A stretch of DNA of 64,000 nucleotides from Halomicroarcula saliterrae (lineage in GTDB: Archaea > Halobacteriota > Halobacteria > Halobacteriales > Haloarculaceae), in NCBI RefSeq assembly GCF_031624395.1, contig NZ_JAMQON010000009.1, forward strand, positions 1 through 64,000. The letters run 5' to 3'. The position numbers were made by a program, and so were the translations under genes. The notes below the pieces were generated by a model. It searched no databases. It saw only the letters and a program-made list of their open reading frames with translations, and was not told the origin of the DNA. Positions 1 to 64,000 of the stretch are shown here, one piece after another (within the stretch, counting starts at the first letter, position 1; each line of letters starts with the position of its first letter).

Positions 1-985
1 TGATGCGCGAGAGCGTCGAGTCGCCCGCCGTCGACGTGACTTCGACTTCGAGGTAGCCCTCCTCGTTGATGGCGCCGGCGTACACCTCGTCACCTACCGT
101 CTTGTCGACGGGAACGCTCTCGCCGGTAATCGGCGACTGGTCGACCGCGCTCTCGCCGTCGGTGACCGTGCCGTCGAGCGGGATCTTGTCTCCGGGGCGG
201 ACGACCACGGTCTCACCCACCTCCACCTCGTCAGCGGGCACTGTGACTTCCTCGCCGTCGCGCACGACGGTGGCCTCGTCGGGCGACAGCTCCATCAGCT
301 CGCGCAGGGAGTCCCGCGCCCTATCCATCGCGTAGTCTTCGAGCAGCTCGGCAATGCTGAACAGGACGGCCAGCGTCGCCGCCTCGACGAAGTAACCGAT
401 ACCGGTCGCCGCGATGATCGCCGTCCCCATCAGCAGGTCTATGTCGAGGCTTCGGTTCTTCGCGGAGTAGTACCCGCTGCGGACGACGGGGACGCCACTG
501 GCGGCGACGGCGCCGAGGAACAGGATGTCGGCGACGTGAAGCGGGTAATCGAGGACGCTCGCCACCGCGACGTTCTGTGTCGTCAGGAGAAACTCGAAGA
601 GGAGGCCGACCGTGACGAGTGCCGCGCCGAACCACGTCTTCTTCGCGCGGGGGCTCGTCCAAACCTCCGACGGCGGCGCGATGTCGACACCATCATCCGT
701 TTCATCCGTCTCGTCGTCCGACCCTCCGACGACCTCGTAGCCGGCGGACTCAATCGCGTTGACCACGTCGGCCTCGCTGGTGCGATCGAGGTCGTACGTG
801 ACGTTGGCCGTGCCGGTCGTTGGCTGGAGCGTGGCGTCGACAACGCCGTCGACGCGCTGGAGGCTCTTGTCGACTTTCTGAGCGCAGGACGGACAGTCCA
901 TCTCGGGAACGACGAGGCGAGCGGTCAGCTCCCGTCGCTGGCCGTCCCCGCTCGCGTCCCCCGCTGTGTTCGGATTCTCTGTCAT
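1..985 (-). CDS. Heavy-metal-translocating P1B-type ATPase, N-terminal 328 residues
   Basis: The frame is open from an ATG at 985 to the window edge, so the gene is partial. An acidic leader is followed by a heavy-metal-associated domain with the metal-binding pair C31-P-S-C34. Hydrophobic segments follow from about residue 110, including one containing a charged DIDLL stretch. An actuator domain carries the signature TGES near residue 295. The phosphorylation site DKTGT lies beyond the edge. Such pumps export soft metals across the cell membrane at the cost of ATP; Zn/Cd versus Cu cannot be decided without the CPx helix. A palindrome sits over its promoter. Confidence 0.93.
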   Translation of the reverse strand, partial: MTENPNTAGDASGDGQRRELTARLVVPEMDCPSCAQKVDKSLQRVDGVVDATLQPTTGTANVTYDLDRTSEADVVNAIESAGYEVVGGSDDETDETDDGVDIAPPSEVWTSPRAKKTWFGAALVTVGLLFEFLLTTQNVAVASVLDYPLHVADILFLGAVAASGVPVVRSGYYSAKNRSLDIDLLMGTAIIAATGIGYFVEAATLAVLFSIAELLEDYAMDRARDSLRELMELSPDEATVVRDGEEVTVPADEVEVGETVVVRPGDKIPLDGTVTDGESAVDQSPITGESVPVDKTVGDEVYAGAINEEGYLEVEVTSTAGDSTLSRI

Positions 986-1022
986 TACTTCACAGTAGGG
1001 GCGTCAGTTCGATAAGCCTTAG

Positions 1023-1036
1023 TTGGAATATTCCAA
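1023..1036. promoter_or_regulatory. Perfect 14-bp palindrome upstream of the ATPase
   Basis: TTGGAATATTCCAA is a perfect palindrome 38 bp upstream of the ATPase ATG. It immediately precedes a TATA-like TTATCG stretch (about 1008-1013 on the minus strand), so it overlaps the expected BRE/TATA zone. This placement suits an operator for a dimeric, perhaps metal-responsive, regulator. The binding protein is unknown. Confidence 0.5.
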
Positions 1037-1044
1037 ACCGAGAA

Positions 1045-1794
1045 TCAGCGTGTTGCCGGGGTCTCTTCGGGCGACTTTTCGCCGGCGACGTGCTGCTTCG
1101 CCAAGTGTTCTTCCGCCCGACGGAGTCGGTAGGTGAGCGTCGATCGCGGCACTCCGAGATGCTCGGCCAGTTCGCCGACGTCGACCTCTCGGGGCGACTC
1201 GTAGTATCCGTGTTCAACGGCGGCCTGGAGTGCGGCCTCCTGATCTGGAGACAGACGATTTTGCCTCTCATCGACTCCCCCCACTGACGCTGTCATCTCC
1301 GTGGTTCGAAGCATCTCCATCTGGGCGCAGTCCCCGACGGCGACTTCGAGGGCGTCGAAGAACGCGGCTACATCGCCCTCTCCGGAGTGGATCAGCCGCC
1401 ACGTGTAATGGCGACCCTCGTGACGGGTCTCGAACAGCACGCCATCGCCGAGGTGGTCGCGAGCGATGTGGGGGACAGATGCGCAGGAGGGGGTTCGCTC
1501 CCAGTCGGAGTACAGGACGAGTGTGTCGTCCATGCGGTCGAGAATGTGGGTGGTTTGGGTTGCGCCGCAGTCCTCGGTCACGAGGCAGTCGGCGTAGTAG
1601 TCGCTGGTGAGAAAGGCGTCCTCGATGGCGTCGAGTGCCTCCGGAGTACCGGTCGCGTGGTCGACCCGCCAGAGCTGCTCGGCAGTGGCGTGCAGCGAGA
1701 GCGAGCGGACCCGAGCGCCGGGGTGGTTGGCGAGGGCGTCCGCTACCCTGTTACACCCCGACTCGTATTCGAGGGCGAAAACGAGTTCGCGCAT
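1045..1794 (-). CDS. Bacterio-opsin-activator-type HTH regulator (249 aa)
   Basis: The C-terminal ~60 residues form an HTH_10-type domain (LSPDQ start, then an AEHLGVPRSTLTYRLRRAE helix-turn-helix). The N-terminal ~180 residues match the sensory half of haloarchaeal HTH_10 proteins, with several Cys and His residues (DCGATQ, HTLH-like stretches) that could bind metal or sense redox. A longer frame exists, but a TATA box (TTATATCC, 1815-1822) about 25 nt upstream of the ATG at 1794 supports this start and a near-leaderless transcript. It lies just upstream of the metal ATPase on the same strand, so it may control it. Confidence 0.85.
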   Translation of the reverse strand: MRELVFALEYESGCNRVADALANHPGARVRSLSLHATAEQLWRVDHATGTPEALDAIEDAFLTSDYYADCLVTEDCGATQTTHILDRMDDTLVLYSDWERTPSCASVPHIARDHLGDGVLFETRHEGRHYTWRLIHSGEGDVAAFFDALEVAVGDCAQMEMLRTTEMTASVGGVDERQNRLSPDQEAALQAAVEHGYYESPREVDVGELAEHLGVPRSTLTYRLRRAEEHLAKQHVAGEKSPEETPATR

Positions 1795-1814
1795 ACTCAC
1801 ACGTAGAGGGTGGC

Positions 1815-1822
1815 TGGATATA
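1815..1822 (-). promoter_or_regulatory. TATA box of the HTH_10 regulator
   Basis: TTATATCC read on the minus strand, about 25 nt upstream of the chosen ATG at 1794, the normal archaeal spacing for a leaderless mRNA. Confidence 0.5.
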
Positions 1823-1845
1823 ACACGTCGGCTCGGAGCTTCCAT

Positions 1846-2152
1846 CGTACTGATTGGAGTCCCACCAAATCGTAGTCTCATCTCTAGGCTGCCGAAAATA
1901 GTATAGCAGTATATGGTGTACACAATTTGAATTAGTCCAAAACGTCCTTTTTGATGCCTCAAGAGCCCTAATTCGAGCAATACGCGTTTGAGGCAAAGTG
2001 CTTACGTTTACTCCAATAAGCGTACTTTGTCCGACCAAAATCCCACGATGCATAGGACTCAATCCTATCCTCGATCGTGAATCCGACGGTGATCAGCCCA
2101 GTTGGTCAACCTGCGATGATAGATACTCTTGTAGAGCGCTGACCGTCTCTTC
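1846..2152. other. Non-coding stretch left of the recombinase
   Basis: About 300 bp without a convincing gene on either strand; the open frames here have the wrong composition for this genome. It lies between the regulator-type genes on the left and the recombinase region, so an attachment site could be here, but no tRNA half or direct repeat was recognised. Confidence 0.4.
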
Positions 2153-2358
2153 TCAGACAGCTGCTGCCCCGAAATCACTGCGATATCCGTGCTTGAATTC
2201 TTTCACTCGGTCATATTTCCAGTCCACGCTCAAGTTGCTCCTACAGCGCAGCCTCATCTCCTCGCCGCAGATGTGATATAGTACCCTTTGTTGTCGGCGA
2301 ACCGTGGATAGTGACCGTTCGCTTGTGGGTTCTCGGGAACGACCTCGTCGTCAGTCAT
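2153..2358 (-). pseudogene. Frameshifted small recombinase-partner gene
   Basis: An ATG overlaps the recombinase stop (ATGA). Translation starts MTDDEVVPENPQANGHYP and stops after 34 residues. From about 2275, another frame continues sensibly (CGEEMRLRC, then VDWKYDRVKEFKHGYR) to a stop at 2153. Removing two bases in the run TATATCACATC would rejoin the frames. The rebuilt ~67-residue protein would have a small Cys pair and follow the recombinase in an operon. The family is not recognised. Confidence 0.55.
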
Positions 2359-2951
2359 AGTTCGGCCTCGGTGAACGCCTGATCGATGACGTCCTCGCTG
2401 GGGGCGTTCAGGTAGGGCTCAATCGCCGCGAAAGAGTCCCACCCACCGACGGCCATCACGACACGGGGATTCATCTGTTCGTCGACGAGGAGCCGTTGAG
2501 CGAAGCGCCGGCGGAGATCGTGAGTCGAAACCTTCTCGAAGTCGTCATCATCGGTCGCGTCGGCTGCACGTGCAGCGGTTCGGCGCACGACGGCCCGGAC
2601 ACCCGGTTGAGACAGATCGATGTAGGGGTCGTTAGGTGCGATATTATGCTCGTTCTGGTAGCGCTGGAGCGCTCCCTCAACATCGCTCGGCAGATACGCG
2701 TCGCGAGGCTTTCCGCCGTTTCCGCCCGTGTCCTTGCCAGCGCGGACACGCAGTCGGTATTGCCCGCTCTCTGTTTCCTTCACGTCTTTCGGACGCACCT
2801 GCGGAATCTCGAACGCCCGCAACCCCACGAACGCGCCTAATTGGATGATGATGTCATCTCGTGTGCTGTTGGCGGCCCGACGGAGGTCCTCGATTTCCTG
2901 GTCGGTGAGCCACACCTTGTGTTCGTTCCCAGCTGTCGATTCGATACGCAT
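2355..2951 (-). CDS. Tyrosine recombinase/integrase, catalytic domain only (198 aa)
   Basis: The catalytic set is visible: R45 (GLRAFE), a candidate Lys in the K-rich hairpin near 73-81, H144 and R147 (STHDLRRRF), W171 (GGWDS) and Y180 (EPYL). At 198 residues it lacks the usual N-terminal core-binding domain of XerC/D-like enzymes (about 300 aa). Such enzymes cut and rejoin DNA through a 3'-phosphotyrosine and drive integration or excision of mobile elements. It sits at the left flank of the accessory region, so it may be the element's integrase. The target site is not identified. Confidence 0.85.
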   Translation of the reverse strand: MRIESTAGNEHKVWLTDQEIEDLRRAANSTRDDIIIQLGAFVGLRAFEIPQVRPKDVKETESGQYRLRVRAGKDTGGNGGKPRDAYLPSDVEGALQRYQNEHNIAPNDPYIDLSQPGVRAVVRRTAARAADATDDDDFEKVSTHDLRRRFAQRLLVDEQMNPRVVMAVGGWDSFAAIEPYLNAPSEDVIDQAFTEAEL

Positions 2952-3175
2952 TACGATTACTTATATTTCCGTTTGTAAAGTATCTAGTGGTTAGAAAAAG
3001 CGGGGGTATACACACCGGATTTCCGCTGTAAATCGCGGAATCTGTTACGACTTATCTAACAAGTCGTTACTGTATCGATATTCACACTGAGCGACGTTCC
3101 GGAAGGGTATCTTCCTGGCTTCAACCCCGCGCTTGAAGACTTAGGACCGGTCTCTACTCCTTCAGACGCTGAGGA
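2952..3175. other. Intergenic region with an imperfect inverted repeat (3044-3070)
   Basis: The recombinase promoter should lie here. GTTACGACTT (3044-3053) and AAGTCGTTAC (3061-3070) form a 10-bp inverted repeat with one mismatch and a 7-bp loop. It could be a recombinase-binding or regulatory site; nothing else was recognised. Confidence 0.35.
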
Positions 3176-3532
3176 CTACTCGTTGTGGTAGATGTGAAGG
3201 TCGGCGAAGTCCTGCCAGTTCTGTAGGAGGTAGTCCCGCATCCGATAGAAGGAGTAGCCGTCATCAAGCCACACCTTCTTCTCTTCGTCGCTGTCAGGAG
3301 GTAGATACTCCTTGTCGAGATGTGGTTGACCGTGACGAGTATCCATCCCCACGATTTCGTCGTTTTCGTCGAGTGGTGACTCGGCTTTCTGGACGAGGGA
3401 CCACCCGTAGTTTTCGGCGTCTTCTGTGGGATTGTAGTTATCGAAATCGGAGGGGTCGGGTTCGACATACCCGACAAGAAAGTAGTTGTCTCCCCGATAG
3501 TTTCCGAGGTCGATACTGTCAAATCGTTCCAT
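3176..3532 (-). CDS. TumE-like toxin candidate (118 aa)
   Basis: An acidic single-domain protein. The central stretch EIVGMDTRHGQPHLDKEY followed by a C-terminal helical DYLLQNWQDFADLHIY recalls the (I)DN.HGKPHxH core of TumE-type toxin families often linked in haloarchaea to HVO_A0114-type DNA-binding proteins. Just such a gene starts divergently at 3861. The pairing is suggestive, but TumE pairs are normally co-directional, so the assignment is tentative. A larger overlapping frame on the same strand has the wrong composition and is ignored. Confidence 0.5.
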   Translation of the reverse strand: MERFDSIDLGNYRGDNYFLVGYVEPDPSDFDNYNPTEDAENYGWSLVQKAESPLDENDEIVGMDTRHGQPHLDKEYLPPDSDEEKKVWLDDGYSFYRMRDYLLQNWQDFADLHIYHNE

Positions 3533-3860
3533 CGACCATCACCTGTGCACCTGTCGCCGTTGCGTTTGTGTTCGTAATCATTCAACTCACCAGAGAATCC
3601 ACTGCTCGCGCGCACCCGTCGCACCAGCATAGCACCCGCTCTGAATCTGGTGATTTCACGGTATAGAAGGCCGCTACTCAGACAGTAGATGGGTAGAACG
3701 CCGGCCGGCGTAGCAGAGATGCTCTCATTATACACAACGAGTGCTGGCCACTTAAATTTTTCGACAATATATTTAGAGACAAGATATTAGCTGAAAAGCC
3801 TAAATTCTGCACTATCGAAACACTCTTGACCGTTGCAGTTCTAACAACGGTTAAGGAGTA

Positions 3861-4253
3861 ATGAATATGCCTGAGTTCGAAGACCCACCAGCTTCGGTGT
3901 CCGATCCGAACGACTTCGAGAGCGAGGAGGCAGACGTAGATGACCGTCTGAAACGCCGCGCTGCGTTCTCGGAAACGCTCACACAGCACGGATTCCCCGA
4001 CACGCTTGTTCTCGCCCGGGAACGCGCCGAGGATATCTTCCACGACCGCCGCCTGGATCTGCTCGATTACTTGAAAGACCATGAGCCCAACTCGGTCCGC
4101 GCTCTCGCTGATGAGTTAGGTTACGACAAAGGTGTGATCAGTCGCGATCTTCAGAAGCTCGCCCGCATTGACGTCATTGAGTACGTTGAAGACGGTCGTG
4201 CGAAAGCTCCGCGGCTCAAGCACAACCACATTGCCATCGAACCGGTCGTCTGA
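3861..4253 (+). CDS. HVO_A0114-family winged-helix DNA-binding protein (130 aa)
   Basis: An acidic N-terminal arm is followed by a helical segment (RERAEDIFHDRRLDLLDYL) and a winged helix (SVRALADELGYDKGVISRDLQKLARIDVIEY). This is the layout of the HVO_A0114 putative DNA-binding family, commonly the antitoxin or repressor of small toxin pairs. GGAG lies 5 nt before the ATG; a second ATG two codons on is an alternative start. It is divergent from the TumE-like gene across 328 bp. Confidence 0.75.
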   Translation: MNMPEFEDPPASVSDPNDFESEEADVDDRLKRRAAFSETLTQHGFPDTLVLARERAEDIFHDRRLDLLDYLKDHEPNSVRALADELGYDKGVISRDLQKLARIDVIEYVEDGRAKAPRLKHNHIAIEPVV

Positions 4254-4353
4254 TCACACTCTATACCTTCTATTCTTCCTCTCTTTCTACGGCTCTGAAA
4301 AGCCGGGATACTCCGCCCAACACCGTTTGTTGGCTAAGCAGATACTTCGCCAC

Positions 4354-4396
4354 GTTAACCAACGCTATCCGAGAGAATGACCGAATGTTGGTTAAC
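4354..4396. repeat. Dispersed inverted repeat, copy 1
   Basis: Arms GTTAACCAAC (4354-4363) and GTTGGTTAAC (4387-4396) are perfect complements around a 23-bp spacer. It is one of seven such elements in the window with identical 9-10 bp arms and unrelated spacers. It lies 52 bp upstream of the start at 4448. Confidence 0.85.
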
Positions 4397-4447
4397 GAGC
4401 CCTAAACACTCTAGGAACAGTAGCTAGTCCTCTTGACACGAGCACCG

Positions 4448-4648
4448 ATGACCGACCGCACCTACCTCCGGGCGGCCCTCAAGGCGGGCTTCGAGGTCGC
4501 CGACCTCGCGAAAGCCCACGACGTATCGAAGAAATCCATCTATCGAGCCATCGACCGGCACGACCTCACACGAGAGCAGCCGCAGCGTAACGGCGCCGCC
4601 CGGTGGCTCTGGAACGCACCTCCGGATACGGTCCTGGGGGATGACTGA
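4448..4648 (+). CDS. Small homeodomain-like HTH protein (66 aa)
   Basis: MTDRTYLRAAL opens a compact helix-turn-helix (FEVADLAKAHDVSKKSIYRAIDRH) of the Hin/Trp-repressor type, with a short basic tail. Its stop overlaps the next gene by 8 nt (ATGACTGA), so the two are probably translationally coupled. Size and context suit a plasmid-encoded regulator. Confidence 0.7.
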   Translation: MTDRTYLRAALKAGFEVADLAKAHDVSKKSIYRAIDRHDLTREQPQRNGAARWLWNAPPDTVLGDD

Positions 4649-5294
4649 TGGGCGCGATCGAACCGCTGTCCCCGAGAGCGCGAACGGCACCGTCGACGGC
4701 GAACTCCTCCAGACCATCGAGGCCGTCGAGGAAGGCGACTTTCTCGTGCTCAACAGCGACTTCCGGATTTGGGAGGTAACCGACGTGGTCGACCGCCCGA
4801 TCGAGGACCCGGCTGACGACCGCCAGTCCAAGCACGTGCTCCGTCTGGCCAATTAGTACGCTACCTTCGGCCTGGAACTCATCGAGTATCCCGACTGCCA
4901 CGAGGCAACTATCCACGTTCTGGAGACCAACGACTGCTACGAGGCCGACCAGACATTCTCCGTCGACGACGTCCAGGTGCTGGACCAGGAGGTCCCGTGG
5001 GTGGTCGTCGAGAACGCGTCGGCGTATCACTTCCCGGACCCACACGCGGCCGCCTACGGCGAAGCTGCGCCCGCATGTGGGGTCGGCGATGCGGACGACA
5101 GCTTTCGGATAACACGCATCAACACAGTCTACCCCGCCTACTCCGGCTGTCGGGACTGCTTGCGCCACGCCAAGCCCGTCAAACTGCAGCCGGTCCACTG
5201 TCCGAAGTGCAACAAAGCCACCTGCCACGGGATGTTTCAGGAGGTGGAGATGGCAGCCGTCGACGCCCTCTCAATCACGTGTCCGAGCGACTGA
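4641..5294 (+). pseudogene. Zinc-ribbon plasmid gene interrupted by one TAG
   Basis: Frame 4641-4856 (71 codons) ends at TAG 4854-4856, and the same frame continues without break to 5294. Both parts have haloarchaeal composition. The first gives an acidic start with a DFLVLNSDFRIWEV strand motif. The second gives a Cys-rich region (SGCRDCLRH, then HCPKCNKATC) that looks like two zinc knuckles. One in-frame nonsense codon in a ~217-residue gene is the simplest reading. A downstream GTG at 4977 could restart a 105-residue C-terminal product. The family is not recognised. Confidence 0.7.
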
Positions 5295-5383
5295 TGTGAC
5301 TTCGACGGTGTCGTCGAGCTCCCTTTCGAACGGTGACCCTGGGGGTGTGGTGTCCGATGTGGTACTGCTCTTGATAAACTATA

Positions 5384-5453
5384 TCTGGCTATATGGAATT
5401 TCTCAACACCCTACAGTGATTGCTACAGGAAATTCTATAGCAATCCCTATATG
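5384..5453. repeat. CTATAG-type repeat cluster 1
   Basis: CTATATGGAATT (5389-5400), CTACAG variants and CTATAG-N5-CCTATAT (5435-5452) recur between the zinc-ribbon pseudogene and the RHH gene. The same degenerate unit, CTATAG-(A/G)-AT-CCTATAG, recurs around the partition genes. The rest of the 325-bp gap 5295-5620 holds nothing else recognisable. Confidence 0.5.
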
Positions 5454-5620
5454 CAGTTCAAGCAGCAATTCGGTAGACACCATCAGCGAGTCGCCTGCAA
5501 ACCGCCGTTGTTTGGAGGTCGTTCAGCTGCTTAGACTGTATTCCCTCACTCCAGGTTCTTCTCGCGGTCCTGCTGACTACAGGGCACAAATATTATATAA
5601 ATGGCGACGTATGTGTACGT

Positions 5621-6091
5621 ATGCGTCCAGAGATACCATCGAATCTCGAAGAGCGAATTACAGAGGTCTGCTGGGAGGCTGGATATCCCTCGACTGGCGA
5701 GTTCGTTCGTGAGGCGACGAGGCGGCACGTAGATGATCTGAAAGATAAACAGGGACAAGGAGACTCAGGAGTTTTAGTTTTCGAGGATGATGAACTGGAC
5801 AAGCCCCGACACAGGATTCCTGTTGAATTCCGTCTTGTAATGAGTAAGGATGGCGTCGAAATTGAAGCTATAAAGGTGACCCACGTGAACCGAGATGGGT
5901 ACAACTGGTTCGACGGGGAAGAGCAAAAGCGCGTCAGAGACCACCTTACCCATGGTGGCAATACCCTGCTAAGTTTTCAGAATCTAAATCGAGAGTTCGA
6001 GATAGACCCGAAACTCACGTGGAAAAGAATAGACAACGATCAGTTCTCAGTGGTGGAGCTAGAACTTCTTAATCCCGTAACGTGGAAGTAA
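5621..6091 (+). CDS. Ribbon-helix-helix-type protein with unknown C-terminal domain (156 aa)
   Basis: The first ~42 residues (MRPEIPSNLEERITEVCWEA, then STGEFVREATRRHVDDL) resemble a ribbon-helix-helix DNA-binding domain. The next ~110 residues are a beta-rich acidic domain not recognised. It sits between two CTATAG repeat clusters and is convergent with the parA operon, so it may bind those repeats as a centromere-binding or copy-control factor. That role is inferred from position only. TATA-like ATTATATAAAT lies about 25-30 nt before the start. Confidence 0.55.
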   Translation: MRPEIPSNLEERITEVCWEAGYPSTGEFVREATRRHVDDLKDKQGQGDSGVLVFEDDELDKPRHRIPVEFRLVMSKDGVEIEAIKVTHVNRDGYNWFDGEEQKRVRDHLTHGGNTLLSFQNLNREFEIDPKLTWKRIDNDQFSVVELELLNPVTWK

Positions 6092-6148
6092 GCAAATTCA
6101 GCACGCTCCTTCTGTTATACGGTGAGGGTTCAGCAGCACTCCAAGTCT

Positions 6149-6190
6149 CTATAGCGAATCCTAAAGAATAGCCTATATTAATTCCTATAG
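6149..6190. repeat. CTATAG-type repeat cluster 2
   Basis: CTATAG at 6149-6154, a CCTATATTAATT unit at 6172-6182 and CTATAG at 6185-6190, in the convergent gap between the RHH gene and the partition operon. The last overlaps the stop codon of the ParA partner gene. Confidence 0.5.
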
Positions 6191-6571
6191 TCCTTTTGTG
6201 GCCTGTTTTCGGACCGCTTCCCGGACGGCCTCGAATTGCTCCGGGGCTGCTTCTTGGAAGCCCACACGCAGTGCTAACCGAAGAATCGCACTCCGGTCAA
6301 CATTACTCTCCTCGATATCGAGTCGCTCCTGGAGCCCATGACCGACTGCATCCAGATGATCTGGATTCTCCTCGAGGGCTCGGATGAAGGCCGCGAGCTG
6401 GCCGTCCCACACACTGACCGTCTTTTGCTGATCGCCGGCGTCGATAGCCTCGAGCTCGTCGACGATATCCTCGACGAGGTCCTGCCGGTCCATCTCCTTC
6501 GCTGCGGAGTCCAGTCGGTCACCCTGCGAGGTCTGTGCTTTCAAATCTTCTAGGTCTGGGTCGTCACTCAT
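6185..6571 (-). CDS. ParA partner protein, ParB-like role (128 aa)
   Basis: An acidic helical protein (MSDDPDLEDLKAQTSQGD...) whose last ~45 residues (NVDRSAILRLALRVGFQEA) look like a small RHH/arc-type fold. Its ATG overlaps the parA stop by 8 nt (ATGAGTGA), the normal arrangement for plasmid ParA with its small DNA-binding partner. Family membership is inferred from operon position; no ParB nuclease motif is present. An upstream ATG at 6580 is possible but lies further inside parA. Confidence 0.6.
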   Translation of the reverse strand: MSDDPDLEDLKAQTSQGDRLDSAAKEMDRQDLVEDIVDELEAIDAGDQQKTVSVWDGQLAAFIRALEENPDHLDAVGHGLQERLDIEESNVDRSAILRLALRVGFQEAAPEQFEAVREAVRKQATKGL

Positions 6572-7430
6572 CGGTCTCACCGTCCAGCTGTTCGACCAGC
6601 GCGCTAGCGGCGTTCAGATACGCGTCACGGGCCCGGCCCGCAGTGGTCGAGGGTTCGGCTATCGCGAAGGCCGTCTCACCGCTCTCAGCAGCGTTGCGGA
6701 TGTCCTGTGAGTACGGTACGTAGGCCGGCGCAATCGCGTCGGGATACGCTTCTTGGAACGATTCGAGATACTCCTCGGCGAGATTGGTCCGGGTGTCGAC
6801 CTTGTTCGGGAGAACGAGCGACAGCTCGATATCGACGGCGAAGTTCTCGTCGATCTTCTCGAGGTCCTGGCGGAGTGCATCGGCTTGCTCGGCTTCGAAG
6901 GGTCCCATCTCGACAGGCGTGATGACGTGGCGAGCCGCCCAAAGGCCGTTGTAGGAGACGTTATTGGTCATGCCCGGCAGGTCGATGAGAACGACATCGT
7001 ACGAGAGCGGGTCGACGTACTCGTCGAGGAACTGCTCGAGGCGACTGTACCGCTCGCGAGCATCGTCGATGTTCCCGAGCTCGGCATCAAGCGTGTCGAG
7101 CCCCGGGTGGGCGGGGATGAGGTCCGGCCCCTCGTCGGTCGCGATGACTAGGTCGGCGACCGCGTCGTCGCCAAGCTTGCCGGCGATGGTGTCCCAGGCA
7201 TCGTCAAAGACCGTGCTGATGTTGGGCCACGCCTCGTCAGTGTCGATCTGCTCTCGGTACTGGCCCCAGACGCCGAAGTGTTTCGCGAGGTCGCCTTGCT
7301 TCCCGGCGAGGTCGATGAGGAGGACGTCGTGCCCCTGTTCGCTGAGTGCGACGCCGAGGTGGGCTGTCGTCGTCGTCTTGCCGGTGCCGCCTTTGTCGAG
7401 GAACGCGGCGGCGCGTAGTGTATCTGCCAT
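6564..7430 (-). CDS. parA: ParA-family partition ATPase (288 aa)
   Basis: The deviant Walker A motif KGGTGKTT occurs at residues 13-20, a Walker A' region at LLIDLAGKQGD, and a Walker B-like VVLIDLPG near 145. Length and order match plasmid ParA/Soj proteins, which use ATP-dependent non-specific DNA binding to move plasmid copies apart. It is first in an operon with the small partner gene. Its promoter region contains four CTATAG-type units, which suggests autoregulation or a centromere. A 184-bp copy of the start of this gene plus its promoter lies at 13985-14168. Confidence 0.9.
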   Translation of the reverse strand: MADTLRAAAFLDKGGTGKTTTTAHLGVALSEQGHDVLLIDLAGKQGDLAKHFGVWGQYREQIDTDEAWPNISTVFDDAWDTIAGKLGDDAVADLVIATDEGPDLIPAHPGLDTLDAELGNIDDARERYSRLEQFLDEYVDPLSYDVVLIDLPGMTNNVSYNGLWAARHVITPVEMGPFEAEQADALRQDLEKIDENFAVDIELSLVLPNKVDTRTNLAEEYLESFQEAYPDAIAPAYVPYSQDIRNAAESGETAFAIAEPSTTAGRARDAYLNAASALVEQLDGETDE

Positions 7431-7438
7431 TTGCTGTC

Positions 7439-7522
7439 CCTATAGTACTCACTATAGGATTTGCTGTAGGCTTAAATCTATGTCAGACATTTATTGAAAA
7501 TGGAATATAGGTATTCCTATAG
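7439..7522. repeat. CTATAG-type repeat cluster 3 (parA promoter)
   Basis: CTATAG occurs at 7440-7445, 7452-7457 and 7517-7522, with ATATAG at 7505-7510: two pairs spaced 12 bp between starts. ATTTAAGCC between them on the minus strand could be the parA TATA element. The pairs are good candidates for a partition site or operator; a second copy of this region is at 14074-14156. Confidence 0.6.
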
Positions 7523-7655
7523 GTCCCCTTTAGTTACAATCTAACAGTTCGGATTACTACCGTTGATTGTATGCTTTTTCACCGGTGCTAGCCGTCGGCG
7601 GTCAGCACTGGTTGATGGCGCCAGTGAATCGGCCAGTCAAATTGAGACGAGCATT

Positions 7656-8489
7656 TCAGTCCAGCAAAAGCGATTCGTCAACATACTTCGGCTCGGGGAG
7701 GTCGATATCTGTGCCGATATCGTACTTATCGAATGCTTCGGGTACGAACCCACCTTTCAATTCTGCTGCCGAAATCTCTATCTCTCGATGGCGAGCGACC
7801 AAGAGATGGGCAGCGGTAGCGTGACTGAAAACTGCTTTCCACGTGTGAGCGTTGCTCAGACGGTCATTATGCGCATCGGCGAGTTGTTGGAGCGATTCAC
7901 GCGTCGCTGCCTCGTCGTTCTCGAGAAGTGATTCGTGGAGGTTCGACAGAAGTTCCGTTTCCTGTTTGTCGTTATCGCAGACGTACTTGTCGAGGTACAT
8001 TTTAGCCTTGCTGTCGTTGCCCTGACACAGATGTGCTAATGTCGAGAGCTTCCAATAGTTCCTATTGGAGCCGCTCCCCACGCCGTAGTCAGCTTCGAAG
8101 CGGTCAGCCATCTCCAGCAGGTCGTCCGTCAGAGCATCAAGCAAACGGCTGTCTCCCGCGAGCGTAGTAATGTACAGACACCATTTGAGATTGAAGCCAA
8201 ACCCCATCCGATGACTCTTGCTGAGGTCGTCCCAACAATCGACGGCTTCCTGACGCATTGATCGGGCATAGAGACCAGCAGTTGCGTACTCTTCTCTAGC
8301 TCTGTGGACCTCACCTAACAGTACGGAACAGTTCCCAAATCTCCACCACTTTTGAAACAAACTCCGGTAATTACTATATATCGGTTTTCCATCATTTATT
8401 CTTTGTTTCAGGCCCCAGTATGCAGAATCGAGATCGTCTTCAAGTCGGTTCCGAAGTTGTTTTGCATCATCTTTACCATTCATGGTCAT
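7656..8489 (-). CDS. Imm49-like immunity protein of the adjacent toxin (277 aa)
   Basis: An all-helical, repeat-like cytoplasmic protein with pattern blocks such as FNLKWCLYITTLAGDSRLLDALTDDLLEMADRF, resembling helical immunity proteins of the Imm49 type. No signal peptide or catalytic motif is seen. Its start overlaps the stop of the giant secreted protein by 4 nt (ATGA), the standard toxin-immunity arrangement of polymorphic toxin loci. An ATG two codons later (8483) is also possible. The Imm49 label is by motif feel; the immunity role rests mainly on position after a C-terminal nuclease domain. Confidence 0.6.
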   Translation of the reverse strand: MTMNGKDDAKQLRNRLEDDLDSAYWGLKQRINDGKPIYSNYRSLFQKWWRFGNCSVLLGEVHRAREEYATAGLYARSMRQEAVDCWDDLSKSHRMGFGFNLKWCLYITTLAGDSRLLDALTDDLLEMADRFEADYGVGSGSNRNYWKLSTLAHLCQGNDSKAKMYLDKYVCDNDKQETELLSNLHESLLENDEAATRESLQQLADAHNDRLSNAHTWKAVFSHATAAHLLVARHREIEISAAELKGGFVPEAFDKYDIGTDIDLPEPKYVDESLLLD

Positions 8490-11400
8490 TCTGTCAGTCC
8501 TCCGGCTTTGAAATGATAGACGCGATCAAAAATATCATCCACATAATAACCCCGGGAACTGCCGGTAGAGATTGCTTTTTCGCTTCTGGAAGCAGTGCTA
8601 TAAAAATATGTTTTATCATATAAATTCGCCTCTATTCTGCTACTTATGGCACTCTCAACTGATGATTGGCCTGTTCCTCTTTTAATTTCAGTTTTATGTT
8701 TAAATGAGTCACTAATATCGAGAGGGTTTGTTGTCCCTCTATTATCCCATGCATCCACTATCCATTCGTCAGTCATCTGCACTTTATTGCCTTTCCTTTC
8801 ACCTAAGTCCACATTGGTTGCAGATTTATCGTTTCCAGTCCACTTAGATTCGACAATGACGAGCTGCTCATTATCGGGGTCCCAGGCCATAACATCAATA
8901 CCGTTGTTCTGGGTCCCACAGCCGGTGTCGACACAGATGACGTCGAGATTATAGCGCTTCTCGAGTACGTGGGGTGTGAGTTTTTCTTCGACGAACTTCG
9001 CCCGCTGACCATCGTTGTCAAGTCCTTCCCAACTCTTTGCGGGCTTTTCTGGGTTCACGTATTCTCCACCGACTGCGTCCCCATAGTTACTCTTTCCTGC
9101 CGCAGTACCGAACACTTCAGCAGTGTCGCTTGGGTATAGTACATCTCCTCTGACAGTACTGCTTCCAGACCCAAAGTCACCTTCTAATTCGTAGCTAACT
9201 GTCCCATCCTTTGCGGAGATATCAGTGAACTCGCCGGGCTGCTTGGAGAGCTTCTTTAGGGGGAACTCCCCAGTGACAACAGCCTGCTTGAGCAGTTGTT
9301 GGTCCTGAACATCATCGGCCTTCTTGAAGAATTGCTGAACGTCAAAGTCATCGGCATCTGCATTTATTTCAGACATCTCCTCCAGATAACCCATATGGGA
9401 GACCTCGTCGCAGGGCCCAGCAACGGTGGGCGCCGTAAGACTATGTGCCCGGGCAGTTGCCACTGGTCGTCGCGGCGCTGCGCCGATGCTGGGACTTACA
9501 CAGTCCGGGCTGAGGGCCCGTGATAGCGTCTCACTGTCTACTTCTTCGACCAACTGAACCCCATCAGCACCCTGCCGCTGGATGAACGTATCGAGCTGGT
9601 CTGCCTCAACCTCGTCGAGTTGCTTGTACCGCTTCGAGACGGTACCGATATCCTCGGCCGTGACACTCGGGTCATTCTTCCACGTGTCATAGAGCCGCTG
9701 TCGCTGCGACAAGTCGAGTCCCTCGTCAAGGAACGCCTGCTGATCACTATTACCCATCCGGCGTAGCATTTTGGAGACCATCCGAGGGTTGTTGCCATCC
9801 ATTAACTCGCCAGCACGACCGACCCGCGCCGATGTCCGCCCACTCAAATCAGCATCCCGGAAATATCGGGCAGAGATTTCGTCAGCTTGATCCAGATAAC
9901 TGCTTGTCCCCTCCGGAATTGTATCCGAAATGTATCTTCTCGTAGTCACGAGCTTGCTGACGGTTCGTGATTCACTTAGTGCGACTCTCGCGAACGGTCG
10001 TTTGGTCTGTTTGACCGACCATGACGCCGCTCTGCCTACCGCCTTGGCCGGTAGTTGCGTAGTTTTTTGTAGCTTTCGAGCGATTTCGACGGACTTGCCG
10101 AGATATCGGGTTTTACTGACTTTATTGGCGACTCTCCCAGCACGGCCCCCACTCCGTAGTGTCTTTGCGGCCACTTCACCGCTGAAGAATTCAATAACGA
10201 AGAATACCATGTAGCCATCGAAATAACCATTATCATATGACTGATGTTTATCGGTTCCCTCTTTGAACGGATTGTTTATACCTCGTCGTCTATCGAACTG
10301 GCGTTGAAGACTGTTGTACGTTTCATGGGCGTTCAGCGCCGCCTTTGGAACGTTTTTCATTGCCTTCGCAGTCTCGACAGGGTTGGTAATCGAATAGCCA
10401 AATTCACCGGCACCATGCAGATATCCCGCCGCTCGTCCGAATTGCCTCGCCTGTCGCTTGTTGATATTATCAAGTGACCCTTCGAGATTCTGGGCAATCA
10501 CTGACGGTCGTTCGATAGGTCTGTAGACGGAGGGATTACCATGCCAATCCCTCGTCTTGATACGGACGACTGTCCCACCAAGAAGGGTCCCAACGCTCTG
10601 TCCAGGAGACGGCTTCAACCCGGATTTCTTGTATCGGAACGTCTCTGTCCCAACGGCTGGTGGAGAATCCAACCTTTCACCGCTCCGGTACACAATGCTT
10701 ACATTAGACACACCACTGGGGTCTCTCAACTTGAAATCGAGAGAGTAACTCGCCCGACTGAAGGTTGGGTTAGAGACAACCCAGTCAATCCGTTGCATAT
10801 TCGGGCCTCTGAAATCGTGTACTGTCGGGTCTGTCCCTTCCTGTATTTCTTCTTCATCTGACACTCCATCTCCATCAGTATCACCCCACCTACCGTCTGG
10901 ATCTGTTCTCCATGCCCATTCTTGGGAATCGTTCAGTCCGTCACTATCAGTATCCTTCTCCCAAGGAGACGAAGTAACGTACTCAACCGAACCATGTTTC
11001 CGTAATTCTCCCTTTTCCGGGGGTTGTTCGCCTTTTGTCGCGTTGGATAGGGCATCTACTTTCTGGAGCGTGTCAAAAATAACAATCTCAGTTTCTTCGA
11101 TCTCTCTGGCATCATTGAGACCGTCGCCATCGCTATCGGGCGTTTCCGGGTTCGAAAGGGCCTCTACTGGCTCTACCTGCAACTCACCGTCAATTACTGT
11201 TGGTTTAAATGCCACTTCTTCACCATCAGTGAGGCCATCGTCGTCGGTATCAGGATCCGTCGCGGACAGATTGAATTGCTCGCCGCTCCCCGTCGGCAGC
11301 CGCCAGGTTTGTTCCTCGACACTATCCCGGATGCCGTCGCCGTCGGCGTCAGCCGACCCACGTCGTACGACTTGGGCGCGCATGTTGATGCCGTCGACCG

Positions 11401-13693
11401 AGAGCGTCACGTTGGCCGGTCCCGTGTCGAGCGTCGAGATGTCGACACCTTCCTGAACCGTTCCGACGGTCCCAATCGAGAGGGATTCCGACACTGTGGT
11501 TCCGCTGGCGCCAGTTATCTCGATGGTCGCCTCGGGGTTGATATTCGTCTGCTCGGTCTGGTAGACGACGGCGAGGCTGTCGGTCGCCTCGGTAATTCGG
11601 TAGCTGGCGTTCACCGTGCCCGCGTCGCCGTTCGTCGAACTCGAGGTGTTCTCGTTGGGGTCACCGGGGACATGGATGGTGAGCTGTTTATCCATCGCCA
11701 GCGAGATGTTGCGCGGATCGGTCGCTCGCCCGGTGAGTGCTTGCCAGGCATCGACGGTACCGGGGCCGCCCGCTGGCACGTCAGAGGCGTCGTTGAACGC
11801 CGGCTCGATACTGATACTCTCGTTCGTGAGACCGCCACGGAAGGCTCCACCGTCGGTCCGTTTGGGGTTCCAGTGCCAGTTGATGTAGGTGCTGTTGACG
11901 TAATCCGGTGGGTCGTCACGGACCACCCATCGACCCCGGTCTATCGGTAGTCCGTCGAACGCCATGGTGACTGCACCGACGGAGTCGGTAGTCGGGTGAT
12001 CGTGCAGTAAGACGAGACTCAAACCGTCCGGGCCCGACCAGAAGAACAACTGGCTCTTGTCGTCCTCGAAAACCGGCAGCGCCGAATTTACTTTGTTATT
12101 CCCATAATTATAGAAGTTCTCGATACGCTGACCGTTGCTCAGCGGCACGACCTCGTAGGTGTCGTTGCCCTGTTCAATGGTGATTTTCCGCGTCGAGGGC
12201 TCTCCGCCCAGTACGACCGTCTCGTTGCTGGTGAGGTTACAGGCGTTTCGACACTGGAACGAGTCACTGGCGGTGAAATCGATGGGGGTCCCGACCTCGA
12301 TACTGGTGGCGCTGACCCACTCCTCAGTGTGTAGTACCGTGAAATACGAGAAGTGGTCAACGGTCGCTTTCGCAGTGCCGTTCTCGATGGTCGTTTCGAC
12401 TTCCTTCCAAGTATCGTTTGTCGAGCCGCTCCACGTGTAGATGGAGAGGTTCTCGTACTCGTCGGCAGCGACCGACTCGGCGATTGGCATCGCGATAGTG
12501 GCGTTCTCGAACGTCGTCCGGTTCTCGATTCGAACCGTCGGCCCGGCGTGTGCTGAACTGTTCGAGAAGTAGCTCGGTTTCGCGTCGACGGTTGCGTTGG
12601 CCACCGCGCCCTCTGCTCGCAGTGTCAGCGAGACGTTGGTGGCGTTGTGTGCTTGCGTCACCGCCACGGTTTCGTTGGTGTCGTCAATTCCGTCCCCGTC
12701 GCTGTCTGCGACGAGTGGATCCAACCCCGCTTTGATTTCGGCGCCGTCGTCGATACCGTCACTGTCAGTGTCCGGGAGCGTCGCGTTCGTGCCGTATTCG
12801 TGGACCTCACTGCCGTCCTGAAGTCCATCGCCATCGGTGTCAGGCAGTCGACGACTGGTGTCGTAGACGGACTCGTTTGTTACCGAGAGGTTGTCCCCAT
12901 CGAGGTCGTCGACCGGGTCAGGAACGCCATCGCCGTCGGTGTCGGACTCGGTCGGTGATATCCCCGAGATGCCGTCTTCCCGCCCGTCTGAGAAGCCGTC
13001 ACCGTCGGTATCCGTTACCTTCGGGTCGGTCCCCACTCGGTACTCCATATACGAGATGAGTCCGTCGCCGTCCGGGTCTTCCGCACCGTCGATGCGACCG
13101 TCAGCATCGGTATCGGCGACCGCTGGGTCGGTGTCGGTCCAGTTGTGCTCGTACGCGTTGGGGAGGCCGTCGCCGTCAGTGTCGTTGACAGCGACACCTC
13201 GTGTCACTGTAAACAGCCAGAGGACGTCTCCGATATCGGTCCGGTTGTCTCGGGTGAAATCGTAGGCGCTCCAGTTTGCGCCGACAGCTGTGGCGTTCAG
13301 ATTGCGCTGGAGTGCATCGCTATCGACGATGTTGATCTGTCCGTCACCGTTGACGTCCTCGTACAGGCTATCGTTGTTCGGATCAGTCGGTTGGTTCCCG
13401 ACGACTGCATACGGCAAGCCGGGATTAGTTCGTTGGCCCAGCGAATCAATCTGGCTGGCGTTGGGCTCCGTTGAATTGTTCCATGTCATCTGGGATACCC
13501 CACCGCCGGTGGGTTGATTCCCGGCGACGCCCGTAGTGAGTTGGTTACCAGCGCCGATGGCCTGATTGCCAGCGTTTCCCACCTGGCCCGGCAGACCCCC
13601 GCCACCGGCACTCAGCCCAGACACAGGTCCCATAGTAATCAGTAGCAATGCCCCAAAGACCGCCTGTAGCTTCTGTCGCTGAGTCCCTGTCAT
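8486..13693 (-). CDS. Secreted polymorphic toxin: dockerin, calcium repeats, C-terminal PD-(D/E)xK nuclease (1735 aa)
   Basis: Domain order: Sec-type signal peptide (1-~29); Gly/Asn-rich segment with GNQ repeats (~30-110); dockerin-like EF-hand pair (~113-173); thrombospondin-type-3 DxDxDG repeats (~178-345); a beta-rich region; a second DxDGDG block (~783-948); a long helical, Arg-rich region with one or two hydrophobic stretches (~1060-1500); and a C-terminal nuclease-like domain with D1600 (GID), E1615 and K1617 (VESK). It is probably exported, folded by calcium at high salt, and delivers a DNA- or RNA-cutting tip to neighbours. The 3' end is visibly AT-richer than the repeats, as expected for an exchangeable toxin tip. 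The overlapping downstream gene is the immunity candidate. Surface-protein or adhesin roles are alternatives. Confidence 0.75.
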   Translation of the reverse strand: MTGTQRQKLQAVFGALLLITMGPVSGLSAGGGGLPGQVGNAGNQAIGAGNQLTTGVAGNQPTGGGVSQMTWNNSTEPNASQIDSLGQRTNPGLPYAVVGNQPTDPNNDSLYEDVNGDGQINIVDSDALQRNLNATAVGANWSAYDFTRDNRTDIGDVLWLFTVTRGVAVNDTDGDGLPNAYEHNWTDTDPAVADTDADGRIDGAEDPDGDGLISYMEYRVGTDPKVTDTDGDGFSDGREDGISGISPTESDTDGDGVPDPVDDLDGDNLSVTNESVYDTSRRLPDTDGDGLQDGSEVHEYGTNATLPDTDSDGIDDGAEIKAGLDPLVADSDGDGIDDTNETVAVTQAHNATNVSLTLRAEGAVANATVDAKPSYFSNSSAHAGPTVRIENRTTFENATIAMPIAESVAADEYENLSIYTWSGSTNDTWKEVETTIENGTAKATVDHFSYFTVLHTEEWVSATSIEVGTPIDFTASDSFQCRNACNLTSNETVVLGGEPSTRKITIEQGNDTYEVVPLSNGQRIENFYNYGNNKVNSALPVFEDDKSQLFFWSGPDGLSLVLLHDHPTTDSVGAVTMAFDGLPIDRGRWVVRDDPPDYVNSTYINWHWNPKRTDGGAFRGGLTNESISIEPAFNDASDVPAGGPGTVDAWQALTGRATDPRNISLAMDKQLTIHVPGDPNENTSSSTNGDAGTVNASYRITEATDSLAVVYQTEQTNINPEATIEITGASGTTVSESLSIGTVGTVQEGVDISTLDTGPANVTLSVDGINMRAQVVRRGSADADGDGIRDSVEEQTWRLPTGSGEQFNLSATDPDTDDDGLTDGEEVAFKPTVIDGELQVEPVEALSNPETPDSDGDGLNDAREIEETEIVIFDTLQKVDALSNATKGEQPPEKGELRKHGSVEYVTSSPWEKDTDSDGLNDSQEWAWRTDPDGRWGDTDGDGVSDEEEIQEGTDPTVHDFRGPNMQRIDWVVSNPTFSRASYSLDFKLRDPSGVSNVSIVYRSGERLDSPPAVGTETFRYKKSGLKPSPGQSVGTLLGGTVVRIKTRDWHGNPSVYRPIERPSVIAQNLEGSLDNINKRQARQFGRAAGYLHGAGEFGYSITNPVETAKAMKNVPKAALNAHETYNSLQRQFDRRRGINNPFKEGTDKHQSYDNGYFDGYMVFFVIEFFSGEVAAKTLRSGGRAGRVANKVSKTRYLGKSVEIARKLQKTTQLPAKAVGRAASWSVKQTKRPFARVALSESRTVSKLVTTRRYISDTIPEGTSSYLDQADEISARYFRDADLSGRTSARVGRAGELMDGNNPRMVSKMLRRMGNSDQQAFLDEGLDLSQRQRLYDTWKNDPSVTAEDIGTVSKRYKQLDEVEADQLDTFIQRQGADGVQLVEEVDSETLSRALSPDCVSPSIGAAPRRPVATARAHSLTAPTVAGPCDEVSHMGYLEEMSEINADADDFDVQQFFKKADDVQDQQLLKQAVVTGEFPLKKLSKQPGEFTDISAKDGTVSYELEGDFGSGSSTVRGDVLYPSDTAEVFGTAAGKSNYGDAVGGEYVNPEKPAKSWEGLDNDGQRAKFVEEKLTPHVLEKRYNLDVICVDTGCGTQNNGIDVMAWDPDNEQLVIVESKWTGNDKSATNVDLGERKGNKVQMTDEWIVDAWDNRGTTNPLDISDSFKHKTEIKRGTGQSSVESAISSRIEANLYDKTYFYSTASRSEKAISTGSSRGYYVDDIFDRVYHFKAGGLTE

Positions 13694-13794
13694 CGAAGTT
13701 CCCCACAGTAGGTCCCGCAGTTATATTCATGAGATAACTCAAAGTATTTAAATTATCTAGATGTATATTTACTATCATAGATTGGGGCACTCAC

Positions 13795-13995
13795 CAGCAC
13801 TCGGTGTGGGGATAGCAGTCGTTATCGCAATTACAGCAGGCGTAGTACTTGGGGGTTGGCGGCCACTGTGGCCGTCCAACCCAAGTCGACGACGGTCACA
13901 ACCGGCGAGACGATGACCGTGGGTATCGCCGCCGAGTCGGCCGACGACGGCGTCGGTTCGGTCGATCTCGAACTCACAGTGGCCGACGCCGAGAT
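13795..13995 (+). pseudogene. 5' fragment of a secreted cohesin-like gene
   Basis: A hydrophobic signal-like stretch (ALGVGIAVVIAITAGVVLGG) ends near 13858 and, after a one-step frame change, is followed by AATVAVQPKSTTVTTGETM and GVGSVDLELTVADAE. That is the typical N-terminus of haloarchaeal cohesin/PKD-type secreted proteins. The frame then runs abruptly into reversed parA sequence at about 13985. It is a truncated, frameshifted remnant joined to a parA remnant, and lies beside a toxin that carries a dockerin. Confidence 0.55.
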
Positions 13996-14168
13996 GAGCT
14001 GTGGTCGTCGTCTTGTCGGTGCTGCCTGTATCGAGGAACGCGGCGGCGCCTAGTATCTCGCTCGCTGTGTGACCTATAGTAATTCCCATAGCATTTGCTG
14101 TAGGATTAAATCTACGTCTGAAACCTGTTGAAAATGGAATATAGGGATTCCTATAGGGGACGCTGTAG
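13985..14168 (-). pseudogene. Remnant of parA 5' end plus promoter region
   Basis: This segment is a diverged copy of 7350-7531: the first ~25 parA codons (AAAFLDTG.TDKTTTTAHLGV, with the Walker glycines mutated to GSTDKT) plus the CTATAG-containing promoter. Gene homology ends abruptly at about 13985. With the P-loop altered and the rest absent it cannot encode a working ParA. It shows a past duplication or recombination of the partition region. Confidence 0.75.
14074..14156. repeat. CTATAG-type repeat cluster 4 (copy of the parA promoter)
   Basis: CTATAG 14074-14079, CCATAG 14086-14091, ATATAG 14139-14144 and CTATAG 14151-14156. Order and spacing match cluster 3 at 7439-7522. Confidence 0.6.
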
Positions 14169-14193
14169 AACGTATCTCGGTTTTATGCAATAT

Positions 14194-14340
14194 CTAGTTA
14201 CAGAGTTTCGAGGCGAAAACCCACGACTTCAGTCGTTGGGATTCAGTGTAGACTCCCGGCCTGGTCTCTGACCAGCCAGGAGAATAGCTTCCGTTCACGT
14301 TAACATTCCGCTGTATAAACCCGGGCTTCATCCAGAACCC
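14194..14340 (-). mobile_element. Remnant of the 3' end of an IS200/IS605-type tnpB element
   Basis: The stretch CCCACGACTTCAG...TTGGG (14220-14240) is the imperfect hairpin typically found at the right end of haloarchaeal TnpB elements. The minus strand reads into it with a TnpB-tail-like peptide (GSYSPGWSETRPGVY, then LKSWVF). No transposase body, TnpA or left end remains. Assigned from recall of such ends, so tentative. Confidence 0.4.
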
Positions 14341-14398
14341 AATCTCGGACAGTTTGCTCCTGTCATTGCGCTTGGTTTGCGAGATGGCTCCGAGAATC

Positions 14399-15088
14399 TT
14401 ACCGAAGTTGATCCCGCTGCTCGGACAGGAACAAAACAAGGTCGTCGATTGCGTCCGCTGGCAGCTCCTGCTGTCGGAACACACCCTTGAACGAATCTTC
14501 GAACCCGTCCTGCTGGAGTCGATCCAGCACCATCTCGATCTGGCCATCGAGCTTCTCCTGATCACCCCGGTTGATGTGCCGCTCGACGCGGTCGAACTCC
14601 GCATGCAAGCTGATGACAACGAGATCGCGGGTGTCGGCTTTCCGACCGCTATGGAGTTTCATCGCGAAGAGGAGCGCCGGCTCTGGGATGCGACCATCGA
14701 GGTCTTCGGCGACATCGAGCGATTCGATAGTGCTGTATTCGTGGAGATACCGATACGACCACTCCGCATCGGTCTGTCGGCACCCCATTGCGTCGACGAG
14801 TGTCTCGAACTTGATTTCGTTCTCCCCGACCTGCTTCGTGTACTGGATCATCCGGCCTTCGTACTCGTTCGAGACATCCTTCTCGAACTGCTTCTTGTAT
14901 CCGAGGTCACGGAGAAGGGTGTTGTACTCGTCGAGTGCTGTGTCCGGAATCACGGTGTCGATATCGGTTGTAAACCGTGTCTGGAACGCGGAGACGGCCC
15001 ACCCGCCAACGAGAACGTACGGCAGCTCAGCGTCCTGTACCGCACGGTGCGTGTCGATGAGTTCGGATTGACGCTCGGAGAGACTCAT
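14399..15088 (-). CDS. AbiEii-like nucleotidyltransferase toxin (229 aa)
   Basis: The N-terminal nucleotidyltransferase fold is clear: LPYVLVGGWAVSAF, then RFTTDIDTVIP with the D-x-D metal pair. A conserved Lys in the LLFAMKLHSGRKADTRD segment is the usual second part of AbiEii-like families. These enzymes inactivate host RNAs by adding nucleotides and serve as the toxin of type IV-like AbiE systems. The gene follows its probable antitoxin by 13 bp. Confidence 0.75.
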   Translation of the reverse strand: MSLSERQSELIDTHRAVQDAELPYVLVGGWAVSAFQTRFTTDIDTVIPDTALDEYNTLLRDLGYKKQFEKDVSNEYEGRMIQYTKQVGENEIKFETLVDAMGCRQTDAEWSYRYLHEYSTIESLDVAEDLDGRIPEPALLFAMKLHSGRKADTRDLVVISLHAEFDRVERHINRGDQEKLDGQIEMVLDRLQQDGFEDSFKGVFRQQELPADAIDDLVLFLSEQRDQLR

Positions 15089-15101
15089 TTTATTACCTCT
15101 G

Positions 15102-15779
15102 TTAGTCCGCGCTCATCGCGCTGTGGTGTGACGCGTCGATGTCCCTATCGTACTCTTTTCCGATGATCTCCAAGGCAGGCTCGTATGCCGGGCGGTTCTC
15201 CATCATCTGGTCGACGGCGTCGTCCAACGGAATCACGGGATTGCCGTCGACCCACTCAACGTCGATGCCGTCGGTCTTCGGGAACAACACGTAGTGAACG
15301 TTCCCGTCGACATCGCCGGCGTCCGGGCGCTCGTTGATCGTCATGTCGACACCGAACTGCTGGAAGAACGCAATCCAGCGTTCGACGTCACGCTTGTGGA
15401 CTTCGATGAACACTGGGTAGTCATCGTGGCTGCGGGCGATCTGGTAGCCCCCGTGTGTCCAGACGTACGCAGCGTCGATTTCCGTATACGCAAACTCCAT
15501 ATCGGCGAAGTGCGGGACAACGTACGCATCCTCTTGGGAGATAGTGTCGCGGCTATACAATGCAGCCATCATGTCGGCATACTGCTGGCGCATCTCGTGG
15601 TCGGCAATTTGGATTCCATTATCGGTAGTAACGATAATTTCAGTGTCTTCCAACCGCTCAATCCAGTTGTACACCCACGAGTACGAGACGCCGATTTTGC
15701 TCGCAACACGATTGATAGAATCGCCACGCTGGACTGCTAAGACTATCTTCGCAGCCGTAGCATCCATTAATTCGGTCAT
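15102..15779 (-). CDS. AbiEi-like HTH antitoxin/regulator (225 aa)
   Basis: The N-terminal winged or tandem HTH (ATAAKIVLAVQRGDSINRVASKIGVSYSWVYNWIERLE) is followed by a ~150-residue acidic domain. First in a two-gene operon with the nucleotidyltransferase. By analogy with AbiEi, the HTH would repress the operon and the second domain neutralise the toxin. No operator was picked out in the 100 bp upstream. Confidence 0.7.
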   Translation of the reverse strand: MTELMDATAAKIVLAVQRGDSINRVASKIGVSYSWVYNWIERLEDTEIIVTTDNGIQIADHEMRQQYADMMAALYSRDTISQEDAYVVPHFADMEFAYTEIDAAYVWTHGGYQIARSHDDYPVFIEVHKRDVERWIAFFQQFGVDMTINERPDAGDVDGNVHYVLFPKTDGIDVEWVDGNPVIPLDDAVDQMMENRPAYEPALEIIGKEYDRDIDASHHSAMSAD

Positions 15780-15883
15780 TGTTGGAATTGCCTCCCAGTC
15801 CGCGCCGTTGGTATAGCTTCTAGCTATCGCTAGAGAGATAGCGACACATAGAACTTCCGCCCAACGGCGCAGTTGCGGGCTTG

Positions 15884-16015
15884 TTACTCTCGGAACTCGC
15901 TACCACAGGCCGGACAGGTAGGCTCGCCGTCGTCCGTCGACGCCGCCACGCTGAGCTGGCAGTGATTACACCACAGCCGCCGCTCGCAGGTGCCATCTGG
16001 CGTGTTGTGGGTCAT
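15884..16015 (-). CDS. Small zinc-ribbon protein (43 aa)
   Basis: Starts MTHNTPDGTCERRLWCNHC and ends CPACGSEFRE, giving two CxxC knuckles typical of the many haloarchaeal mini zinc-finger proteins. A longer frame upstream is ignored because composition changes. Inverted-repeat copy 2 lies 44 bp upstream. Function unknown. Confidence 0.65.
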   Translation of the reverse strand: MTHNTPDGTCERRLWCNHCQLSVAASTDDGEPTCPACGSEFRE

Positions 16016-16058
16016 GGCTGGGGCTACGTGCGCTGAGGGTAAGAGTCTCGATGACTGG

Positions 16059-16098
16059 TTAACCAACACGCCGGGGTGAACGATTCAGTGTTGGTTAA
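16059..16098. repeat. Dispersed inverted repeat, copy 2
   Basis: Arms TTAACCAACA (16059-16068) and TGTTGGTTAA (16089-16098) around a 20-bp spacer. The 194 bp between this copy and 16293 hold no recognised gene. Confidence 0.85.
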
Positions 16099-16292
16099 GG
16101 TCTGCTGGTGCTCCTCGAGCCGGTCCGAGAACTGTGTCAGCCACTGTTGGCTAGTTAGGTTGGCGACCGAGTCGGTGCTCCCAAGTTGTCACCACGAATC
16201 GATCAACAACCAGTCACCGGCACCTACCTACATGGGCAGTAAGCGTGGGGCTCGCCATATCAGTGTTCGGCGAGGCATGAGCTCGTCAAGCG

Positions 16293-17012
16293 CTATTCCT
16301 CCCAGATTTCCGCTTCGATTTCGAACCCTGGATAGTAAACTCTCGGCACGTCGGATGCAGGCTCCGCTGGAACTGCTGTCAGTTCCTTTCGGCCAGCCGC
16401 GGCAAGTACCATCGAATCGAGGATGTCGTTACGACGAACATCTTTCCGGAGATGTTCTCTGCAGGCCTCCTTGTACTGCACCCGTGGGATATCGAGTTCA
16501 TCGCTCAGCAGATGCATCCGGAAGCGTTGCCCCCGCTGTGATGATTTCGAGTAGGCGATGGGTTGCCCGTTCAGTGCGGCAAAGCACAGTTCTGGATAGC
16601 TCTCTCGAATCGAACCATCGTATTCCCACCCAACAATCTCATTCACATCCAGAATTTTGTCGCCGATGCTGTAGGCCTGCATAGAGAGGCCATGGCCGAT
16701 CTGGTCGTAACGAGCCTCGTTGGCCGTCTCGTAGTCGTCACATTCAACTGCTGTCCGGCATGGCGGGAAGAAGACGGAGTTCCCGCGGCTCCCGAGGAGA
16801 TCACGTGCGGCGCTATCGCATTGCCGTCGGGCGCCTTCTTGAAACCCAATTGGAATATCGACGAGGACCTGTGCGTCTCCGAGATTGCTGGAGGCGACTT
16901 TCTCTAAATTCTCGAAGAGCCTCGTACGTATATCCGTCCCCTCGATAATCGTCGCAAACCACCCACCTGGACAGGCGTCTACGCCGACGACGGTCTAGTT
17001 TGTGCTGCTCAT
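16293..17012 (-). pseudogene. DUF429 (RNase H-like fold) gene with a TAG at codon 6
   Basis: From ATG 17012 the frame reads MSSTN, a TAG (16995-16997), then TVVGVDACPGGWFATI and continues to 16293. All DUF429 hallmarks are present: the VDACPGGW strand, VLVDIPIGF, RRQCD, FFPPCR, and ESYPELCFAALNG. Apart from the single amber codon the gene is full length (~239 aa). An ATG at 16682 could restart a 129-residue C-terminal product without the first catalytic Asp. It starts 7 bp after the ADP-ribosylglycohydrolase, so they form an operon. Confidence 0.8.
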
Positions 17013-17019
17013 TGTCCCG

Positions 17020-17949
17020 TCATTCTGTTGCGGTGATATCTGCCGTTGTGAGTGCCTGTGCGAGATACTCGATGTCGTCACGAGACTCGAGCTGGTCGAG
17101 CCATCGGTCGGGAAGAGCTGTCGCCCCGAAGCGGGCACCGGCCAGCGCGCCTGTGACGGCGCCGAGCGTGTCGGTGTCGCCACCGCGGTTCACCGACGTG
17201 ACGATGGCCGCTTCTGCGCTGTCAGCTGTCAGCGTGTCGTACAGCGATGTCTGGAGTGTGTGTATCACATAGCCGCTGTTCTCCAACCGGCTCTCGTCGA
17301 CGAAGTCGGGCACGAGTCGCAATGTTTCTATCAGTTCGTCTGGGGCCTTGTCTTCGAGCCGCGCTATAGCATCGGTGAACGGGTCGTCGTCACCCCGGAG
17401 ATACCCGGCGAATGTATGGTTGAGAAGCGCACTCCCATACTGACAGCGGGGATCGTAGTGCGTGATAGCTGCGGATTGTGTGCTCACCTGGGTCAGTACG
17501 GTCGGCTCATCGGCGAAGGCGACAGCGTGGGGCGCACACCGCATGATGCTGCCGTTGCCAGCGTTGGACCCTTCGGCACGCTGATGCCAGACCTCACGGC
17601 CGGCATCCCGCCACGACGTCCCCTCACGGTACTCCCGGATTGCATCGGCAGTCATCAGCCCGATATCGAACGGCCCGTTCTCGTACCACGTCTGGAAGCG
17701 GTCAGCGATATCCTGGCCATCGAAGGTTGCCTGCTCGACGAGACTCCGCGCGATGCACAGCGCCATGTCGGTATCATCGGTCACAGTCCCAGCCGGTTGC
17801 CTGTGCGTTCCGTGACCGACCATCTCGGTGAGCGTGCCGTACTGGTCTGCGATGGCCTCCGGTGAGCGAAACTCGACAGGACGGCCCAACGCATCGCCGC
17901 AGGCAAGCCCGAGGAGTGTCCCGACTGCGGCATCTGCTGAATCCGGCAT
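17020..17949 (-). CDS. ADP-ribosylglycohydrolase family protein (309 aa)
   Basis: Motifs: GLACGDALGRPVEF near the N-terminus, TVTDDTDMALCIA (metal-binding TDDT), EGSNAGNGSIMR in the middle, and NRGGDTDTLGAVTGALAGA near the C-terminus (second di-Mg site). Length is normal for the DraG/ARH family, which removes ADP-ribose from proteins, nucleic acids or small molecules. It lies 7 bp upstream of the interrupted DUF429 gene. A link to the TIR protein or toxins here (reversal of ADP-ribosylation) is possible but unsupported. Confidence 0.92.
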   Translation of the reverse strand: MPDSADAAVGTLLGLACGDALGRPVEFRSPEAIADQYGTLTEMVGHGTHRQPAGTVTDDTDMALCIARSLVEQATFDGQDIADRFQTWYENGPFDIGLMTADAIREYREGTSWRDAGREVWHQRAEGSNAGNGSIMRCAPHAVAFADEPTVLTQVSTQSAAITHYDPRCQYGSALLNHTFAGYLRGDDDPFTDAIARLEDKAPDELIETLRLVPDFVDESRLENSGYVIHTLQTSLYDTLTADSAEAAIVTSVNRGGDTDTLGAVTGALAGARFGATALPDRWLDQLESRDDIEYLAQALTTADITATE

Positions 17950-18100
17950 CTGTCTGTCCTGCTATTGCTGGCAGCTACTTGTAGCTGATACCCTAGGTAA
18001 CACGGAAAGAGACTGATTGGATGAGGAGTGATTGACTGAAGCGTTGCTTCACGGGTGTGTCAAGCGGTGCCTCGATGACGATGACGCCGAGGCAGAGTTT

Positions 18101-18742
18101 TTATCGCAAATTTCCGTTGACTAGATTATTTCTGTTGCTCCCGGAACTGTTGAACGGATTGCTTCCGTTTCCACTTCCGGTAAACCGATTAGAATTCGAT
18201 GAATTTGATCCGGAGTTACCGTTGCTCTTGTGATTCCTAATACGGTATTCTGGTTTTTTGATGGTATATTCTATATTCCCTGCAGCTGTACTGCCGTCAA
18301 GGTTTTTGATTCGAACAGAAACATGGTATCTTTCGGGAATATCACCGCTCACCTCCACAAGAGAAATATTGAACCCACTGAGGCTGATTGTGGATGGCTG
18401 GTTTGATTTTTCGAAAGGATTCCGGATTTTCAGTAAGTCACCCTCTTCCAGTTGTAAAACAGTGTCCTGTGAATGATTTTTTACTGCTTCTGAAACAGTA
18501 TTGTAGGGTAATACTGGGGACAATTCTGGGCTCTGTTCGAGGATTATTACGGAGTCACCTTCTGACCCATGCGTGAGGTGAAGATGGTCGGCAGATATAT
18601 TGGAAGAATGTGTTATGAGATTGCCTCTTGAGTTTACATTGTCGATAGTGACTTGAATGAAATCTGGTGGAGAGTAGTCCGTTTCTAATTCACTCACTTT
18701 GGGATATGTTTGCAAACTTAGTGTATAATACTTTGGCTGCAA
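18101..18742 (-). CDS. TRAM-like domain protein with Asn/Ser/Gly-rich tail (213 aa)
   Basis: The stretch FIQVTIDNVNSRGNLIT followed by GSEGDSVIIL has the strand pattern of a TRAM/OB-like nucleic-acid-binding domain. A second beta-rich domain follows, then a ~40-residue low-complexity Asn/Ser/Gly tail. No Met occurs near the start: the frame opens with TTG directly after a TGA that ends a 31-residue in-frame ORF (18743-18838). Either TTG is used or the two were once one gene. The sequence is AT-richer than its neighbours, which suggests transfer. Confidence 0.5.
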   Translation of the reverse strand: MQPKYYTLSLQTYPKVSELETDYSPPDFIQVTIDNVNSRGNLITHSSNISADHLHLTHGSEGDSVIILEQSPELSPVLPYNTVSEAVKNHSQDTVLQLEEGDLLKIRNPFEKSNQPSTISLSGFNISLVEVSGDIPERYHVSVRIKNLDGSTAAGNIEYTIKKPEYRIRNHKSNGNSGSNSSNSNRFTGSGNGSNPFNSSGSNRNNLVNGNLR

Positions 18743-18838
18743 TCAATCATAAATTATCGTCTCCCACTTTCGCCACCGGATGACCGTGAACGGCTTATCT
18801 GTGGTGTTGGGTTCTTCTGGGTCGGTGTTTGCTGGCAT
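18743..18838 (-). CDS. 31-residue leader ORF inside dispersed repeat copy A
   Basis: Encodes MPANTDPEEPNTTDKP and ends VIRWRKWETIIYD. The first ~28 residues match the ORF in repeat copy B (35507-35658), where a hydrophobic tail follows. Here the tail is replaced: a TGA is followed in frame by the 18101-18742 gene. It may be a small protein, a fused leader or a remnant. Confidence 0.35.
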   Translation of the reverse strand: MPANTDPEEPNTTDKPFTVIRWRKWETIIYD

Positions 18839-19090
18839 AGATGACTCTCTTCGTGGCCCCGATCTCCCGCACCGACACAAGTAATCCCCGCGAAGGGGCG
18901 CGTGTCCGTCGGCTGCTGGGTCACTCGGTAGTCGATGGGTGCTTCTGGTGTCCGCCCGTGTCTTGGCTGGGCGGGGCGGACACTGGTTCAATGCTCGCGA
19001 GCGACAGCGATGGCTCTCGGCAGTGTGGTCGCCGGGAGAAGTGCTGTCGCGGGCGTCAGCCCGTGTTTCGTCGGGAGCGTCTGCTTAGAG
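18757..19090. repeat. ~330-bp dispersed repeat, copy A
   Basis: Matches 35573-35905 over about 330 bp with roughly 80% identity by eye. Both contain the 5' part of a small gene, its upstream region and a conserved hairpin (CGGGCGTCAGCCCG). A third, partial match lies at 43707-43745. Confidence 0.75.
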
Positions 19091-19267
19091 TGAAGGGGAA
19101 TGCAGTATATAAAACGGCGTGACGCGCTGGGCAGGGGGCACGTGTCCTCTTCGTCGATGGATTTAGTAGTACCCACAGAACAGCTCGTGAAACTATCTGT
19201 TTCCTCAGGCAGCGCGTCGATACTTTTGTTCCTCGCGTCCGTTGACCCACGCAATTCAAGAGTCACT

Positions 19268-19519
19268 ATGGGACGACAAGAAATCATCCAGCACATCGAA
19301 GCCGAACTCTCGGACCGTTCGGAGGAAACCACCGAACCTCAGGAGATCACAGAAACGTTGTGTCAGCACTGCGGGCTCGTGGTCGAGACGGAGGGACAAC
19401 AGCCGGACGACTATATTGTCCATAGCATTCCCTCACACGGCGACTCGGGCCGGAGTTTCGTGTTCTATTGCGGCCCAAACTGTTTTCAAGACGCGATGGA
19501 CGAACTACTGGATGTGTAG
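19268..19519 (+). CDS. Small zinc-binding protein (83 aa)
   Basis: MGRQEIIQHIEAEL opens an acidic helix, followed by TLCQHCGLVV and, 35 residues later, FYCGPNCFQDAM, giving two Cys pairs for one zinc. The ATG at 19268 is chosen because upstream codons lose the acidic bias. It is convergent with the next gene (16 bp). Function unknown. Confidence 0.7.
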   Translation: MGRQEIIQHIEAELSDRSEETTEPQEITETLCQHCGLVVETEGQQPDDYIVHSIPSHGDSGRSFVFYCGPNCFQDAMDELLDV

Positions 19520-19535
19520 CCGCTGACAGTCGCCT

Positions 19536-20096
19536 CTATCGGTAGAGTTGGACGGCCAGCGGTGACGCGCAGTAGTGGTTCGCAGGGGTCCGGAAGACGA
19601 TTTTCACGTACGGCCCCTTAGTCACGTTCGAGTTCTCGATGGCAGTAACGATGCGTTCCAGACGCTCACGCCGGTTGCCGAAGTTGCCGTTCGTCAGCCC
19701 CTGGAGTGCCTGACCCGGTGAGACATTCCGTGCGTTGGCCACGACCGCTCGGACAGCGGGGTCCTGCTGGGCGTGCTGGGCCACCTTGCGGAGTTCCTGG
19801 TTGACCATCTGGGAGACGCCCTGTCCGTTGACGACGCCCTTCTGGCCGTGGATGAGGTACGTACTCGGTCCCTGCTTGTACTTCTGGACCATCCCCATCT
19901 CGTTGTGCAGGCGCTCGATGCGGTGGTACGATGCTTCAGGACACTGGTTCTTTATGTCCGGTGTCTTGATAGTCGTGTTACTGTCCGTGTGGCCGTTCGT
20001 GATGAGGAACTCGACGATGTCGGTGAGTTCCGTCGCTATCTGCAGGTCGGTCTGTGCTCGCTTCTCGATGCCGCTCTTCAGTCGTGTGTAACTCAT
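19536..20096 (-). CDS. Hypothetical plasmid-type protein, possible HTH (186 aa)
   Basis: A mixed helical protein starting MSYTRLKSGIEKRAQTDLQIA. The segment EFLITNGHTDSNTTIKTPDIKNQCPEASYHRIERL has a winged-helix look. The C-terminus is beta-rich (KIVFRTPANHYCA). The start at 20096 is preferred to one 24 codons upstream because the extra residues are Cys-rich and atypical. Family not recognised. Confidence 0.55.
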   Translation of the reverse strand: MSYTRLKSGIEKRAQTDLQIATELTDIVEFLITNGHTDSNTTIKTPDIKNQCPEASYHRIERLHNEMGMVQKYKQGPSTYLIHGQKGVVNGQGVSQMVNQELRKVAQHAQQDPAVRAVVANARNVSPGQALQGLTNGNFGNRRERLERIVTAIENSNVTKGPYVKIVFRTPANHYCASPLAVQLYR

Positions 20097-20203
20097 TTCT
20101 TGATGTCTTGTAGTTATATTTCGCCCGTCACAATCGAAGCAGATATACGAAAGCGAGTATAACGCCAAAGTGACGCAACCCCACTACCCCGTACTTCGCG
20201 TGC

Positions 20204-20240
20204 GGGGACAGGAAACGGCCGTTCCAGCGGCCGAGTCCCC
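20204..20240. other. Strong hairpin in the 380-bp gap 20097-20474
   Basis: GGGGAC (20204-20209) pairs with GTCCCC (20235-20240), and inside it GGCCG (20217-20221) pairs with CGGCC (20228-20232). It could be part of an untranslated RNA, a terminator of the minus-strand gene or the end of a lost insertion element. The rest of the gap is AT-rich upstream sequence of the CARF-like gene. Confidence 0.4.
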
Positions 20241-20474
20241 GATTCTTCACCAATCTCGTACATATTCTTTAGTTGCTTCTCCTACCGTACACAAGGGGAT
20301 GTGGGGCCTTAAAATATCGAGTTATTGATACGATTGAAGCGATATAACGGCCTTTTCTGGTCGTTCTGATACGTTCCGTTGAAGAAGCTACCCCAATTGA
20401 ACCGATTTAATTTCTCATTAAATCGGTCTTCGGCTAACCAGCGATAGGACAACGTTCAGCTAGTTACTATTTTA

Positions 20475-21278
20475 ATGTTACGCAGATACTATATCCACGT
20501 GTCAGATTATATCCCGCGACGTGTTCATATCGCTCCGCAAGGATTCGAGGATGAGCGGATCTCTATTCCCGCTATAGAGCGAGATGCAGATATTCTCATT
20601 CTCGTCGGGCATGACGAGCCCGATGAAACTGCTGTCCAATGCCGGCAACGGATTATCGACGAGCTGGACGAGCACGGAATCGAGGTCCAGGAGGATGCCA
20701 CCTGCGACTTGTTCGACCTGAACGACTCGCTTGAGACACTCCTGACGCTAATTCGGGACCGAAACCCCGACGACACGGTTCGGGTGAACATTTCTGCCGG
20801 CTCAAAGATCACCGCCATCGCTGGGATGCTCGCTTGTATGTTCACCGGCGCTGACCCCTACTATGTTGTTCCTAAAGGGTACCACGACAACGAGGACGAG
20901 GGCGAATACCAGACTGTAAGCCACGGGATGGAGGATATCAAACCCCTCCCTGCGTACCCAGTTACCGAGCCCGACCTCCAGCTCATACAGGTGCTAGCGT
21001 TCATCGAAGAAGAGCAGCCTGACGATGGCCCGTATGGCGTGCTTCTGAAAGATATCGGGCGATACCTCCTCGAGCAGGATTTACCCGCTGTACATGGCAG
21101 TGACAAATCGCCTGATGAAGCCGAAGATATCTATCCAACAGTCAACGAAAAGATCGTCAACCCACTTCGTCAGCGTCGGCTCATCACTAAGACACGACTT
21201 GACGGGGGCACCCAGATACGAACCACGCAGGAGGGCGAGGAGATGCTGGCTCTGGCGGCGAGCCTCACTGGTGAGTAG
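20475..21278 (+). CDS. CARF-like/HTH regulator, HFX_2341-type (267 aa)
   Basis: The N-terminal ~150 residues form a Rossmann-type CARF-like domain (RVHIAPQGFEDERI; ILVGHDEPDE; VRVNISAGSKITAIAGMLACM), the last being the glycine/serine nucleotide-binding loop typical of Csa3/HFX_2341 proteins. The C-terminal ~100 residues form a winged helix (LLKDIGRYLLEQ, VNEKIVNPLRQRRLITK). Such proteins sense a cyclic or linear nucleotide and control transcription. No CRISPR array or cas gene is nearby. Confidence 0.75.
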   Translation: MLRRYYIHVSDYIPRRVHIAPQGFEDERISIPAIERDADILILVGHDEPDETAVQCRQRIIDELDEHGIEVQEDATCDLFDLNDSLETLLTLIRDRNPDDTVRVNISAGSKITAIAGMLACMFTGADPYYVVPKGYHDNEDEGEYQTVSHGMEDIKPLPAYPVTEPDLQLIQVLAFIEEEQPDDGPYGVLLKDIGRYLLEQDLPAVHGSDKSPDEAEDIYPTVNEKIVNPLRQRRLITKTRLDGGTQIRTTQEGEEMLALAASLTGE

Positions 21279-21323
21279 TCTTCAGACTGGTTGGTTTAAT
21301 TCGTGGCTCTGCATGAACGAGAT

Positions 21324-21743
21324 ATGCCACTGAGTTCGAGTGTACAAATCGCGCTGTCATTGCTGCAAGTGACCGGCCTCCTGCTCCCAATCGTGTTCAT
21401 CGCGCTCCAACCATTCTATGAGCAGGTCGTTCAAGCCGGTGGTGTGGGTCCGGGTAGTCAACACCCGACCCCTAAGAAGTTTGACTTGTTCCCATCGGAT
21501 GAAGATGGTAGCCCTGATTCCCTGGTATCCGATAATCCACCACGGGTTATCTACGCAGGTGCCGCAGTGATTGGGTTCTTACTTCTCTCAACAATCTTCG
21601 CTGTCCTTCGGATTCTCCTTGCACTCACCGATGATTGGTTAGTTATCCTGAGTGCGTCCTGCCTCCTTTTTGGACTTGCTGGGCTGGGCGTGCTGTATTA
21701 TTTTATCCGCACTGAGTACCGGACTGTTCTTGACGCGGTATAG
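21324..21743 (+). CDS. Three-helix membrane protein (139 aa)
   Basis: Hydrophobic spans at about residues 5-27 (ALSLLQVTGLLLPIVFIAL), 77-98 and 107-127, with a 45-residue Pro/Ser/Asp loop between the first two. ATG 21324 gives a short N-terminus; a GTG seven codons upstream is an alternative. It follows the CARF-like gene in the same direction by 45 bp and may be its partner. Family unknown. Confidence 0.6.
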   Translation: MPLSSSVQIALSLLQVTGLLLPIVFIALQPFYEQVVQAGGVGPGSQHPTPKKFDLFPSDEDGSPDSLVSDNPPRVIYAGAAVIGFLLLSTIFAVLRILLALTDDWLVILSASCLLFGLAGLGVLYYFIRTEYRTVLDAV

Positions 21744-21838
21744 CTGTCCGTATACGCCTGTGTCTCATGTAGTGTCTCGGGAGCAGGAAGAGCGATCCAG
21801 GAGGGAAATGAGTGGGTTCACTGGTATGTCGCTGGAGA

Positions 21839-22834
21839 TTAGAACGGCCACCGCTCCATGAGAGAGGCGATCATCTGGTCGATCCATGAGTCCAGATGAT
21901 TTACTCGCTGGTTTGCCTCCCACCGTTCATAATCGATATCCCATCCATCAGTGTGGGCTGCCATCGATTCGACGTGCGCTTGCGCCCAAGTGTCTGCTTG
22001 GCTGTCAGAGACAGCAGAATTAGTGCCACTGGATGCATCGATAACTCCTTCTGAAACAATATCAACCGTCGTGACGATGCTCTGGTCGAATCCCTCGGTA
22101 AACGCCACTCTGATACCCCAGTGAATCTGGCTCAGAACCCACGAGTATGCCCGCCATCCGATGGAGCGCCCGACGACGTTGATGAGCTGCCGGTTGACCC
22201 AGCCGGTCGCACCGTAGGCAACGCGGTAGGACGCACCGATTCCGGCCGTCAGTAGCACGACCTCGGCGACGACCAGTGCCACATTTTGGAACAGTTCGAC
22301 ATAGTCCTTCTCAGATGGAGAGTTCCCCGCATCGATCTGGTCATGGAGCCCACAGCCCGTATCAAGTAGGGCTCTGACACTCGCCACTAGCGGAACGAAA
22401 CGGGTGACCTCTCTCGCGTCGCCGGCGAGAGACTGAACCTCGTCTGCGATACCGTCCGGAAAGAAATCGACCCAGCTGAGGAAATCCGCGATATCCTCAA
22501 GATATCGCAGAATCCAGTTATAGGCGTCTGGGTTGTTCGCTAAGTCGCTCAATCCGATGTCCCCAAGTTCGCTCAGAAATCCATCTTCCTTCCCGCTGTC
22601 AACGTCTTCGGGATTATCGAATTTACCGTAGGCATAGCAAATGAAATCCACCGCTTCGTCAACCGCTCCTTCGAGGGCTGTATCGTCCCAGTCGTCATCG
22701 AAGAAATCAGCGACAGCAAAGCCAAACGCGTCGATGAAGGACGAGTCAGTCGATTCTCCGGAGGGCGTTATCAAACTCAGTGGCCCGATAGCAGCTGTAG
22801 ACTGTAGGAATTGCCTTCGCTGCATTCGTTTCAC
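21839..22834 (-). CDS. Tat-exported acidic protein with central hydrophobic helices (331 aa)
   Basis: The N-terminus QRRQFLQSTAAIGPLSLI is a twin-arginine (RRxFLQ) signal. A strongly acidic helical part follows (about 30-130), then a hydrophobic segment (NVALVVAEVVLLTAGIGASYRVAYGATGW) and a C-terminal helical domain rich in Trp. Haloarchaea export most folded proteins through Tat, so it probably acts outside the cell or in the membrane. A halocin-like or membrane-active toxin is a guess. ATG 22825 is an alternative start. Confidence 0.6.
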   Translation of the reverse strand: MKRMQRRQFLQSTAAIGPLSLITPSGESTDSSFIDAFGFAVADFFDDDWDDTALEGAVDEAVDFICYAYGKFDNPEDVDSGKEDGFLSELGDIGLSDLANNPDAYNWILRYLEDIADFLSWVDFFPDGIADEVQSLAGDAREVTRFVPLVASVRALLDTGCGLHDQIDAGNSPSEKDYVELFQNVALVVAEVVLLTAGIGASYRVAYGATGWVNRQLINVVGRSIGWRAYSWVLSQIHWGIRVAFTEGFDQSIVTTVDIVSEGVIDASSGTNSAVSDSQADTWAQAHVESMAAHTDGWDIDYERWEANQRVNHLDSWIDQMIASLMERWPF

Positions 22835-23011
22835 TCTAATTACTCTCTCTGTTGTGATAAGATACGTGACTAGAGGGTTTGACTCATAGTCTTATTTGAT
22901 AAAATTCTACAGGCACACAAAGCCTCGTAACACCTCTCAGAATCTACTTCGTCGGGGTAGACTGACGGGTAACAAATGGTTAGTAGCTCTTGCACGTATC
23001 TCACGACAAAT

Positions 23012-23923
23012 ATGGATGCAGAACTCGAACGCCTGATAGACGGCCTCCTAAATGACATAGCTTGCTACAGCTGCGGATCAGAATTCGTCATCCAAGCCAG
23101 TCGGCTCACCAGGGAGGACGAGAGGGTGTATACCGCCCCGCATTCCTGTCCTGGATGCGAAGCTGAGTACGAGGTTACAGTTAAAGACGACAATCAACTT
23201 CTTACTTATGAGGCCGATCGCCTCGATGAGACTGATGAACATCGAAACATGTTCTCCAGTGCTCGAAAAGAGGGACTCCAGAGACAGACCCATCCCATTA
23301 GGGAATTAGTAGAAGGATTCGGCGAACTCAGAGTAGCACTCAACGTGCTTTGGGAGAATCGAGAACGTATTCAGGACGCTTGCGACACCTTCCGAGACGA
23401 AGGATTAGACGACAGAAGTGCAGAATTTGACCGAAGGGTCAATACTGACGTACACAATTACATGGCAAGCGCGTATACGTTCAACCAGATTCTCCAAACG
23501 ATAGACTCGAATATCCCGACCGACGGTCCTGTCGAGGCTGTAAAGGGGGAGTTCGAGGACGAGGAGCGGTTGATACTGGGGCTCAGAGTGTATGCGCAAC
23601 ACAATCTCTCACTCCCCTTCAGCTACGTTCACTTCACCGACGAGAACACAGGTAGTAGAGAAACGACATTGGGTGTGGAGTTAGAAGAAGTGAACGTCAT
23701 CGAACCCGATATCGATACTTACGGCCCTGATGGGTACAAAGAGGGCTCAGACTACCACTATGAGAACGTCGAAGGCGATACAATCAACATCGAGCGACGT
23801 ATCGACTTGCACTACGAGGCAGCCAAAGAGTTAGTCGACGCCGTCGGAACATATGCTGAGACAGAGCACGGCGACGAACTGGAAGACTTTCGTGAGGCAA
23901 CGACGTACGACGCCGGACGGTGA
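23012..23923 (+). CDS. Zinc-ribbon protein of unknown function (303 aa)
   Basis: Starts MDAELERLIDGLL; a zinc ribbon follows at about residues 18-55 (CYSCGSEF and CPGCEAEYEV). A helical middle and a beta-rich, very acidic C-terminal half are not recognised. A start 12 codons upstream is less likely. It is divergent from the Tat-exported gene across 177 bp. Confidence 0.65.
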   Translation: MDAELERLIDGLLNDIACYSCGSEFVIQASRLTREDERVYTAPHSCPGCEAEYEVTVKDDNQLLTYEADRLDETDEHRNMFSSARKEGLQRQTHPIRELVEGFGELRVALNVLWENRERIQDACDTFRDEGLDDRSAEFDRRVNTDVHNYMASAYTFNQILQTIDSNIPTDGPVEAVKGEFEDEERLILGLRVYAQHNLSLPFSYVHFTDENTGSRETTLGVELEEVNVIEPDIDTYGPDGYKEGSDYHYENVEGDTINIERRIDLHYEAAKELVDAVGTYAETEHGDELEDFREATTYDAGR

Positions 23924-23968
23924 CGGGGGGATACAGACGCAACAACGCTATCCGAAAATTATGAGGTG

Positions 23969-24616
23969 TCACTCTGTGTCCGGTCTCCGAACATACTCAT
24001 CAAACCAGCGTGATGCATCCATCTGTGAAATCTTTCTCAATTGACGGAGCCGCATAACCTCCTCAGCAATCTTCGACGGCTCCGATGGCAAGTCCCGCAG
24101 AACGCCTCTAAGATAATTATTACGCATCACGAGATTTCCGTAGTCGAGCCCGAGATTGGCCTCAATTTCTCGATATTTCGGGAGATTGTCGTGCTGATAC
24201 TCACGGTAGCCTCGTTCGATACCACCCTCAACAAGTCCTTGCATCAGAATCTGTGTCTCCTGCTTGCCTCCGGCGTGCATACCGTAGCTAAAAAATTCGA
24301 AGAGAGACAGCCAGCTCCAGAGCAACTGGTCTACATCTGGATTACTCGAGGTTCGACCCTCTTCGTCCAATCGTCTGCGCTCTCGCGACCACTCGTATGC
24401 GGGTTCGAACACTTGGCGGATATCGGTGACTGGGAGGTTCTGGGCAATGATATGGAAGTCGTAAAGCGCGTTCTCGATTCGCTTGCGGATATTGTACCGA
24501 CGCACGTTCCAAGCGTTCTCGTCGAGGTCGTCACCAACCTTGCCGAGAAGGAGTTCCCGGTCACGTTCGGTCAGGATACCTCGGTCACGCTCAACCCAGT
24601 CAAAATTATGAGTCAT
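23969..24616 (-). CDS. Hypothetical haloarchaeal helical protein (215 aa)
   Basis: Begins WVERDRGILTERDRELLLG, a start shared by a widespread haloarchaeal family of unknown role, and continues with RRYNIRKRIENALYDFHII. No catalytic or membrane motif. It is convergent with the zinc-ribbon gene. Recognised only as a recurrent family, not by function. Confidence 0.65.
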   Translation of the reverse strand: MTHNFDWVERDRGILTERDRELLLGKVGDDLDENAWNVRRYNIRKRIENALYDFHIIAQNLPVTDIRQVFEPAYEWSRERRRLDEEGRTSSNPDVDQLLWSWLSLFEFFSYGMHAGGKQETQILMQGLVEGGIERGYREYQHDNLPKYREIEANLGLDYGNLVMRNNYLRGVLRDLPSEPSKIAEEVMRLRQLRKISQMDASRWFDEYVRRPDTE

Positions 24617-24712
24617 ATATTAGTCTGTTAGCTAATGAAATGCGGATACTACTTAGTTGCAGGGCTTAGGCAACAAATCGGTTAATTTCATCCCTACGCT
24701 GGATGGTCGTGT

Positions 24713-24892
24713 ATGTCCGCACTTGGACTGGTTGCGGCGGTAGCGATGTTCGCACTCACAAATGTCGTGGCTGGGATGCTCCCGTTCACGTTCACTGGTA
24801 ATGCTCAGCTCGCGATCTGGCTGGTAGCGCTAATCGTGGCGATAGCAAGCTACGTGATTGTTGAACAGGCGATGGCAGGTGTCCGTCGGTAA
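24713..24892 (+). CDS. Small two-helix membrane protein (59 aa)
   Basis: MSALGLVAAVAMFALTNVV and QLAIWLVALIVAIASYVIV are two clear hydrophobic helices joined by a short turn, with a basic end (GVRR). Stop at 24890-24892. Function unknown. Confidence 0.55.
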   Translation: MSALGLVAAVAMFALTNVVAGMLPFTFTGNAQLAIWLVALIVAIASYVIVEQAMAGVRR

Positions 24893-24898
24893 GTTTCG

Positions 24899-25012
24899 TG
24901 AAGCTAGCCGCCGCATCGTCGTCATGGCCTCTCTTCCAGTCACCGGCCACTGACAGCTGTACTAGATGGCCTCGACCCGCACGAAACACCGTATGACCGC
25001 GGTTCGAACTCT
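24899..25012 (-). pseudogene. Degraded copy of the GFVYEPVRGP small-protein gene
   Basis: Nucleotides here still resemble the 3' two thirds of 54810-54992 (CCGCATCGTCGTC start on the plus strand, then a CCACTGACA...CGACCCGCACGAA block) but contain several stops and indels. No intact frame remains. Confidence 0.55.
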
Positions 25013-25022
25013 CACCCCACTC

Positions 25023-25466
25023 CTACCAGTCCGCTTCGAGCGCTGACTTGGTGAACTTGTCCGATTCGGGGAACCACTTGTTCCCGTCGTGGTAGGCATA
25101 GTCGAGCCCCTCGAGCTCCCACAGGATCTGGCCAATCCGGCCGCGCTCGGACCCCGGATTGTCCGGGTCAAATTCATGGAACGGCGAGTCCTCGAACTGG
25201 TTTGCCGCTCGGTGGATCACCCGTCGCGCTCGGCCCCGATTCTGCACCAGAGCGCGGAACACGTACCGGTGCTCGTCGGACGGAAGATCGTCCAGCACCT
25301 CCTCATAGGATTGGGTCTCTGACTCCTCGTCGGCGGGTTCCTCGTTAGATTCGTTCTGTACCTCGACGGCCGCACCATCGCCACGCAGCTGATCTCCGAC
25401 GAACTCCCGGACCGCGGCCGGAACCTTATCGTCTTCCTCTATCGTAATCGTTATCTCTGTCTTCAT
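25023..25466 (-). CDS. Hypothetical acidic protein (147 aa)
   Basis: The N-terminal ~40 residues alternate as a small ferredoxin-like domain (MKTEITITIEEDD, VREFVGDQL). A very acidic linker follows, then a helical C-terminal region (IHRAANQFEDSPFHEFD, RIGQILWELEGLDYAYHD) that could be a winged helix. Three GAGA(C/T)TATCT repeats lie at and just upstream of its start. Family not recognised. Confidence 0.6.
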   Translation of the reverse strand: MKTEITITIEEDDKVPAAVREFVGDQLRGDGAAVEVQNESNEEPADEESETQSYEEVLDDLPSDEHRYVFRALVQNRGRARRVIHRAANQFEDSPFHEFDPDNPGSERGRIGQILWELEGLDYAYHDGNKWFPESDKFTKSALEADW

Positions 25467-25467
25467 G

Positions 25468-25555
25468 GAGACTATCTACATTATCTTTGGATTTCTACTG
25501 TCTTAACTTCTTTCTAGAGATTATCTAGATGTTCTCAGGATAAGCGAGACTATCT
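25468..25555. promoter_or_regulatory. Three direct repeats GAGA(C/T)TATCT upstream of the 25466 start
   Basis: Copies at 25468-25477, 25517-25526 and 25546-25555, in the promoter region of the minus-strand gene starting at 25466. They may be operators. The remainder of the gap to 25676 holds nothing else recognised. Confidence 0.4.
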
Positions 25556-25675
25556 CGAAGGGAACCATAACGATGACGTCCAGTCGTCTCGCCCCACTCT
25601 GGGAGAACAGTTGTACGCAGTTCGCCCACGTTCTGACCTGGCAATCCTGTCTCGAAAGAAAACCGACTGGCTCGC

Positions 25676-25852
25676 TCAAACCCGCCACATCGTCGTCACG
25701 ACCTCCCGCCCGGTCACCCGCCACTGACACCCGTTCCAGACAGCCTCGACCCGTACGAAACCACCGTCACTCCGTGGCTCGATCCACCTTCCGCTTGGGC
25801 CACGAACGGGCTCGTAGACGAACCCAGGAGTGTCGGTGACACTGCAGTGCAT
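25676..25852 (-). CDS. GFVYEPVRGP-type small protein, copy 2 (58 aa)
   Basis: MHCSVTDTPGFVYEPVRGP starts a short acidic protein ending VWNGCQWRVTGREVV. It is the only other intact member of the family found at 54810-54992. Inverted-repeat copy 3 lies 70 bp upstream. Function unknown; conserved Trp and Cys near the end. Confidence 0.5.
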   Translation of the reverse strand: MHCSVTDTPGFVYEPVRGPSGRWIEPRSDGGFVRVEAVWNGCQWRVTGREVVTTMWRV

Positions 25853-25921
25853 GCCCCGCCACCTAGTGGCGACCGTCGACGAGCTCGCCGACACCTAGAC
25901 CGTCTCAGCTACGCGACATAG

Positions 25922-25963
25922 TTAACCAACAGAACCGGGTGAGAGCGACCGACTGTTGGTTAA
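25922..25963. repeat. Dispersed inverted repeat, copy 3
   Basis: Arms TTAACCAACA (25922-25931) and TGTTGGTTAA (25954-25963) around a 22-bp spacer, between the small protein and the membrane protein gene. Confidence 0.85.
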
Positions 25964-26005
25964 CGGACGGTTGTAGTTGCTGAATGGGAGGGATACCAGT
26001 GAAAA

Positions 26006-26752
26006 TCAGGCTACGGTCTCCATATTGTTCATCTCGCTAATGTAATTTATCGCCTCTGTGGACAGATTCGCTGCGATTTGGAGATAGATACGGACACCGA
26101 GAGAGAGACCATCTTCCCATTCATCAGAGATGAATTGCGACTCGACTGCTTTCGCAATCAACTCTTGATCATCAGTAACCTGAGGAGCCATCTGTTGAAT
26201 CATCTCCTCAAGTGTCTGAACTTCTTCTATTTGTTCACCGAATTGTGAACCGAAAATTCGGGCATCAGTATCTGATTTCTTGAACAGTTTGTCCATCAAA
26301 GGAGAATATTCCGTCGACTCATTAACTGCATCACCCATATCAAGATTATCTGCTTGGGAGTACTCTTGCTGTCCCATCTCAAATATTTCGTCAAGAGCTT
26401 CATCAGTTGCTTTCTCTTCACTAGCTTCGGTCAGAGCCGCTAACTTCCGGAATACCACGTAGAGAGCCCGGACCTGCTCTGCGGCCTCGTCATCTACTCC
26501 ATCGGGGTATGGATTTACCAGAGCTTTCAGTTTCTGTGCAGTCTTCGCTGCTTCGTTTGATATACTACCATAATTCAAATCTGAGCGGTCCCTGGCGCTT
26601 TCACAAACTCCGTGCCCCCGGCTGATTTGTGTGATAGCATCTTCATTCCATTCTGTGACAGCTTGCTGCTTATTCTGATATCGGTGGAAGCCATATCGAA
26701 TTAGCTGCCCAAAGACAGCTCCTGCAATTGCCGATAGAATCGGAATCCACAT
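26006..26752 (-). CDS. Membrane-anchored helical protein divergent from the TIR gene (248 aa)
   Basis: One N-terminal membrane helix (WIPILSAIAGAVFGQLIRYGF) followed by a ~220-residue acidic, all-helical cytoplasmic domain without known motifs. It is read divergently from the TIR-domain gene with 101 bp between starts, so the two probably share a control region. The base composition of both is AT-richer than the neighbours, which suggests they travelled together. It could be an effector or receptor of the TIR protein. Confidence 0.55.
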   Translation of the reverse strand: MWIPILSAIAGAVFGQLIRYGFHRYQNKQQAVTEWNEDAITQISRGHGVCESARDRSDLNYGSISNEAAKTAQKLKALVNPYPDGVDDEAAEQVRALYVVFRKLAALTEASEEKATDEALDEIFEMGQQEYSQADNLDMGDAVNESTEYSPLMDKLFKKSDTDARIFGSQFGEQIEEVQTLEEMIQQMAPQVTDDQELIAKAVESQFISDEWEDGLSLGVRIYLQIAANLSTEAINYISEMNNMETVA

Positions 26753-26853
26753 TTATCGGATAATCCACCTGATAATCAATAGTTGCTGTGCCAAGAAATT
26801 AGGTCGATATCAGCGATATCAAGAATTATCACATTTCGCTACAGGTACAAAAT

Positions 26854-27675
26854 ATGGATTCAGGAACAGAAAATACAGACGGGAAGGATGTCTTCATTTC
26901 CTACTCACACTCCGATTCTAAGGAGATAGCAAAACTTCTAGGTCAAGAACTGAGCTCAATGGGAGTGGAGGTTTGGCTTGACGATATCAAAATGTCGATT
27001 GGAAGTAGTATCCGCGAGTCCATTGATGATGGCCTTACTCAATCTGAATATGGCGTCGTTATTCTCTCTGAGAGTTATTTTGAGGGTACTTCTGAATGGG
27101 AACTGAATGGTCTTGTTGAAAAGCACACGAATGAGGAGGATGTGATTCTCCCGCTCTGGCATGGAGTTGACCACGATTACGTTTATCAACAGAGCCCCAG
27201 TCTCGCTGACCTAATCGCGGAGGAAATCGACAAGAAAAACGTGCAGACCGTTGCTGCCTCAATCTATCAAATAGTAGAGGATAGAGGCGGAGACAATGAT
27301 GAGTGGGGCGGAGACATAGGTGGCGGTCAAAAAACCGATTTCATAGATATAGACATCAGATTTCAGGGGCGGTTTGACCCCGAAGTCGGCAAAGAGGTCA
27401 CCGTTGAATCGTGGCGCAATCATAATGCTCCTAATCTCACAGCACTCGAAGCGACAGAAATCCGGGACGAGGATAGAGAAATCGACTACACAAGCAGTTC
27501 AAAGGGCACAATAATGACGGTCAAGCGGATTGATGACGAGCCCCTCAACGGCATTATATCCGATATCCAAGAGATTCGCTCTGGGAAAACTGAGTTCACG
27601 ATCCGGGTTGAGGAATCCCGATTAGAGGAACTTTCAGATGACCGTGACGACTACAAATCTGGTTTTGTCCAGTAA
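26854..27675 (+). CDS. TIR-domain protein (273 aa)
   Basis: TIR domain at residues ~11-145: DVFISYSHSD (strand A), VWLDDIKMSIGSSIRESIDDGL (the W-D...G-S box), YGVVILSESYF, and TSEWELNGLV, whose Glu is where TIR NADases place their catalytic residue. A ~110-residue beta-rich domain of unknown type follows a Gly/Asp linker. Prokaryotic TIR proteins often act in antiphage defence by depleting NAD or making signalling nucleotides. The membrane-protein gene next door is a possible partner. Confidence 0.85.
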   Translation: MDSGTENTDGKDVFISYSHSDSKEIAKLLGQELSSMGVEVWLDDIKMSIGSSIRESIDDGLTQSEYGVVILSESYFEGTSEWELNGLVEKHTNEEDVILPLWHGVDHDYVYQQSPSLADLIAEEIDKKNVQTVAASIYQIVEDRGGDNDEWGGDIGGGQKTDFIDIDIRFQGRFDPEVGKEVTVESWRNHNAPNLTALEATEIRDEDREIDYTSSSKGTIMTVKRIDDEPLNGIISDIQEIRSGKTEFTIRVEESRLEELSDDRDDYKSGFVQ

Positions 27676-27774
27676 GTTGGTGACGTGCTAATTGAACATT
27701 CGCGCGACCGATAGATAGGAAGTAGAGTTGTGGATATCGAATCCGCCGCATCGTCGTCACGACCTCCCGCCCGG

Positions 27775-27903
27775 TCACCGCCACTGACACCCGTTCCAGA
27801 CGGCCTCGACCCGCACGAAGCCACCGTCAGACCGCGGTTCGAACTCGATCTTCCGCTTGGGTCCACGCACGGGCTCGTACACGAACCCCTTCGCGTCGGC
27901 CAC
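27775..27903 (-). pseudogene. GFVYEPVRGP-type small protein, copy 3, frameshifted
   Basis: GTG 27903 reads VADAKGFVYEPVRGP and on to NGCQWR, then a stop. One base missing near 27778, compared with the copies at 25676 and 54810, removes the normal last ~12 residues (VTGREVLTTMRRI). Confidence 0.6.
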
Positions 27904-27914
27904 CGACGCGCCGT

Positions 27915-28039
27915 TTATGGGCGGACCTCGTGAATCGACGCTTCCGAGCACTCGGGGACCGTCTGGAACACGTCCCAGTCGGCCAGTCGCAACTCGTCGG
28001 TCACTACGTCGACGAGGACCCCTGGGACCAGTGCCGTAC
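27915..28039 (-). pseudogene. Partner of the small-protein module, 5' truncated
   Basis: Reads VLVDVVTDELRLADWDVFQT and ends SIHEVRP at a TAA, clearly homologous to 54989-55168 (VVDVVTDDLRLIDWDVFRT). No start codon remains; the upstream sequence turns into the end of the nucleotidyltransferase pseudogene. Gene order with copy 3 is the same as at 54810-55168. Confidence 0.6.
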
Positions 28040-28063
28040 AGGTATAGAGGGGTAGATACCAGA

Positions 28064-28867
28064 CTACTCTATTGGCCTTACTATTTCGCCATCGTGGCGT
28101 ACCCGGCCGAATTCCGCAAGATACGTGACTCGATTCCGGACCACGTCAATATCCAATCCGAGCTCGGTAGCTAGTTCGTCGACGGTCATCGGTCCGTCAA
28201 GTGTCTGGAGAACTTCGAGTCCCCGGTAGTATCGGTCAGTCAGTTCCTGAACGCGGTCCTCAATTGGTGTGGTCACCCCGTACTGCTCTTCAAGATCGAC
28301 TAGAGCCCCATTCGCAAAGGTGGCGAACTGGTCATCGTTGAGCCAGTCAATCTGTGCGTCGAGTTCAGCCCGGACGACGTCGTAGTCAAGGCCAGCCTGC
28401 ACGAGTATGTTCATGTCCGCAATGTCGTCGTCACGTCCAGCAATTAGTTTGAACAGGAAGATATCCTCGTTGCTGACCAACCGGACCGTCAATTGGTCTG
28501 TGTCGAGAAACGGCTCACTCCGGTTACGCCTCCCGTCGGTCAGGACGAGCTTGTTCGCAACCTGCTGGCTGAAAATATCGAGGCGGCACCCATCGTCGTT
28601 CTCGACGCAGCTCGTCGTACCCAGTGCCCGGTAATCAGCGTCCAGCTATTGAACCTCAGTATATCCGAGATCCATCAGGGCAGCCCATAGCTGTCCGTAC
28701 ACGTCACCGTCGGCGACGACGAGGTCGATATCCTTCGTCGCTCCCTTGAGGTCGCGCAGCGACATCGCGCCGCCACCGATCAGATAGACCGTGAGCGGAC
28801 CGGACAGCCCATCTGCGATTCACTGGAACTCGTTCTCGATGTACTCTCGTCCAAACGTTGGTCTCAT
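28064..28867 (-). pseudogene. Nucleotidyltransferase toxin gene with two in-frame stops
   Basis: From ATG 28867 the frame contains TGA at 28820-28822 (codon 16) and TAG at 28646-28648 (codon 74). Otherwise it reads through to 28064. It carries an NTase core (VYLIGGGAMSLRDLKGATKDIDLVV) like DUF6036/AbiEii-type toxins, then a helical and winged C-terminal part (TVDELATELGLDIDVVRNRVTYL). Its ATG overlaps the stop of the regulator upstream (ATGA). A 142-residue C-terminal piece remains open from 28492, but the catalytic part is lost. Confidence 0.8.
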
Positions 28868-29790
28868 GATGGTAATGGCACCTCGTAGTCAGCTGCTAGC
28901 TTCTGGAACTCGTCCCACTCTGGGAGGCGTTCCGTATCGACTGCGCCTCGCGTCTCAAGGTACTGCAGCAGGGCGTCGATTTCATCTTCGAGGCCGTACT
29001 TCTCCGCTTGCTCTTGGAGAGCATCCTCGTCGACGTCAACGTGGCTGAGCAACAGGAGACAGTATGAGCGGTGGCGAGAGTCGTCGTCGATTAACAACGT
29101 GTGACAGCAAAGCTCCGCTGGCGAGACTGTCTCCACGTCCTCAGAGTAGAGGTAGTAGCGGTGGCGGGTCAGCAGAAACTGGAGGTCGAACGCCGCAAAC
29201 CGTGCGAGCCCGGTTTCGTGGAAGTGGGCGGCTTCGATTTCTGACTCAGTTTGTGCGAGAAATTCGTCGTGATCCTCCCAAAGAATCGTTCCATGCGGGG
29301 CGGCTGACTGGAGATACTGTCGGTGGAGATGGTGAACAAGTTCGCGAGCGAACTCGTGTAGTCGGTCGAAGTCACCGTTGAAGTCATATTGGCCAGCATC
29401 TGTGCCGACGAGGCCACGGTCGCGAAGTCGCTTGAGGACGCGATTGACGGTGTTTCGGTAGTTGTCGGTTCGGTCAGCGATCTCGGAGACGGTTCGGGGG
29501 TGGTCGAGGTAATACAGTACCACGAGGGCCTTGCTGGTCAACAGCTCAGGGAAGTCGATGTGGGAATGCTGGCGGACGAGGTCTTGGTAGACTTCGACGG
29601 CCCGGCTATCAGAGGGAATGACTCGCTTTCGGCGGCCGTCGCGCTTCGTGTAGACGAGCTCCTTCTCGACGAGGTCTGTCACGGCACGAGAGAGATAACT
29701 TTCGCTGTGGCCGAGTTTCGTTGCGAGGTCGGAAATCGTGTCACCACGTTCGACGGTAGCGAGGACCTCGAGTTCAATGCGTCGGAGCAT
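28864..29790 (-). CDS. Double winged-helix regulator/antitoxin (308 aa)
   Basis: Two HTH units: IELEVLATVERGDTISDLATKLGHSESYLSRAVTDL (residues ~4-40) and LVVLYYLDHPRTVSEIADRTDNYRNTVNRVLKRL (~88-125). The C-terminal ~170 residues are helical and acidic. It is intact and translationally coupled to the dead nucleotidyltransferase gene, as expected of the antitoxin and repressor of an AbiE-like pair. An AT-rich TATA region (TTTTTTATAAATAAATT) lies just upstream. Confidence 0.75.
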   Translation of the reverse strand: MLRRIELEVLATVERGDTISDLATKLGHSESYLSRAVTDLVEKELVYTKRDGRRKRVIPSDSRAVEVYQDLVRQHSHIDFPELLTSKALVVLYYLDHPRTVSEIADRTDNYRNTVNRVLKRLRDRGLVGTDAGQYDFNGDFDRLHEFARELVHHLHRQYLQSAAPHGTILWEDHDEFLAQTESEIEAAHFHETGLARFAAFDLQFLLTRHRYYLYSEDVETVSPAELCCHTLLIDDDSRHRSYCLLLLSHVDVDEDALQEQAEKYGLEDEIDALLQYLETRGAVDTERLPEWDEFQKLAADYEVPLPS

Positions 29791-29873
29791 AGTGTAACAT
29801 ATTACGAAACTTTTTTATAAATAAATTACTTATGATGTTACATTCCGTGGAGTCGGAAAACCAGCAGACCTGC

Positions 29874-29915
29874 TTAACCAACAACACTATGGATTGCAGA
29901 CCCTATGTTGGTTAA
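29874..29915. repeat. Dispersed inverted repeat, copy 4
   Basis: Arms TTAACCAACA (29874-29883) and TGTTGGTTAA (29906-29915) with a 22-bp spacer, ending 10 bp before the ATG of the DUF6788-like gene, so it would cover its promoter. Confidence 0.85.
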
Positions 29916-29925
29916 CAGAGAGCCG

Positions 29926-30252
29926 ATGTCCTACGAACCACCGACCCCACCGGCGAACCTCTCCACAGAGGTCGTCGCCACTCTCAACGAGGCCCCACCA
30001 GACCGTCTTCGCGATGTCGCCCGCTACGCTGAAGCGTTGGCCGAACACAAGGAACGTGAAGCGCGTCTCGAGGAGGAGGCAGACGAGACCGACGCCGAGG
30101 ACCGATCCGATGAGCTCCCGGACGACGTACCAGCGAAGGCGACGATCACTGTCAAAGAAATCAACGATAACCGGTACTACTACTGGCAGTGGCGGGACGG
30201 GGACAAGATTCGTTCGCAATACAAAGGCCCCGTCAACCCAAATGAGGAGTAA
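29926..30252 (+). CDS. DUF6788-like small protein (108 aa)
   Basis: An acidic coiled N-terminal part (ALAEHKEREARLEEEADET) is followed by a compact beta module, ITVKEINDNRYYYWQWRDGDKIRSQYKGPV, which matches the Y-rich DUF6788 motif common in haloarchaeal plasmids. It sits just left of the replication origin. Role unknown. Confidence 0.7.
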   Translation: MSYEPPTPPANLSTEVVATLNEAPPDRLRDVARYAEALAEHKEREARLEEEADETDAEDRSDELPDDVPAKATITVKEINDNRYYYWQWRDGDKIRSQYKGPVNPNEE

Positions 30253-30302
30253 ACTAACCGGGAGCTGTTGCAGTGAGTCTGCGATGTTCTCCACCACACA
30301 CA

Positions 30303-30860
30303 CCCCCCGTTTCGAGTGTTAATCGGTGAGCAGCCGTAGGAGGGGGTATAGGACCGAACGGGGCGTTTCATATATAAAGAGTGTCCCCACCACACCCCAT
30401 TTCGAGTGTTTATCTGTGGAGAGAGAGCCCTACTACTACTACTAACTCTAGCTAGTAGAAAAGAATATAAATAAAGGCAGTAACAGTTTTCTGCCCTCCC
30501 GCTCCAGTACAACTGCCTAAAATGAAGATATAGCAGTAGAAACCCTCTATAGCCCGTTTCTATCTCTTTCCTCAACGTGTTTTCACCCATGGCCTCCTTC
30601 TTTCGCAGAACACTCGAAACGGGGGGTGTGTGTGTAACCTCCCTCAGTCTTATCGACTACTGCCACTGGACCGTCGCGGTGGGCATCATCACTTGGAGAA
30701 CACTCGAAATGGGGGGACGGGACAAAATCAGAATTTCGACACGAAAAGCAGATAGGCTCTATAATCGATACAGGCACTATAACACTGTTTTACACTTGAA
30801 ATGGGGGGTCCCCAATACCGAGAATCTCACTGAACACTCGAAACACTCGAAACACTCGAA
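30303..30860. other. Replication origin: ORB boxes around an AT-rich core
   Basis: Boxes of AACACTCGAAAYGGGGGG occur inverted at 30303-30320 and 30392-30410 (minus sense) and direct at 30608-30628, 30698-30716 and 30792-30808 (one mismatch in the last). Three tandem AACACTCGA units follow at 30833-30859, 11 bp before the orc1/cdc6 frame. The two orientations face each other across an AT-rich stretch (about 30420-30580), the likely unwinding element. This is the standard arrangement of haloarchaeal origins, with a G-string in each box. Confidence 0.88.
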
Positions 30861-30870
30861 CTAGGAATTT

Positions 30871-32163
30871 ATGTACCATCCTGTTGTGGTCACTCCTAAG
30901 ATGGATTCCCCGTTCGACGAACCGGGCAAAATCTTCGCCGACAAGAAACCGTTCGACGAAGGGTATACTCCGGAAACGATTCTCTGTCGTGAAGAGGAGA
31001 TCAGTCGCTACTCCGAAGCTCTGCAGGACGTTGTGGAGGGGTTCGGCCCCAACAACGTCTTCATATACGGTCAGACAGGGAACGGCAAGACCGTCGTCAC
31101 AAAGAAGATGATGTCGTTCCTTCGGGAGGAGACTGCCCAGCACGATATCCCGCTCACGATTCTCGAAGTCAACTGCAACAAGGACGATAGTATCTTCAAT
31201 GTCCTCATCTCACTGATCAACCAGCTCCGCCCCGGCGACGACCAGATCCCTGAACAGGGACCGACGAAGGGCTTCCTCTGGTCGACGCTGTACGAGGAAC
31301 TGGACCAACTTGACGGTGATGTCGTCGTCGTGCTGGACGAGATCGATATGCTCGGCGCCGACAATGATAAACTGCTCTACGAGTTCCCCCGCGCTCGGAA
31401 GATGGGATCTCTCGAGAATACTCGCGTCGGCGTGATTGGTATCTCGAACAACCACATGTTCAAAGACTCGCTAGACCCGCGCGTCAAGAGCACCCTCTGT
31501 GAGTACGAAATCTTCTTTTCTCCGTACGATGCCAACGAATTGACCGACATTCTCTCTCACTACGCCGGACTGGTGTTCCGTGAGGGCATAATTGATGAGG
31601 GAGTTATCGAGCTCTGTGCAGCCCGAGCCGCCCAAGAACAGGGTGACGCTCGCGAAGCTCTTGACCTCTTAGAGACAGCTGGCAATATTGCTCGGAAACA
31701 AGACGAACCCCAGGTCACGCAGGAACACGTTGAGGAAGCCGGCAGTCGTGTGGAGGAACAGCGCGTCCTGACAATCGTTCGCGACCAGCTCACCTCGCAG
31801 ATGAAACTCGCGTTGCTCGCGACGACCTTCCTCAATCTCGATGAGGAGTCCTCACCACGAGCGAAGAACATCTACGATGTGTATGAGAACATCTGTGCTG
31901 TCTGTGGCTACGAACCCCGGTCGAAACGTCGGGTCAACGATTTCCTCGACTCTATTCGTCTCTACGGCCTGCTCGAACGCGACGAGCGGAATCTCGGCCG
32001 AGCTGGGGGACGTTCGTACATTCACACGCTTGAAGTCTCTCCAGAGCTCGTTTTCGAGGGCCTGAAATACGATCAAGAAGGCGCTGAGTCGATGCTTGAG
32101 CGGTACGATCTCGTTCCTGATCCTGAGGATGCAGACCAAGCACGGTTGACTGCGTACATGTAA
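30871..32163 (+). CDS. Orc1/Cdc6 replication initiator (430 aa)
   Basis: AAA+ domain: Walker A GQTGNGKT (67-74), Walker B VVVLDEID (~153-160), sensor 1 region VIGISNN, and a GDAREALDLL box with the sensor 2 Arg. The C-terminal winged helix (from ~300) is the box-binding domain. It binds the origin repeats directly upstream and loads the MCM helicase. ATG 30871 and ATG 30901 are both possible; the second begins at the conserved part (MDSPFDEPGKIF). Confidence 0.93.
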   Translation: MYHPVVVTPKMDSPFDEPGKIFADKKPFDEGYTPETILCREEEISRYSEALQDVVEGFGPNNVFIYGQTGNGKTVVTKKMMSFLREETAQHDIPLTILEVNCNKDDSIFNVLISLINQLRPGDDQIPEQGPTKGFLWSTLYEELDQLDGDVVVVLDEIDMLGADNDKLLYEFPRARKMGSLENTRVGVIGISNNHMFKDSLDPRVKSTLCEYEIFFSPYDANELTDILSHYAGLVFREGIIDEGVIELCAARAAQEQGDAREALDLLETAGNIARKQDEPQVTQEHVEEAGSRVEEQRVLTIVRDQLTSQMKLALLATTFLNLDEESSPRAKNIYDVYENICAVCGYEPRSKRRVNDFLDSIRLYGLLERDERNLGRAGGRSYIHTLEVSPELVFEGLKYDQEGAESMLERYDLVPDPEDADQARLTAYM

Positions 32164-32224
32164 TACTAGGCTTAACGAGCGAATTCGGAGTTTGGTGTGT
32201 CTCCCGCGAAATTGAACGCACAGG

Positions 32225-32265
32225 TTAACCAACAGTCGCTGCCTATCAGCCCCGATGTTGGTTAA
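32225..32265. repeat. Dispersed inverted repeat, copy 5
   Basis: Arms TTAACCAACA (32225-32234) and TGTTGGTTAA (32256-32265), 21-bp spacer, between orc1/cdc6 and the RHH antitoxin. Copies 4 and 5 bracket the origin and initiator. Confidence 0.85.
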
Positions 32266-32282
32266 CTACCTGAGGCCTTTTC

Positions 32283-32302
32283 TGTGAGACGCCTGTCTCA
32301 CA
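32283..32302. promoter_or_regulatory. Operator-like palindrome before the RHH antitoxin
   Basis: TGTGAGAC-GCCT-GTCTCACA is an exact 8-bp inverted repeat ending 4 bp before the ATG. RHH antitoxins normally bind such sites to repress their own operon. Confidence 0.6.
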
Positions 32303-32306
32303 ACCT

Positions 32307-32594
32307 ATGAATACTGACACCGACGACGGCCGTGAGGGGGACGGCTCGACGAAAATCGACGTCCGTGTCCCGCAGAAGCTGGTCGACCAGATCGACGCGG
32401 AATACGAGAAGCATGGATACACGTCTCGATCCGAGGCAATCCGCGACGCACTCCGGGCCTGGGTGGACCCGCCGATTCGACTCTCCGAAGAGGTCCTCGA
32501 GGACCTCGAAACCAGTCGCAAGCAACGCGAACGTGGTGAGACATACTCTCTCGACGAGGTCGGGGACACATACGGTGTCGACGTCGACGAGTGA
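32307..32594 (+). CDS. Ribbon-helix-helix antitoxin (95 aa)
   Basis: The RHH core TKIDVRVPQKLVDQIDAEYEKHG with TSRSEAIRDALRAWV lies at residues ~15-53; the C-terminal tail (acidic, SLDEVGDTYGVDVDE) would wrap the toxin. The partner toxin gene 3 bp downstream is broken, so this antitoxin is orphaned. The palindrome 32283-32302 suggests autoregulation. Confidence 0.82.
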   Translation: MNTDTDDGREGDGSTKIDVRVPQKLVDQIDAEYEKHGYTSRSEAIRDALRAWVDPPIRLSEEVLEDLETSRKQRERGETYSLDEVGDTYGVDVDE

Positions 32595-32597
32595 CCG

Positions 32598-32766
32598 ATG
32601 ACGGACGTGGAGATTACGCCGCAAGCTGATGACATCTGGAGAGTCTTAATCCCGAGCCTCGAGAACGCTCTTGAAGAAACTTGCTGAGGCGCAAGACTGG
32701 ACTGACCACCGGCTGGAGCCACTGACTGGCTGGCCATATTACAAACTCCGGGCAGGTGACTACCGG
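32598..32766 (+). pseudogene. RelE/ParE-family toxin, frameshifted and 3'-deleted
   Basis: MTDVEITPQADD starts the gene; a stop appears at 32685-32687 after 29 residues. In another frame LLKKLAEAQDWTDHRLEPL and YYKLRAGDYR are the unmistakable middle of a RelE-type toxin. The sequence ends at GDYR, where it meets the truncated parA coming from the other strand. The last ~35 residues, with most active-site positions, are gone. Confidence 0.72.
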
Positions 32767-33343
32767 ATGTCGATGCGGTTGATGACGACGCCACGTTCCT
32801 GGATGGCTATCTCGTAGTCGCGCTCGAGCGCGTCGATGTGATCGAACAGGAGCTCGAAGGCCCGCTTGCTCGTGTCTTCAGCCAGCGCCGGGATGGGGAC
32901 GTTCTGGGCGGCATACATCGCGTTGTCCATCAGGCTCCCGAGGAAGGGCGGACAGTCGATGATGATGTAGTCGTAGTCGTCCTCGATGTGTTCGAGGGCG
33001 AGCGCGAGTTGCTCGCCTGACCGGCGGGAGAGCGTGAGCTCCGGCTCGACGGCAGTCATGTCGATGATCGACGGGTGACGGACATCTCCTCGTGCTCACG
33101 GACGAGCTCGCCGATGCGGTCGCGCTGCTCGGAGTCACTCAGGATATCGAACAGCGACGGTGGCTCACTATCGTACGCTTCGCGAAGCCCGAGATTCTCC
33201 GTGGCATTGCCTTGGGGGTCAAGGTCGACGAAGAGGACGTCTCGGCCACGGGCAATCAGCGCGCCGGCGGCGTTGATCGCGATGGCCGTTTTGCCCACAC
33301 CTCTTTTCTGGTTACTGACTGTTATTTTGGCTGGTTCGGCCAT
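32760..33343 (-). pseudogene. Second ParA/Soj gene, frameshifted and 3'-deleted
   Basis: From ATG 33343 (MAEPAKITVSNQKRGVGKTA; Walker A variant) the frame breaks near 33070 (HEEMSV then out of frame) and resumes as DMTAVEPELTLSRRSGEQL to DYDYIIIDCPPFLGS and ends at INRIDIR. One lost base explains the break. The C-terminal ~60 residues of a normal ParA are missing at the same junction (about 32760-32770) that cuts RelE. This ParA is closer to chromosomal Soj proteins than the intact one at 6564-7430. Confidence 0.8.
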
Positions 33344-33555
33344 ACAAACCATCCGAACTACTTAGTGCTACGTCAGACGCTGTTGCTGATTTAATGTTCT
33401 CTCCGTGACTAATATTATAGAGTGTTTTGACACCATTGAGTCAGATACGGTTTCGTTCATGCTAACAACTCTAGCAGCACCTGCTGTTGGCTGTGCCAGT
33501 CCGCTATCCGGCGGAAATGGGGTAGCTATTTGACGATTAAAAGAAACAACTGTCT
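33344..33555. other. Gap before the DUF6735-like gene
   Basis: The upstream half contains the old parA promoter region. A 24-codon frame (33460-33534) with a lipobox-like AVGCASPLSGG could be a fragment of a secreted protein. AT-rich near the next start. No gene called. Confidence 0.3.
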
Positions 33556-34563
33556 GTGAGCCATTCTGCTATTGTTGCCTATGCAAACGGCGATGGGACC
33601 TTTGATTTACACTACAGCCGCAATGGTGCAGAGCAATATCAACTTAAAGAAGTCTTAGATGGCTATCTTGAAGGGGAATATGAAAAGACGGGTTCCGATA
33701 TGCCGCCGCTTCTTCCAACAGAAGTTGCCGAGTTTGCTGCAGATCAAGAGGGGTATGAGGTAATCGAACACGACCTCATTAAGCAGGATCCATTCGCAGA
33801 GGAGGTCGAATCAGCTGAAATACCGTTCTCACTCCCAGATATCTCTGCTGAAGTGCTCTTTGTCGTTCAAAACTGGCGGGTAGATGTCTTTTCTATTGTG
33901 CCTATCACATCCAGTTTACTCCCTCTTTTGGCGGATTCAGCGGAGGTAAAGCTCTATGACTGCGAACGGCTTGGTATTCGCCCGGAGGAAGCAACGGCTG
34001 ACCAGCAGCCCGCTAGCTATTCTCTCTCTGGATCGGATTTTTTTGATCTTCAAATCTATACAGAGATGCCCCCCTCGTTGTATTTCCCGTTCTGCCAGTA
34101 CCATTTAGATATCGTGCAAGGAATCAATATGGAAACTCGGGCTCAAAAGGCTGGGCAGTCTGAGTCACCGTCTACTGTGCTCTATCATGATGGGTGTGTG
34201 ATAGAGTATAGCGGTACCCAACCCAGACAACTGATTCCTTGGTCTGCCATTTTTGTTGAAGTCTGGTCGGGGGACAGTGAGGCGCCATCTTATCCTTGGA
34301 CCTACGACGGAAATATTCCGTCTCCCCGAGATTTAGCAAATGAATTGCGGCTTGAACTCAGTATGGTGCTCATTGAGGAACTACGACAGGATATCGCAAC
34401 ACTCCGCTTTGATAATCCAGGTGTCATTACAGGCATACAAGAGTACCGATCACGCGAGTTAACAAGATTCTCCACCACGATTGAATCCCACTATGGGGAG
34501 GCCATTTCAGAGGAATACAGTGATTTCACCCCATTCATGCCACTCCCGCTAAGCGAGGCATAG
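33556..34563 (+). CDS. DUF6735-like protein (335 aa)
   Basis: The start SHSAIVAYANGDGTFDLHYSRNGA matches the N-terminus of the haloarchaeal DUF6735 family (HxALVAYE..DG.Y..HYS.WG). The remainder is beta-rich and acidic. GTG start at 33556. Codon use is AT-richer than in flanking genes (many AAT, TAT, CAA codons), which suggests recent arrival. Function unknown. Confidence 0.6.
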   Translation: MSHSAIVAYANGDGTFDLHYSRNGAEQYQLKEVLDGYLEGEYEKTGSDMPPLLPTEVAEFAADQEGYEVIEHDLIKQDPFAEEVESAEIPFSLPDISAEVLFVVQNWRVDVFSIVPITSSLLPLLADSAEVKLYDCERLGIRPEEATADQQPASYSLSGSDFFDLQIYTEMPPSLYFPFCQYHLDIVQGINMETRAQKAGQSESPSTVLYHDGCVIEYSGTQPRQLIPWSAIFVEVWSGDSEAPSYPWTYDGNIPSPRDLANELRLELSMVLIEELRQDIATLRFDNPGVITGIQEYRSRELTRFSTTIESHYGEAISEEYSDFTPFMPLPLSEA

Positions 34564-34604
34564 GCCCTGTTCTATCTATAAGTAATCGTGGGCGTAATCG
34601 GTTA

Positions 34605-34961
34605 TCAACGAAGAACCATATTTGCCAATGACCGAGCCACCTTCTTCATCCCACCATCAGTTAGCTGAGCGTGGGGTCCGCTAAGTTTCTCCTCGCGAAC
34701 AACATACGTCCCCCACGGCTCAACAACCGAATCACTCAGTAACGAATCTCCCGGCACAGTGTCTCCTGTGTCATCTAATGTCTGTGCCCAATCGTGATCA
34801 CCAAACTCCTCAATCTGAGAGGTGAGCATAACGACATTGTATCGAATAGCACCGTCCTCATGCTTCGGCCGACGTCCATCAGATATAATGACCGCAGACC
34901 GTGTCTTATCATTTCCATACGGGTCATCAAGTGAAACGACATCTCGTCGATTAAATTTCAT
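34605..34961 (-). CDS. MazF/PemK-like toxin (118 aa)
   Basis: RRDVVSLDDPYGNDKTRSAVIIS is the MazF/PemK N-terminal barrel, with the conserved Arg/Ser-Pro-like RSAVIIS strand; WGTYVVREEKLSG is the later strand pair. These toxins cut mRNA at short motifs. It follows its HTH partner by 26 bp in one operon. Confidence 0.75.
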   Translation of the reverse strand: MKFNRRDVVSLDDPYGNDKTRSAVIISDGRRPKHEDGAIRYNVVMLTSQIEEFGDHDWAQTLDDTGDTVPGDSLLSDSVVEPWGTYVVREEKLSGPHAQLTDGGMKKVARSLANMVLR

Positions 34962-34987
34962 AGGTTTGATAGAGTCTACTTCGGAAA

Positions 34988-35401
34988 TCAGTCAAGTAGT
35001 TCATCAATCTCATCTTCAGACGCGTGTGATTTAGATATATCCTCTGACTGGACACTCGTCTGTATATTCTCTTTCGGATGAGCCTGAGACTGCGCAGCGT
35101 TATGTAAGTCACCCAAGAGTCCGTTAATTTCTTTTTCTAAGTCTGGATTGACAAAATACCGGCCTGAGATACGATCAACTAGATCTTTCTCGTATAGCCG
35201 CTGCATGGTTTTCGTAATACTACTCTCGTTTATTCCGGTGCGTTCCGCAATTTTAGATGGTGGCCAGCCAAATTTCGGTTCGCTCGCTAAAAACCGGAGT
35301 GCCACCTCCTCGTTGGTGTCCGGATTAATCGGGAAGTCAATCTCTGTCTCTTCCCGTTTCTTGAGGTCGTCAACTGGTACTGGCTCCATCATTGTTGTCA
35401 T
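34988..35401 (-). CDS. MarR-like HTH antitoxin (137 aa)
   Basis: Winged helix at residues ~30-85 (NEEVALRFLASEPKFGWPPSKIAERTGINESSITKTMQRLYEKDLV), then an acidic flexible tail (SEDEIDELLD) suited to toxin binding. First gene of a two-gene toxin-antitoxin operon with the MazF-like gene. Several Met codons at the start make the exact start uncertain. Confidence 0.72.
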   Translation of the reverse strand: MTTMMEPVPVDDLKKREETEIDFPINPDTNEEVALRFLASEPKFGWPPSKIAERTGINESSITKTMQRLYEKDLVDRISGRYFVNPDLEKEINGLLGDLHNAAQSQAHPKENIQTSVQSEDISKSHASEDEIDELLD

Positions 35402-35506
35402 TGTTTGTCATCGAGTGTCATTAGTGTTTGGATTCGCTCGGTTATCGAACGGCGAAATTGACTATTTCGACAGTCTAAACCCGCTCAAAACTGATTTTGT
35501 CACCTA

Positions 35507-35658
35507 TTACAGGAGTTTGGTCAGTGCTGCGTACGCCATCCCGAGCAGCGTCGCTGCGTAGAACAGGTCTTGAATATGGTCTCCCACTTTCGCCACCGGA
35601 TGACCGTGACCGGCTCATCTGTGGTGTTGGGCTCTTCTGGGTCGGTGTTTGCTGGCAT
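35507..35658 (-). pseudogene. Small single-helix membrane protein gene, frameshifted (repeat copy B)
   Basis: Starts MPANTDPEEPNTTDEP and VIRWRKWETIF, then a one-base shift is needed to read DLFYAATLLGMAYAALTKLL and a TAA at 35507. Restored, it is a ~50-residue protein with one C-terminal membrane helix. The same N-terminal part occurs at 18743-18838 without the helix. Confidence 0.45.
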
Positions 35659-35905
35659 AGATGGCTCTCTCCGTGGCCCCGATCTCCCGAACCGACAGCG
35701 ACACACCGAAGGGTTACGTGTCCGTCGACAGCTGGGTCACCCGGTAGCCGATGGGTGCTCCTAGTGTGCCGGTGATCTTGGCGGGTTGGCGGCACACACT
35801 GGTTCGACGCTCACGAGCGACAGCGATGGCTCTCGGCAGTGTGGATCGACGGGAGGAGCGCTATCGCGGGCGTCAGCCCGTGTTTCGTCGGGAGCGTCTG
35901 TTTTG
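35573..35905. repeat. ~330-bp dispersed repeat, copy B
   Basis: About 80% identical by eye to 18757-19090. It contains the small gene start, its upstream region, the sequence ACAGCGATGGCTCTCGGCAG and a conserved CGGGCGTCAGCCCG hairpin. Flanks differ from copy A. Confidence 0.75.
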
Positions 35906-36010
35906 GCGTAAGCCCCCATGCAACAAAACGTCCCCGGTCACCAACCCGCCGTCGCTCCAGCCGTAAAGCTTCATTACCCAAGAGCTAGTCAAATGTGGTA
36001 GGTATCTCAC

Positions 36011-36520
36011 GTGCCCCCGATTGATGAAATTGACCGACGGACTGATGTCGTTTTTATTCTCTTCTACCAGATGGAGTCAATTCGGGGTGTCACTAAGCTA
36101 CAAAAACTCCTCTTCCTCATCGAGCAGGAAACGGAATTTTTCGAGGAATACGAGAACGATATCGCGTTCAATTTTGCCCCCTATAAGATGGGTCCATTCT
36201 CAGAGAGGGTATACGAGGAACTACATTTCCTTCTCCAACTGGGAGCAATTGAAGCCACACCGATGGATGACGGCCCACTTGCTGGAGTTGACGACAACGA
36301 CCTCTCGAACAAGGAATTCAGTATCACACCCAAAGGAAAAAAGATCGCGTCGCAACTGGTTGAGATACTCGAACCTGAGTATCAGAGCGAGATAGAGAAT
36401 TTGGTCGAATCATATGGAGATCTCTCGTTACCTGAGCTGCTTGAAGTCGTCTACACATCGTACCCATCATTCGCGACAGAATCCGAAATCAAAGACAAAC
36501 TCCAACTGGAGGGCGACTGA
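36011..36520 (+). CDS. Panacea (SocA/DUF4065)-type protein (169 aa)
   Basis: GVTKLQKLLFLIEQE followed by FNFAPYKMGPFSERVYEELHFLLQLGAIE is the signature of the Panacea/DUF4065 family. It is known as a versatile antitoxin domain (PanA) and as an adaptor (SocA). GTG start. Its stop overlaps the next ATG by one base (TGATGG), so it is first in a tight three-gene operon with a nuclease-like and a TGT-like gene. It could neutralise or recruit the nuclease. Confidence 0.8.
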   Translation: MPPIDEIDRRTDVVFILFYQMESIRGVTKLQKLLFLIEQETEFFEEYENDIAFNFAPYKMGPFSERVYEELHFLLQLGAIEATPMDDGPLAGVDDNDLSNKEFSITPKGKKIASQLVEILEPEYQSEIENLVESYGDLSLPELLEVVYTSYPSFATESEIKDKLQLEGD

Positions 36521-37011
36521 TGGCCGATATCGAACACGTCGAGCGGGAGTATACGGAACGGTGGGTCGAGAGTGAAGAGCAGCACCGCAACCAGTATATT
36601 CCAGAGAAGTATCAACTGGGTATTCTCGCAGACTATCTCCGCAGTGAGGATATCACCTTCACCACCGAAGCACGTGTCTTCTCGTACCCCATCGATATCC
36701 TGGGGATCGACGGCGACGAGACAGTTGCAATCGAGATGAAAGCCCGGAATATCGGCCGCGGCATCGAACAGGCCCGTCGAGATGCAGACGTGGTGGACTA
36801 CTCCTATTTGGCTGTCTGGGAACACTCCATCTCCACTGAGCTCGAAGAGCGGTTCGAAGAGCTCTCGATAGGGCTCCTCAGCGTTGACGAGGATATCGAG
36901 GTTATTGCTGAAGCTGAATCTGTCGCGCAACAATTATGTAGAAAGGAGAACATTGTCAAAAAAGTATTAGACGATGTTCGAGACGATTGTTCGGTACAAA
37001 GCACCCAATGA
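36520..37011 (+). CDS. PD-(D/E)xK nuclease-like protein (163 aa)
   Basis: A helical start is followed by VFSYPIDILGIDGDETVAIEMKARNIGRGIEQARRDADVVDYSYLAVW: Asp in PIDIL, then E-M-K, then the Gln/helix, the classic restriction-endonuclease core. Length fits a minimal single-domain nuclease. It overlaps the Panacea gene at its start and the next gene by 38 nt at its end. Likely the active nuclease of the operon. Confidence 0.75.
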   Translation: MADIEHVEREYTERWVESEEQHRNQYIPEKYQLGILADYLRSEDITFTTEARVFSYPIDILGIDGDETVAIEMKARNIGRGIEQARRDADVVDYSYLAVWEHSISTELEERFEELSIGLLSVDEDIEVIAEAESVAQQLCRKENIVKKVLDDVRDDCSVQSTQ

Positions 37012-38263
37012 GCGTTCTATTTTTGAAGACCACCATGAAAAATGGGACTCTGCACTTGTATCGGCACATCTCCTTGCGAATTCCAAAAAGCGGGTACCGA
37101 AGCTCCTCGCTGACCTGATAGAAGAACGGAGTTTGAGTTACTATATCGACCCCATCTTGGCTGAGTTCCGCCAGGGGAAGAGCTTCCGGTACGAGAACGG
37201 CAACCTCAGGCCATGGCACGAGGATTACGCAAATGAACTCGGTGACCCGTTCAAGCGACTCCTCGAGGATCCGGGGACGGTCAACGCTCGGTTTCTAGAG
37301 ACAGAAACCATCGAGCAGATTGCCCAAGACGCTATTGAGTTTCAGGAAACTATCGTATACCGACGGCTGGACGAGCACCTGGGGAAATATGAGACACTGG
37401 ATGTCAGCAGAGAGGAAGCCAAACCCGATGCGGTAATCCCCTGGGCACACAAACTCGAAAAAGACCAGGATTACGACGCTTTCCGGACGATTATCTCGGC
37501 TTCAAAGGTTCAAGCCACTCGTCCACTGCGGCCGGTGGTCTACACGTCGACGGCGAAAATAGGTCGCGGCAAGAATCGGACTGAGCTGGTCAATTTGCTC
37601 AGCAACGAAGATATTGGGGAGTGCTTCCTCCTGTTTGAGGACCTCGACAAACACGAAACCAACGAGTCAGAATACAAGCATATCATCGACTTCGTGTACG
37701 ACCTCGCATCTGTGGGTATCGACCCGTACTTTTATTACGGTGATTTCTTCGCTAACCTCCTTCACGACTTCGGACTGAAAGGAACTGCCTACGGAACGCT
37801 TCATGGCGAAAAGTACAGTGAGTCGATTAAGCCCAAATCCAAATCAAGTTCTTCCGCTATATCCTCTCGGTATTATGCTGACAAAGTCAAAGACTTCCTC
37901 CAGATTCAGGCTGTGGTGGACACTATGTCACGGGCTGATGAGCCGGTGTGTGACTGTGAGTTCTGTAGTCGGCATTTCGAAAACTGGCGCGACTTAGCAG
38001 AGCTCGACCAGGCAGATGAGGATGAGGTTGAGACTGCGCTCCAGACAGTCGTAATGAAGCACCGGATTTTGACACGCTGGGAGCACGCGCGACTGGTCGA
38101 AGAAGACGAGGTCGAGGATGTGGTCGAGAATTTGCAGACGGATTTCAAGGAGATTGCATCAGAGTACCGCAGCTCACAACAGGTGGCTTCACGGAAGGAG
38201 TTACAGTATATGCAGCGGTGGCGGAAGGCTGTGGAGAATCGGACTGCATTGCTTGAGAACTAA
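36974..38263 (+). CDS. TIM-barrel, tRNA-guanine-transglycosylase-like protein (429 aa)
   Basis: Alternating strand-helix blocks look like a TIM barrel: YYIDPILAEF; DAVIPWAHKL; RPVVYTSTAKI; CFLLFEDLD; GIDPYFYYGDFFANLLHDFG. Near residue 320 CDCEFC followed ~70 residues later by MKHR gives C-x-C-x2-C...H, the zinc site of TGT-type enzymes. TGT relatives such as DpdA insert 7-deazaguanine bases into DNA. This protein is too distant to name firmly. Its start lies inside the nuclease gene, so co-expression is certain. A base-modification role paired with the nuclease is an inference. Confidence 0.5.
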   Translation: MFETIVRYKAPNERSIFEDHHEKWDSALVSAHLLANSKKRVPKLLADLIEERSLSYYIDPILAEFRQGKSFRYENGNLRPWHEDYANELGDPFKRLLEDPGTVNARFLETETIEQIAQDAIEFQETIVYRRLDEHLGKYETLDVSREEAKPDAVIPWAHKLEKDQDYDAFRTIISASKVQATRPLRPVVYTSTAKIGRGKNRTELVNLLSNEDIGECFLLFEDLDKHETNESEYKHIIDFVYDLASVGIDPYFYYGDFFANLLHDFGLKGTAYGTLHGEKYSESIKPKSKSSSSAISSRYYADKVKDFLQIQAVVDTMSRADEPVCDCEFCSRHFENWRDLAELDQADEDEVETALQTVVMKHRILTRWEHARLVEEDEVEDVVENLQTDFKEIASEYRSSQQVASRKELQYMQRWRKAVENRTALLEN

Positions 38264-38377
38264 TCTGCGAGGAGGTAAGAGATATAATTGTCGCGTCTGC
38301 CGGTTCCACTTACACCCCGCTATTCGAACCATTAAGCCAATTTGGCGGTTACTTTCAGGCACCGTACGTGACTAGTG

Positions 38378-39598
38378 ATGCCTTGGATTGCGATATACGA
38401 CGGGCAAAAAGCTGCCCCACGACAAGTCCCGAAGCAGACCGATGTGGTATGCCCAGAATGCGGCGGGCAGATGCGCGTGTGGAGCAAATCCAGTGACGGG
38501 CGGGGTCGGCATTTCAAACACATCAAAAACATGGGTCGTGGTGGCGGTGGCGGTACAGCGTGTGAGTCTGTCGCTGAATCCGATATCCATTTAAAATGGA
38601 AATCTCTAGCCGCTGACCGGCTTGATGATGTCTTCGAGGGTAATGTCGAAAACTGCGAGATGGAGAGACAGCTCCAGGCACCAAAGTCCGACAAAGACCG
38701 ACGGTTTGGCGACGCCGTCGTGACCTTCGAGCAGCGAGATCCACAATTAGGACAGGGTGTCGTAGTCGAAGTTCAGCACAAGAACGAGTCGAAGGACATC
38801 GACGCCGCGACAGCGGATTTTATCGCCCAAGACTATGCCGTTGTTTGGACGGACAAGGCGGATTTCGGGACCGACCAGTGGCGAATGGCTGCAATTGACA
38901 TCAGGGCGCGGGCTCAGGAAGCCGCGTGGCCCGAACAGGTTCCAGAACAGACAGTGTGGTGGCAACCGGGACAGAATCACCGAGCGCACCGGAGCGAATG
39001 GCAGGCCGCATACCGGGAGCTACAGTCGGTCGACGTGCCAGCAACACTGCCCCGTGAATGGCACGACGAGCAGGCTCGCGAACTGTGGAAGCAACAATCA
39101 TGGCATGAGTTGTTTCCGACATGGGTAGAGCAAGGAGCCGAAGAGTATCCCGCCGAAACATATCGTGATGAGGTTCGTGCGGGACTCTTGGATGGGAGCG
39201 AACCGACGATACAGCTGCCTCCCACTGTCACAGAACCGTTGCTATTCCGAACGATATCATGGGAGAAGCTGTTTGAATCTGGTGTGGAGTTACCGCATGT
39301 GGCGCGTGCCGATATTTCTATGGCGATTGATTTCGCGCCGCTCATTGAGCGACAGACGTGGAGAAAGTGGTATCGGAGTGGTGTTCGTGATCGACAGTCC
39401 AAGCGAGACGATATCAATCCCCCACCAACGGGTCACGACGATGTCCAGTGCCACGAGTGTGAGAGTTACTTCTACTGGACAGACGGGTATGAGGTGTGCC
39501 AGACATGCGGGACCACAATCGATTGGGAGTGGAACGTGGCGACGCAGCGAATTTCTCCCGAATCGGTGCCTGAACACATCGAAATAGAGTTCGAATAG
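38378..39598 (+). CDS. CoiA-like nuclease-domain protein with zinc ribbons (406 aa)
   Basis: The N-terminus has a zinc ribbon (VVCPECGGQMRVWS and HFKHI). A CoiA-type core follows: SDIHLKWKSLAADRL, FGDAVVTFE, GVVVEVQHKN, an Asp ... E-V-Q variant of PD-(D/E)xK. A Trp-rich helical middle follows, and a second zinc ribbon (QCHECESYFYW, CQTCGTTI) ends the protein. CoiA-like proteins process DNA or act in defence. It is read the same way as the Panacea operon 115 bp downstream of it and may belong to it functionally. Confidence 0.7.
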   Translation: MPWIAIYDGQKAAPRQVPKQTDVVCPECGGQMRVWSKSSDGRGRHFKHIKNMGRGGGGGTACESVAESDIHLKWKSLAADRLDDVFEGNVENCEMERQLQAPKSDKDRRFGDAVVTFEQRDPQLGQGVVVEVQHKNESKDIDAATADFIAQDYAVVWTDKADFGTDQWRMAAIDIRARAQEAAWPEQVPEQTVWWQPGQNHRAHRSEWQAAYRELQSVDVPATLPREWHDEQARELWKQQSWHELFPTWVEQGAEEYPAETYRDEVRAGLLDGSEPTIQLPPTVTEPLLFRTISWEKLFESGVELPHVARADISMAIDFAPLIERQTWRKWYRSGVRDRQSKRDDINPPPTGHDDVQCHECESYFYWTDGYEVCQTCGTTIDWEWNVATQRISPESVPEHIEIEFE

Positions 39599-39680
39599 CA
39601 CTGCTGTCGTTATGATAATCGGTTCTTCATAGAGGCGAGCAGCGTAGACGTATATTCTTTAAATTTATAGAATCACAACG

Positions 39681-40229
39681 TTATGAAGACGACTCTGTCT
39701 TTGGAAGCCAGGGTTCCATTCGCTGTACGAGTCCCAAGACAAAAATGAGTCCAAAGCCGAATACGTACAATACTATGGCTGTATCGGCGTAAAAATTCCC
39801 TGTTAGGTCAAATTCCGATATCAGCGTCGTGGCTTCGGTAACCAGTCCAATCATAAGGAACACGACGCTCGTGAAAATCGCACCCGATGCAAGATCCCGG
39901 ACACCAGTCCGGTCGCGGAGAGTCGCTAATTCGACGGGACTCGCATCTTTGAGCCGACCACCATCAGTTACGATTGGGTCATATGTTAAGTCGTATAGAG
40001 CAAAATTTCCATAATCGTATCGCTTCAGAACATCAAGTTCAACCAGTTCATCGAGTCTGTCTTGAACTGTCTTTTTCGCTGGATCATCAGCAAGATGTTG
40101 CTGAATCATGTAGCGCGACCATGGTTTTGATTTAGGTGTTTCGTCCATGACCTGAACGATATCTGCATGCTGCACAGCCCACGCTTGGTCTGCGTCCAAC
40201 TTGTCTTCAATCTCTTCTGGAATCGCCAT
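39681..40229 (-). CDS. Winged-helix protein with two C-terminal membrane helices (182 aa)
   Basis: Winged helix at residues ~25-75 (SRYMIQQHLADDPAKKTVQDRLDELVELDVLKRYDYG). Two hydrophobic spans near the C-terminus (SGAIFTSVVFLMIGLV and AIVLYVFGFGLIFVLGLV). A membrane-bound regulator is plausible. Divergent from the next membrane protein; an exact palindrome lies between them. Confidence 0.62.
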   Translation of the reverse strand: MAIPEEIEDKLDADQAWAVQHADIVQVMDETPKSKPWSRYMIQQHLADDPAKKTVQDRLDELVELDVLKRYDYGNFALYDLTYDPIVTDGGRLKDASPVELATLRDRTGVRDLASGAIFTSVVFLMIGLVTEATTLISEFDLTGNFYADTAIVLYVFGFGLIFVLGLVQRMEPWLPKTESSS

Positions 40230-40353
40230 ATCCACCCCTTCTATATCAAGTGTAATAAATGGAATATTTGGTTTAGTCCATGAGGTTCGATACACGGACG
40301 ATAAGTGGGGTTATACGCGCGGTGAAATCGGTTTATTCGGGCGTGTAAGGCTT

Positions 40354-40367
40354 TATTCGGCCGAATA
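40354..40367. promoter_or_regulatory. Perfect palindrome TATTCGGCCGAATA between divergent genes
   Basis: A 14-bp perfect palindrome with an additional half-site TTTATTCGG at 40332-40340. It lies between genes starting at 40229 (minus) and 40422 (plus), so it is a candidate operator for the winged-helix protein. Confidence 0.5.
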
Positions 40368-40421
40368 GCGGCTAAAACAGTAATATCCACTTTTGAGGGG
40401 TGATGCACTCATTTAGCATGC

Positions 40422-40787
40422 ATGATAGCACACTTTACAACCGAACTGTTCACCGCATTCATTTACGGCGCTGCTGGTCTGGTTGGCGGTGGGATGCTAT
40501 TTGAGAGTGGCAAGAGATATGTTAAGACTGCCGGCAGTACCCAATTCAAGGGGAAAGTGGAGGCGCTCCCATTCTTCGGTGGCATGGTCTGTTTTGGATG
40601 GGGACTTCAACAACTTGACCCGGTTGTCACCGATTTCGTATCCACTGTTGCCCCACTGACTCGGCTGGGGATAATGATTCTTGGTGCGATGGCGTTATTC
40701 AATTATTCCGTGGACTACTTTACCTACACAGACCCGAAATCTATTGCTGTGTACGCTGTTGGTACGGGGTTGATTCTTATTGCGTGA
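40422..40787 (+). CDS. Small membrane protein (121 aa)
   Basis: About three or four hydrophobic spans: ELFTAFIYGAAGLVGGGMLF, LPFFGGMVCFGWGLQQL, LGIMILGAMALFNYSV and AVYAVGTGLILIA. No charged active-site motif. Paired divergently with the membrane-bound regulator. Function unknown. Confidence 0.6.
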   Translation: MIAHFTTELFTAFIYGAAGLVGGGMLFESGKRYVKTAGSTQFKGKVEALPFFGGMVCFGWGLQQLDPVVTDFVSTVAPLTRLGIMILGAMALFNYSVDYFTYTDPKSIAVYAVGTGLILIA

Positions 40788-40905
40788 TTGAGCATTTTAT
40801 TCTTAAATTCACCATGAGACCAGCTAGGGTCTACGGTTCAACGAGGACGAGCCGTTCCACAATTTGGTCAAGACCCACAGTGAATGCCTGCCTGATGGCT
40901 GGGTG

Positions 40906-41581
40906 ATACACCGCTAGCGAACGCGTCGCGTCCCGACCGTCGCTCGCAGACGCGTGCCGTCGACGACTCACTTTCCATGAGCGGCAAGTAATGTTGTTGC
41001 TGGTTCTGGCGATTCTGTTGTGGTATGGTATCCAGCTCGGGACGCTGTATCTTGGCTGAACGGTCGCACAGTGGAGTGGGTGTTCACGACAGAATCGTTC
41101 CCGGTGCTGTCGCCAGGGCTTGTCTTTGCGATTATCTCGCATGACCTTCCGTACAATCTGAGCCATCTCCTCGGGAATGTTGTCTTCCTTGGCTGTTCGC
41201 CGGCGAGAGCGAGCAACACATGCGGGCCGTCAAGCTTCTGGCTTCTTCGTCACGACGGCGCTGGTGTCGGTGACGCTTAGCTCGGCGGGGAGAGAGCACG
41301 GCTAGGCGTGAGTCGTGTTGCACTCGCGTTCGCGGGCTTCTATGGGGCATATTGTTCTCACGTATCGAGACGTCTTGGAACTGGACACGACCGACTCTGC
41401 GTGGCGTGAGCCAGCGACGCTACGAACGGCGTGGTATGCGGTCATGGTGGCGGTCCCACTGGCTATCACCGTGTACTCCATCGGGCAAGCGGTTGGGATT
41501 CTGGCAGTAGGGCGGACGGCCGTACTTGGGCATCTCACCGGTCTGGTGGTCGGTGTCGGGTATGCGGTGGGGCGGGAGTGA
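40906..41581 (+). pseudogene. Rhomboid-family protease remnant with several frameshifts
   Basis: Successive frames give RQVMLLLVLAILLWYGIQLG, then NLSHLLGNVVFL (rhomboid HxxxN), then FAGESEQHMRAVKLLAS, and finally VGILAVGRTAVLGHLTGLVVG (catalytic His helix), ending at 41581. At least three frame changes and stops separate them, so no protease is made. The catalytic Ser helix is not clearly preserved. Confidence 0.6.
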
Positions 41582-41601
41582 GTTCGTATGGAGTCAAATT
41601 G

Positions 41602-41642
41602 TTAACCAACGCTGGCGATACTATAGCTAGTCTGTTGGTTAA
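41602..41642. repeat. Dispersed inverted repeat, copy 6
   Basis: Arms TTAACCAACG (41602-41611) and TGTTGGTTAA (41633-41642), 21-bp spacer, 20 bp after the rhomboid remnant and 92 bp before the end of the next minus-strand gene. Confidence 0.85.
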
Positions 41643-41734
41643 CCCGATACAGCCTGTTGTCCTTGATGTATGAGGTGGTACGTCGCGCCATCATGACATA
41701 GTCACAGATGTTATCAATCCAACTCGAATGTATT

Positions 41735-42802
41735 CTATCTAGCCAATTCGACCGCCGTCTCAGTGAGTCGGTAGCGTTGAGCAGGAGCTCGAAAAACAAT
41801 CCGTCCGTAGTCTCCATCCGGGTCAACGCCCTGACTGTCCTCAATCGCATCGACAGCTCTATTCAGTTTCGATAGACGGTCTCCGTCCCTCAGATACGTC
41901 TCGACATCACTCCGTGGAATATCGAATTCGTCCGAAAGAATAGAGCGAATTGTTTCACCGGACCCATCTGACATAATCACTCGATCTCCCGACTGGAACT
42001 CATCAACCGAAACAATTGGCTCATCAAGATACGTCACCATGTCATCGATCAGGTTTTCGAGCTCCTCTTCGACCGTCTCCTCAACCTCGCCATTGATGAT
42101 CTCTTGTCGTCGCTCGCTAATCGCATAGGTTGACGGGCCTGGGGGCTCGATTGCTTCGAGAAGATTACTATCCACGAGATGCTGAATAACGGTGCCTGGT
42201 GAGTGGTCAAACCCAATGCGCTCAGTAATCTCTTGTCGCGTAACGCCCTCGTGGTCAGGGCCAATACCCGCTTCAGTCAGGGTTGTGAGAATGGCAATCT
42301 GATCAGTGACTGTTTCACTGTTGCCCGTGTTCTCGATATACTCACGCAGCGGGTCGATGCCACTGGTCGACCCACTCGCCTCCCGATCCGGACGGGGGGC
42401 AGAGGCGTACTTCTCGATCTGTGGTGTCGTCTCCAACATCGAATACATATCTTGTAGCGTTGGTTCAGCACCGAGCAGATCAGCGTCTTCCAGCAACTGT
42501 CGTCCAGCCGCTGTCAGCCCATAGAACTGCCACGGGAGATCGCGCTGTCGCTTGTCCTCCGGCAACGTGACTTCCTCGACGATGTCCGCCTCGATGAGCC
42601 GTTCCAGATGTTCCCGAATCGTGCTCTGGCTTTTGCCAGGATTCACGTAGTCCAGCTCTTTGAGCGTCGGCAGCTGCTCAGGATGGGACAGGATGTTCTG
42701 GATCAGGACGAATCTAGTTTCCTGTGTGATGAGATTCAGTTGCTCTCGTCGGTCGGTGGACTCATTGTGGGCGTCTGGCTGTTTTTTTAGGCCGTTGGAC
42801 AT
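41735..42802 (-). CDS. DUF7437-type multi-winged-helix regulator (355 aa)
   Basis: The first winged helix LIQNILSHPEQLPTLKELDYVNPGKSQSTIREHLERLIEAD followed by LPWQFYGLTAAGRQLLE matches the DUF7437/ArsR-like family of haloarchaeal plasmid and virus regulators. A second winged unit is at ~200-240 (VTRQEITERIGFDHSPGTVIQHL). The ATG at 42802 is chosen; the upstream extension has atypical composition. Two palindromic sites lie at 43026-43051 in the shared upstream region. Confidence 0.75.
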   Translation of the reverse strand: MSNGLKKQPDAHNESTDRREQLNLITQETRFVLIQNILSHPEQLPTLKELDYVNPGKSQSTIREHLERLIEADIVEEVTLPEDKRQRDLPWQFYGLTAAGRQLLEDADLLGAEPTLQDMYSMLETTPQIEKYASAPRPDREASGSTSGIDPLREYIENTGNSETVTDQIAILTTLTEAGIGPDHEGVTRQEITERIGFDHSPGTVIQHLVDSNLLEAIEPPGPSTYAISERRQEIINGEVEETVEEELENLIDDMVTYLDEPIVSVDEFQSGDRVIMSDGSGETIRSILSDEFDIPRSDVETYLRDGDRLSKLNRAVDAIEDSQGVDPDGDYGRIVFRAPAQRYRLTETAVELAR

Positions 42803-43025
42803 AGGGTGCGTAGCGACTACGGCGGGTTGCCCCACCGTAGGTTTGTTTTGATTAGTCCAGGGTCGTGCCTTGGCAGGGGCCCGTTCCGGACTGGCGCTTC
42901 TACCACGTAGCTCTGCTTTACCACCTCCGGGCTGGTGAGTCGTCGAAGGGTGGTGAAGCGAGGCTGTTGTAACGTCGTCTGTGTACCAGTGTACCACTGC
43001 AACGCGAATAAACGTTTTGGCTGCA

Positions 43026-43051
43026 ACCAAAATGGTCAAAACCAATTTGGT
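43026..43051. promoter_or_regulatory. Two tandem palindromic sites between divergent genes
   Basis: ACCAAAATGGT (43026-43036) and ACCAATTTGGT (43041-43051) start 15 bp apart and lie just upstream of a TTTTAAATA TATA element (about 43060-43068) for the gene starting at 43089. They suit binding of a dimeric repressor, probably the DUF7437-type protein encoded divergently. Confidence 0.55.
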
Positions 43052-43088
43052 CGAAACCGTTTTAAATAGGGGCGACTAATACTGCATA

Positions 43089-43679
43089 ATGTCAGGTTCC
43101 TCCTCTGATCCAGAGGACGATGATACGCTCCTGTCGCGGGCCCGCCGTCAGTATCCTGGATCTCTCCGTCCGAGAGACTACGAAGCGCTCACACACTACA
43201 AGGCTGACTGGGCCAGTCTTGCGGCGGGGGCAGACCACAGATTCTTCATTCTGGGAAGTTTTGCGGACGGAGACAGAGCGCGCCTCACATCGCTCAAAGC
43301 CTATATCAATGGGGAGTTGGGGCCGAACTACGTCGCCTACACGATGGATGATTTCATCGCGGACGTGGACGCGACGCTCAATGCTATCCTGAAGTTCCAG
43401 TTGCTTGCTGCGGACTCACATCATATTCTGGCGGTCTGTGAACACGACCATGGCGGGCAACTTATCGAACACGGCCTGCTCATCGGACGCCGTTCGTATC
43501 TCGACAAGACGCAATTGCTCAAACGGGAATACGAGGACGACGTGGAGAAAGACATCTACAGCTGGATGCAAGCGTTCGGAGTGTTCGAAATCGTCGAGTA
43601 TCATGATCGGCTTCACGAGTGGGAGACAATCGAGGAGTACGAGCAACTGTACGAAGACCTCGTTCAGGGTCTGATCTGA
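43089..43679 (+). CDS. Deoxyribosyltransferase/TIR-like fold protein of unknown role (196 aa)
   Basis: The core HRFFILGSFADGDRARLTSLKAYI, VDATLNAILKFQLLAADSHHILAVCEHD and GQLIEHGLLIG has the strand order and helix positions of the DUF7509/nucleoside-deoxyribosyltransferase-like fold also seen at 60047-60766. Active-site Glu candidates are present (E in IEHG). Acidic N- and C-terminal extensions. Regulated, if the two palindromes are operators, by the divergent regulator. Confidence 0.55.
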   Translation: MSGSSSDPEDDDTLLSRARRQYPGSLRPRDYEALTHYKADWASLAAGADHRFFILGSFADGDRARLTSLKAYINGELGPNYVAYTMDDFIADVDATLNAILKFQLLAADSHHILAVCEHDHGGQLIEHGLLIGRRSYLDKTQLLKREYEDDVEKDIYSWMQAFGVFEIVEYHDRLHEWETIEEYEQLYEDLVQGLI

Positions 43680-43720
43680 GGGTAGTCTCGTTGCGATAGG
43701 TACGGGCACAGCGATGGCTC

Positions 43721-44029
43721 TCAGTAGTTCGACGACGGGAGAAGGGTTTGGAGATTCAGACTGGATTTCAGCCCGCTGACGACCTTTTCGCTCCACTTGG
43801 CCGCTGTTTCTGTTACGCTGTACTCCTCGTCAATCAGTTCGAATATTTTGTGTGCCATTTGCTTAATCGTGAATAGTAGTATCTCCTCCATGCCGCCCGT
43901 CACCACAACTGTGCTGAGTTTCAACAGTACTCTGCCCGCCGACTGGGCGTACTGCCCAATCCCTTCCAGGGGGTTGCACCCTGCTGTTTCCCAACGGCAG
44001 TAAGTTGGTTTACCGGTGCGACAATCGTC
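43721..44029 (-). other. Orphan frame without a start codon, next to a partial repeat
   Basis: Open for 102 codons with sensible peptides (CRWETAGCNPLEGIGQYA, MAHKIFELIDEEYSVTETAA) but no ATG near its start; an internal ATG at 43891 gives only 56 residues. Probably a 5'-truncated gene. Positions 43707-43745 match part of the ~330-bp dispersed repeat (ACAGCGATGGCTCTC). The rest of 43680-44148 is featureless. Confidence 0.3.
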
Positions 44030-44148
44030 CTATTATACTCTGGCTCAAAAATGTATCCACGCTACTGGATAATTACTGACGGGTATCTTAGTTTGCAGAC
44101 AGAGGTACATCGGGACAACCCTTGGTCGTGTAGTTTGGTCGCCGCAGT

Positions 44149-44874
44149 TCAGAGGTCTGCTTCAGAAAAAATCAGAGTCGTACTGTTCGCCTCAAGCCAC
44201 TCTGAATGCTGTTTGTACTCGGCTTCGTACTCGCCGACAATCCGCCAAAACTCCTGTGTGTGATTGGCTTCGATCAGGTGGGCAAGTTCGTGGATGACCA
44301 CGTAGTCGATGATCTCTGGCGGCGCCATGACCAAGCGCCAGTTGAGACTGAGCGTGCCCGTCGTCGAGCAACTGCCCCAGAGCGTTCGCTGATTGCGGAG
44401 CTGAATCTGCTTGTACTCAACACCCATTTCGTCAGCGTAGTGGTCGACACGGTCGGCCAGATGCTCCCGGGCATGCGTCCGGTAGAAGTTTTCCAGCACC
44501 TGCTTCAGCGACGACTGGGTAACGGCACTTTGCCGGAGCCGAATCTCTCCGTCGACGGCGTCATGACGGACCCCTGGCTCAACGACGACCGTGTGGTCCT
44601 CACCAAGATATGGAAACGTCGCACCCGGTTCGAAGGCCCGGTCAGGGGCCTGTTGTCGGTGCCGGTCGTACTTCGACTTCTTTTCGAGCACCCACATCGC
44701 GTTCTCACGCAACAGTTCATCCGGGTCCTCCTCCGAGTCCTCGGGAAGGGTCACCTGAACACCGCGGATGTCGACGTCGATTCGGGGCTCTGCAGCGTCG
44801 GCACTCCGGCGAATTTCGTACTCTACAGACTTCCCTGCCAGTGATGTCTCACGTTTCGCGTCCGCTTCAGACAT
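44149..44874 (-). CDS. YgjP-type zinc metallopeptidase in the type I R-M operon (241 aa)
   Basis: The zinc motif VIHELAHLIEANHTQEFW (HExxH plus a downstream His) and the preceding NQRTLWGSCSTTGTLSLNWRLVMAP identify the M48-related YgjP/DUF45 family. It overlaps hsdR by 8 nt (ATGTCTGA) as the fourth gene of the operon. These peptidases often accompany type I restriction genes; their role there, perhaps turnover of HsdR, is not proven. Confidence 0.88.
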   Translation of the reverse strand: MSEADAKRETSLAGKSVEYEIRRSADAAEPRIDVDIRGVQVTLPEDSEEDPDELLRENAMWVLEKKSKYDRHRQQAPDRAFEPGATFPYLGEDHTVVVEPGVRHDAVDGEIRLRQSAVTQSSLKQVLENFYRTHAREHLADRVDHYADEMGVEYKQIQLRNQRTLWGSCSTTGTLSLNWRLVMAPPEIIDYVVIHELAHLIEANHTQEFWRIVGEYEAEYKQHSEWLEANSTTLIFSEADL

Positions 44875-47845
44875 AGTTCTCGATGAGGTACCCACGGACC
44901 GAGTCGACGAGGGCGTCATCCTTCGCTAGCTCGGGGCGCTTGTGATCCTTCAGCAGTACATCGAGTAGGAGCTTGTGGATTTCCTGGACTGTCGTCTGGT
45001 TGCGCTCCCAGCCCGGGTACTCGTGGTCGACGCGGTCTTCGAACTCTTCGACGATATCCTCGACAATCGCTTCGGCTTGCTCGTCGTCGACTGCGTCGTC
45101 CAGCTCCTCGGTCAGGTGAGTGCGAATAGCGAACTCCGCTTGCTCCCGGCTCTCGTCACCGGCCTGCTCGTCGACGTCGAGTACCTCTCTTTCGACTGCT
45201 TTGAGCGCCTCGACGGCTTCCGGGTCGGTCCGGTCGCCTTGCTCCCACTCCTCGACGATGGCGTTGACGCGCTCACTCAGGCGCTGATAGCGGGGGTTCT
45301 GTCCCGTCCGTGGCTGGAGATGGTCGCGAGTCGCGTGGGCGACACTGGTCGCGGCGGTCGCAGGTTCGCCCATGTCCTCGACTGCCTCCAGGTGTTCGGT
45401 CCCGATTTCGTAGACGGGGAAGTCCCGCTTGATTTCGCCGACGTCGACGTGCTCTTCGATTATCTCCTTGGTCTTCTCCCGCATCGCGTCCTCTGGGCGG
45501 TCCTTGCGGTTGTGTTCCCGCTGGACGGCGGTGTAGACGCGAGCGAGCCACGTGTACTCGTCCTGAATCCCCTCCTCGACGAGCCTGCCGTCGGGGGAGA
45601 CAGATTCATAGAGGTTCTGTAGCCGGCGGAACCCCTGCTTGAAGTCGCCCTTCTCCGGGTGCGTGCTAACACGAGCGAGACACTGGTCGATTGTCTCCTG
45701 GGTGTCGTCCTTGGGGATGTCGTCGAAGATGTCCAGGACAAATTCGAGTTGCTCCTCCAGCTCGTCGAAGAGTTCCGCCTTGTCGCGAGCGGCGTAGGCC
45801 TGCGTCTCCGCGTCGTAGTCGAGCGCCTCTTCGATGTTCTCGAAGACGCCCTGGAAGTCGACAATCTCGCCGTTCTCCTTCCCCTCAGCCACCCGGTTGG
45901 TCCGGGCGATAGCCTGCATGAGGTTGTGGTTCTTCAGGTTGCGGTCGAGATACATCGTCTTCAGGACCGGCGCGTCGAAGCCCGTCAGCAGCATATTGTG
46001 GACGATGAGGAGCTTCGGGTCGTCTTCCTCTTTGAACCGCTTGACAATCTGGTCGCGCTCGTCGTTGTCGGTGTGGAACTGCTGGACGAGGTCTTTGTCG
46101 TCGCTCGTCGCCGTGTAGAGTACCTCTATTTCGTCCTCGCCGCGGCGCTCGATGAGGCGCTCGCCGTACATCGCTGCGGATTCACGGCTCGGTGTCACGA
46201 CCATCCCTTTCCAGCCGTTTTTTTCGACCCCATCGTAGTGGCCGTCGATCTCCTCGACGATACGCTCGACGCGGGGTTCGAGCTCGGCTAAGTCCCGACT
46301 GGTGACGTTATCCTTGATGAACTTTCGCTTCTCGTCGGTCGTGAGACCAGCGAACTGCTGCTCGAACTCCTCGTCGAGGCCCGCTTCGTCGACGTTCCAC
46401 TCCATCTGATGCCGGAGCGTGAAGAACACGGGCAGAATCAGGCCGTCATCGATTCCCTGCTTGACCGAGTAGCGGTGTAGATACTGCTCGCCCTCGGGGG
46501 AGAACTCCCGGAAGGTGTTCTTGTCGTCCTCGTCCTCGCCCTCTCGGACAGGGGTGCCGGTGAAACCGAAGTGGAAGTTCTTCGGGATGGCGGCCTTGAG
46601 CCGGCTCCCGAGGTCCTTCTCCATGAAGCGGTGGGCCTCGTCGGTCAGCACGACCACCTCGTCGTTGCCCTGCGTGTTTGGCTCCACGTCCTGAAACTTC
46701 TGGATGGTCGTGAGTACGACCCCGCTCTGGCCTTGCTCGATGAGTTCCTGCAGGTGGTCGATGCTCTCGGCGACGACGGACTGCTCGAAGCCGATATTCG
46801 AGAGCGTGTCCCGCATCTGGCTAGCGAGCTTGTCCGTGTCGACGATGATGAACACCTGCGGCGTGCTCAGCGCGCCCCGAGAGAGCAGGTTCTCGGCGGC
46901 GTAGAGCATGGTGAAGGACTTTCCCGACCCCTGGGTGTGCCAGACGAGCCCGCGGTCGAGTTTGCCCTCCTCGGGTTCAGAACTGGGTTCCCCTTCCTCG
47001 ACGCGGTCGAGGACTTCGTTGACCGCGTAGTACTGCATGTACCGCGGGATAATCTTCGCGTCGCCGCCGGCCCGGCGCTCGTAGAACACGAAATTCTTCA
47101 GGATATCCAGCACCGTCTCGGGGTTGCACAGCGCCTGAATGGCCTGCTTGTTACTGTTCTCGTCAGCGTACTCCGGCGGGGCGTCGGCCCACTTCATATA
47201 GAATTGCGTGGGCGCACCGACGCCACCGTAGCGCAGCTCCGTCGAGTCGGCGGCGACGTTGAACAGCCCTGAAACGAACAGCCGGGGGATATCGTCCTCG
47301 TAGGCGTGGAGGTCGCTGATAGCGTCGTAGTAGTCGTTGTCCTGGGCGAGGCTCTTCAGCTCCATCGTCACCAGCGGGATGCCGTTGACGAACAGGGTGA
47401 TATCGGGTCGGATGGTCGTCCCGCCACGCGAGACGGAGAACTGATTGACCGCGTGGAAGCGGTTGGTCTCCGGTATCTCGTGGTCAATCAAGTCGACGTA
47501 GACAGTGTCTTTCGAGCCGTCGTCACGCTGGACGGAGAGCGTCTTGCCCTTGGTGAGCAGTTTGTGGAACGCCTGATTCCCGTCCATCAGGTTCTCGGTG
47601 TCGAGGTCGCGCTTCAGCGAGGAGATGAACTTCCCGACGTTGTCCTCGGTCACGTCGTCGTTGAGCCTGATTACCTGCTCTTCGAGCAGGTCCCAGTAGA
47701 TTACCTCGTTACTCCGGCGCTCGTAGGCGTCGTCCAGCGTGTTCGCACCCCAGTCGCCACCTTGTCCGTGTGTCTCCCATCCGAGGCCATCGAGCCACGA
47801 GAGAAATGAGCGCTCGACGCCACCCTCGGACGGGGTACTAACCAT
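44867..47845 (-). CDS. hsdR: Type I restriction endonuclease subunit R (992 aa)
   Basis: An N-terminal nuclease domain (RPDITLFVNGIPLVTMELKS: D...E-x-K) is followed by SF2 motor motifs: HTQGSGKSFTM (Walker A), VVLTDEAHR (DEAH-type), FTGTPVREGE, and LLTGFDAPVL with RTNRVAEGKENG. The C-terminal helical region contacts the methylase core. It translocates DNA and cuts at distant sites when the recognition site is unmethylated. It overlaps hsdS by 8 nt. Confidence 0.97.
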   Translation of the reverse strand: MVSTPSEGGVERSFLSWLDGLGWETHGQGGDWGANTLDDAYERRSNEVIYWDLLEEQVIRLNDDVTEDNVGKFISSLKRDLDTENLMDGNQAFHKLLTKGKTLSVQRDDGSKDTVYVDLIDHEIPETNRFHAVNQFSVSRGGTTIRPDITLFVNGIPLVTMELKSLAQDNDYYDAISDLHAYEDDIPRLFVSGLFNVAADSTELRYGGVGAPTQFYMKWADAPPEYADENSNKQAIQALCNPETVLDILKNFVFYERRAGGDAKIIPRYMQYYAVNEVLDRVEEGEPSSEPEEGKLDRGLVWHTQGSGKSFTMLYAAENLLSRGALSTPQVFIIVDTDKLASQMRDTLSNIGFEQSVVAESIDHLQELIEQGQSGVVLTTIQKFQDVEPNTQGNDEVVVLTDEAHRFMEKDLGSRLKAAIPKNFHFGFTGTPVREGEDEDDKNTFREFSPEGEQYLHRYSVKQGIDDGLILPVFFTLRHQMEWNVDEAGLDEEFEQQFAGLTTDEKRKFIKDNVTSRDLAELEPRVERIVEEIDGHYDGVEKNGWKGMVVTPSRESAAMYGERLIERRGEDEIEVLYTATSDDKDLVQQFHTDNDERDQIVKRFKEEDDPKLLIVHNMLLTGFDAPVLKTMYLDRNLKNHNLMQAIARTNRVAEGKENGEIVDFQGVFENIEEALDYDAETQAYAARDKAELFDELEEQLEFVLDIFDDIPKDDTQETIDQCLARVSTHPEKGDFKQGFRRLQNLYESVSPDGRLVEEGIQDEYTWLARVYTAVQREHNRKDRPEDAMREKTKEIIEEHVDVGEIKRDFPVYEIGTEHLEAVEDMGEPATAATSVAHATRDHLQPRTGQNPRYQRLSERVNAIVEEWEQGDRTDPEAVEALKAVEREVLDVDEQAGDESREQAEFAIRTHLTEELDDAVDDEQAEAIVEDIVEEFEDRVDHEYPGWERNQTTVQEIHKLLLDVLLKDHKRPELAKDDALVDSVRGYLIENYV

Positions 47846-49142
47846 GCTGCATGATATGTTCGGGCACCTCTATGTTAGTGTCGGTCGTTCGGACTTTGCC
47901 AGAGAGGAGGTCTTGCATTAGACCCTGTTTGAGGCGTTTTAATCGGTTCTTTTGGTTGATTTCATTCTGGAGGGCATCATCTATCTCGGAAAGATGGGAC
48001 ACGACCGCCTCTTGCTTCTTTGAGTCTATTTTTGGAACAAGAATTCTCTCTATAATATCTTTTGTTAGATGAATCTGAACTGCTCCTCCTTGAGATAATG
48101 AATATAAATCGCTCATTCGGTAATCGAGATAATAATAGAGATATTCACGTCCCATGGAGGTTTTTGGGTCAAGATTATAGATATGTTGATTAAGAAGTGC
48201 TTTTTCACCATGGTAGATGTGGACTCCAATTGAGGATTTCATTCCTGCCCAAGAAAAGAGCAGGTCTCCATCTTCGATTACTCGCTTCTCATCATAGTCA
48301 CCGTCGTACTGCCAATATGCCTCTTTTTCGCCCGTGAGGTTACTAATACGAACGATTTTCAGACCTTCCTCAGATAGGTTGTCAGTTTTCCATGCTTTTC
48401 CAGGCTTAAAGTTAACTAGATTTGAGAGTTCTACCATATCCACAGAGTCTGGATTTTCTTCACGGCGGATTGTATCATAATCCTCGAAATAATGTTGTGA
48501 TACTGCCGATTTAACACGCTTAGTCTGCTCGATAATTTCATCCGTCTTCTCAATCGCCCGATCAACCGCGTAGAGTACGGTAGCAATTCTGCGTTGTTCT
48601 TTAATCGGGGGGACCGGAAGGTCAAGATGCTGAAGGTCGCTCTTTGTTACAGATTTAAATGTACTTCCTGTAGCAAGCCGTGAGAGCCATCCTCTGCGTT
48701 CTGCAAGGTGGTAAAATAGATACAGTCCATTTATATCCTCGGGTCGGAATGCCGCAAGTCCTCGCCCGATACAACAATGCTGGTCAGCAATATTCAAGTC
48801 TCCGACGGGCGCTCTAATACTCATTAGCACATCATTCGTCTTAGCTTCCTTCCGTGGGTCAGAACACCATGTATCTGCCACTGGATGGAAATGACCGAAC
48901 TCCGAGTTACCTTGGAAGAATGGCAGACCTTCACCATCCTCGTTGTAGGTTGATGACGGGGGTGAGTTTCCAGGAATGATTTCGGTAGATTCCGAAAGCG
49001 GGTGAATGTCCCATTCTGCCGGTATTTTTCCTAGACCAAACAATTCTCTCTCTTCATCTGGTTTTTCGATTTCAACAATACCGCCTTCATCTTCAACTTG
49101 GTCTGTGTCAGCAAAGTCATCCAACGTAGCATCCTCACTCAT
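47838..49142 (-). CDS. hsdS: Type I restriction specificity subunit S (434 aa)
   Basis: Two target-recognition domains separated by a coiled-coil spacer: the first from LGKIPAEWDIHPLSE to LDLPVPPIKEQRRIATVLYAVDRAIEKTDEII; the second ends LVPKIDSKKQEAVVSHLSEIDDALQNEINQK. The AT-rich recognition domains contrast with the GC-rich hsdR and hsdM, as is usual for exchanged specificity domains. Sets the DNA sequence recognised by the complex. Confidence 0.96.
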   Translation of the reverse strand: MSEDATLDDFADTDQVEDEGGIVEIEKPDEERELFGLGKIPAEWDIHPLSESTEIIPGNSPPSSTYNEDGEGLPFFQGNSEFGHFHPVADTWCSDPRKEAKTNDVLMSIRAPVGDLNIADQHCCIGRGLAAFRPEDINGLYLFYHLAERRGWLSRLATGSTFKSVTKSDLQHLDLPVPPIKEQRRIATVLYAVDRAIEKTDEIIEQTKRVKSAVSQHYFEDYDTIRREENPDSVDMVELSNLVNFKPGKAWKTDNLSEEGLKIVRISNLTGEKEAYWQYDGDYDEKRVIEDGDLLFSWAGMKSSIGVHIYHGEKALLNQHIYNLDPKTSMGREYLYYYLDYRMSDLYSLSQGGAVQIHLTKDIIERILVPKIDSKKQEAVVSHLSEIDDALQNEINQKNRLKRLKQGLMQDLLSGKVRTTDTNIEVPEHIMQHG

Positions 49143-50631
49143 ATTTCAGCGCCTCCATGTGCTCCATCATCGTCTCTCCTATCTCGTCCCGTTCAGCCTG
49201 CAGCTCCTGCAATTTCGCCAATTCGCTCTCCACATCAATATCTTCCTTTGACTCGGTCGTATCGACGTAAAGCGCGATGTTGAGGTTGTAATCATTCTCC
49301 CGAATCTCATCCAACTCCACCGTCCGACTGACACGCTCCTCAGTTGTCCAGCTCCGGAAGTTTTCAACAATGTGGTCCAACCCCTCCTCGGTCAGCTCGT
49401 TTTGATTCGATAATTCATTATAAAACCCTTCATCAGCGGCATGAATGAATTGCACTTCTCCGTCACGCCCAGTGGGCTTGTTGGTATTCAACACCAGAAT
49501 TGCTGAGGGAATCCCGTTGTTCTGAAAGAGGTTCTCGGGAAGACCGACAATAGCCTCAACGATATCATTTTCCAACATCGGCTTCCGGTAGCGACTCTCG
49601 TGTGTCCGGAACAGCACACCGTGGGGGATTACGATAGCCGCCTTTCCACCCGTGTCGTCACTTTCTGGCGTTTTCAATTGCTTCACCATATGCATAATGA
49701 AGGCGTAGTCACCGCGGTCGGCCCGGGGAAGCTTTTCATGCCAATCAAAGCGCCCATACGGGTCGTCCTGCAGGTCGCTCTTGGCCCAGTCTGCCGAGAA
49801 TGGGAAGTTAGCCAGCACACGGTCGAACCGCTCCAGTTCGTCGCCGTCGGTGAACGCCGGCCGTAGCAGCGAGTCCTCGCGGCGAATCTCACCATTCAGC
49901 GCGTGCAGTGCGAGGTTCATCCGGGCAATCGCCGCGATGTCGGGGTTGATCTCCTGCCCGGTGAAGGTGAGCTTCGACGGGTCGCCGCTCTGCTCCTCGC
50001 GGTAGTACTTCGACGCCTCGGTCAGCATCCCACCGGAGCCGACAGTGGGGTCGTGGAACGTCATGCCGTCCTCGAACTCGTCGACGAGTCGGATACAGAG
50101 CTGGACGATGTGGGGCGGCGTGAAGAACTGCCCGCCGGACTTGCCCTCTTCCTCGGCGAAGTGACGCACGAGGTCCATGTACGCCTCGCCGAGCATGTCC
50201 GGCGGGACGCTGTCGCGGTCGAGGTCGTAGGTGTCGAGATGTTCCAGGAGCTTGGTCAGGCGGTCGTCGGTGAGGGCGTCAGCGTCGGTGTAGCTGGCAT
50301 TGAAGATGCCCTCAAGCTCCGGATTCTCCGCAATCAGCTCGTCAAACGCCGCGTTGATAGCCTGGTCGACGTTGTCGCTGGTCTGTCGGAGATCGTCCCA
50401 TCGATGGCCTTCCGGGACAACAGGCACGTCGTAGAGTTCGTTATCGTCTGCAAAGTCCTCGCCGTACTCCTCGACGATGTCCTCGCGTTCCTTCTCGAAC
50501 TCGTCGGACATCGCCTTGTAGAACACGAGCGGGAGAATGAATTCCTTGTAATCAGTTGGGTCGACGGCGTCTCGAATGATATCGGCGCATTTGAAGAGGT
50601 GAGAATCAAGCTCTTCGAGCTTCAGCGACAT
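49135..50631 (-). CDS. hsdM: Type I DNA adenine methylase subunit M (498 aa)
   Basis: An N-terminal helical domain (DYKEFILPLVFYKAMSDEFE) is followed by the N6-adenine methylase: FFTPPHIVQLCIRLV, DPTVGSGGML (SAM motif I) and VLANFPFSADW (catalytic NPPF-type motif IV, with N-F-P-F). First gene of an operon M-S-R-peptidase with 8-nt start/stop overlaps at each joint. Methylates adenine at the site set by HsdS. Confidence 0.97.
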   Translation of the reverse strand: MSLKLEELDSHLFKCADIIRDAVDPTDYKEFILPLVFYKAMSDEFEKEREDIVEEYGEDFADDNELYDVPVVPEGHRWDDLRQTSDNVDQAINAAFDELIAENPELEGIFNASYTDADALTDDRLTKLLEHLDTYDLDRDSVPPDMLGEAYMDLVRHFAEEEGKSGGQFFTPPHIVQLCIRLVDEFEDGMTFHDPTVGSGGMLTEASKYYREEQSGDPSKLTFTGQEINPDIAAIARMNLALHALNGEIRREDSLLRPAFTDGDELERFDRVLANFPFSADWAKSDLQDDPYGRFDWHEKLPRADRGDYAFIMHMVKQLKTPESDDTGGKAAIVIPHGVLFRTHESRYRKPMLENDIVEAIVGLPENLFQNNGIPSAILVLNTNKPTGRDGEVQFIHAADEGFYNELSNQNELTEEGLDHIVENFRSWTTEERVSRTVELDEIRENDYNLNIALYVDTTESKEDIDVESELAKLQELQAERDEIGETMMEHMEALKYE

Positions 50632-50783
50632 AGCAAGTGAATACGCCGTCAGTGTCTTAGGTCCAGCGGTCGGTGGCTTACTCCGGCGCTAGTGTTTTGA
50701 GAAAATACGTATCAGCGTCAAGATTCACGATATTCACCGGGGCTGCCTCATGTTGCAGTCCAGTACGAGGTCCGTTGAACCCT

Positions 50784-50925
50784 CACTCACGTCTTCCCTC
50801 GCCGGAACGAGGACGCTGGCACTGTGTTCCGGGCTGGCGTGGCTGCCGGGCTTTCACCCATCCGGCACTCGGGCGCTCGCTCGGGACAGGGCTCTCCCGC
50901 AGTAAAGATTGGACCGCAAGGTGGT
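50784..50925. repeat. ~140-bp hairpin-rich dispersed repeat, copy 1
   Basis: Matches 54542-54683. Both keep two hairpins: CCTCG-CCGGAA-CGAGG and TGCCGG-N12-CCGGCA. This is the only feature recognised in the 675-bp gap 50632-51306; open frames across it have atypical composition. Confidence 0.7.
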
Positions 50926-51306
50926 GGTTTGTCAGGACTGGGGCACCCACCAAAGACCGGTTTTTGCGGCACTCTGTTGGGTAATAGACGAGAAATTGCC
51001 CGAACAAGATACCTGAGACGGCACCGAAGTACACTACGGAAAGTTCGACCCCGAAAGACTGCAGTATCATCGCACATTGTCTGAGACGTCCCACTTATTG
51101 TCGTTTAGTATTGTTTCGCTCGCAGATTGTGTAATGCAGTTTCCAATTTTAGTGCGATATTGGGTACTCTAGTATGCAACTTCAGACTAATATTGTTAAC
51201 TCCATCAGTGTGGGTTTCAGTTTCACTTTGGTATACTAACCATTAAGACACATATCCCCGAATTGTCAGGTGTCTCCCACTGAACAAGACTGGAGACTGT
51301 ATCCCA

Positions 51307-52326
51307 ATGGCAGCAACCAAACTCATTCCGTACAAAGTACAGCTGCATCGACAGGGCGAGCCAGACGACCTGTGGAACTTGCAGGACCTCGGACAGTACG
51401 AGACACATATTCAGCGGGATATTACATCGATGGAGTCGGGATCGACTCCGGTAGATGCAGACACGTTTGCCGAGCTGTTTACGGCGTTCTGTGACGAACA
51501 GGAAGGCTCCTTAGCGGATCTTGGCGAACGATTCGACCAGTTTGACAACGTCACACTGGAGGTAAGTGAAGAGTGGGCAGCCGACGAGCAGGTCGTCGAG
51601 GGGAATCTCTACTTGGGCAACTACGGGGTGGCACGGAATCTGGTCGACAGACAAAGTGGCGTACGGCAGGAACGTGGCCGCGATGTCGACACTTCAGAGG
51701 AAAAGCCGCTGTATTTCATGGCCTATATGCCACGTGGGAATCCCACGACCGCATACATCATTTTGGAGCGGTCTCGCCGGTATGGGCTGAAGAAACCGAT
51801 TCACTGGGCCTTCGCTGACTGGGTCCAGAATGCGTATGCTGATGAGCTCGGTGTCTCGATGAAGCCAGTCACGACACCGGCAATCTTCGAAAAACTGGAG
51901 GATGCTGATCGGACCACACGATTACGACTGGAGAAAGAGCGACGACCCGCGGACCTACACGACGCCTTTGGCCCGGTGTTTGACCAGTCAGAGATGCGCC
52001 AAGCCATCGAGTTCCGGCCATCCAGTGGCGGAGATATGGGCGTCGTCGTTGATGAGTTGCGGGCGTGGTACGAGTCTGAGGACGACGCGTTCGAGGAAAT
52101 CGACGGCGTCGCCTACAATAACGTGAAGCTCACTGTCGAAACAGATGGCTCCGAAGAAACGATTTCGCTGACCAAGGGGGAAGCACCGGTTCGGAAGACC
52201 GTTGATTTAGATTCGGTTGCTGAGGAAGCTGATCTGCCGGTTCTGTCCGAGATGTCGCGGACAGCTCACGGATTCCTGACAACGGTGACCGGTGGGGAAA
52301 CCGGGACTACGAGTCTGTTTGAGTGA
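51307..52326 (+). CDS. Hypothetical protein of unknown family (339 aa)
   Basis: Starts MAATKLIPYKVQLHRQGE and has a central PLYFMAYMPRGNPTTAYIILERSRRYGLKKPIHWAFADWV motif, then an acidic beta-rich C-terminus. The layout (short N-terminal strand domain, LERS motif, long C-terminal part) recalls phage-resistance proteins such as DUF4747 types, but no firm match is claimed. It is a single gene flanked by the R-M operon and a GNAT gene. Confidence 0.5.
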   Translation: MAATKLIPYKVQLHRQGEPDDLWNLQDLGQYETHIQRDITSMESGSTPVDADTFAELFTAFCDEQEGSLADLGERFDQFDNVTLEVSEEWAADEQVVEGNLYLGNYGVARNLVDRQSGVRQERGRDVDTSEEKPLYFMAYMPRGNPTTAYIILERSRRYGLKKPIHWAFADWVQNAYADELGVSMKPVTTPAIFEKLEDADRTTRLRLEKERRPADLHDAFGPVFDQSEMRQAIEFRPSSGGDMGVVVDELRAWYESEDDAFEEIDGVAYNNVKLTVETDGSEETISLTKGEAPVRKTVDLDSVAEEADLPVLSEMSRTAHGFLTTVTGGETGTTSLFE

Positions 52327-52386
52327 GTCTTGTGGGTGGTTACACTCTGTCGAAACCTGGTTCCTGTTTATACACTTGTGAGTAGC

Positions 52387-52758
52387 TCACTCCTCGCCGT
52401 CTGCAGTGCCCCTATGATGGATATAACAGCTTAGGTACCTCTCCTCGATATTGCCATCGAGAAAATCATATTGAGCGGGATTTGAAATTCGCTGAAAACC
52501 GAGTTTTTCCAGAATATGGGCCATCGCAGAGGATGTAACCGGAGTAGTGGTCACCACATCGTAATTTTGTGAGACCATGTTTTTCAAATATAATCGAAGA
52601 GCCTCAGTTCCGTATCCCTTATTTTGATACTCATGCTTGATGTCCAGTTTCTCGATATGGTTGTCTTCGAAAACGAACTGGCCGATTTCAACACCATCGT
52701 GCATGACCCTGTTCGACTGGAGCTGTACCATTGCAGGGGTTAGTATTCTGAGCGGCAT
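52387..52758 (-). CDS. GNAT-family N-acetyltransferase (123 aa)
   Basis: HEYQNKGYGTEALRLYLKNM is the acetyl-CoA-binding Q-x-x-G-x-G motif of GNAT enzymes; TSSAMAHILEKLGFQRI is the usual last helix-strand. A short protein, so the N-terminal strands are minimal. ATG 52758 or ATG 52731 are the likely starts. The substrate is unknown. Confidence 0.75.
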   Translation of the reverse strand: MPLRILTPAMVQLQSNRVMHDGVEIGQFVFEDNHIEKLDIKHEYQNKGYGTEALRLYLKNMVSQNYDVVTTTPVTSSAMAHILEKLGFQRISNPAQYDFLDGNIEERYLSCYIHHRGTADGEE

Positions 52759-53035
52759 ATATGGACATAAAATTTCAGCATGAAGCCCTATTGTCCGGAC
52801 AATGGTCACATACATTCCAGCATACCTACGGCCGTTGAGCCAAGGTCGAATGGGAAATCAATTGGGTGTTGACAGAAAAGCTGAAGCTGTAGACCACATC
52901 TCCTGTCCAAATAAAGTTCGCTTGGAATTTATCCAAATGAAAGCGCCTGAGTTCTGGGTAAACAAACAGGTTCACCAAGGGAAGAAGCATGCCACAAATG
53001 ATAGTAAATCATGCACAAGAAACAGTTGATTATAT

Positions 53036-53752
53036 ATGAATAGCGAAGAGGTGAAAAAGCGCATAGCTGAGATCCTCGAGCAACATCAGGGGTCCTCAAA
53101 TACAATCACGTCGCGGGAGATTCGTGAACAATTAAATCATGAAACCGATGAAGCCCCCAGTAAAGTTCGCAAATTAATCTCAGAATTAGTTTTGGAGGAA
53201 GAACTGCCGGTCGCCAGTAACTCAAATGGGTACTATCTAATACAAGATGAAGATGAACTAGAAGATTATGTCGATAAGCTTGAAAAACGAGCTAGGGGAA
53301 TTAACGAGCGTAAATTGGGAGTTCAACGGGCAGTCGGGACTATGGTTTTTCGAGGGGAATCGAGAGATTTTGAACTAAAGGACAAGCGGAGTGATCGAGC
53401 TACTATTGTCAAGGAGTTGGTAGCACTTGGTAATACGGAAGGTGGAACACTGGTAATCGGTGCTAGTGAACAGGGTGAGGACATTGAAATACAGACCGTT
53501 GATGACCCTGACCAGTGGGAGGAAAGCGTAAATCAGTGTCTTGTGGAACTTGCAGACCCTCCTTTTGATATTGAATATTCTGAAGAAGAAATTGGCGAAG
53601 GAAGAGTTGTTATATTCAGGGTGGAGCAATTCAGTACACTGCGGACATATAACCCAGGAAACGAGAAACACTGTGTTCCTAGTCGTGCCGGTACTACCAC
53701 TACCTATCTTACCGGTGGAGAGATCCAACGATTTTACGATGATTCTTCGTAA
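53036..53752 (+). CDS. Winged-helix plus Schlafen/AlbA_2-like domain protein (238 aa)
   Basis: Residues 1-~75 form a winged helix (ITSREIREQLNHETDEAPSKVRKLISELVLEEELPVAS). Residues ~105-235 hold an AlbA_2/Schlafen domain (ESRDFELKDKRS, VKELVALGNTEGGTLVIGASEQG, PPFDIEYSEEEIG, GRVVIFRVEQ). AlbA_2/SLFN domains bind or cut nucleic acids and are often found in defence genes. AT-rich codon use. The winged helix is duplicated at 54156-54503. Confidence 0.75.
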   Translation: MNSEEVKKRIAEILEQHQGSSNTITSREIREQLNHETDEAPSKVRKLISELVLEEELPVASNSNGYYLIQDEDELEDYVDKLEKRARGINERKLGVQRAVGTMVFRGESRDFELKDKRSDRATIVKELVALGNTEGGTLVIGASEQGEDIEIQTVDDPDQWEESVNQCLVELADPPFDIEYSEEEIGEGRVVIFRVEQFSTLRTYNPGNEKHCVPSRAGTTTTYLTGGEIQRFYDDSS

Positions 53753-53879
53753 GTCTCAATCACTCACCTTACTATAAAATCACAATCGGTTTTATTCCCA
53801 ATTATAGATGGATAGATTTGTCTAACTATCATCGGTTAGTACCGAAAAGACTAGATACGATAAAATATAATTACGCTAT

Positions 53880-54083
53880 ATGTCCCGCCAACTTTGCCCA
53901 ACAACAGTCCGAAAACCAGTGCCAATTGAAGTGCCAGATGAGCGCGAATATGATATAGAGTCGAATGCGGACTTGGATAGAGCATTAGCGGAGGCAATAA
54001 GAGCAGCTGAGGATACGGATGATGATTATTTGGTCACCCTATTGGCAAACGAATTGGGTAGCCATTATTACAGCAAGCAATGA
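53880..54083 (+). CDS. Small acidic protein (67 aa)
   Basis: SRQLCPTTVRKPVPIEVPDERE, then an acidic helix (DLDRALAEAIRAAEDTDDDYLVTLLANELG). It lies between the two winged-helix paralogues and shares their AT-rich composition. Function unknown. Confidence 0.5.
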   Translation: MSRQLCPTTVRKPVPIEVPDEREYDIESNADLDRALAEAIRAAEDTDDDYLVTLLANELGSHYYSKQ

Positions 54084-54155
54084 TTCCGTATTCTATACTC
54101 TTGATATGTATGATTTAGCTAGTGATTTATGTATCTAGTTACGCATTGATATACC

Positions 54156-54503
54156 ATGTCTGATGATGCCCGAGAATTAGTCAAAGAAATGTTGTTAGAA
54201 CACCGCGGTGCTGATAGTCCTATCTCTTCTCGTGAAATTAGTGAGCGACTCGAAGAGAATGAGGTCGGCTCATTCCCGAAGACGCGAATGATGATCCGAG
54301 AAATTATGCTTGAAGATCAAATCCCAATCGCTTCAAGTAACAACGGCTATTATGTTATTGAGAGTGAAGAAGAGCTACAAGATTATATCGACCAGCTTGA
54401 AAATCGAATTCTGGGCATTTCTGAACGAAAATTCGGCGTGCAACGGGCTGCAGATCAGTGGGATGGCGAGATAGAGACCGACGACGACCTTGATTTATTG
54501 TAG
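54156..54503 (+). CDS. Stand-alone winged-helix paralogue of the 53036 gene (115 aa)
   Basis: ISSREISERLEENEVGSFPKTRMMIREIMLEDQIPIASSNNGYYVI aligns with the N-terminal domain of 53036-53752, as does the following coiled helix (LENRILGISERKFGVQRA). It lacks the AlbA_2 part, ending soon after the shared segment. Could be an inhibitor or regulator of the longer protein, or a truncated duplicate. Confidence 0.65.
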   Translation: MSDDARELVKEMLLEHRGADSPISSREISERLEENEVGSFPKTRMMIREIMLEDQIPIASSNNGYYVIESEEELQDYIDQLENRILGISERKFGVQRAADQWDGEIETDDDLDLL

Positions 54504-54541
54504 GTTTATTATCAGTGCAGATTTTGGCCTTTTAGAACCCG

Positions 54542-54683
54542 CACTCATGCCCTCCCTCGCCGGAACGAGGACGCTACGCTGTGTTCCGGGCTGCAGTGGC
54601 TGCCGGGCTTTCACCCATCCGGCACTCGGGCGCGCGTTCGGGATGCTTGTGCAACCGCACCGCAGTAAGGATTAGACCGCAGG
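54542..54683. repeat. ~140-bp hairpin-rich dispersed repeat, copy 2
   Basis: Matches 50784-50925 with small indels. The same two hairpins are kept while loops and flanks vary, which suits a structured RNA or mobile hairpin element. Confidence 0.7.
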
Positions 54684-54710
54684 GTTGGAGGCCGGTCAAG
54701 GCAGATAATG

Positions 54711-54752
54711 TTAACCAACAAATGGCAGTTGATTGCGGCCAGTGTTGGTTAA
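54711..54752. repeat. Dispersed inverted repeat, copy 7
   Basis: Arms TTAACCAACA (54711-54720) and TGTTGGTTAA (54743-54752), 22-bp spacer, 28 bp after the hairpin repeat. Confidence 0.85.
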
Positions 54753-54809
54753 AGCCAGTGAAAATGCCCACCGGTTCACGAGCGAGTTCCCAAGAAAACC
54801 AGTAACAGC

Positions 54810-54992
54810 TCAGATTCGCCGCATCGTCGTCAAGACCTCCCGGCCGGTCACCCGCCACTGACACCCGTTCCAGACGGCCTCAACGCGCTCGAAGCCACCA
54901 TCCCACCGTGGCTCGAACTCAATTTTTCGCTTGGGACCACGAACAGGCTCGTACACGAACCCCTTCGCATCGGCGGCAGTGAGTTCGGTCAT
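54810..54992 (-). CDS. GFVYEPVRGP-type small protein, intact (60 aa)
   Basis: MTELTAADAKGFVYEPVRGP, then IEFEPRWDGGFERVEAVWNGCQWRVTGREVLTTMRRI. Likely a small beta-barrel. ATGA overlap with the gene upstream indicates a two-gene module. Paralogues or remnants lie at 25676, 27775 and 24899. Function unknown. Confidence 0.65.
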   Translation of the reverse strand: MTELTAADAKGFVYEPVRGPKRKIEFEPRWDGGFERVEAVWNGCQWRVTGREVLTTMRRI

Positions 54993-55168
54993 GCGCGGAG
55001 CCGATGAATCGTGTCTTCGGAGCACTCAGAAACAGTGCGGAAGACGTCCCAGTCGATTAGCCGAAGATCGTCGGTCACGACGTCGACGACGACAGAGCGA
55101 TCAGTGTCCTGTGCCTGTGCATCTACCGTGCCGACAGCTTTACTGCCGGTGCGCTGCGTAGTTGCCAT
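54989..55168 (-). CDS. Upstream partner of the small-protein module (59 aa)
   Basis: MATTQRTGSKAVGTVD, then SVVVDVVTDDLRLIDWDVFRTVSECSEDTIHRLRA. A Trp/Asp-rich acidic protein. The homologous decayed gene at 27915-28039 precedes its own GFVYEPVRGP copy, so the two are an inherited pair. Confidence 0.6.
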   Translation of the reverse strand: MATTQRTGSKAVGTVDAQAQDTDRSVVVDVVTDDLRLIDWDVFRTVSECSEDTIHRLRA

Positions 55169-55319
55169 TGGTTCGTATCGGAACCACGTGCCTCGGTGCG
55201 CCAACACCGGGGCAATCTCCTAAACTGTAGAAATCGCCCAGCAGCACGTGTGTTCCTATTCTATACATTGTATTTGGACCGCCATAAAATTTTTGCTATT
55301 GGTAAACAGATAGGCTGCT

Positions 55320-55535
55320 ATGACACGGGGGAAGCAGACCGTTTCGGACAGGGAGATCCTCGCACTGTTCGCAGCCGCAGATGCACCTTTCTTGACTGCT
55401 CGGGAAGTCGCAGATGCATTCGATCTAACGCGGCAGTGGGCACACAATCGGTTACAGACATTGCATGATGACGGACACCTCAACCGGAAGAAATCGGGTC
55501 GGAATACCGTTATCTGGTGGGTTGAGCACCCCTAG
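55320..55535 (+). CDS. Small winged-helix protein (71 aa)
   Basis: VSDREILALFAAADAPFLTAREVADAFDLTRQWAHNRLQTL is a winged helix with a short wing and a Trp-rich end. It converges with, and overlaps by 4 bp, a related winged-helix gene on the other strand. Confidence 0.65.
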   Translation: MTRGKQTVSDREILALFAAADAPFLTAREVADAFDLTRQWAHNRLQTLHDDGHLNRKKSGRNTVIWWVEHP

Positions 55536-55783
55536 CCATTGCGGGTGTCGATTAAATGCTGCTGACCAGCTGATGTAATCCAGTAGAATCGTGCTCGACC
55601 ACCAGGATTCTTACTTTGAACCAGACCATCGCTCTCCAGTTTCTTCAGCTGTTGGTCGCCCCACTGCCGAGTCTTATCGAATTCTTCAGCGATTTCTGCA
55701 GCTGTAAATGCTGGGTCCGGAGACTGCGTCATAAACAAAAGAATTTCGCGCGGTGTGGCTGCAGGGTCTGGTCCGGGAGGCAC
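55532..55783 (-). CDS. Small winged-helix protein (83 aa)
   Basis: ATPREILLFMTQSPDPAFTAAEIAEEFDKTRQWGDQQLKKLESDGLVQSK is a winged helix similar in register to the convergent gene 55320-55535 (both share F(D/x)xTRQW). Probably paralogous regulators. The start at 55783 is uncertain. Confidence 0.6.
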   Translation of the reverse strand: MPPGPDPAATPREILLFMTQSPDPAFTAAEIAEEFDKTRQWGDQQLKKLESDGLVQSKNPGGRARFYWITSAGQQHLIDTRNG

Positions 55784-55914
55784 GTCCGTTCGTGCGCATG
55801 GGTGAGAATAAAGGCCTGTGGTGCTATCGTTTTACTAATAGCAAAAGTTAAGGAATCAGAATTATAAGATACGGATACGCGTCACCCGGAATCAAGCGGT
55901 GTCGTCGCCCACTC

Positions 55915-56280
55915 ATGACAACACGCGATTCATCGATTGAGGAGTCGCATCGCCCGCCAGCCCAGTGGTACACCTGCTCGGGCTTCCAGCGCGATCTCCT
56001 GCTGGGCGTCGTCACCCACGACCGCCTGGACGAGTCGCCCTACGGCGTCGCCTTGCAGGAGTGGCTCGGGGCCCGCTACCCCCGCGATGTCGTTCGCTCT
56101 CGAGTGTATCACAATCTCGGCGAGCTGGTCGAGGCAGGCCTGCTCGCACGGGACGGCAGCAGTGCCTACAGAACCCCCTATCGACTCACCGACGCTAGCA
56201 AACAGTGTTTGGCCACCCACGGCCAATTCGTCAACGCGCTGGATCTCCAGGCACTGGTGCCCGATACGGAACTAGAATAA
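55915..56280 (+). CDS. PadR-like winged-helix protein (121 aa)
   Basis: WYTCSGFQRDLLLGVVTHDRLDESPYGVALQEWLGARYPRDVVRSRVYHNLGELVEAGLLAR matches the PadR-type 'transcriptional regulator/MarR-like' fold of haloarchaeal plasmids. High GC, unlike the AT-rich genes just before. It ends 11 bp before tRNA-like element A. Confidence 0.75.
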   Translation: MTTRDSSIEESHRPPAQWYTCSGFQRDLLLGVVTHDRLDESPYGVALQEWLGARYPRDVVRSRVYHNLGELVEAGLLARDGSSAYRTPYRLTDASKQCLATHGQFVNALDLQALVPDTELE

Positions 56281-56291
56281 CCGCACCGAGA

Positions 56292-56337
56292 GCCCGTGCC
56301 GTGGTCGGCGTCGCCCGGTTCGATTCCGGGCACGGGC
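56292..56337 (+). ncRNA. tRNA-like minihelix element A (46 nt)
   Basis: 7-nt stem GCCCGTG (56292-56298) pairs with CACGGGC (56331-56337). Between them is the linker CCGTGGTCGG-CGTCG and a perfect T-arm: CCCGG, loop TTCGATT, CCGGG (56314-56330). There are no D or anticodon arms. Elements B and C have the same 7+15+17+7 layout. Confidence 0.6.
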
Positions 56338-56649
56338 CCTCCACATGCCCAGTGGTAGTGCCTCCAGCCGGCGCCGGCGATGCCCAGTCGGCACCGGCCG
56401 TGTCGCTGACAGCCCGTCGTGTGCCCGCAGTCGAGAGTTCGCCCATAGTTCAAAAACCGTTCTAGCCGACAGGAGTCCCGGTCGAGGACTGGCCGGCCGT
56501 ACCCACCGACCGGCCCGAGACACACAGGCTCCGGACCAACCGTTCGTGTGGACGAACAGCGGCAGACACACTGTCCGGGCCCAGTCCGAGTCGGCAGGCC
56601 TGTGCCGGAATAAACATTGGGCCAGCAGTGCCCGCCGGGGTGGTCGGGC
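56338..56649. other. Region after element A without a convincing gene
   Basis: A 102-codon frame (56345-56653) starts 7 nt after element A, like the genes after B and C, but its product is basic and Arg/Ser-rich, unlike this genome. Another frame reads GDAQSAPAVSLTARR, faintly like the DEAQCD start of the two later genes. Probably a decayed gene. Confidence 0.35.
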
Positions 56650-56901
56650 ATGACTCATCCCGGCGCTATCGTCGTCTGTCAGGCTCTGGACTGTCGGCCC
56701 CACATGCTCGTCCTCAACGTCGAGGACGACCGGCTGCGGACGGCGTTGCTGGCCGATCTGGCCAGCGAGACCGTCCAGCGACTGCGCCGTGGCCACACGA
56801 AGCCGGTCGTCCAGGCGGTTCTGCGGGCCGACGCAATCGAGACCTACTGGGTTCCCAGCGACGACGTCGCGCCCTCGCCAGTACTGGAGGGGCCACCGTG
56901 A
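56650..56901 (+). CDS. Small plasmid protein (83 aa)
   Basis: MTHPGAIVVCQALDCRPHMLVLNVEDDRLRTALLADLASETVQRLRRG has a compact alpha/beta pattern with two Cys and a His. Overlaps the next gene (GTGA). Function unknown. Confidence 0.55.
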   Translation: MTHPGAIVVCQALDCRPHMLVLNVEDDRLRTALLADLASETVQRLRRGHTKPVVQAVLRADAIETYWVPSDDVAPSPVLEGPP

Positions 56902-57086
56902 CCGACCTGCATCTGTGGCGGGTTGGCTACGACGTCGGCGGCGTCGCCCACTACACAGCCTGGACCGGGCAGTACGACGCAGTCGCCGCGCTATACGACC
57001 AGTATCGGTACAGCGTCGGCGCTCGGTCGGTCCGCCTAGAGTGGTGGTGCGTGGCGCCTGGATGTGACTATCCCAGCAGTGGGTGA
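56898..57086 (+). CDS. Small plasmid protein (62 aa)
   Basis: GTG start overlapping the previous stop by 4 nt. VTDLHLWRVGYDVGGVAHYTAWTGQYDAVAALYDQYR, ending with Cys residues (WWCVAPGCDY). Trp/Tyr-rich. Translationally coupled to the previous gene. Function unknown. Confidence 0.5.
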   Translation: MTDLHLWRVGYDVGGVAHYTAWTGQYDAVAALYDQYRYSVGARSVRLEWWCVAPGCDYPSSG

Positions 57087-57127
57087 CCCGAGGGTTTAGA
57101 AGCGAAGCCGCAGCCATGCCGTAGCTA

Positions 57128-57173
57128 GCCTACCCCGTGGTCGGGGTGGCCCGGTTCGATTCCGGGGGTGGGC
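57128..57173 (+). ncRNA. tRNA-like minihelix element B (46 nt)
   Basis: GCCTACC (57128-57134) pairs with GGTGGGC (57167-57173) with one G-U. The linker CCGTGGTCGG-GGTGG and T-arm CCCGG-TTCGATT-CCGGG (57150-57166) follow the same pattern as A. It ends 8 nt before the ATG at 57182. Confidence 0.6.
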
Positions 57174-57181
57174 CGTGCAGT

Positions 57182-57448
57182 ATGACCGACGACAACTCCG
57201 CTGCCGACGAGGCACAGTGTGACACTGACGGCACCGAACGGATCGAGCGAACCGATATTGGCGCCAGCATCGAAGCCCGACTCAAACGCGGGACTGGGAC
57301 CAGAGACGAGGACAGGATTACAATCACGGTCAAAGGTGAAACGGCCGACGAAGCCGCCAGCGAGTTCGAGTATCTGCTGGCGCAGTACGAGGCGGAGTAC
57401 GGCGACCGGTGTCGGAACATCCAGCCCTCGAAAGGTCGCCATCGGTAG
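57182..57448 (+). CDS. Small acidic protein following tRNA-like element B (88 aa)
   Basis: Starts MTDDNSAADEAQCDTDGTER; the same DEAQCDT start recurs in the next gene. Middle region RITITVKGETADEAASEFEYLLAQYEAEYGD is a strand-helix unit like a ferredoxin-like or DNA-binding fragment. Function unknown. Confidence 0.55.
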   Translation: MTDDNSAADEAQCDTDGTERIERTDIGASIEARLKRGTGTRDEDRITITVKGETADEAASEFEYLLAQYEAEYGDRCRNIQPSKGRHR

Positions 57449-57496
57449 CGGCCGCCAGGTGATCTGCGCAGTGACGCCGCGGTCACTCCGCGGGTC

Positions 57497-57542
57497 GCCC
57501 ACGCCGTGGTCGGTGCGACCCGGTTCGATTCCGGGCGTGGGT
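57497..57542 (+). ncRNA. tRNA-like minihelix element C (46 nt)
   Basis: GCCCACG (57497-57503) pairs with CGTGGGT (57536-57542), the outermost pair being G-U. Linker CCGTGGTCGG-TGCGA; T-arm CCCGG-TTCGATT-CCGGG (57519-57535). It ends 7 nt before the ATG at 57550. Compensatory stem changes relative to A and B (GCCCGTG/CACGGGC, GCCTACC/GGTGGGC) support real base pairing. Confidence 0.62.
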
Positions 57543-57549
57543 CTCAGGG

Positions 57550-58434
57550 ATGACCGACCAGCACTCCCACTCCGACGAGGCACAGTGCGATACTCGAGAC
57601 GCCGCTGTGGCGGCCGCACTCGACATGGATATCGAGACGGATGATGGGACCGGCCCGGAGCTCGACACGCTCCTGGCCCAGCTCAGCGACCGCGATGTTG
57701 ATCCTGTGGTCGCGGCGCTGCTGAAGAGCTTGGTCCAGGAGCGTGACCGGTTAGCAGAGCGCGTCGACGAGCTCGAAGACAACGTCGAGCGGACCCACGA
57801 CATCGCGACGACGGCGAGTGGGGACGCCGCAGCCAACGAGAGTCGCCTGGACGACCTAGACGAGGACCACGACGAAACTCGGGAGATCGCCCGCAGTGCG
57901 GTCGCGAAGGCCCAGCAGCTGGAAGCCGACACCGACCAACAGGAGGACGCCGAAAGTCTACCCGAGGGTGTCGAGCCCAGCTCCTCACCGCTCGATTTTT
58001 TCGCGAACTGCCGGGAACAGACGGTCAAGGAGGTGTTCGTCGAACGGAGTAATCGCCAGAACACCTACCGGGCGGTGAAAGTCGCCAAGCGGTGGCCGGA
58101 GTTCGGGACCGAGCGGGTCGACGGCAGCGGCGTGTTCTTCACCAAGGACGATCTGCGGACGGCCTTGACCGCCGAGCTGGGCAAGGAGCCCCATGGGCAG
58201 ACGGTGAAACGGGTGTGGCAGAAGTTACAGGAGCTGGGCGGCGAGGATGTGCGAGTGAAAACTCGGCAGGTCGGCCGGCGTCAAGAGTCGACGGAGATAG
58301 TAGCGATGTCGATGGAGACAGCCGAGGCGTTGCTCGAGAAACGCTATCTCGGCTTGGACCTCCTGGACGGCGATGCAGCGGCCACAGGCGGGGTCACTCC
58401 CGTTGTGACCGCAGCCGACGGGGCGAGGGTGTGA
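57550..58434 (+). CDS. Coiled-coil plasmid protein (294 aa)
   Basis: MTDQHSHSDEAQCDTRDAAV, then a long coiled coil (LLKSLVQERDRLAERVDELEDNVERTHDIATT through RSAVAKAQQLEAD), then a globular C-terminal region with a winged-helix look (FFTKDDLRTALTAELGKEPHGQTVKRVWQKLQELG). Such proteins recur on haloarchaeal plasmids. Perhaps a DNA-binding regulator. It follows tRNA-like element C. Confidence 0.6.
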   Translation: MTDQHSHSDEAQCDTRDAAVAAALDMDIETDDGTGPELDTLLAQLSDRDVDPVVAALLKSLVQERDRLAERVDELEDNVERTHDIATTASGDAAANESRLDDLDEDHDETREIARSAVAKAQQLEADTDQQEDAESLPEGVEPSSSPLDFFANCREQTVKEVFVERSNRQNTYRAVKVAKRWPEFGTERVDGSGVFFTKDDLRTALTAELGKEPHGQTVKRVWQKLQELGGEDVRVKTRQVGRRQESTEIVAMSMETAEALLEKRYLGLDLLDGDAAATGGVTPVVTAADGARV

Positions 58435-58704
58435 CATAGCAGGAAGGCCACGATAGGGAACAGCATCCGGAGCGAGTGACCGAACGGCGCCGACCACGCG
58501 GCTGGCCTGGGCAGCTGCAGCAGGCGGGAATCCGGTTCCGCCAACAGGTTGCAAGGAGTATATCGCACACCTGACTCGATTGTAGCTTAGATACACCCAT
58601 CACAACACCTGTGACTTATTCCACCAGGATACGCAGCGCTGAGCACCACAGGGTGAGGGCAGTAGGGATGTCTACAAAAGAGTCGATTTCTGAGCGCCGA
58701 AGGG
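58435..58704. other. Intergenic region
   Basis: Convergent gap of 270 bp. No gene, repeat or hairpin recognised. Confidence 0.5.
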
Positions 58705-59541
58705 CTACGTTAGTTTACGAAGTTGTGGGGATAGCCGATTGAATATCGCTTCTGCCCGAGTGCCAGTCTCAATCGGCTCACTCCAGTCCCTCTCGCTCCA
58801 TGCCGCGACATAGACACCTGACGCAAGGATATTTGTGGTTAGCTCATCCTCTCGTCTGCCATGCAATTTATCAATATGCATGGTTTCTGCTGCTTCGTCG
58901 ACAATGGCATTTCCTTTCAGATTTTTCCCTGAATTTCCACCACTGAACTGCTGACTCTCGACGGTGTCAGTAAGGTCATTTAGTGCCCCCGCTAGCTCTG
59001 TGTCACCCTCGAAGTCTTCACCATCAGGTGATGAAAATTTGAATACTGTAATCTTCTCTCGGCTATCGTAGAAATCACGCATCATATCCTGACTGAATGG
59101 GAGGATACGTGAATTATCGAGCGCATCGACATCGGTGAGCTTCCCGATGAAGTTGGGAATCCATGGTTCGACTAAATCCTGTCTCGACTCGAAGGCGAAC
59201 ATTCCATTCTCGAAGTAGAACACTCTCGGCCGAACCAGCTCCGGCTGATTGCGTTCTTCTTCTTCACCATCCTCATTCCGCACCACAATACTGTTCTCAG
59301 TGTCTGCCACATAGTAGAAGTGGCAGAATGAAAGGTCACCGTGACTATCGCCCACGTAGGTAGTTCGTGCCTTCTCCCGATACTCAAGCTCCCCTCCGGT
59401 TACCGGGTCGTCCTCTCTCCGGCGAACCATCTCGAAATTGTCATCTAGTGTATCAATTTCGTCTTTCAACTTGTCAGGTGTGGGCAGCTCACTTTCTGGG
59501 AGGTCGATTCGGCCGAATTTGTATCTTTCTTGTTTTGACAT
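58705..59541 (-). CDS. Hypothetical acidic protein (278 aa)
   Basis: MSKQERYKFGRIDLPESELPTPDKLKDEIDTLDDNFEMV opens an otherwise unrecognised alpha/beta protein with LVRPRVFYFENGMFAFESRQDLVEPWIPNFIGKLTDVDA in the middle. AT-richer than neighbours. It resembles nuclease-defence orphan genes in style only. Confidence 0.5.
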   Translation of the reverse strand: MSKQERYKFGRIDLPESELPTPDKLKDEIDTLDDNFEMVRRREDDPVTGGELEYREKARTTYVGDSHGDLSFCHFYYVADTENSIVVRNEDGEEEERNQPELVRPRVFYFENGMFAFESRQDLVEPWIPNFIGKLTDVDALDNSRILPFSQDMMRDFYDSREKITVFKFSSPDGEDFEGDTELAGALNDLTDTVESQQFSGGNSGKNLKGNAIVDEAAETMHIDKLHGRREDELTTNILASGVYVAAWSERDWSEPIETGTRAEAIFNRLSPQLRKLT

Positions 59542-59827
59542 GAGATACGGTAAGATATACTGGCTGATAATTCAAATATATTTTCACACCACAGTGGAAG
59601 TGAAAATGGAGGGATAAAACCACAATACAGCGTTAGGATATCCAATTGAACTGAAGGGGTTTGAGGCTTTAATATGTTAATTTATCTGTATTAAAATTAA
59701 TTTAGTTTCTCTAATAAATATATTCAACTCTCCCCCCAATATTGAGGCTAGCGGCTATCCAAGGGCTCTTCCACCGGCCGACATAGTGACACCCACTGTC
59801 TCAACCACCACCGACCCACCACAACCT
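59542..59827. other. AT-rich gap upstream of the 58705-59541 gene
   Basis: About 190 bp of very AT-rich sequence (AATATGTTAATTTATCTGT type) upstream of the minus-strand gene, then a GC-rich change. Promoter region; nothing else recognised. Confidence 0.4.
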
Positions 59828-59911
59828 CTAGCTTTGCTCTCGGCGCGGTGGTGCCGTTGCGTCGACGCCGTTGAGATAGTCGATGAGAAATGTCGCGTCG
59901 AGGACTTGTAT
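59828..59911 (-). pseudogene. 5' fragment of a PIN-domain (VapC-like) toxin
   Basis: RIQVLDATFLIDYLNGVDATA is the first strand and helix of a haloarchaeal PIN ribonuclease with the first catalytic Asp. It then runs to a TAG at 59828 after a few unrelated residues. The rest of the toxin is absent and no antitoxin gene is evident upstream. Confidence 0.5.
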
Positions 59912-60046
59912 TCGTCGTCCGCCAGCCGATGCATCCGGTCTGTCGACTTCGAGACCGACGGTCGAGTCAAGCGGCCCGCCCTCCAGCATGCGCATCTGGT
60001 CGTCGAGCCGGTGTTCTGATGTGTCCCGTCAGCGCTAGTGATGGCC

Positions 60047-60766
60047 TCAGTACGAGCGGAACTTCGGCAGCGGGCCGGCCTGTGCTTCACGGCGGACGTT
60101 CTCGAGGAACCCCTTGATGTCGTCGACGAGAGCCGGTCGAGTGGCAAACTCCCGGGTGCCGATCCCGTACGTGTAGGGAATCTCCTCGATACTCGCGCTC
60201 TCGAACGCCTCGTGCTGGAAAATCCCGATCCGTTGCCGTGGTTTTAGCGGTTCACGGGGATGCCCACGACGCAGCTGAAATTCCCCAAGAATCGCACCGA
60301 CTTCCGAGCCGGCTCCCGTCGTCAACCCAGCGTTCGTGAACACGAACACCACGGCATCGCTACAGGCGGCAAAGGCAATGGACTGTTCGAGCACCGACAT
60401 CCCCGGTTCGTCGGGGCCAGCATCCGCTTTCGTCGGAATCGTCCGAATGTCAGTTGCGAGGAACGCACGCACACCGAACTCGGCACGAAGCTCGTCGCAA
60501 AGCTCGGCCAGTGCCGCCTCGTAGGTCCCATGCCCCGTCTTGTGAGGATGCGTTTCGGGGTCGAACAGCGGATCCTCGATAAATGGCGATTGGAGGGCAG
60601 CAGCGTTGGGATACGCAAACGAGGCATCGAATGCCGTGTAGGGACCCATGACGTAGACGAAAAACGAGTCAGATCGTGACTGGGTGCGTGGCTGGGGGGC
60701 ACAGCGCTGGAGATGTGTTTTGACAGGGTCGCCATCATATGTAAAAGACGTAGGTGGGCCTGTCAT
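60047..60766 (-). CDS. DUF7509 protein, deoxyribosyltransferase-like fold (239 aa)
   Basis: FFVYVMGPYTAFDASFAYP, FGVRAFLATDIRTIPTKADAGPDEPGMSVLEQSIAFAACSDAVVFVFTNAGLTTGAGSEVGAILGEF are the family's fold elements; GSEVGAI places a conserved Glu where nucleoside 2-deoxyribosyltransferases and TIR enzymes have their catalytic residue. Substrate unknown. Divergent from the HTH-HAD operon with 110 bp between. Confidence 0.75.
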   Translation of the reverse strand: MTGPPTSFTYDGDPVKTHLQRCAPQPRTQSRSDSFFVYVMGPYTAFDASFAYPNAAALQSPFIEDPLFDPETHPHKTGHGTYEAALAELCDELRAEFGVRAFLATDIRTIPTKADAGPDEPGMSVLEQSIAFAACSDAVVFVFTNAGLTTGAGSEVGAILGEFQLRRGHPREPLKPRQRIGIFQHEAFESASIEEIPYTYGIGTREFATRPALVDDIKGFLENVRREAQAGPLPKFRSY

Positions 60767-60876
60767 CGGTGAGGAGCGTACTACCTACACGTTCGATACC
60801 ACGACGTAAAAGTGTTTGGCAAGAAGGTTATCAATCGTTAACTCTTTGTGTCGAGACAAGTAATTACCACCTGAGC

Positions 60877-61446
60877 ATGGCACAGACCGACCCACTAGAG
60901 CACCTTGACCGTGGTGAATTGAGTGCCTACGTGAACGAGCGATTGTTCGACGCGTCTTTCGAAACCCTCGACGACCACATCCAGCGCAAGCAGGCCCTCG
61001 CAGATGAGGGACGATACACCATTCTGTACCTGTTGTACGAGTACGGTGAACTGTCCCGGAAGCGGTTGAGCGACGAAGCTGATCGAACGAGCAACAAGCT
61101 CCAGCAGCCGCTGCGTGAACTGATGGACGCGGACCTCATCGAGAAGATTCCAGGGCCGCCCAATGTCGACCGGCGGAAAACATACTATCGAATTACCCCG
61201 ATTGGTCGGCAAGCCATCGCCAGTGATCTTCGGCAAATCGTTGGTGGGACGGCAGCCGATGAGTATTATGAGCTCCTCCGGGATCCAGCACTCGATCCGG
61301 ATGCCGATCCCGATGCCGGCCGGCTGCGGCATGCCGGGGGTATGATCGTCGAGACAGAAGCCGCTGGGCTACTATCCCAACAGCACCGATTGCGCGAACA
61401 GCACACGAACCTTGATCGGGAGCTGCTGGTGACTGATGACGAGTGA
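60877..61446 (+). CDS. Winged-helix regulator (189 aa)
   Basis: Residues ~40-95 form an ArsR-like winged helix (QALADEGRYTILYLLYEYGELSRKRLSDEADRTSNKLQQPLRELMDADLIEKI) with a long wing (PNVDRRKTYYRIT). A C-terminal helical region follows. ATG 60877 suits the composition; a TATA-like region lies upstream. It overlaps the HAD gene by 11 nt. Confidence 0.78.
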   Translation: MAQTDPLEHLDRGELSAYVNERLFDASFETLDDHIQRKQALADEGRYTILYLLYEYGELSRKRLSDEADRTSNKLQQPLRELMDADLIEKIPGPPNVDRRKTYYRITPIGRQAIASDLRQIVGGTAADEYYELLRDPALDPDADPDAGRLRHAGGMIVETEAAGLLSQQHRLREQHTNLDRELLVTDDE

Positions 61447-62287
61447 TATTGGCGTCGTCTTCGATTTCGACGATACGCTGGCCCCGGACTCCACGACGTT
61501 CTTGCTCGAGGAGTACGATATCGATGCGACGACGTTCTGGCACGAGCAGTTTCCGGCCCGGGTCCAAGACGGGTACGATCCGACAGTCGCGTATCTCACG
61601 CTGTTGCTCGAACAGATCGGAGCCGAAAAGCCAATGGGTGCGGTGACGCCCGCTGATCTGGAACGGTGTGCGACAGCGCTGGAGAAGAACCTCTATCCGG
61701 GTGTCCCGGATATCTTCGACGCGCTCGATGCAATCGTGGCAGAGTATGATGGTGTCGGAATCGAGTATTTCGTGGTCTCGGAAGGGATCGAGTCACTCAT
61801 CAGTGGCTCCATCATCTCAGACCACTGCAGCGAGATCTATGCCTCGCGACTTGCCACTGATGACTCGGATGTGTTTTCGGGTATCAAACGGCCGATTTCA
61901 TTCACCGACAAGACACGGTATCTCTACGAGATCAACAAAGGCATTTCAGCCAGTGCGGCCCGTGAGAACCCATACGCGGTCAACGAAGCAATCGACGATG
62001 AGGACCGACAAATCCCGTTCGAACAGATGATCTATATTGGCGACGGGATCACCGACATTCCCTGTTTCTCATTAATTCAAGACCGTGGGGGCCGTGTCTT
62101 CGGTGTCGATAAACCTGATACCACGTCGGCGAAGCAACAGGCAATCCTCGACTTGGGGTCGCCACAGCGTGCTGGGAACCTCAATTCGCCCGATTACACC
62201 GCAGATGGGCAACTCGGCTCGCTGTTGCGCCTGGCTGTCGAGAGTCTCTGTACCGACAGTACGATCAATCGCTTGGAAGCACTCTAA
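61436..62287 (+). CDS. HAD-family phosphatase (283 aa)
   Basis: HAD motif I GVVFDFDDTLAPD (catalytic DxD), motif II FVVSEGIES, motif III Lys in FTDKTRYLYEINKG, and motif IV IYIGDGITDIPCF. Cap region between. Cytoplasmic phosphohydrolase of unknown substrate; commonly paired with a winged-helix gene in haloarchaea. Co-translated with the regulator upstream. Confidence 0.88.
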   Translation: MTSDIGVVFDFDDTLAPDSTTFLLEEYDIDATTFWHEQFPARVQDGYDPTVAYLTLLLEQIGAEKPMGAVTPADLERCATALEKNLYPGVPDIFDALDAIVAEYDGVGIEYFVVSEGIESLISGSIISDHCSEIYASRLATDDSDVFSGIKRPISFTDKTRYLYEINKGISASAARENPYAVNEAIDDEDRQIPFEQMIYIGDGITDIPCFSLIQDRGGRVFGVDKPDTTSAKQQAILDLGSPQRAGNLNSPDYTADGQLGSLLRLAVESLCTDSTINRLEAL

Positions 62288-62348
62288 TAATCTCTCTCAC
62301 ATCCCGATACCGTAACGAACGTGCAGTTCGCATCTCTCGCTCCAGGCC

Positions 62349-62675
62349 ATGAGTCCACCGACCGATGCCGAAGTGGAGTCGTACGCACCATACACCGCGT
62401 TAACCGAGCTTCTGGGCACGCATCCGAAAGTAAAGATCCTCGCGGTTCTGCTGAGTGAGGGCCGTGATATCAACATCAGCCAAATCGCCGAGCAGGCCGG
62501 TATGAGCCGCAGCACGGTCTACGACCATATCGAAGACCTCCAAGCGCTAGAGGTCGTAGAACAGACCCGGAAGATCAGTGGCAGCCCACTGTACCAGATC
62601 AACAAGGACAGCGATGTCGCTGAACAGCTGCACAAGCTCGAGTGGACCCTGATCGATTCCGTCGCCAGTGAGTGA
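62349..62675 (+). CDS. ArsR-like winged-helix protein (108 aa)
   Basis: ALTELLGTHPKVKILAVLLSEGRDINISQIAEQAGMSRSTVYDHIEDLQALEVVEQ is a clear winged helix, with NKDSDVAEQLHKLEWTLID as the dimer helix. A single small gene after the HAD gene (61 bp). Confidence 0.8.
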   Translation: MSPPTDAEVESYAPYTALTELLGTHPKVKILAVLLSEGRDINISQIAEQAGMSRSTVYDHIEDLQALEVVEQTRKISGSPLYQINKDSDVAEQLHKLEWTLIDSVASE

Positions 62676-62872
62676 ACGTCGGGTATAGTGATGGGTGTTA
62701 GCAGTCACTGGGGGGCAGCCAACCCTGGCGTGCCCACAGTCGATATCGAGTGACGCTTGATGACGGAGCGCTGCGTCGGCTCCGCCGCCGACGGTCCACC
62801 GTGCTCGCGTCGCTGCGCGCGGTCCGTACCACAACCTACGAGTGAAGTCTTTCGACAACGGATACAGTGTCC
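62676..62872. other. Intergenic region
   Basis: No gene recognised in this 197-bp gap; it holds the promoter region of the DUF6884 gene. Confidence 0.5.
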
Positions 62873-63301
62873 ATGTCACGTGAAATTGGGCTCGTCAGCT
62901 GTGTCAAGACCAAACAGAACCAGCCAGCCCCACCGAAGGCCCTCTACACCTCGTCGTATTTCGAAAAGATGCGGGCCTACGCCGAGCAATATCACGACGA
63001 GTGGTGGATCCTCTCGGCGAAACATGGTCTGCTGGCCCCCGACGGGCCGCCAATCGAACCGTACGACGAGACGCTGTCAGGCGCGCCGGTCGCACGCAAG
63101 CGTGAGTGGGCCGAACAGGTAGCAGAGCAGCTGGCCGAGCAAGGGCTCCTCTCGGAGGACGTGACGCTCGTTATCCATGCTGGCCAGGACTACTACGGAG
63201 AACTCCTCGGTTATATCGAGGACAGCGACGTGACGGTCGAGATCCCGACCGAGGGGTTAGCAATCGGCGAGACACAGGCATGGTACAACGACTGGCTGTG
63301 A
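62873..63301 (+). CDS. DUF6884 (YaaA-related style) protein (142 aa)
   Basis: REIGLVSCVKTKQNQPAPPKALYTSSYFEKMRAYAEQYHDEWWILSAKHGLLAPDGPPIEPYDETL is the N-terminal family signature (SCxKxK ... LSAKHGLL ... YD). Function of the family is not established. ATG 62873 is chosen over a GTG two codons upstream. Confidence 0.8.
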   Translation: MSREIGLVSCVKTKQNQPAPPKALYTSSYFEKMRAYAEQYHDEWWILSAKHGLLAPDGPPIEPYDETLSGAPVARKREWAEQVAEQLAEQGLLSEDVTLVIHAGQDYYGELLGYIEDSDVTVEIPTEGLAIGETQAWYNDWL

Positions 63302-63428
63302 GCAACATACGATCGCATAGAACACGCAGCCGCTGCTAGATGTGCCAGAGCCTGGCAGATACAAGGCGTATATCGGTCACCAGCTCAGCATACGAGGTCA
63401 CCGACGTGACTCTATCAGTACAAGGTGT

Positions 63429-63998
63429 CTATCGTTCATCCCAGGTAAGACTCTCAACAGTCGGAAATTCAGTTTTCGCGGTTTGTGGTGGATTGTAGTA
63501 TCGTGATTTGATCTTGTGGTATCCGAACTCCGACGGGATACGAGTACATGCGGCTGCCAGATTTTCGTCAGCCGTGTGGGTGATGAGACGAATCCGGGCG
63601 TTCCGCTCGAACAGTCGAACCGCTAATGCAACTACTGCCGCGTCTATCCAGTTATTCGTCTCTGGGTACTTGCTCTGCTGATTGAGAAATTCGTCCGCGA
63701 CGAACCGCGCTTGCTCAACCTGGCCAGCACTGGAATCGAATCCGTCAGATCGAGTGCCAGGGAGTGGTGTCGCCACGCGAAGCCAGCCATCTTCGATGGC
63801 CGCATCGAGATACGGGTTTGCCGGCGAGTCACCGGATCCAGTATCTGTCAGTTCATGATAAACCGCTGCCGGCACCCAGATCTCGGTCCCAGCTTCCGCA
63901 ACCGCACGCTGCAGCGATTCTAAGTCCGGGCTGGGATGTTTCCCCAGATTCCGAAACATCACGGTGTCCGCGATGTTTGCAGTATATCGCTTCGCCAT
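63429..63998 (-). CDS. PIN-like domain protein (189 aa)
   Basis: Acidic positions typical of PIN nucleases: NIADTVMFRNL (first Asp), WVPAAVYHELTD (Glu), NNWIDAAVVALAV (Asp), LITHTADENLAAAC (last Asp). A stand-alone ribonuclease, perhaps a toxin, with no antitoxin visible before the window ends. Only 2 nt separate the start from the edge. Confidence 0.65.
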   Translation of the reverse strand: MAKRYTANIADTVMFRNLGKHPSPDLESLQRAVAEAGTEIWVPAAVYHELTDTGSGDSPANPYLDAAIEDGWLRVATPLPGTRSDGFDSSAGQVEQARFVADEFLNQQSKYPETNNWIDAAVVALAVRLFERNARIRLITHTADENLAAACTRIPSEFGYHKIKSRYYNPPQTAKTEFPTVESLTWDER

Positions 63999-64000
63999 GA

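Follow-up and report, generated by a model that had tools for sequence, protein, structure and literature searches.

The DNA examined here, termed the window, is a stretch of 64,000 nucleotides from a contig of Halomicroarcula saliterrae; the genus Haloarcula, as used below, includes Halomicroarcula. Within the window, a series of genes headed by one for a helix-turn-helix protein is interrupted at three places by tRNA-like elements, which we call A, B and C (Table 1). The gene behind B encodes a DUF7389 protein, and the gene behind C encodes a plasmid protein of 294 aa, for which we found no family in Pfam, PHROGs or NCBIfam. Just the first ~30 residues of the ORF behind A resemble ORFs that follow equivalent elements in another genome (loci L028 and L029).

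The elements begin 11 nt (A), 41 nt (B) and 48 nt (C) after the upstream stop codon. The 70 nt in front of each element contain no all-A/T hexamer, and such a hexamer was present within 70 nt upstream in 1 out of 24 other Haloarcula copies examined. The spacing from the stop codons and the missing hexamers suggest that A, B and C lie inside a single transcript and do not mark promoters of their own. The genes around them apparently form one operon and would be co-transcribed.

Table 1. Features at and around elements A, B and C, numbered by window position; cleavage sites are predictions modelled on the 5S rRNA t-element.
Feature	Position	Strand	Remarks
TATA-like TTATAA	55862..55867	+	probable promoter of first operon gene; no other all-A/T hexamer run within 70 nt upstream of ATG 55915
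Helix-turn-helix (PadR-like) gene, 121 aa	55915..56280	+	first cistron; phrog_4278 E=1e-16; PadR E=2.5e-4, below cutoff
t-element A	56292..56337	+	acceptor 56292-56298/56331-56337; mini hairpin 56299-56308; T-arm 56314-56330; CM E=3.3e-13
Predicted tRNase Z cut behind A	56338..56339	+	discriminator C56338; 6-nt leader
ORF behind A, 102 aa	56345..56653	+	coding status uncertain; N-terminal similarity to ORFs at L028, L029
ORF, 82 aa	56653-56901		end overlapped by 62-aa ORF
ORF, 62 aa	56898..57086	+	stops 41 nt before B; no family found
t-element B	57128..57173	+	CM E=5.4e-11
Predicted tRNase Z cut behind B	57174..57175	+	7-nt leader
DUF7389 gene behind B, 88 aa	57182..57448	+	PF24115 E=5e-29
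t-element C	57497..57542	+	CM E=1.5e-11
Predicted tRNase Z cut behind C	57543..57544	+	6-nt leader
Plasmid gene behind C, 294 aa	57550..58434	+	coiled coil; C-terminal half conserved

Layout and uniqueness of the three elements

Each element spans 46 nt and consists of a stem strand, a linker, a T-arm and a second stem strand (7+15+17+7 nt), exactly at the three positions and in the layout read by the first-pass annotation. The 15-nt linker opens with CCGTGGTCGG in A, B and C and contains a mini D-like hairpin, CCG-TGGT-CGG. The T-arm is perfect, as had been claimed, with the same 17-nt sequence (CCCGG-TTCGATT-CCGGG) and therefore the same TTCGATT loop in all three elements. All seven pairs of the acceptor-like stem form in A (GCCCGTG/CACGGGC), in B (GCCTACC/GGTGGGC, one pair being U-G) and in C (GCCCACG/CGTGGGT, the first pair being G-U). 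In each element, an acceptor-like stem thus stacks on a T-arm that bears a tRNA T-loop, which is the arrangement of a t-element. An ATG follows after 7, 8 and 7 nt, respectively, where 7-8 nt had been noted earlier, and the proteins encoded behind B and C do share the reported start ending in DEAQCDT. No T-run lies 3' of A, B or C.

When up to three mismatches were allowed, the core pattern matched three times in the window and not once over 100 shuffles. In the 4.2-Mb genome, it matched A, B and C only, and the reversed-pattern control gave no match. The elements resemble canonical tRNA genes in the identity of the T-loop, the acceptor-type stem and a probable elbow contact, but they lack an anticodon arm and a normal D-arm. 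ARAGORN found no tRNA genes anywhere in the window, including at A, B and C, and an Rfam search of the window, again including the elements, returned no match. With both searches empty, and with no anticodon arm or full D-arm, we rejected the identification of A, B and C as tRNA genes.

Covariation of the paired helices

We aligned 21 distinct Haloarcula elements by plain sequence alignment, with one single-base gap in one row. In this alignment, 97.8% of pair cells were paired, and 31 cells had changed on both sides, compared with 10.3 +/- 2.4 after shuffling; none of 500 shuffles reached 31. Double changes were present in all three helices. The mini-hairpin CCG-TGGT-CGG becomes CTG-TGGT-CAG in 8 out of 21 sequences, for example, and a C-G pair of the T-stem is replaced by U-A. 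When the partner was shifted by one column, pairing fell to about 50%. The seventh acceptor pair was missing in 6 out of 21 elements. The compensatory stem changes that the first-pass annotation had taken as a sign of RNA structure are thus well borne out, and both the structure and its covariation are established. Its statement that D and anticodon arms are absent held for the anticodon arm; the D arm is not strictly absent, as the mini-hairpin covaries. This UGGU mini-hairpin probably imitates the elbow formed by the D-loop and T-loop and, by analogy with G18 and G19 of tRNA, its loop may touch the T-loop.

Folded as lone 46-mers, the elements exceeded shuffled sequences in stability by only about 2 SD. 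Because this folding energy is weak, we built the case on covariation rather than on energy. The mean pairwise score was 0.77 for the element, 0.42 for the upstream flank, 0.48 for the downstream flank and 0.42 for shuffled elements, and the element is thus a conserved island between less conserved flanks.

Across a wider set of 46 elements that included 5S t-elements, 14 out of 15 pairs changed on both sides, and the covariation score was 0.553, compared with 0.162 +/- 0.014 after shuffling, in an alignment (A6) that was fitted to the structure and so leans to its model, as the 21-element Haloarcula test does not. We chose the model-fitted alignment because MAFFT misaligned the 5' strand of divergent elements. 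The linker motif TGGY occurred in 37 out of 46 elements, compared with 9.5 after shuffling, a bias that is partly built in because the elements came from a model containing TGGT.

Kinship with 5S rRNA t-elements and recurrence in haloarchaea

In Haloferax volcanii, the t-element is a tRNA-like structure directly 5' of 5S rRNA (PMC4326828, PMC4946936; also PMC3296008). It is a substrate for both RNase P and tRNase Z, and processing by tRNase Z makes the 5' end of 5S rRNA (PMC4326828, PMC4946936); it has also been put to use in vivo for crRNA release (PMC4326828, PMC4946936; also PMC3296008). The elements described here share with it an acceptor-like stem, a T-arm with a TTCGAYT loop, a short linker, the lack of an anticodon arm and an acceptor stem that stops 1 nt short of the next RNA, and the same covariance model finds 5S-associated copies. 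By contrast, the mRNA elements precede protein genes, lie between cistrons, occur several to an operon and have a covarying UGGU mini-hairpin, and their cleavage is predicted.

We built a covariance model (R1) from Haloarcula mRNA elements alone, without flanks, and ran it over 392 genomes of the order. Outside Haloarcula, R1 matched directly before 5S rRNA at loci L097-L099, L108, L113, L115, L117, L175, L182 and L190; through this model, the family of A, B and C is recognised as the same structural family as the 5S t-elements, and the kinship is established. In the 5S-associated elements, the acceptor end lies 1 nt before mature 5S rRNA, and in the operonic 5S genes of Haloarcula the element ends one nt before TTAGGCGG or TTAAGGCGG. 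Several isolated Haloarcula 5S copies have no t-element (L124, L129, L132, L143 and L144, around position 1500), and 2 out of 3 examined have TTATAA at -31. These isolated, t-element-free 5S genes are a natural control for a processing role. The structural match to a known tRNase Z and RNase P substrate supports the earlier suggestion that A, B and C are targets of tRNA-processing enzymes.

Start codons follow the matches at short distances. Among R1 matches, preselected for the T-loop and taken without those at 5S genes and in the Haloarcula plasmid family, 18 out of 37 were followed within 10 nt by the ATG of an ORF encoding 60 aa or more (3.8% at shifted positions) and 27 out of 37 within 40 nt (14% at shifted positions). 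This proximity is independent evidence because the models contain no flanking bases. A broader model (R2), comprising the acceptor stem and T-arm only, gave matches at E<=0.01 in 202 out of 293 haloarchaeal genomes and 63 out of 87 genera. In a sample of 73 R2 matches outside Haloarcula, 47 precede 5S rRNA; an ATG lay within 12 nt in 5 of the 73 (shifted, 5%) and at 13-45 nt in 15 (shifted, 10%). With the 5S-associated matches removed, an ATG lay within 45 nt in 20 out of 26 (control, 15%). The non-5S R2 matches often lie directly behind the stop codon of another gene. The recurrence of the element between genes is established across haloarchaea.

A common junction among R1 matches is the acceptor stem followed by C and then T-ATG, and a predicted cut after the discriminator would therefore leave a leader of 1-2 nt. 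Where the ATG lies at 13-45 nt, the leader mostly opens with a short hairpin 0-2 nt from the predicted cut, in a test that covered 25 out of 30 sequences. The downstream genes include those for camelysin-like (PF12389), DUF1102 and DUF5658 proteins, and copies outside Haloarcula also occur on large chromosome-sized contigs. The clearest case is L294 (15 kb, reverse strand), where tandem genes for camelysin/VWA-type secreted proteins are separated or directly followed by five t-elements; these genes appear to form an operon that ends in a probable signal peptidase gene. L295 has the same design. The covariance-model search across haloarchaea, proposed earlier as a check, thus yielded further copies with covarying stems, and did not refute the claim. 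The view of the first-pass annotation that these are tRNA mimics in mRNA leaders is supported as well, and it coincides with its suggestion of targets for tRNA-processing enzymes. Model matches that had no T-loop (for example, L169, L180 and L184) or lay inside coding-like sequence were taken as chance. A pattern scan of viral contigs gave 23 matches, several of them within ARAGORN tRNA calls, and no convincing haloviral element.

Within Haloarcula, a genus-wide protein search showed that the elements, which are mostly on plasmid-sized contigs, recur ahead of a plasmid-borne gene of ~294 aa belonging to an unnamed family. In the Haloarcula loci that we read, every essentially full-length gene of this family had an element before its start codon. 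A broken copy (L059) had none, and stems were decaying in some elements with a broken or missing gene behind them (L015, L026 and L008). The element was absent from 3 out of 3 genes of the family examined in Haladaptatus, Natronococcus and Natrinema. The three-element arrangement recurs in a second species (L039). At L032 (about 7820-7975), TGCCACGA is repeated ahead of the 294-aa gene and again over its start codon; a regulator or the gene product might bind to these repeats. At L105 (2023-2067), a t-element lies 3 nt before the ATG of another Haloarcula coiled-coil plasmid protein, which is similar in size to the 294-aa protein and falls outside its alignment.

Predicted processing and alternative explanations

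We propose, with a probability of roughly 0.7, that each of A, B and C is an intercistronic t-element, that is, an anticodon-less tRNA mimic in a polycistronic plasmid mRNA and a cutting site for tRNase Z. We infer the cleavage, the enzymes that perform it, co-transcription and an effect on expression. The acceptor-like stem, T-arm and UGGU mini-hairpin would fold within the transcript. tRNase Z, for which the genome has a gene (RNase Z), would recognise the acceptor stem and T-arm and cut just behind the discriminator, as it does ahead of 5S rRNA. Each gene behind an element in the window would thereby acquire a separate 5' end, 6-7 nt from its AUG. RNase P may also cleave in front of G1, which would free the upstream cistron and excise an RNA of ~46 nt. 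One transcript would in this way be punctuated into separate, nearly leaderless mRNAs. Leaders shorter than 10 nt are common in haloarchaeal mRNAs (PMC4574771). Across haloarchaea, cut mRNAs would keep leaders of 0-11 nt or a 5' hairpin, and the spacing from mRNA elements to the AUG appears to fit a 5S-type cut position. A 2012 study in Biochimie by Hoelzle et al. reportedly listed a further 47 predicted tRNA-like elements in Haloferax, and those tested are said to have shown no cleavage in vitro, so structure alone may not suffice for cutting. That list may bear on how far the mRNA class was anticipated and on whether the conserved, covarying elements differ.

On balance, we lean towards a general system of tRNA punctuation in haloarchaeal mRNAs, in which tRNase Z (and RNase P) would cut mimics between genes and so turn polycistronic transcripts into single-gene mRNAs that are leaderless or capped by a hairpin; surface-protein and plasmid operons would contain several elements each. 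To our knowledge, few archaeal mRNA cleavage signals are known, and the open-licence papers that we searched contained no report of archaeal mRNA t-elements of the class described here. Such elements would tie tRNA enzymes to mRNA maturation and would offer a route from one transcript to leaderless messages with separate stabilities. A near parallel in principle comes from mitochondria, where tRNAs and plant t-elements in polycistronic RNAs mark the cut sites of tRNA enzymes and set mRNA ends (PMC8003010, PMC9181182). The haloarchaeal case would be similar in having tRNA-like structures between cistrons, at sites where cuts are predicted; the intercistronic position and missing promoter signals were observed, and co-transcription is what we infer. 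It differs in that mitochondrial punctuation is an organellar system, with no evidence of a common origin, and in that haloarchaeal processing is predicted to yield mRNAs with almost no leader or with a hairpin cap. A motif search among haloarchaeal processing sites reported no sequence motif uniting internal sites (PMC8303175); a conserved, covarying element that can be recognised computationally would allow cut sites to be predicted directly in haloarchaeal genomes.

A position 7-12 nt before the AUG and a conserved T-loop would also suit a protein-binding translational switch, as would the presence of the element on related genes of one family. The elements would then be structured leaders that stay uncut, their tRNA-like fold controlling translation of the gene behind when bound by a tRNA-binding enzyme, a ribosomal protein or the downstream gene product. 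We consider this unlikely: the same fold lies before unrelated genes (DUF7389, DUF1102, camelysin-like and DUF5658) and before 5S rRNA, which is untranslated, and spacing to the AUG ranges from 2 to more than 40 nt, whereas the 5S spacing fits cleavage. A discrete product of ~46 nt is plausible because both ends of the element resemble RNase P or tRNase Z sites, and the loop sequences are very conserved. The element is nevertheless very unlikely to be the precursor of a functional small RNA of that size, with mRNA release incidental, given that stem and linker sequences are free to diverge while the stems pair, and that its position is tied to start codons.

Two further explanations concern DNA. 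Inverted repeats, three copies of which separate consecutive genes, mostly on plasmid-sized contigs in Haloarcula, might be an operator, a terminator-like hairpin or a recombination or gene-cassette site; we regard such a role as highly improbable, since G-U pairs and conservation of a tRNA-type T-loop indicate RNA, no T-run follows the elements, and copies occur at 5S genes and, outside Haloarcula, on chromosome-sized contigs. The first-pass annotation had also considered derivatives of a tRNA 3' half left at integration (att) sites, for which the plasmid context and the T-arm and acceptor sequences could speak. We rejected this reading and give it almost no credence. No exact copy of the 17-nt T-arm exists in the genome outside A, B and C, and the elements are therefore not pieces of one of its own tRNA genes. 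In addition, the window has no tRNA gene, every element has its own complementary 5' strand, the stems covary through compensatory changes, and many unrelated genes lie downstream.

At L090 (1501-1545), a t-element-like structure that is not ahead of a start codon lies a few nt past an in-frame stop codon and is followed by a possible terminator; this structure may mark an mRNA 3' end.
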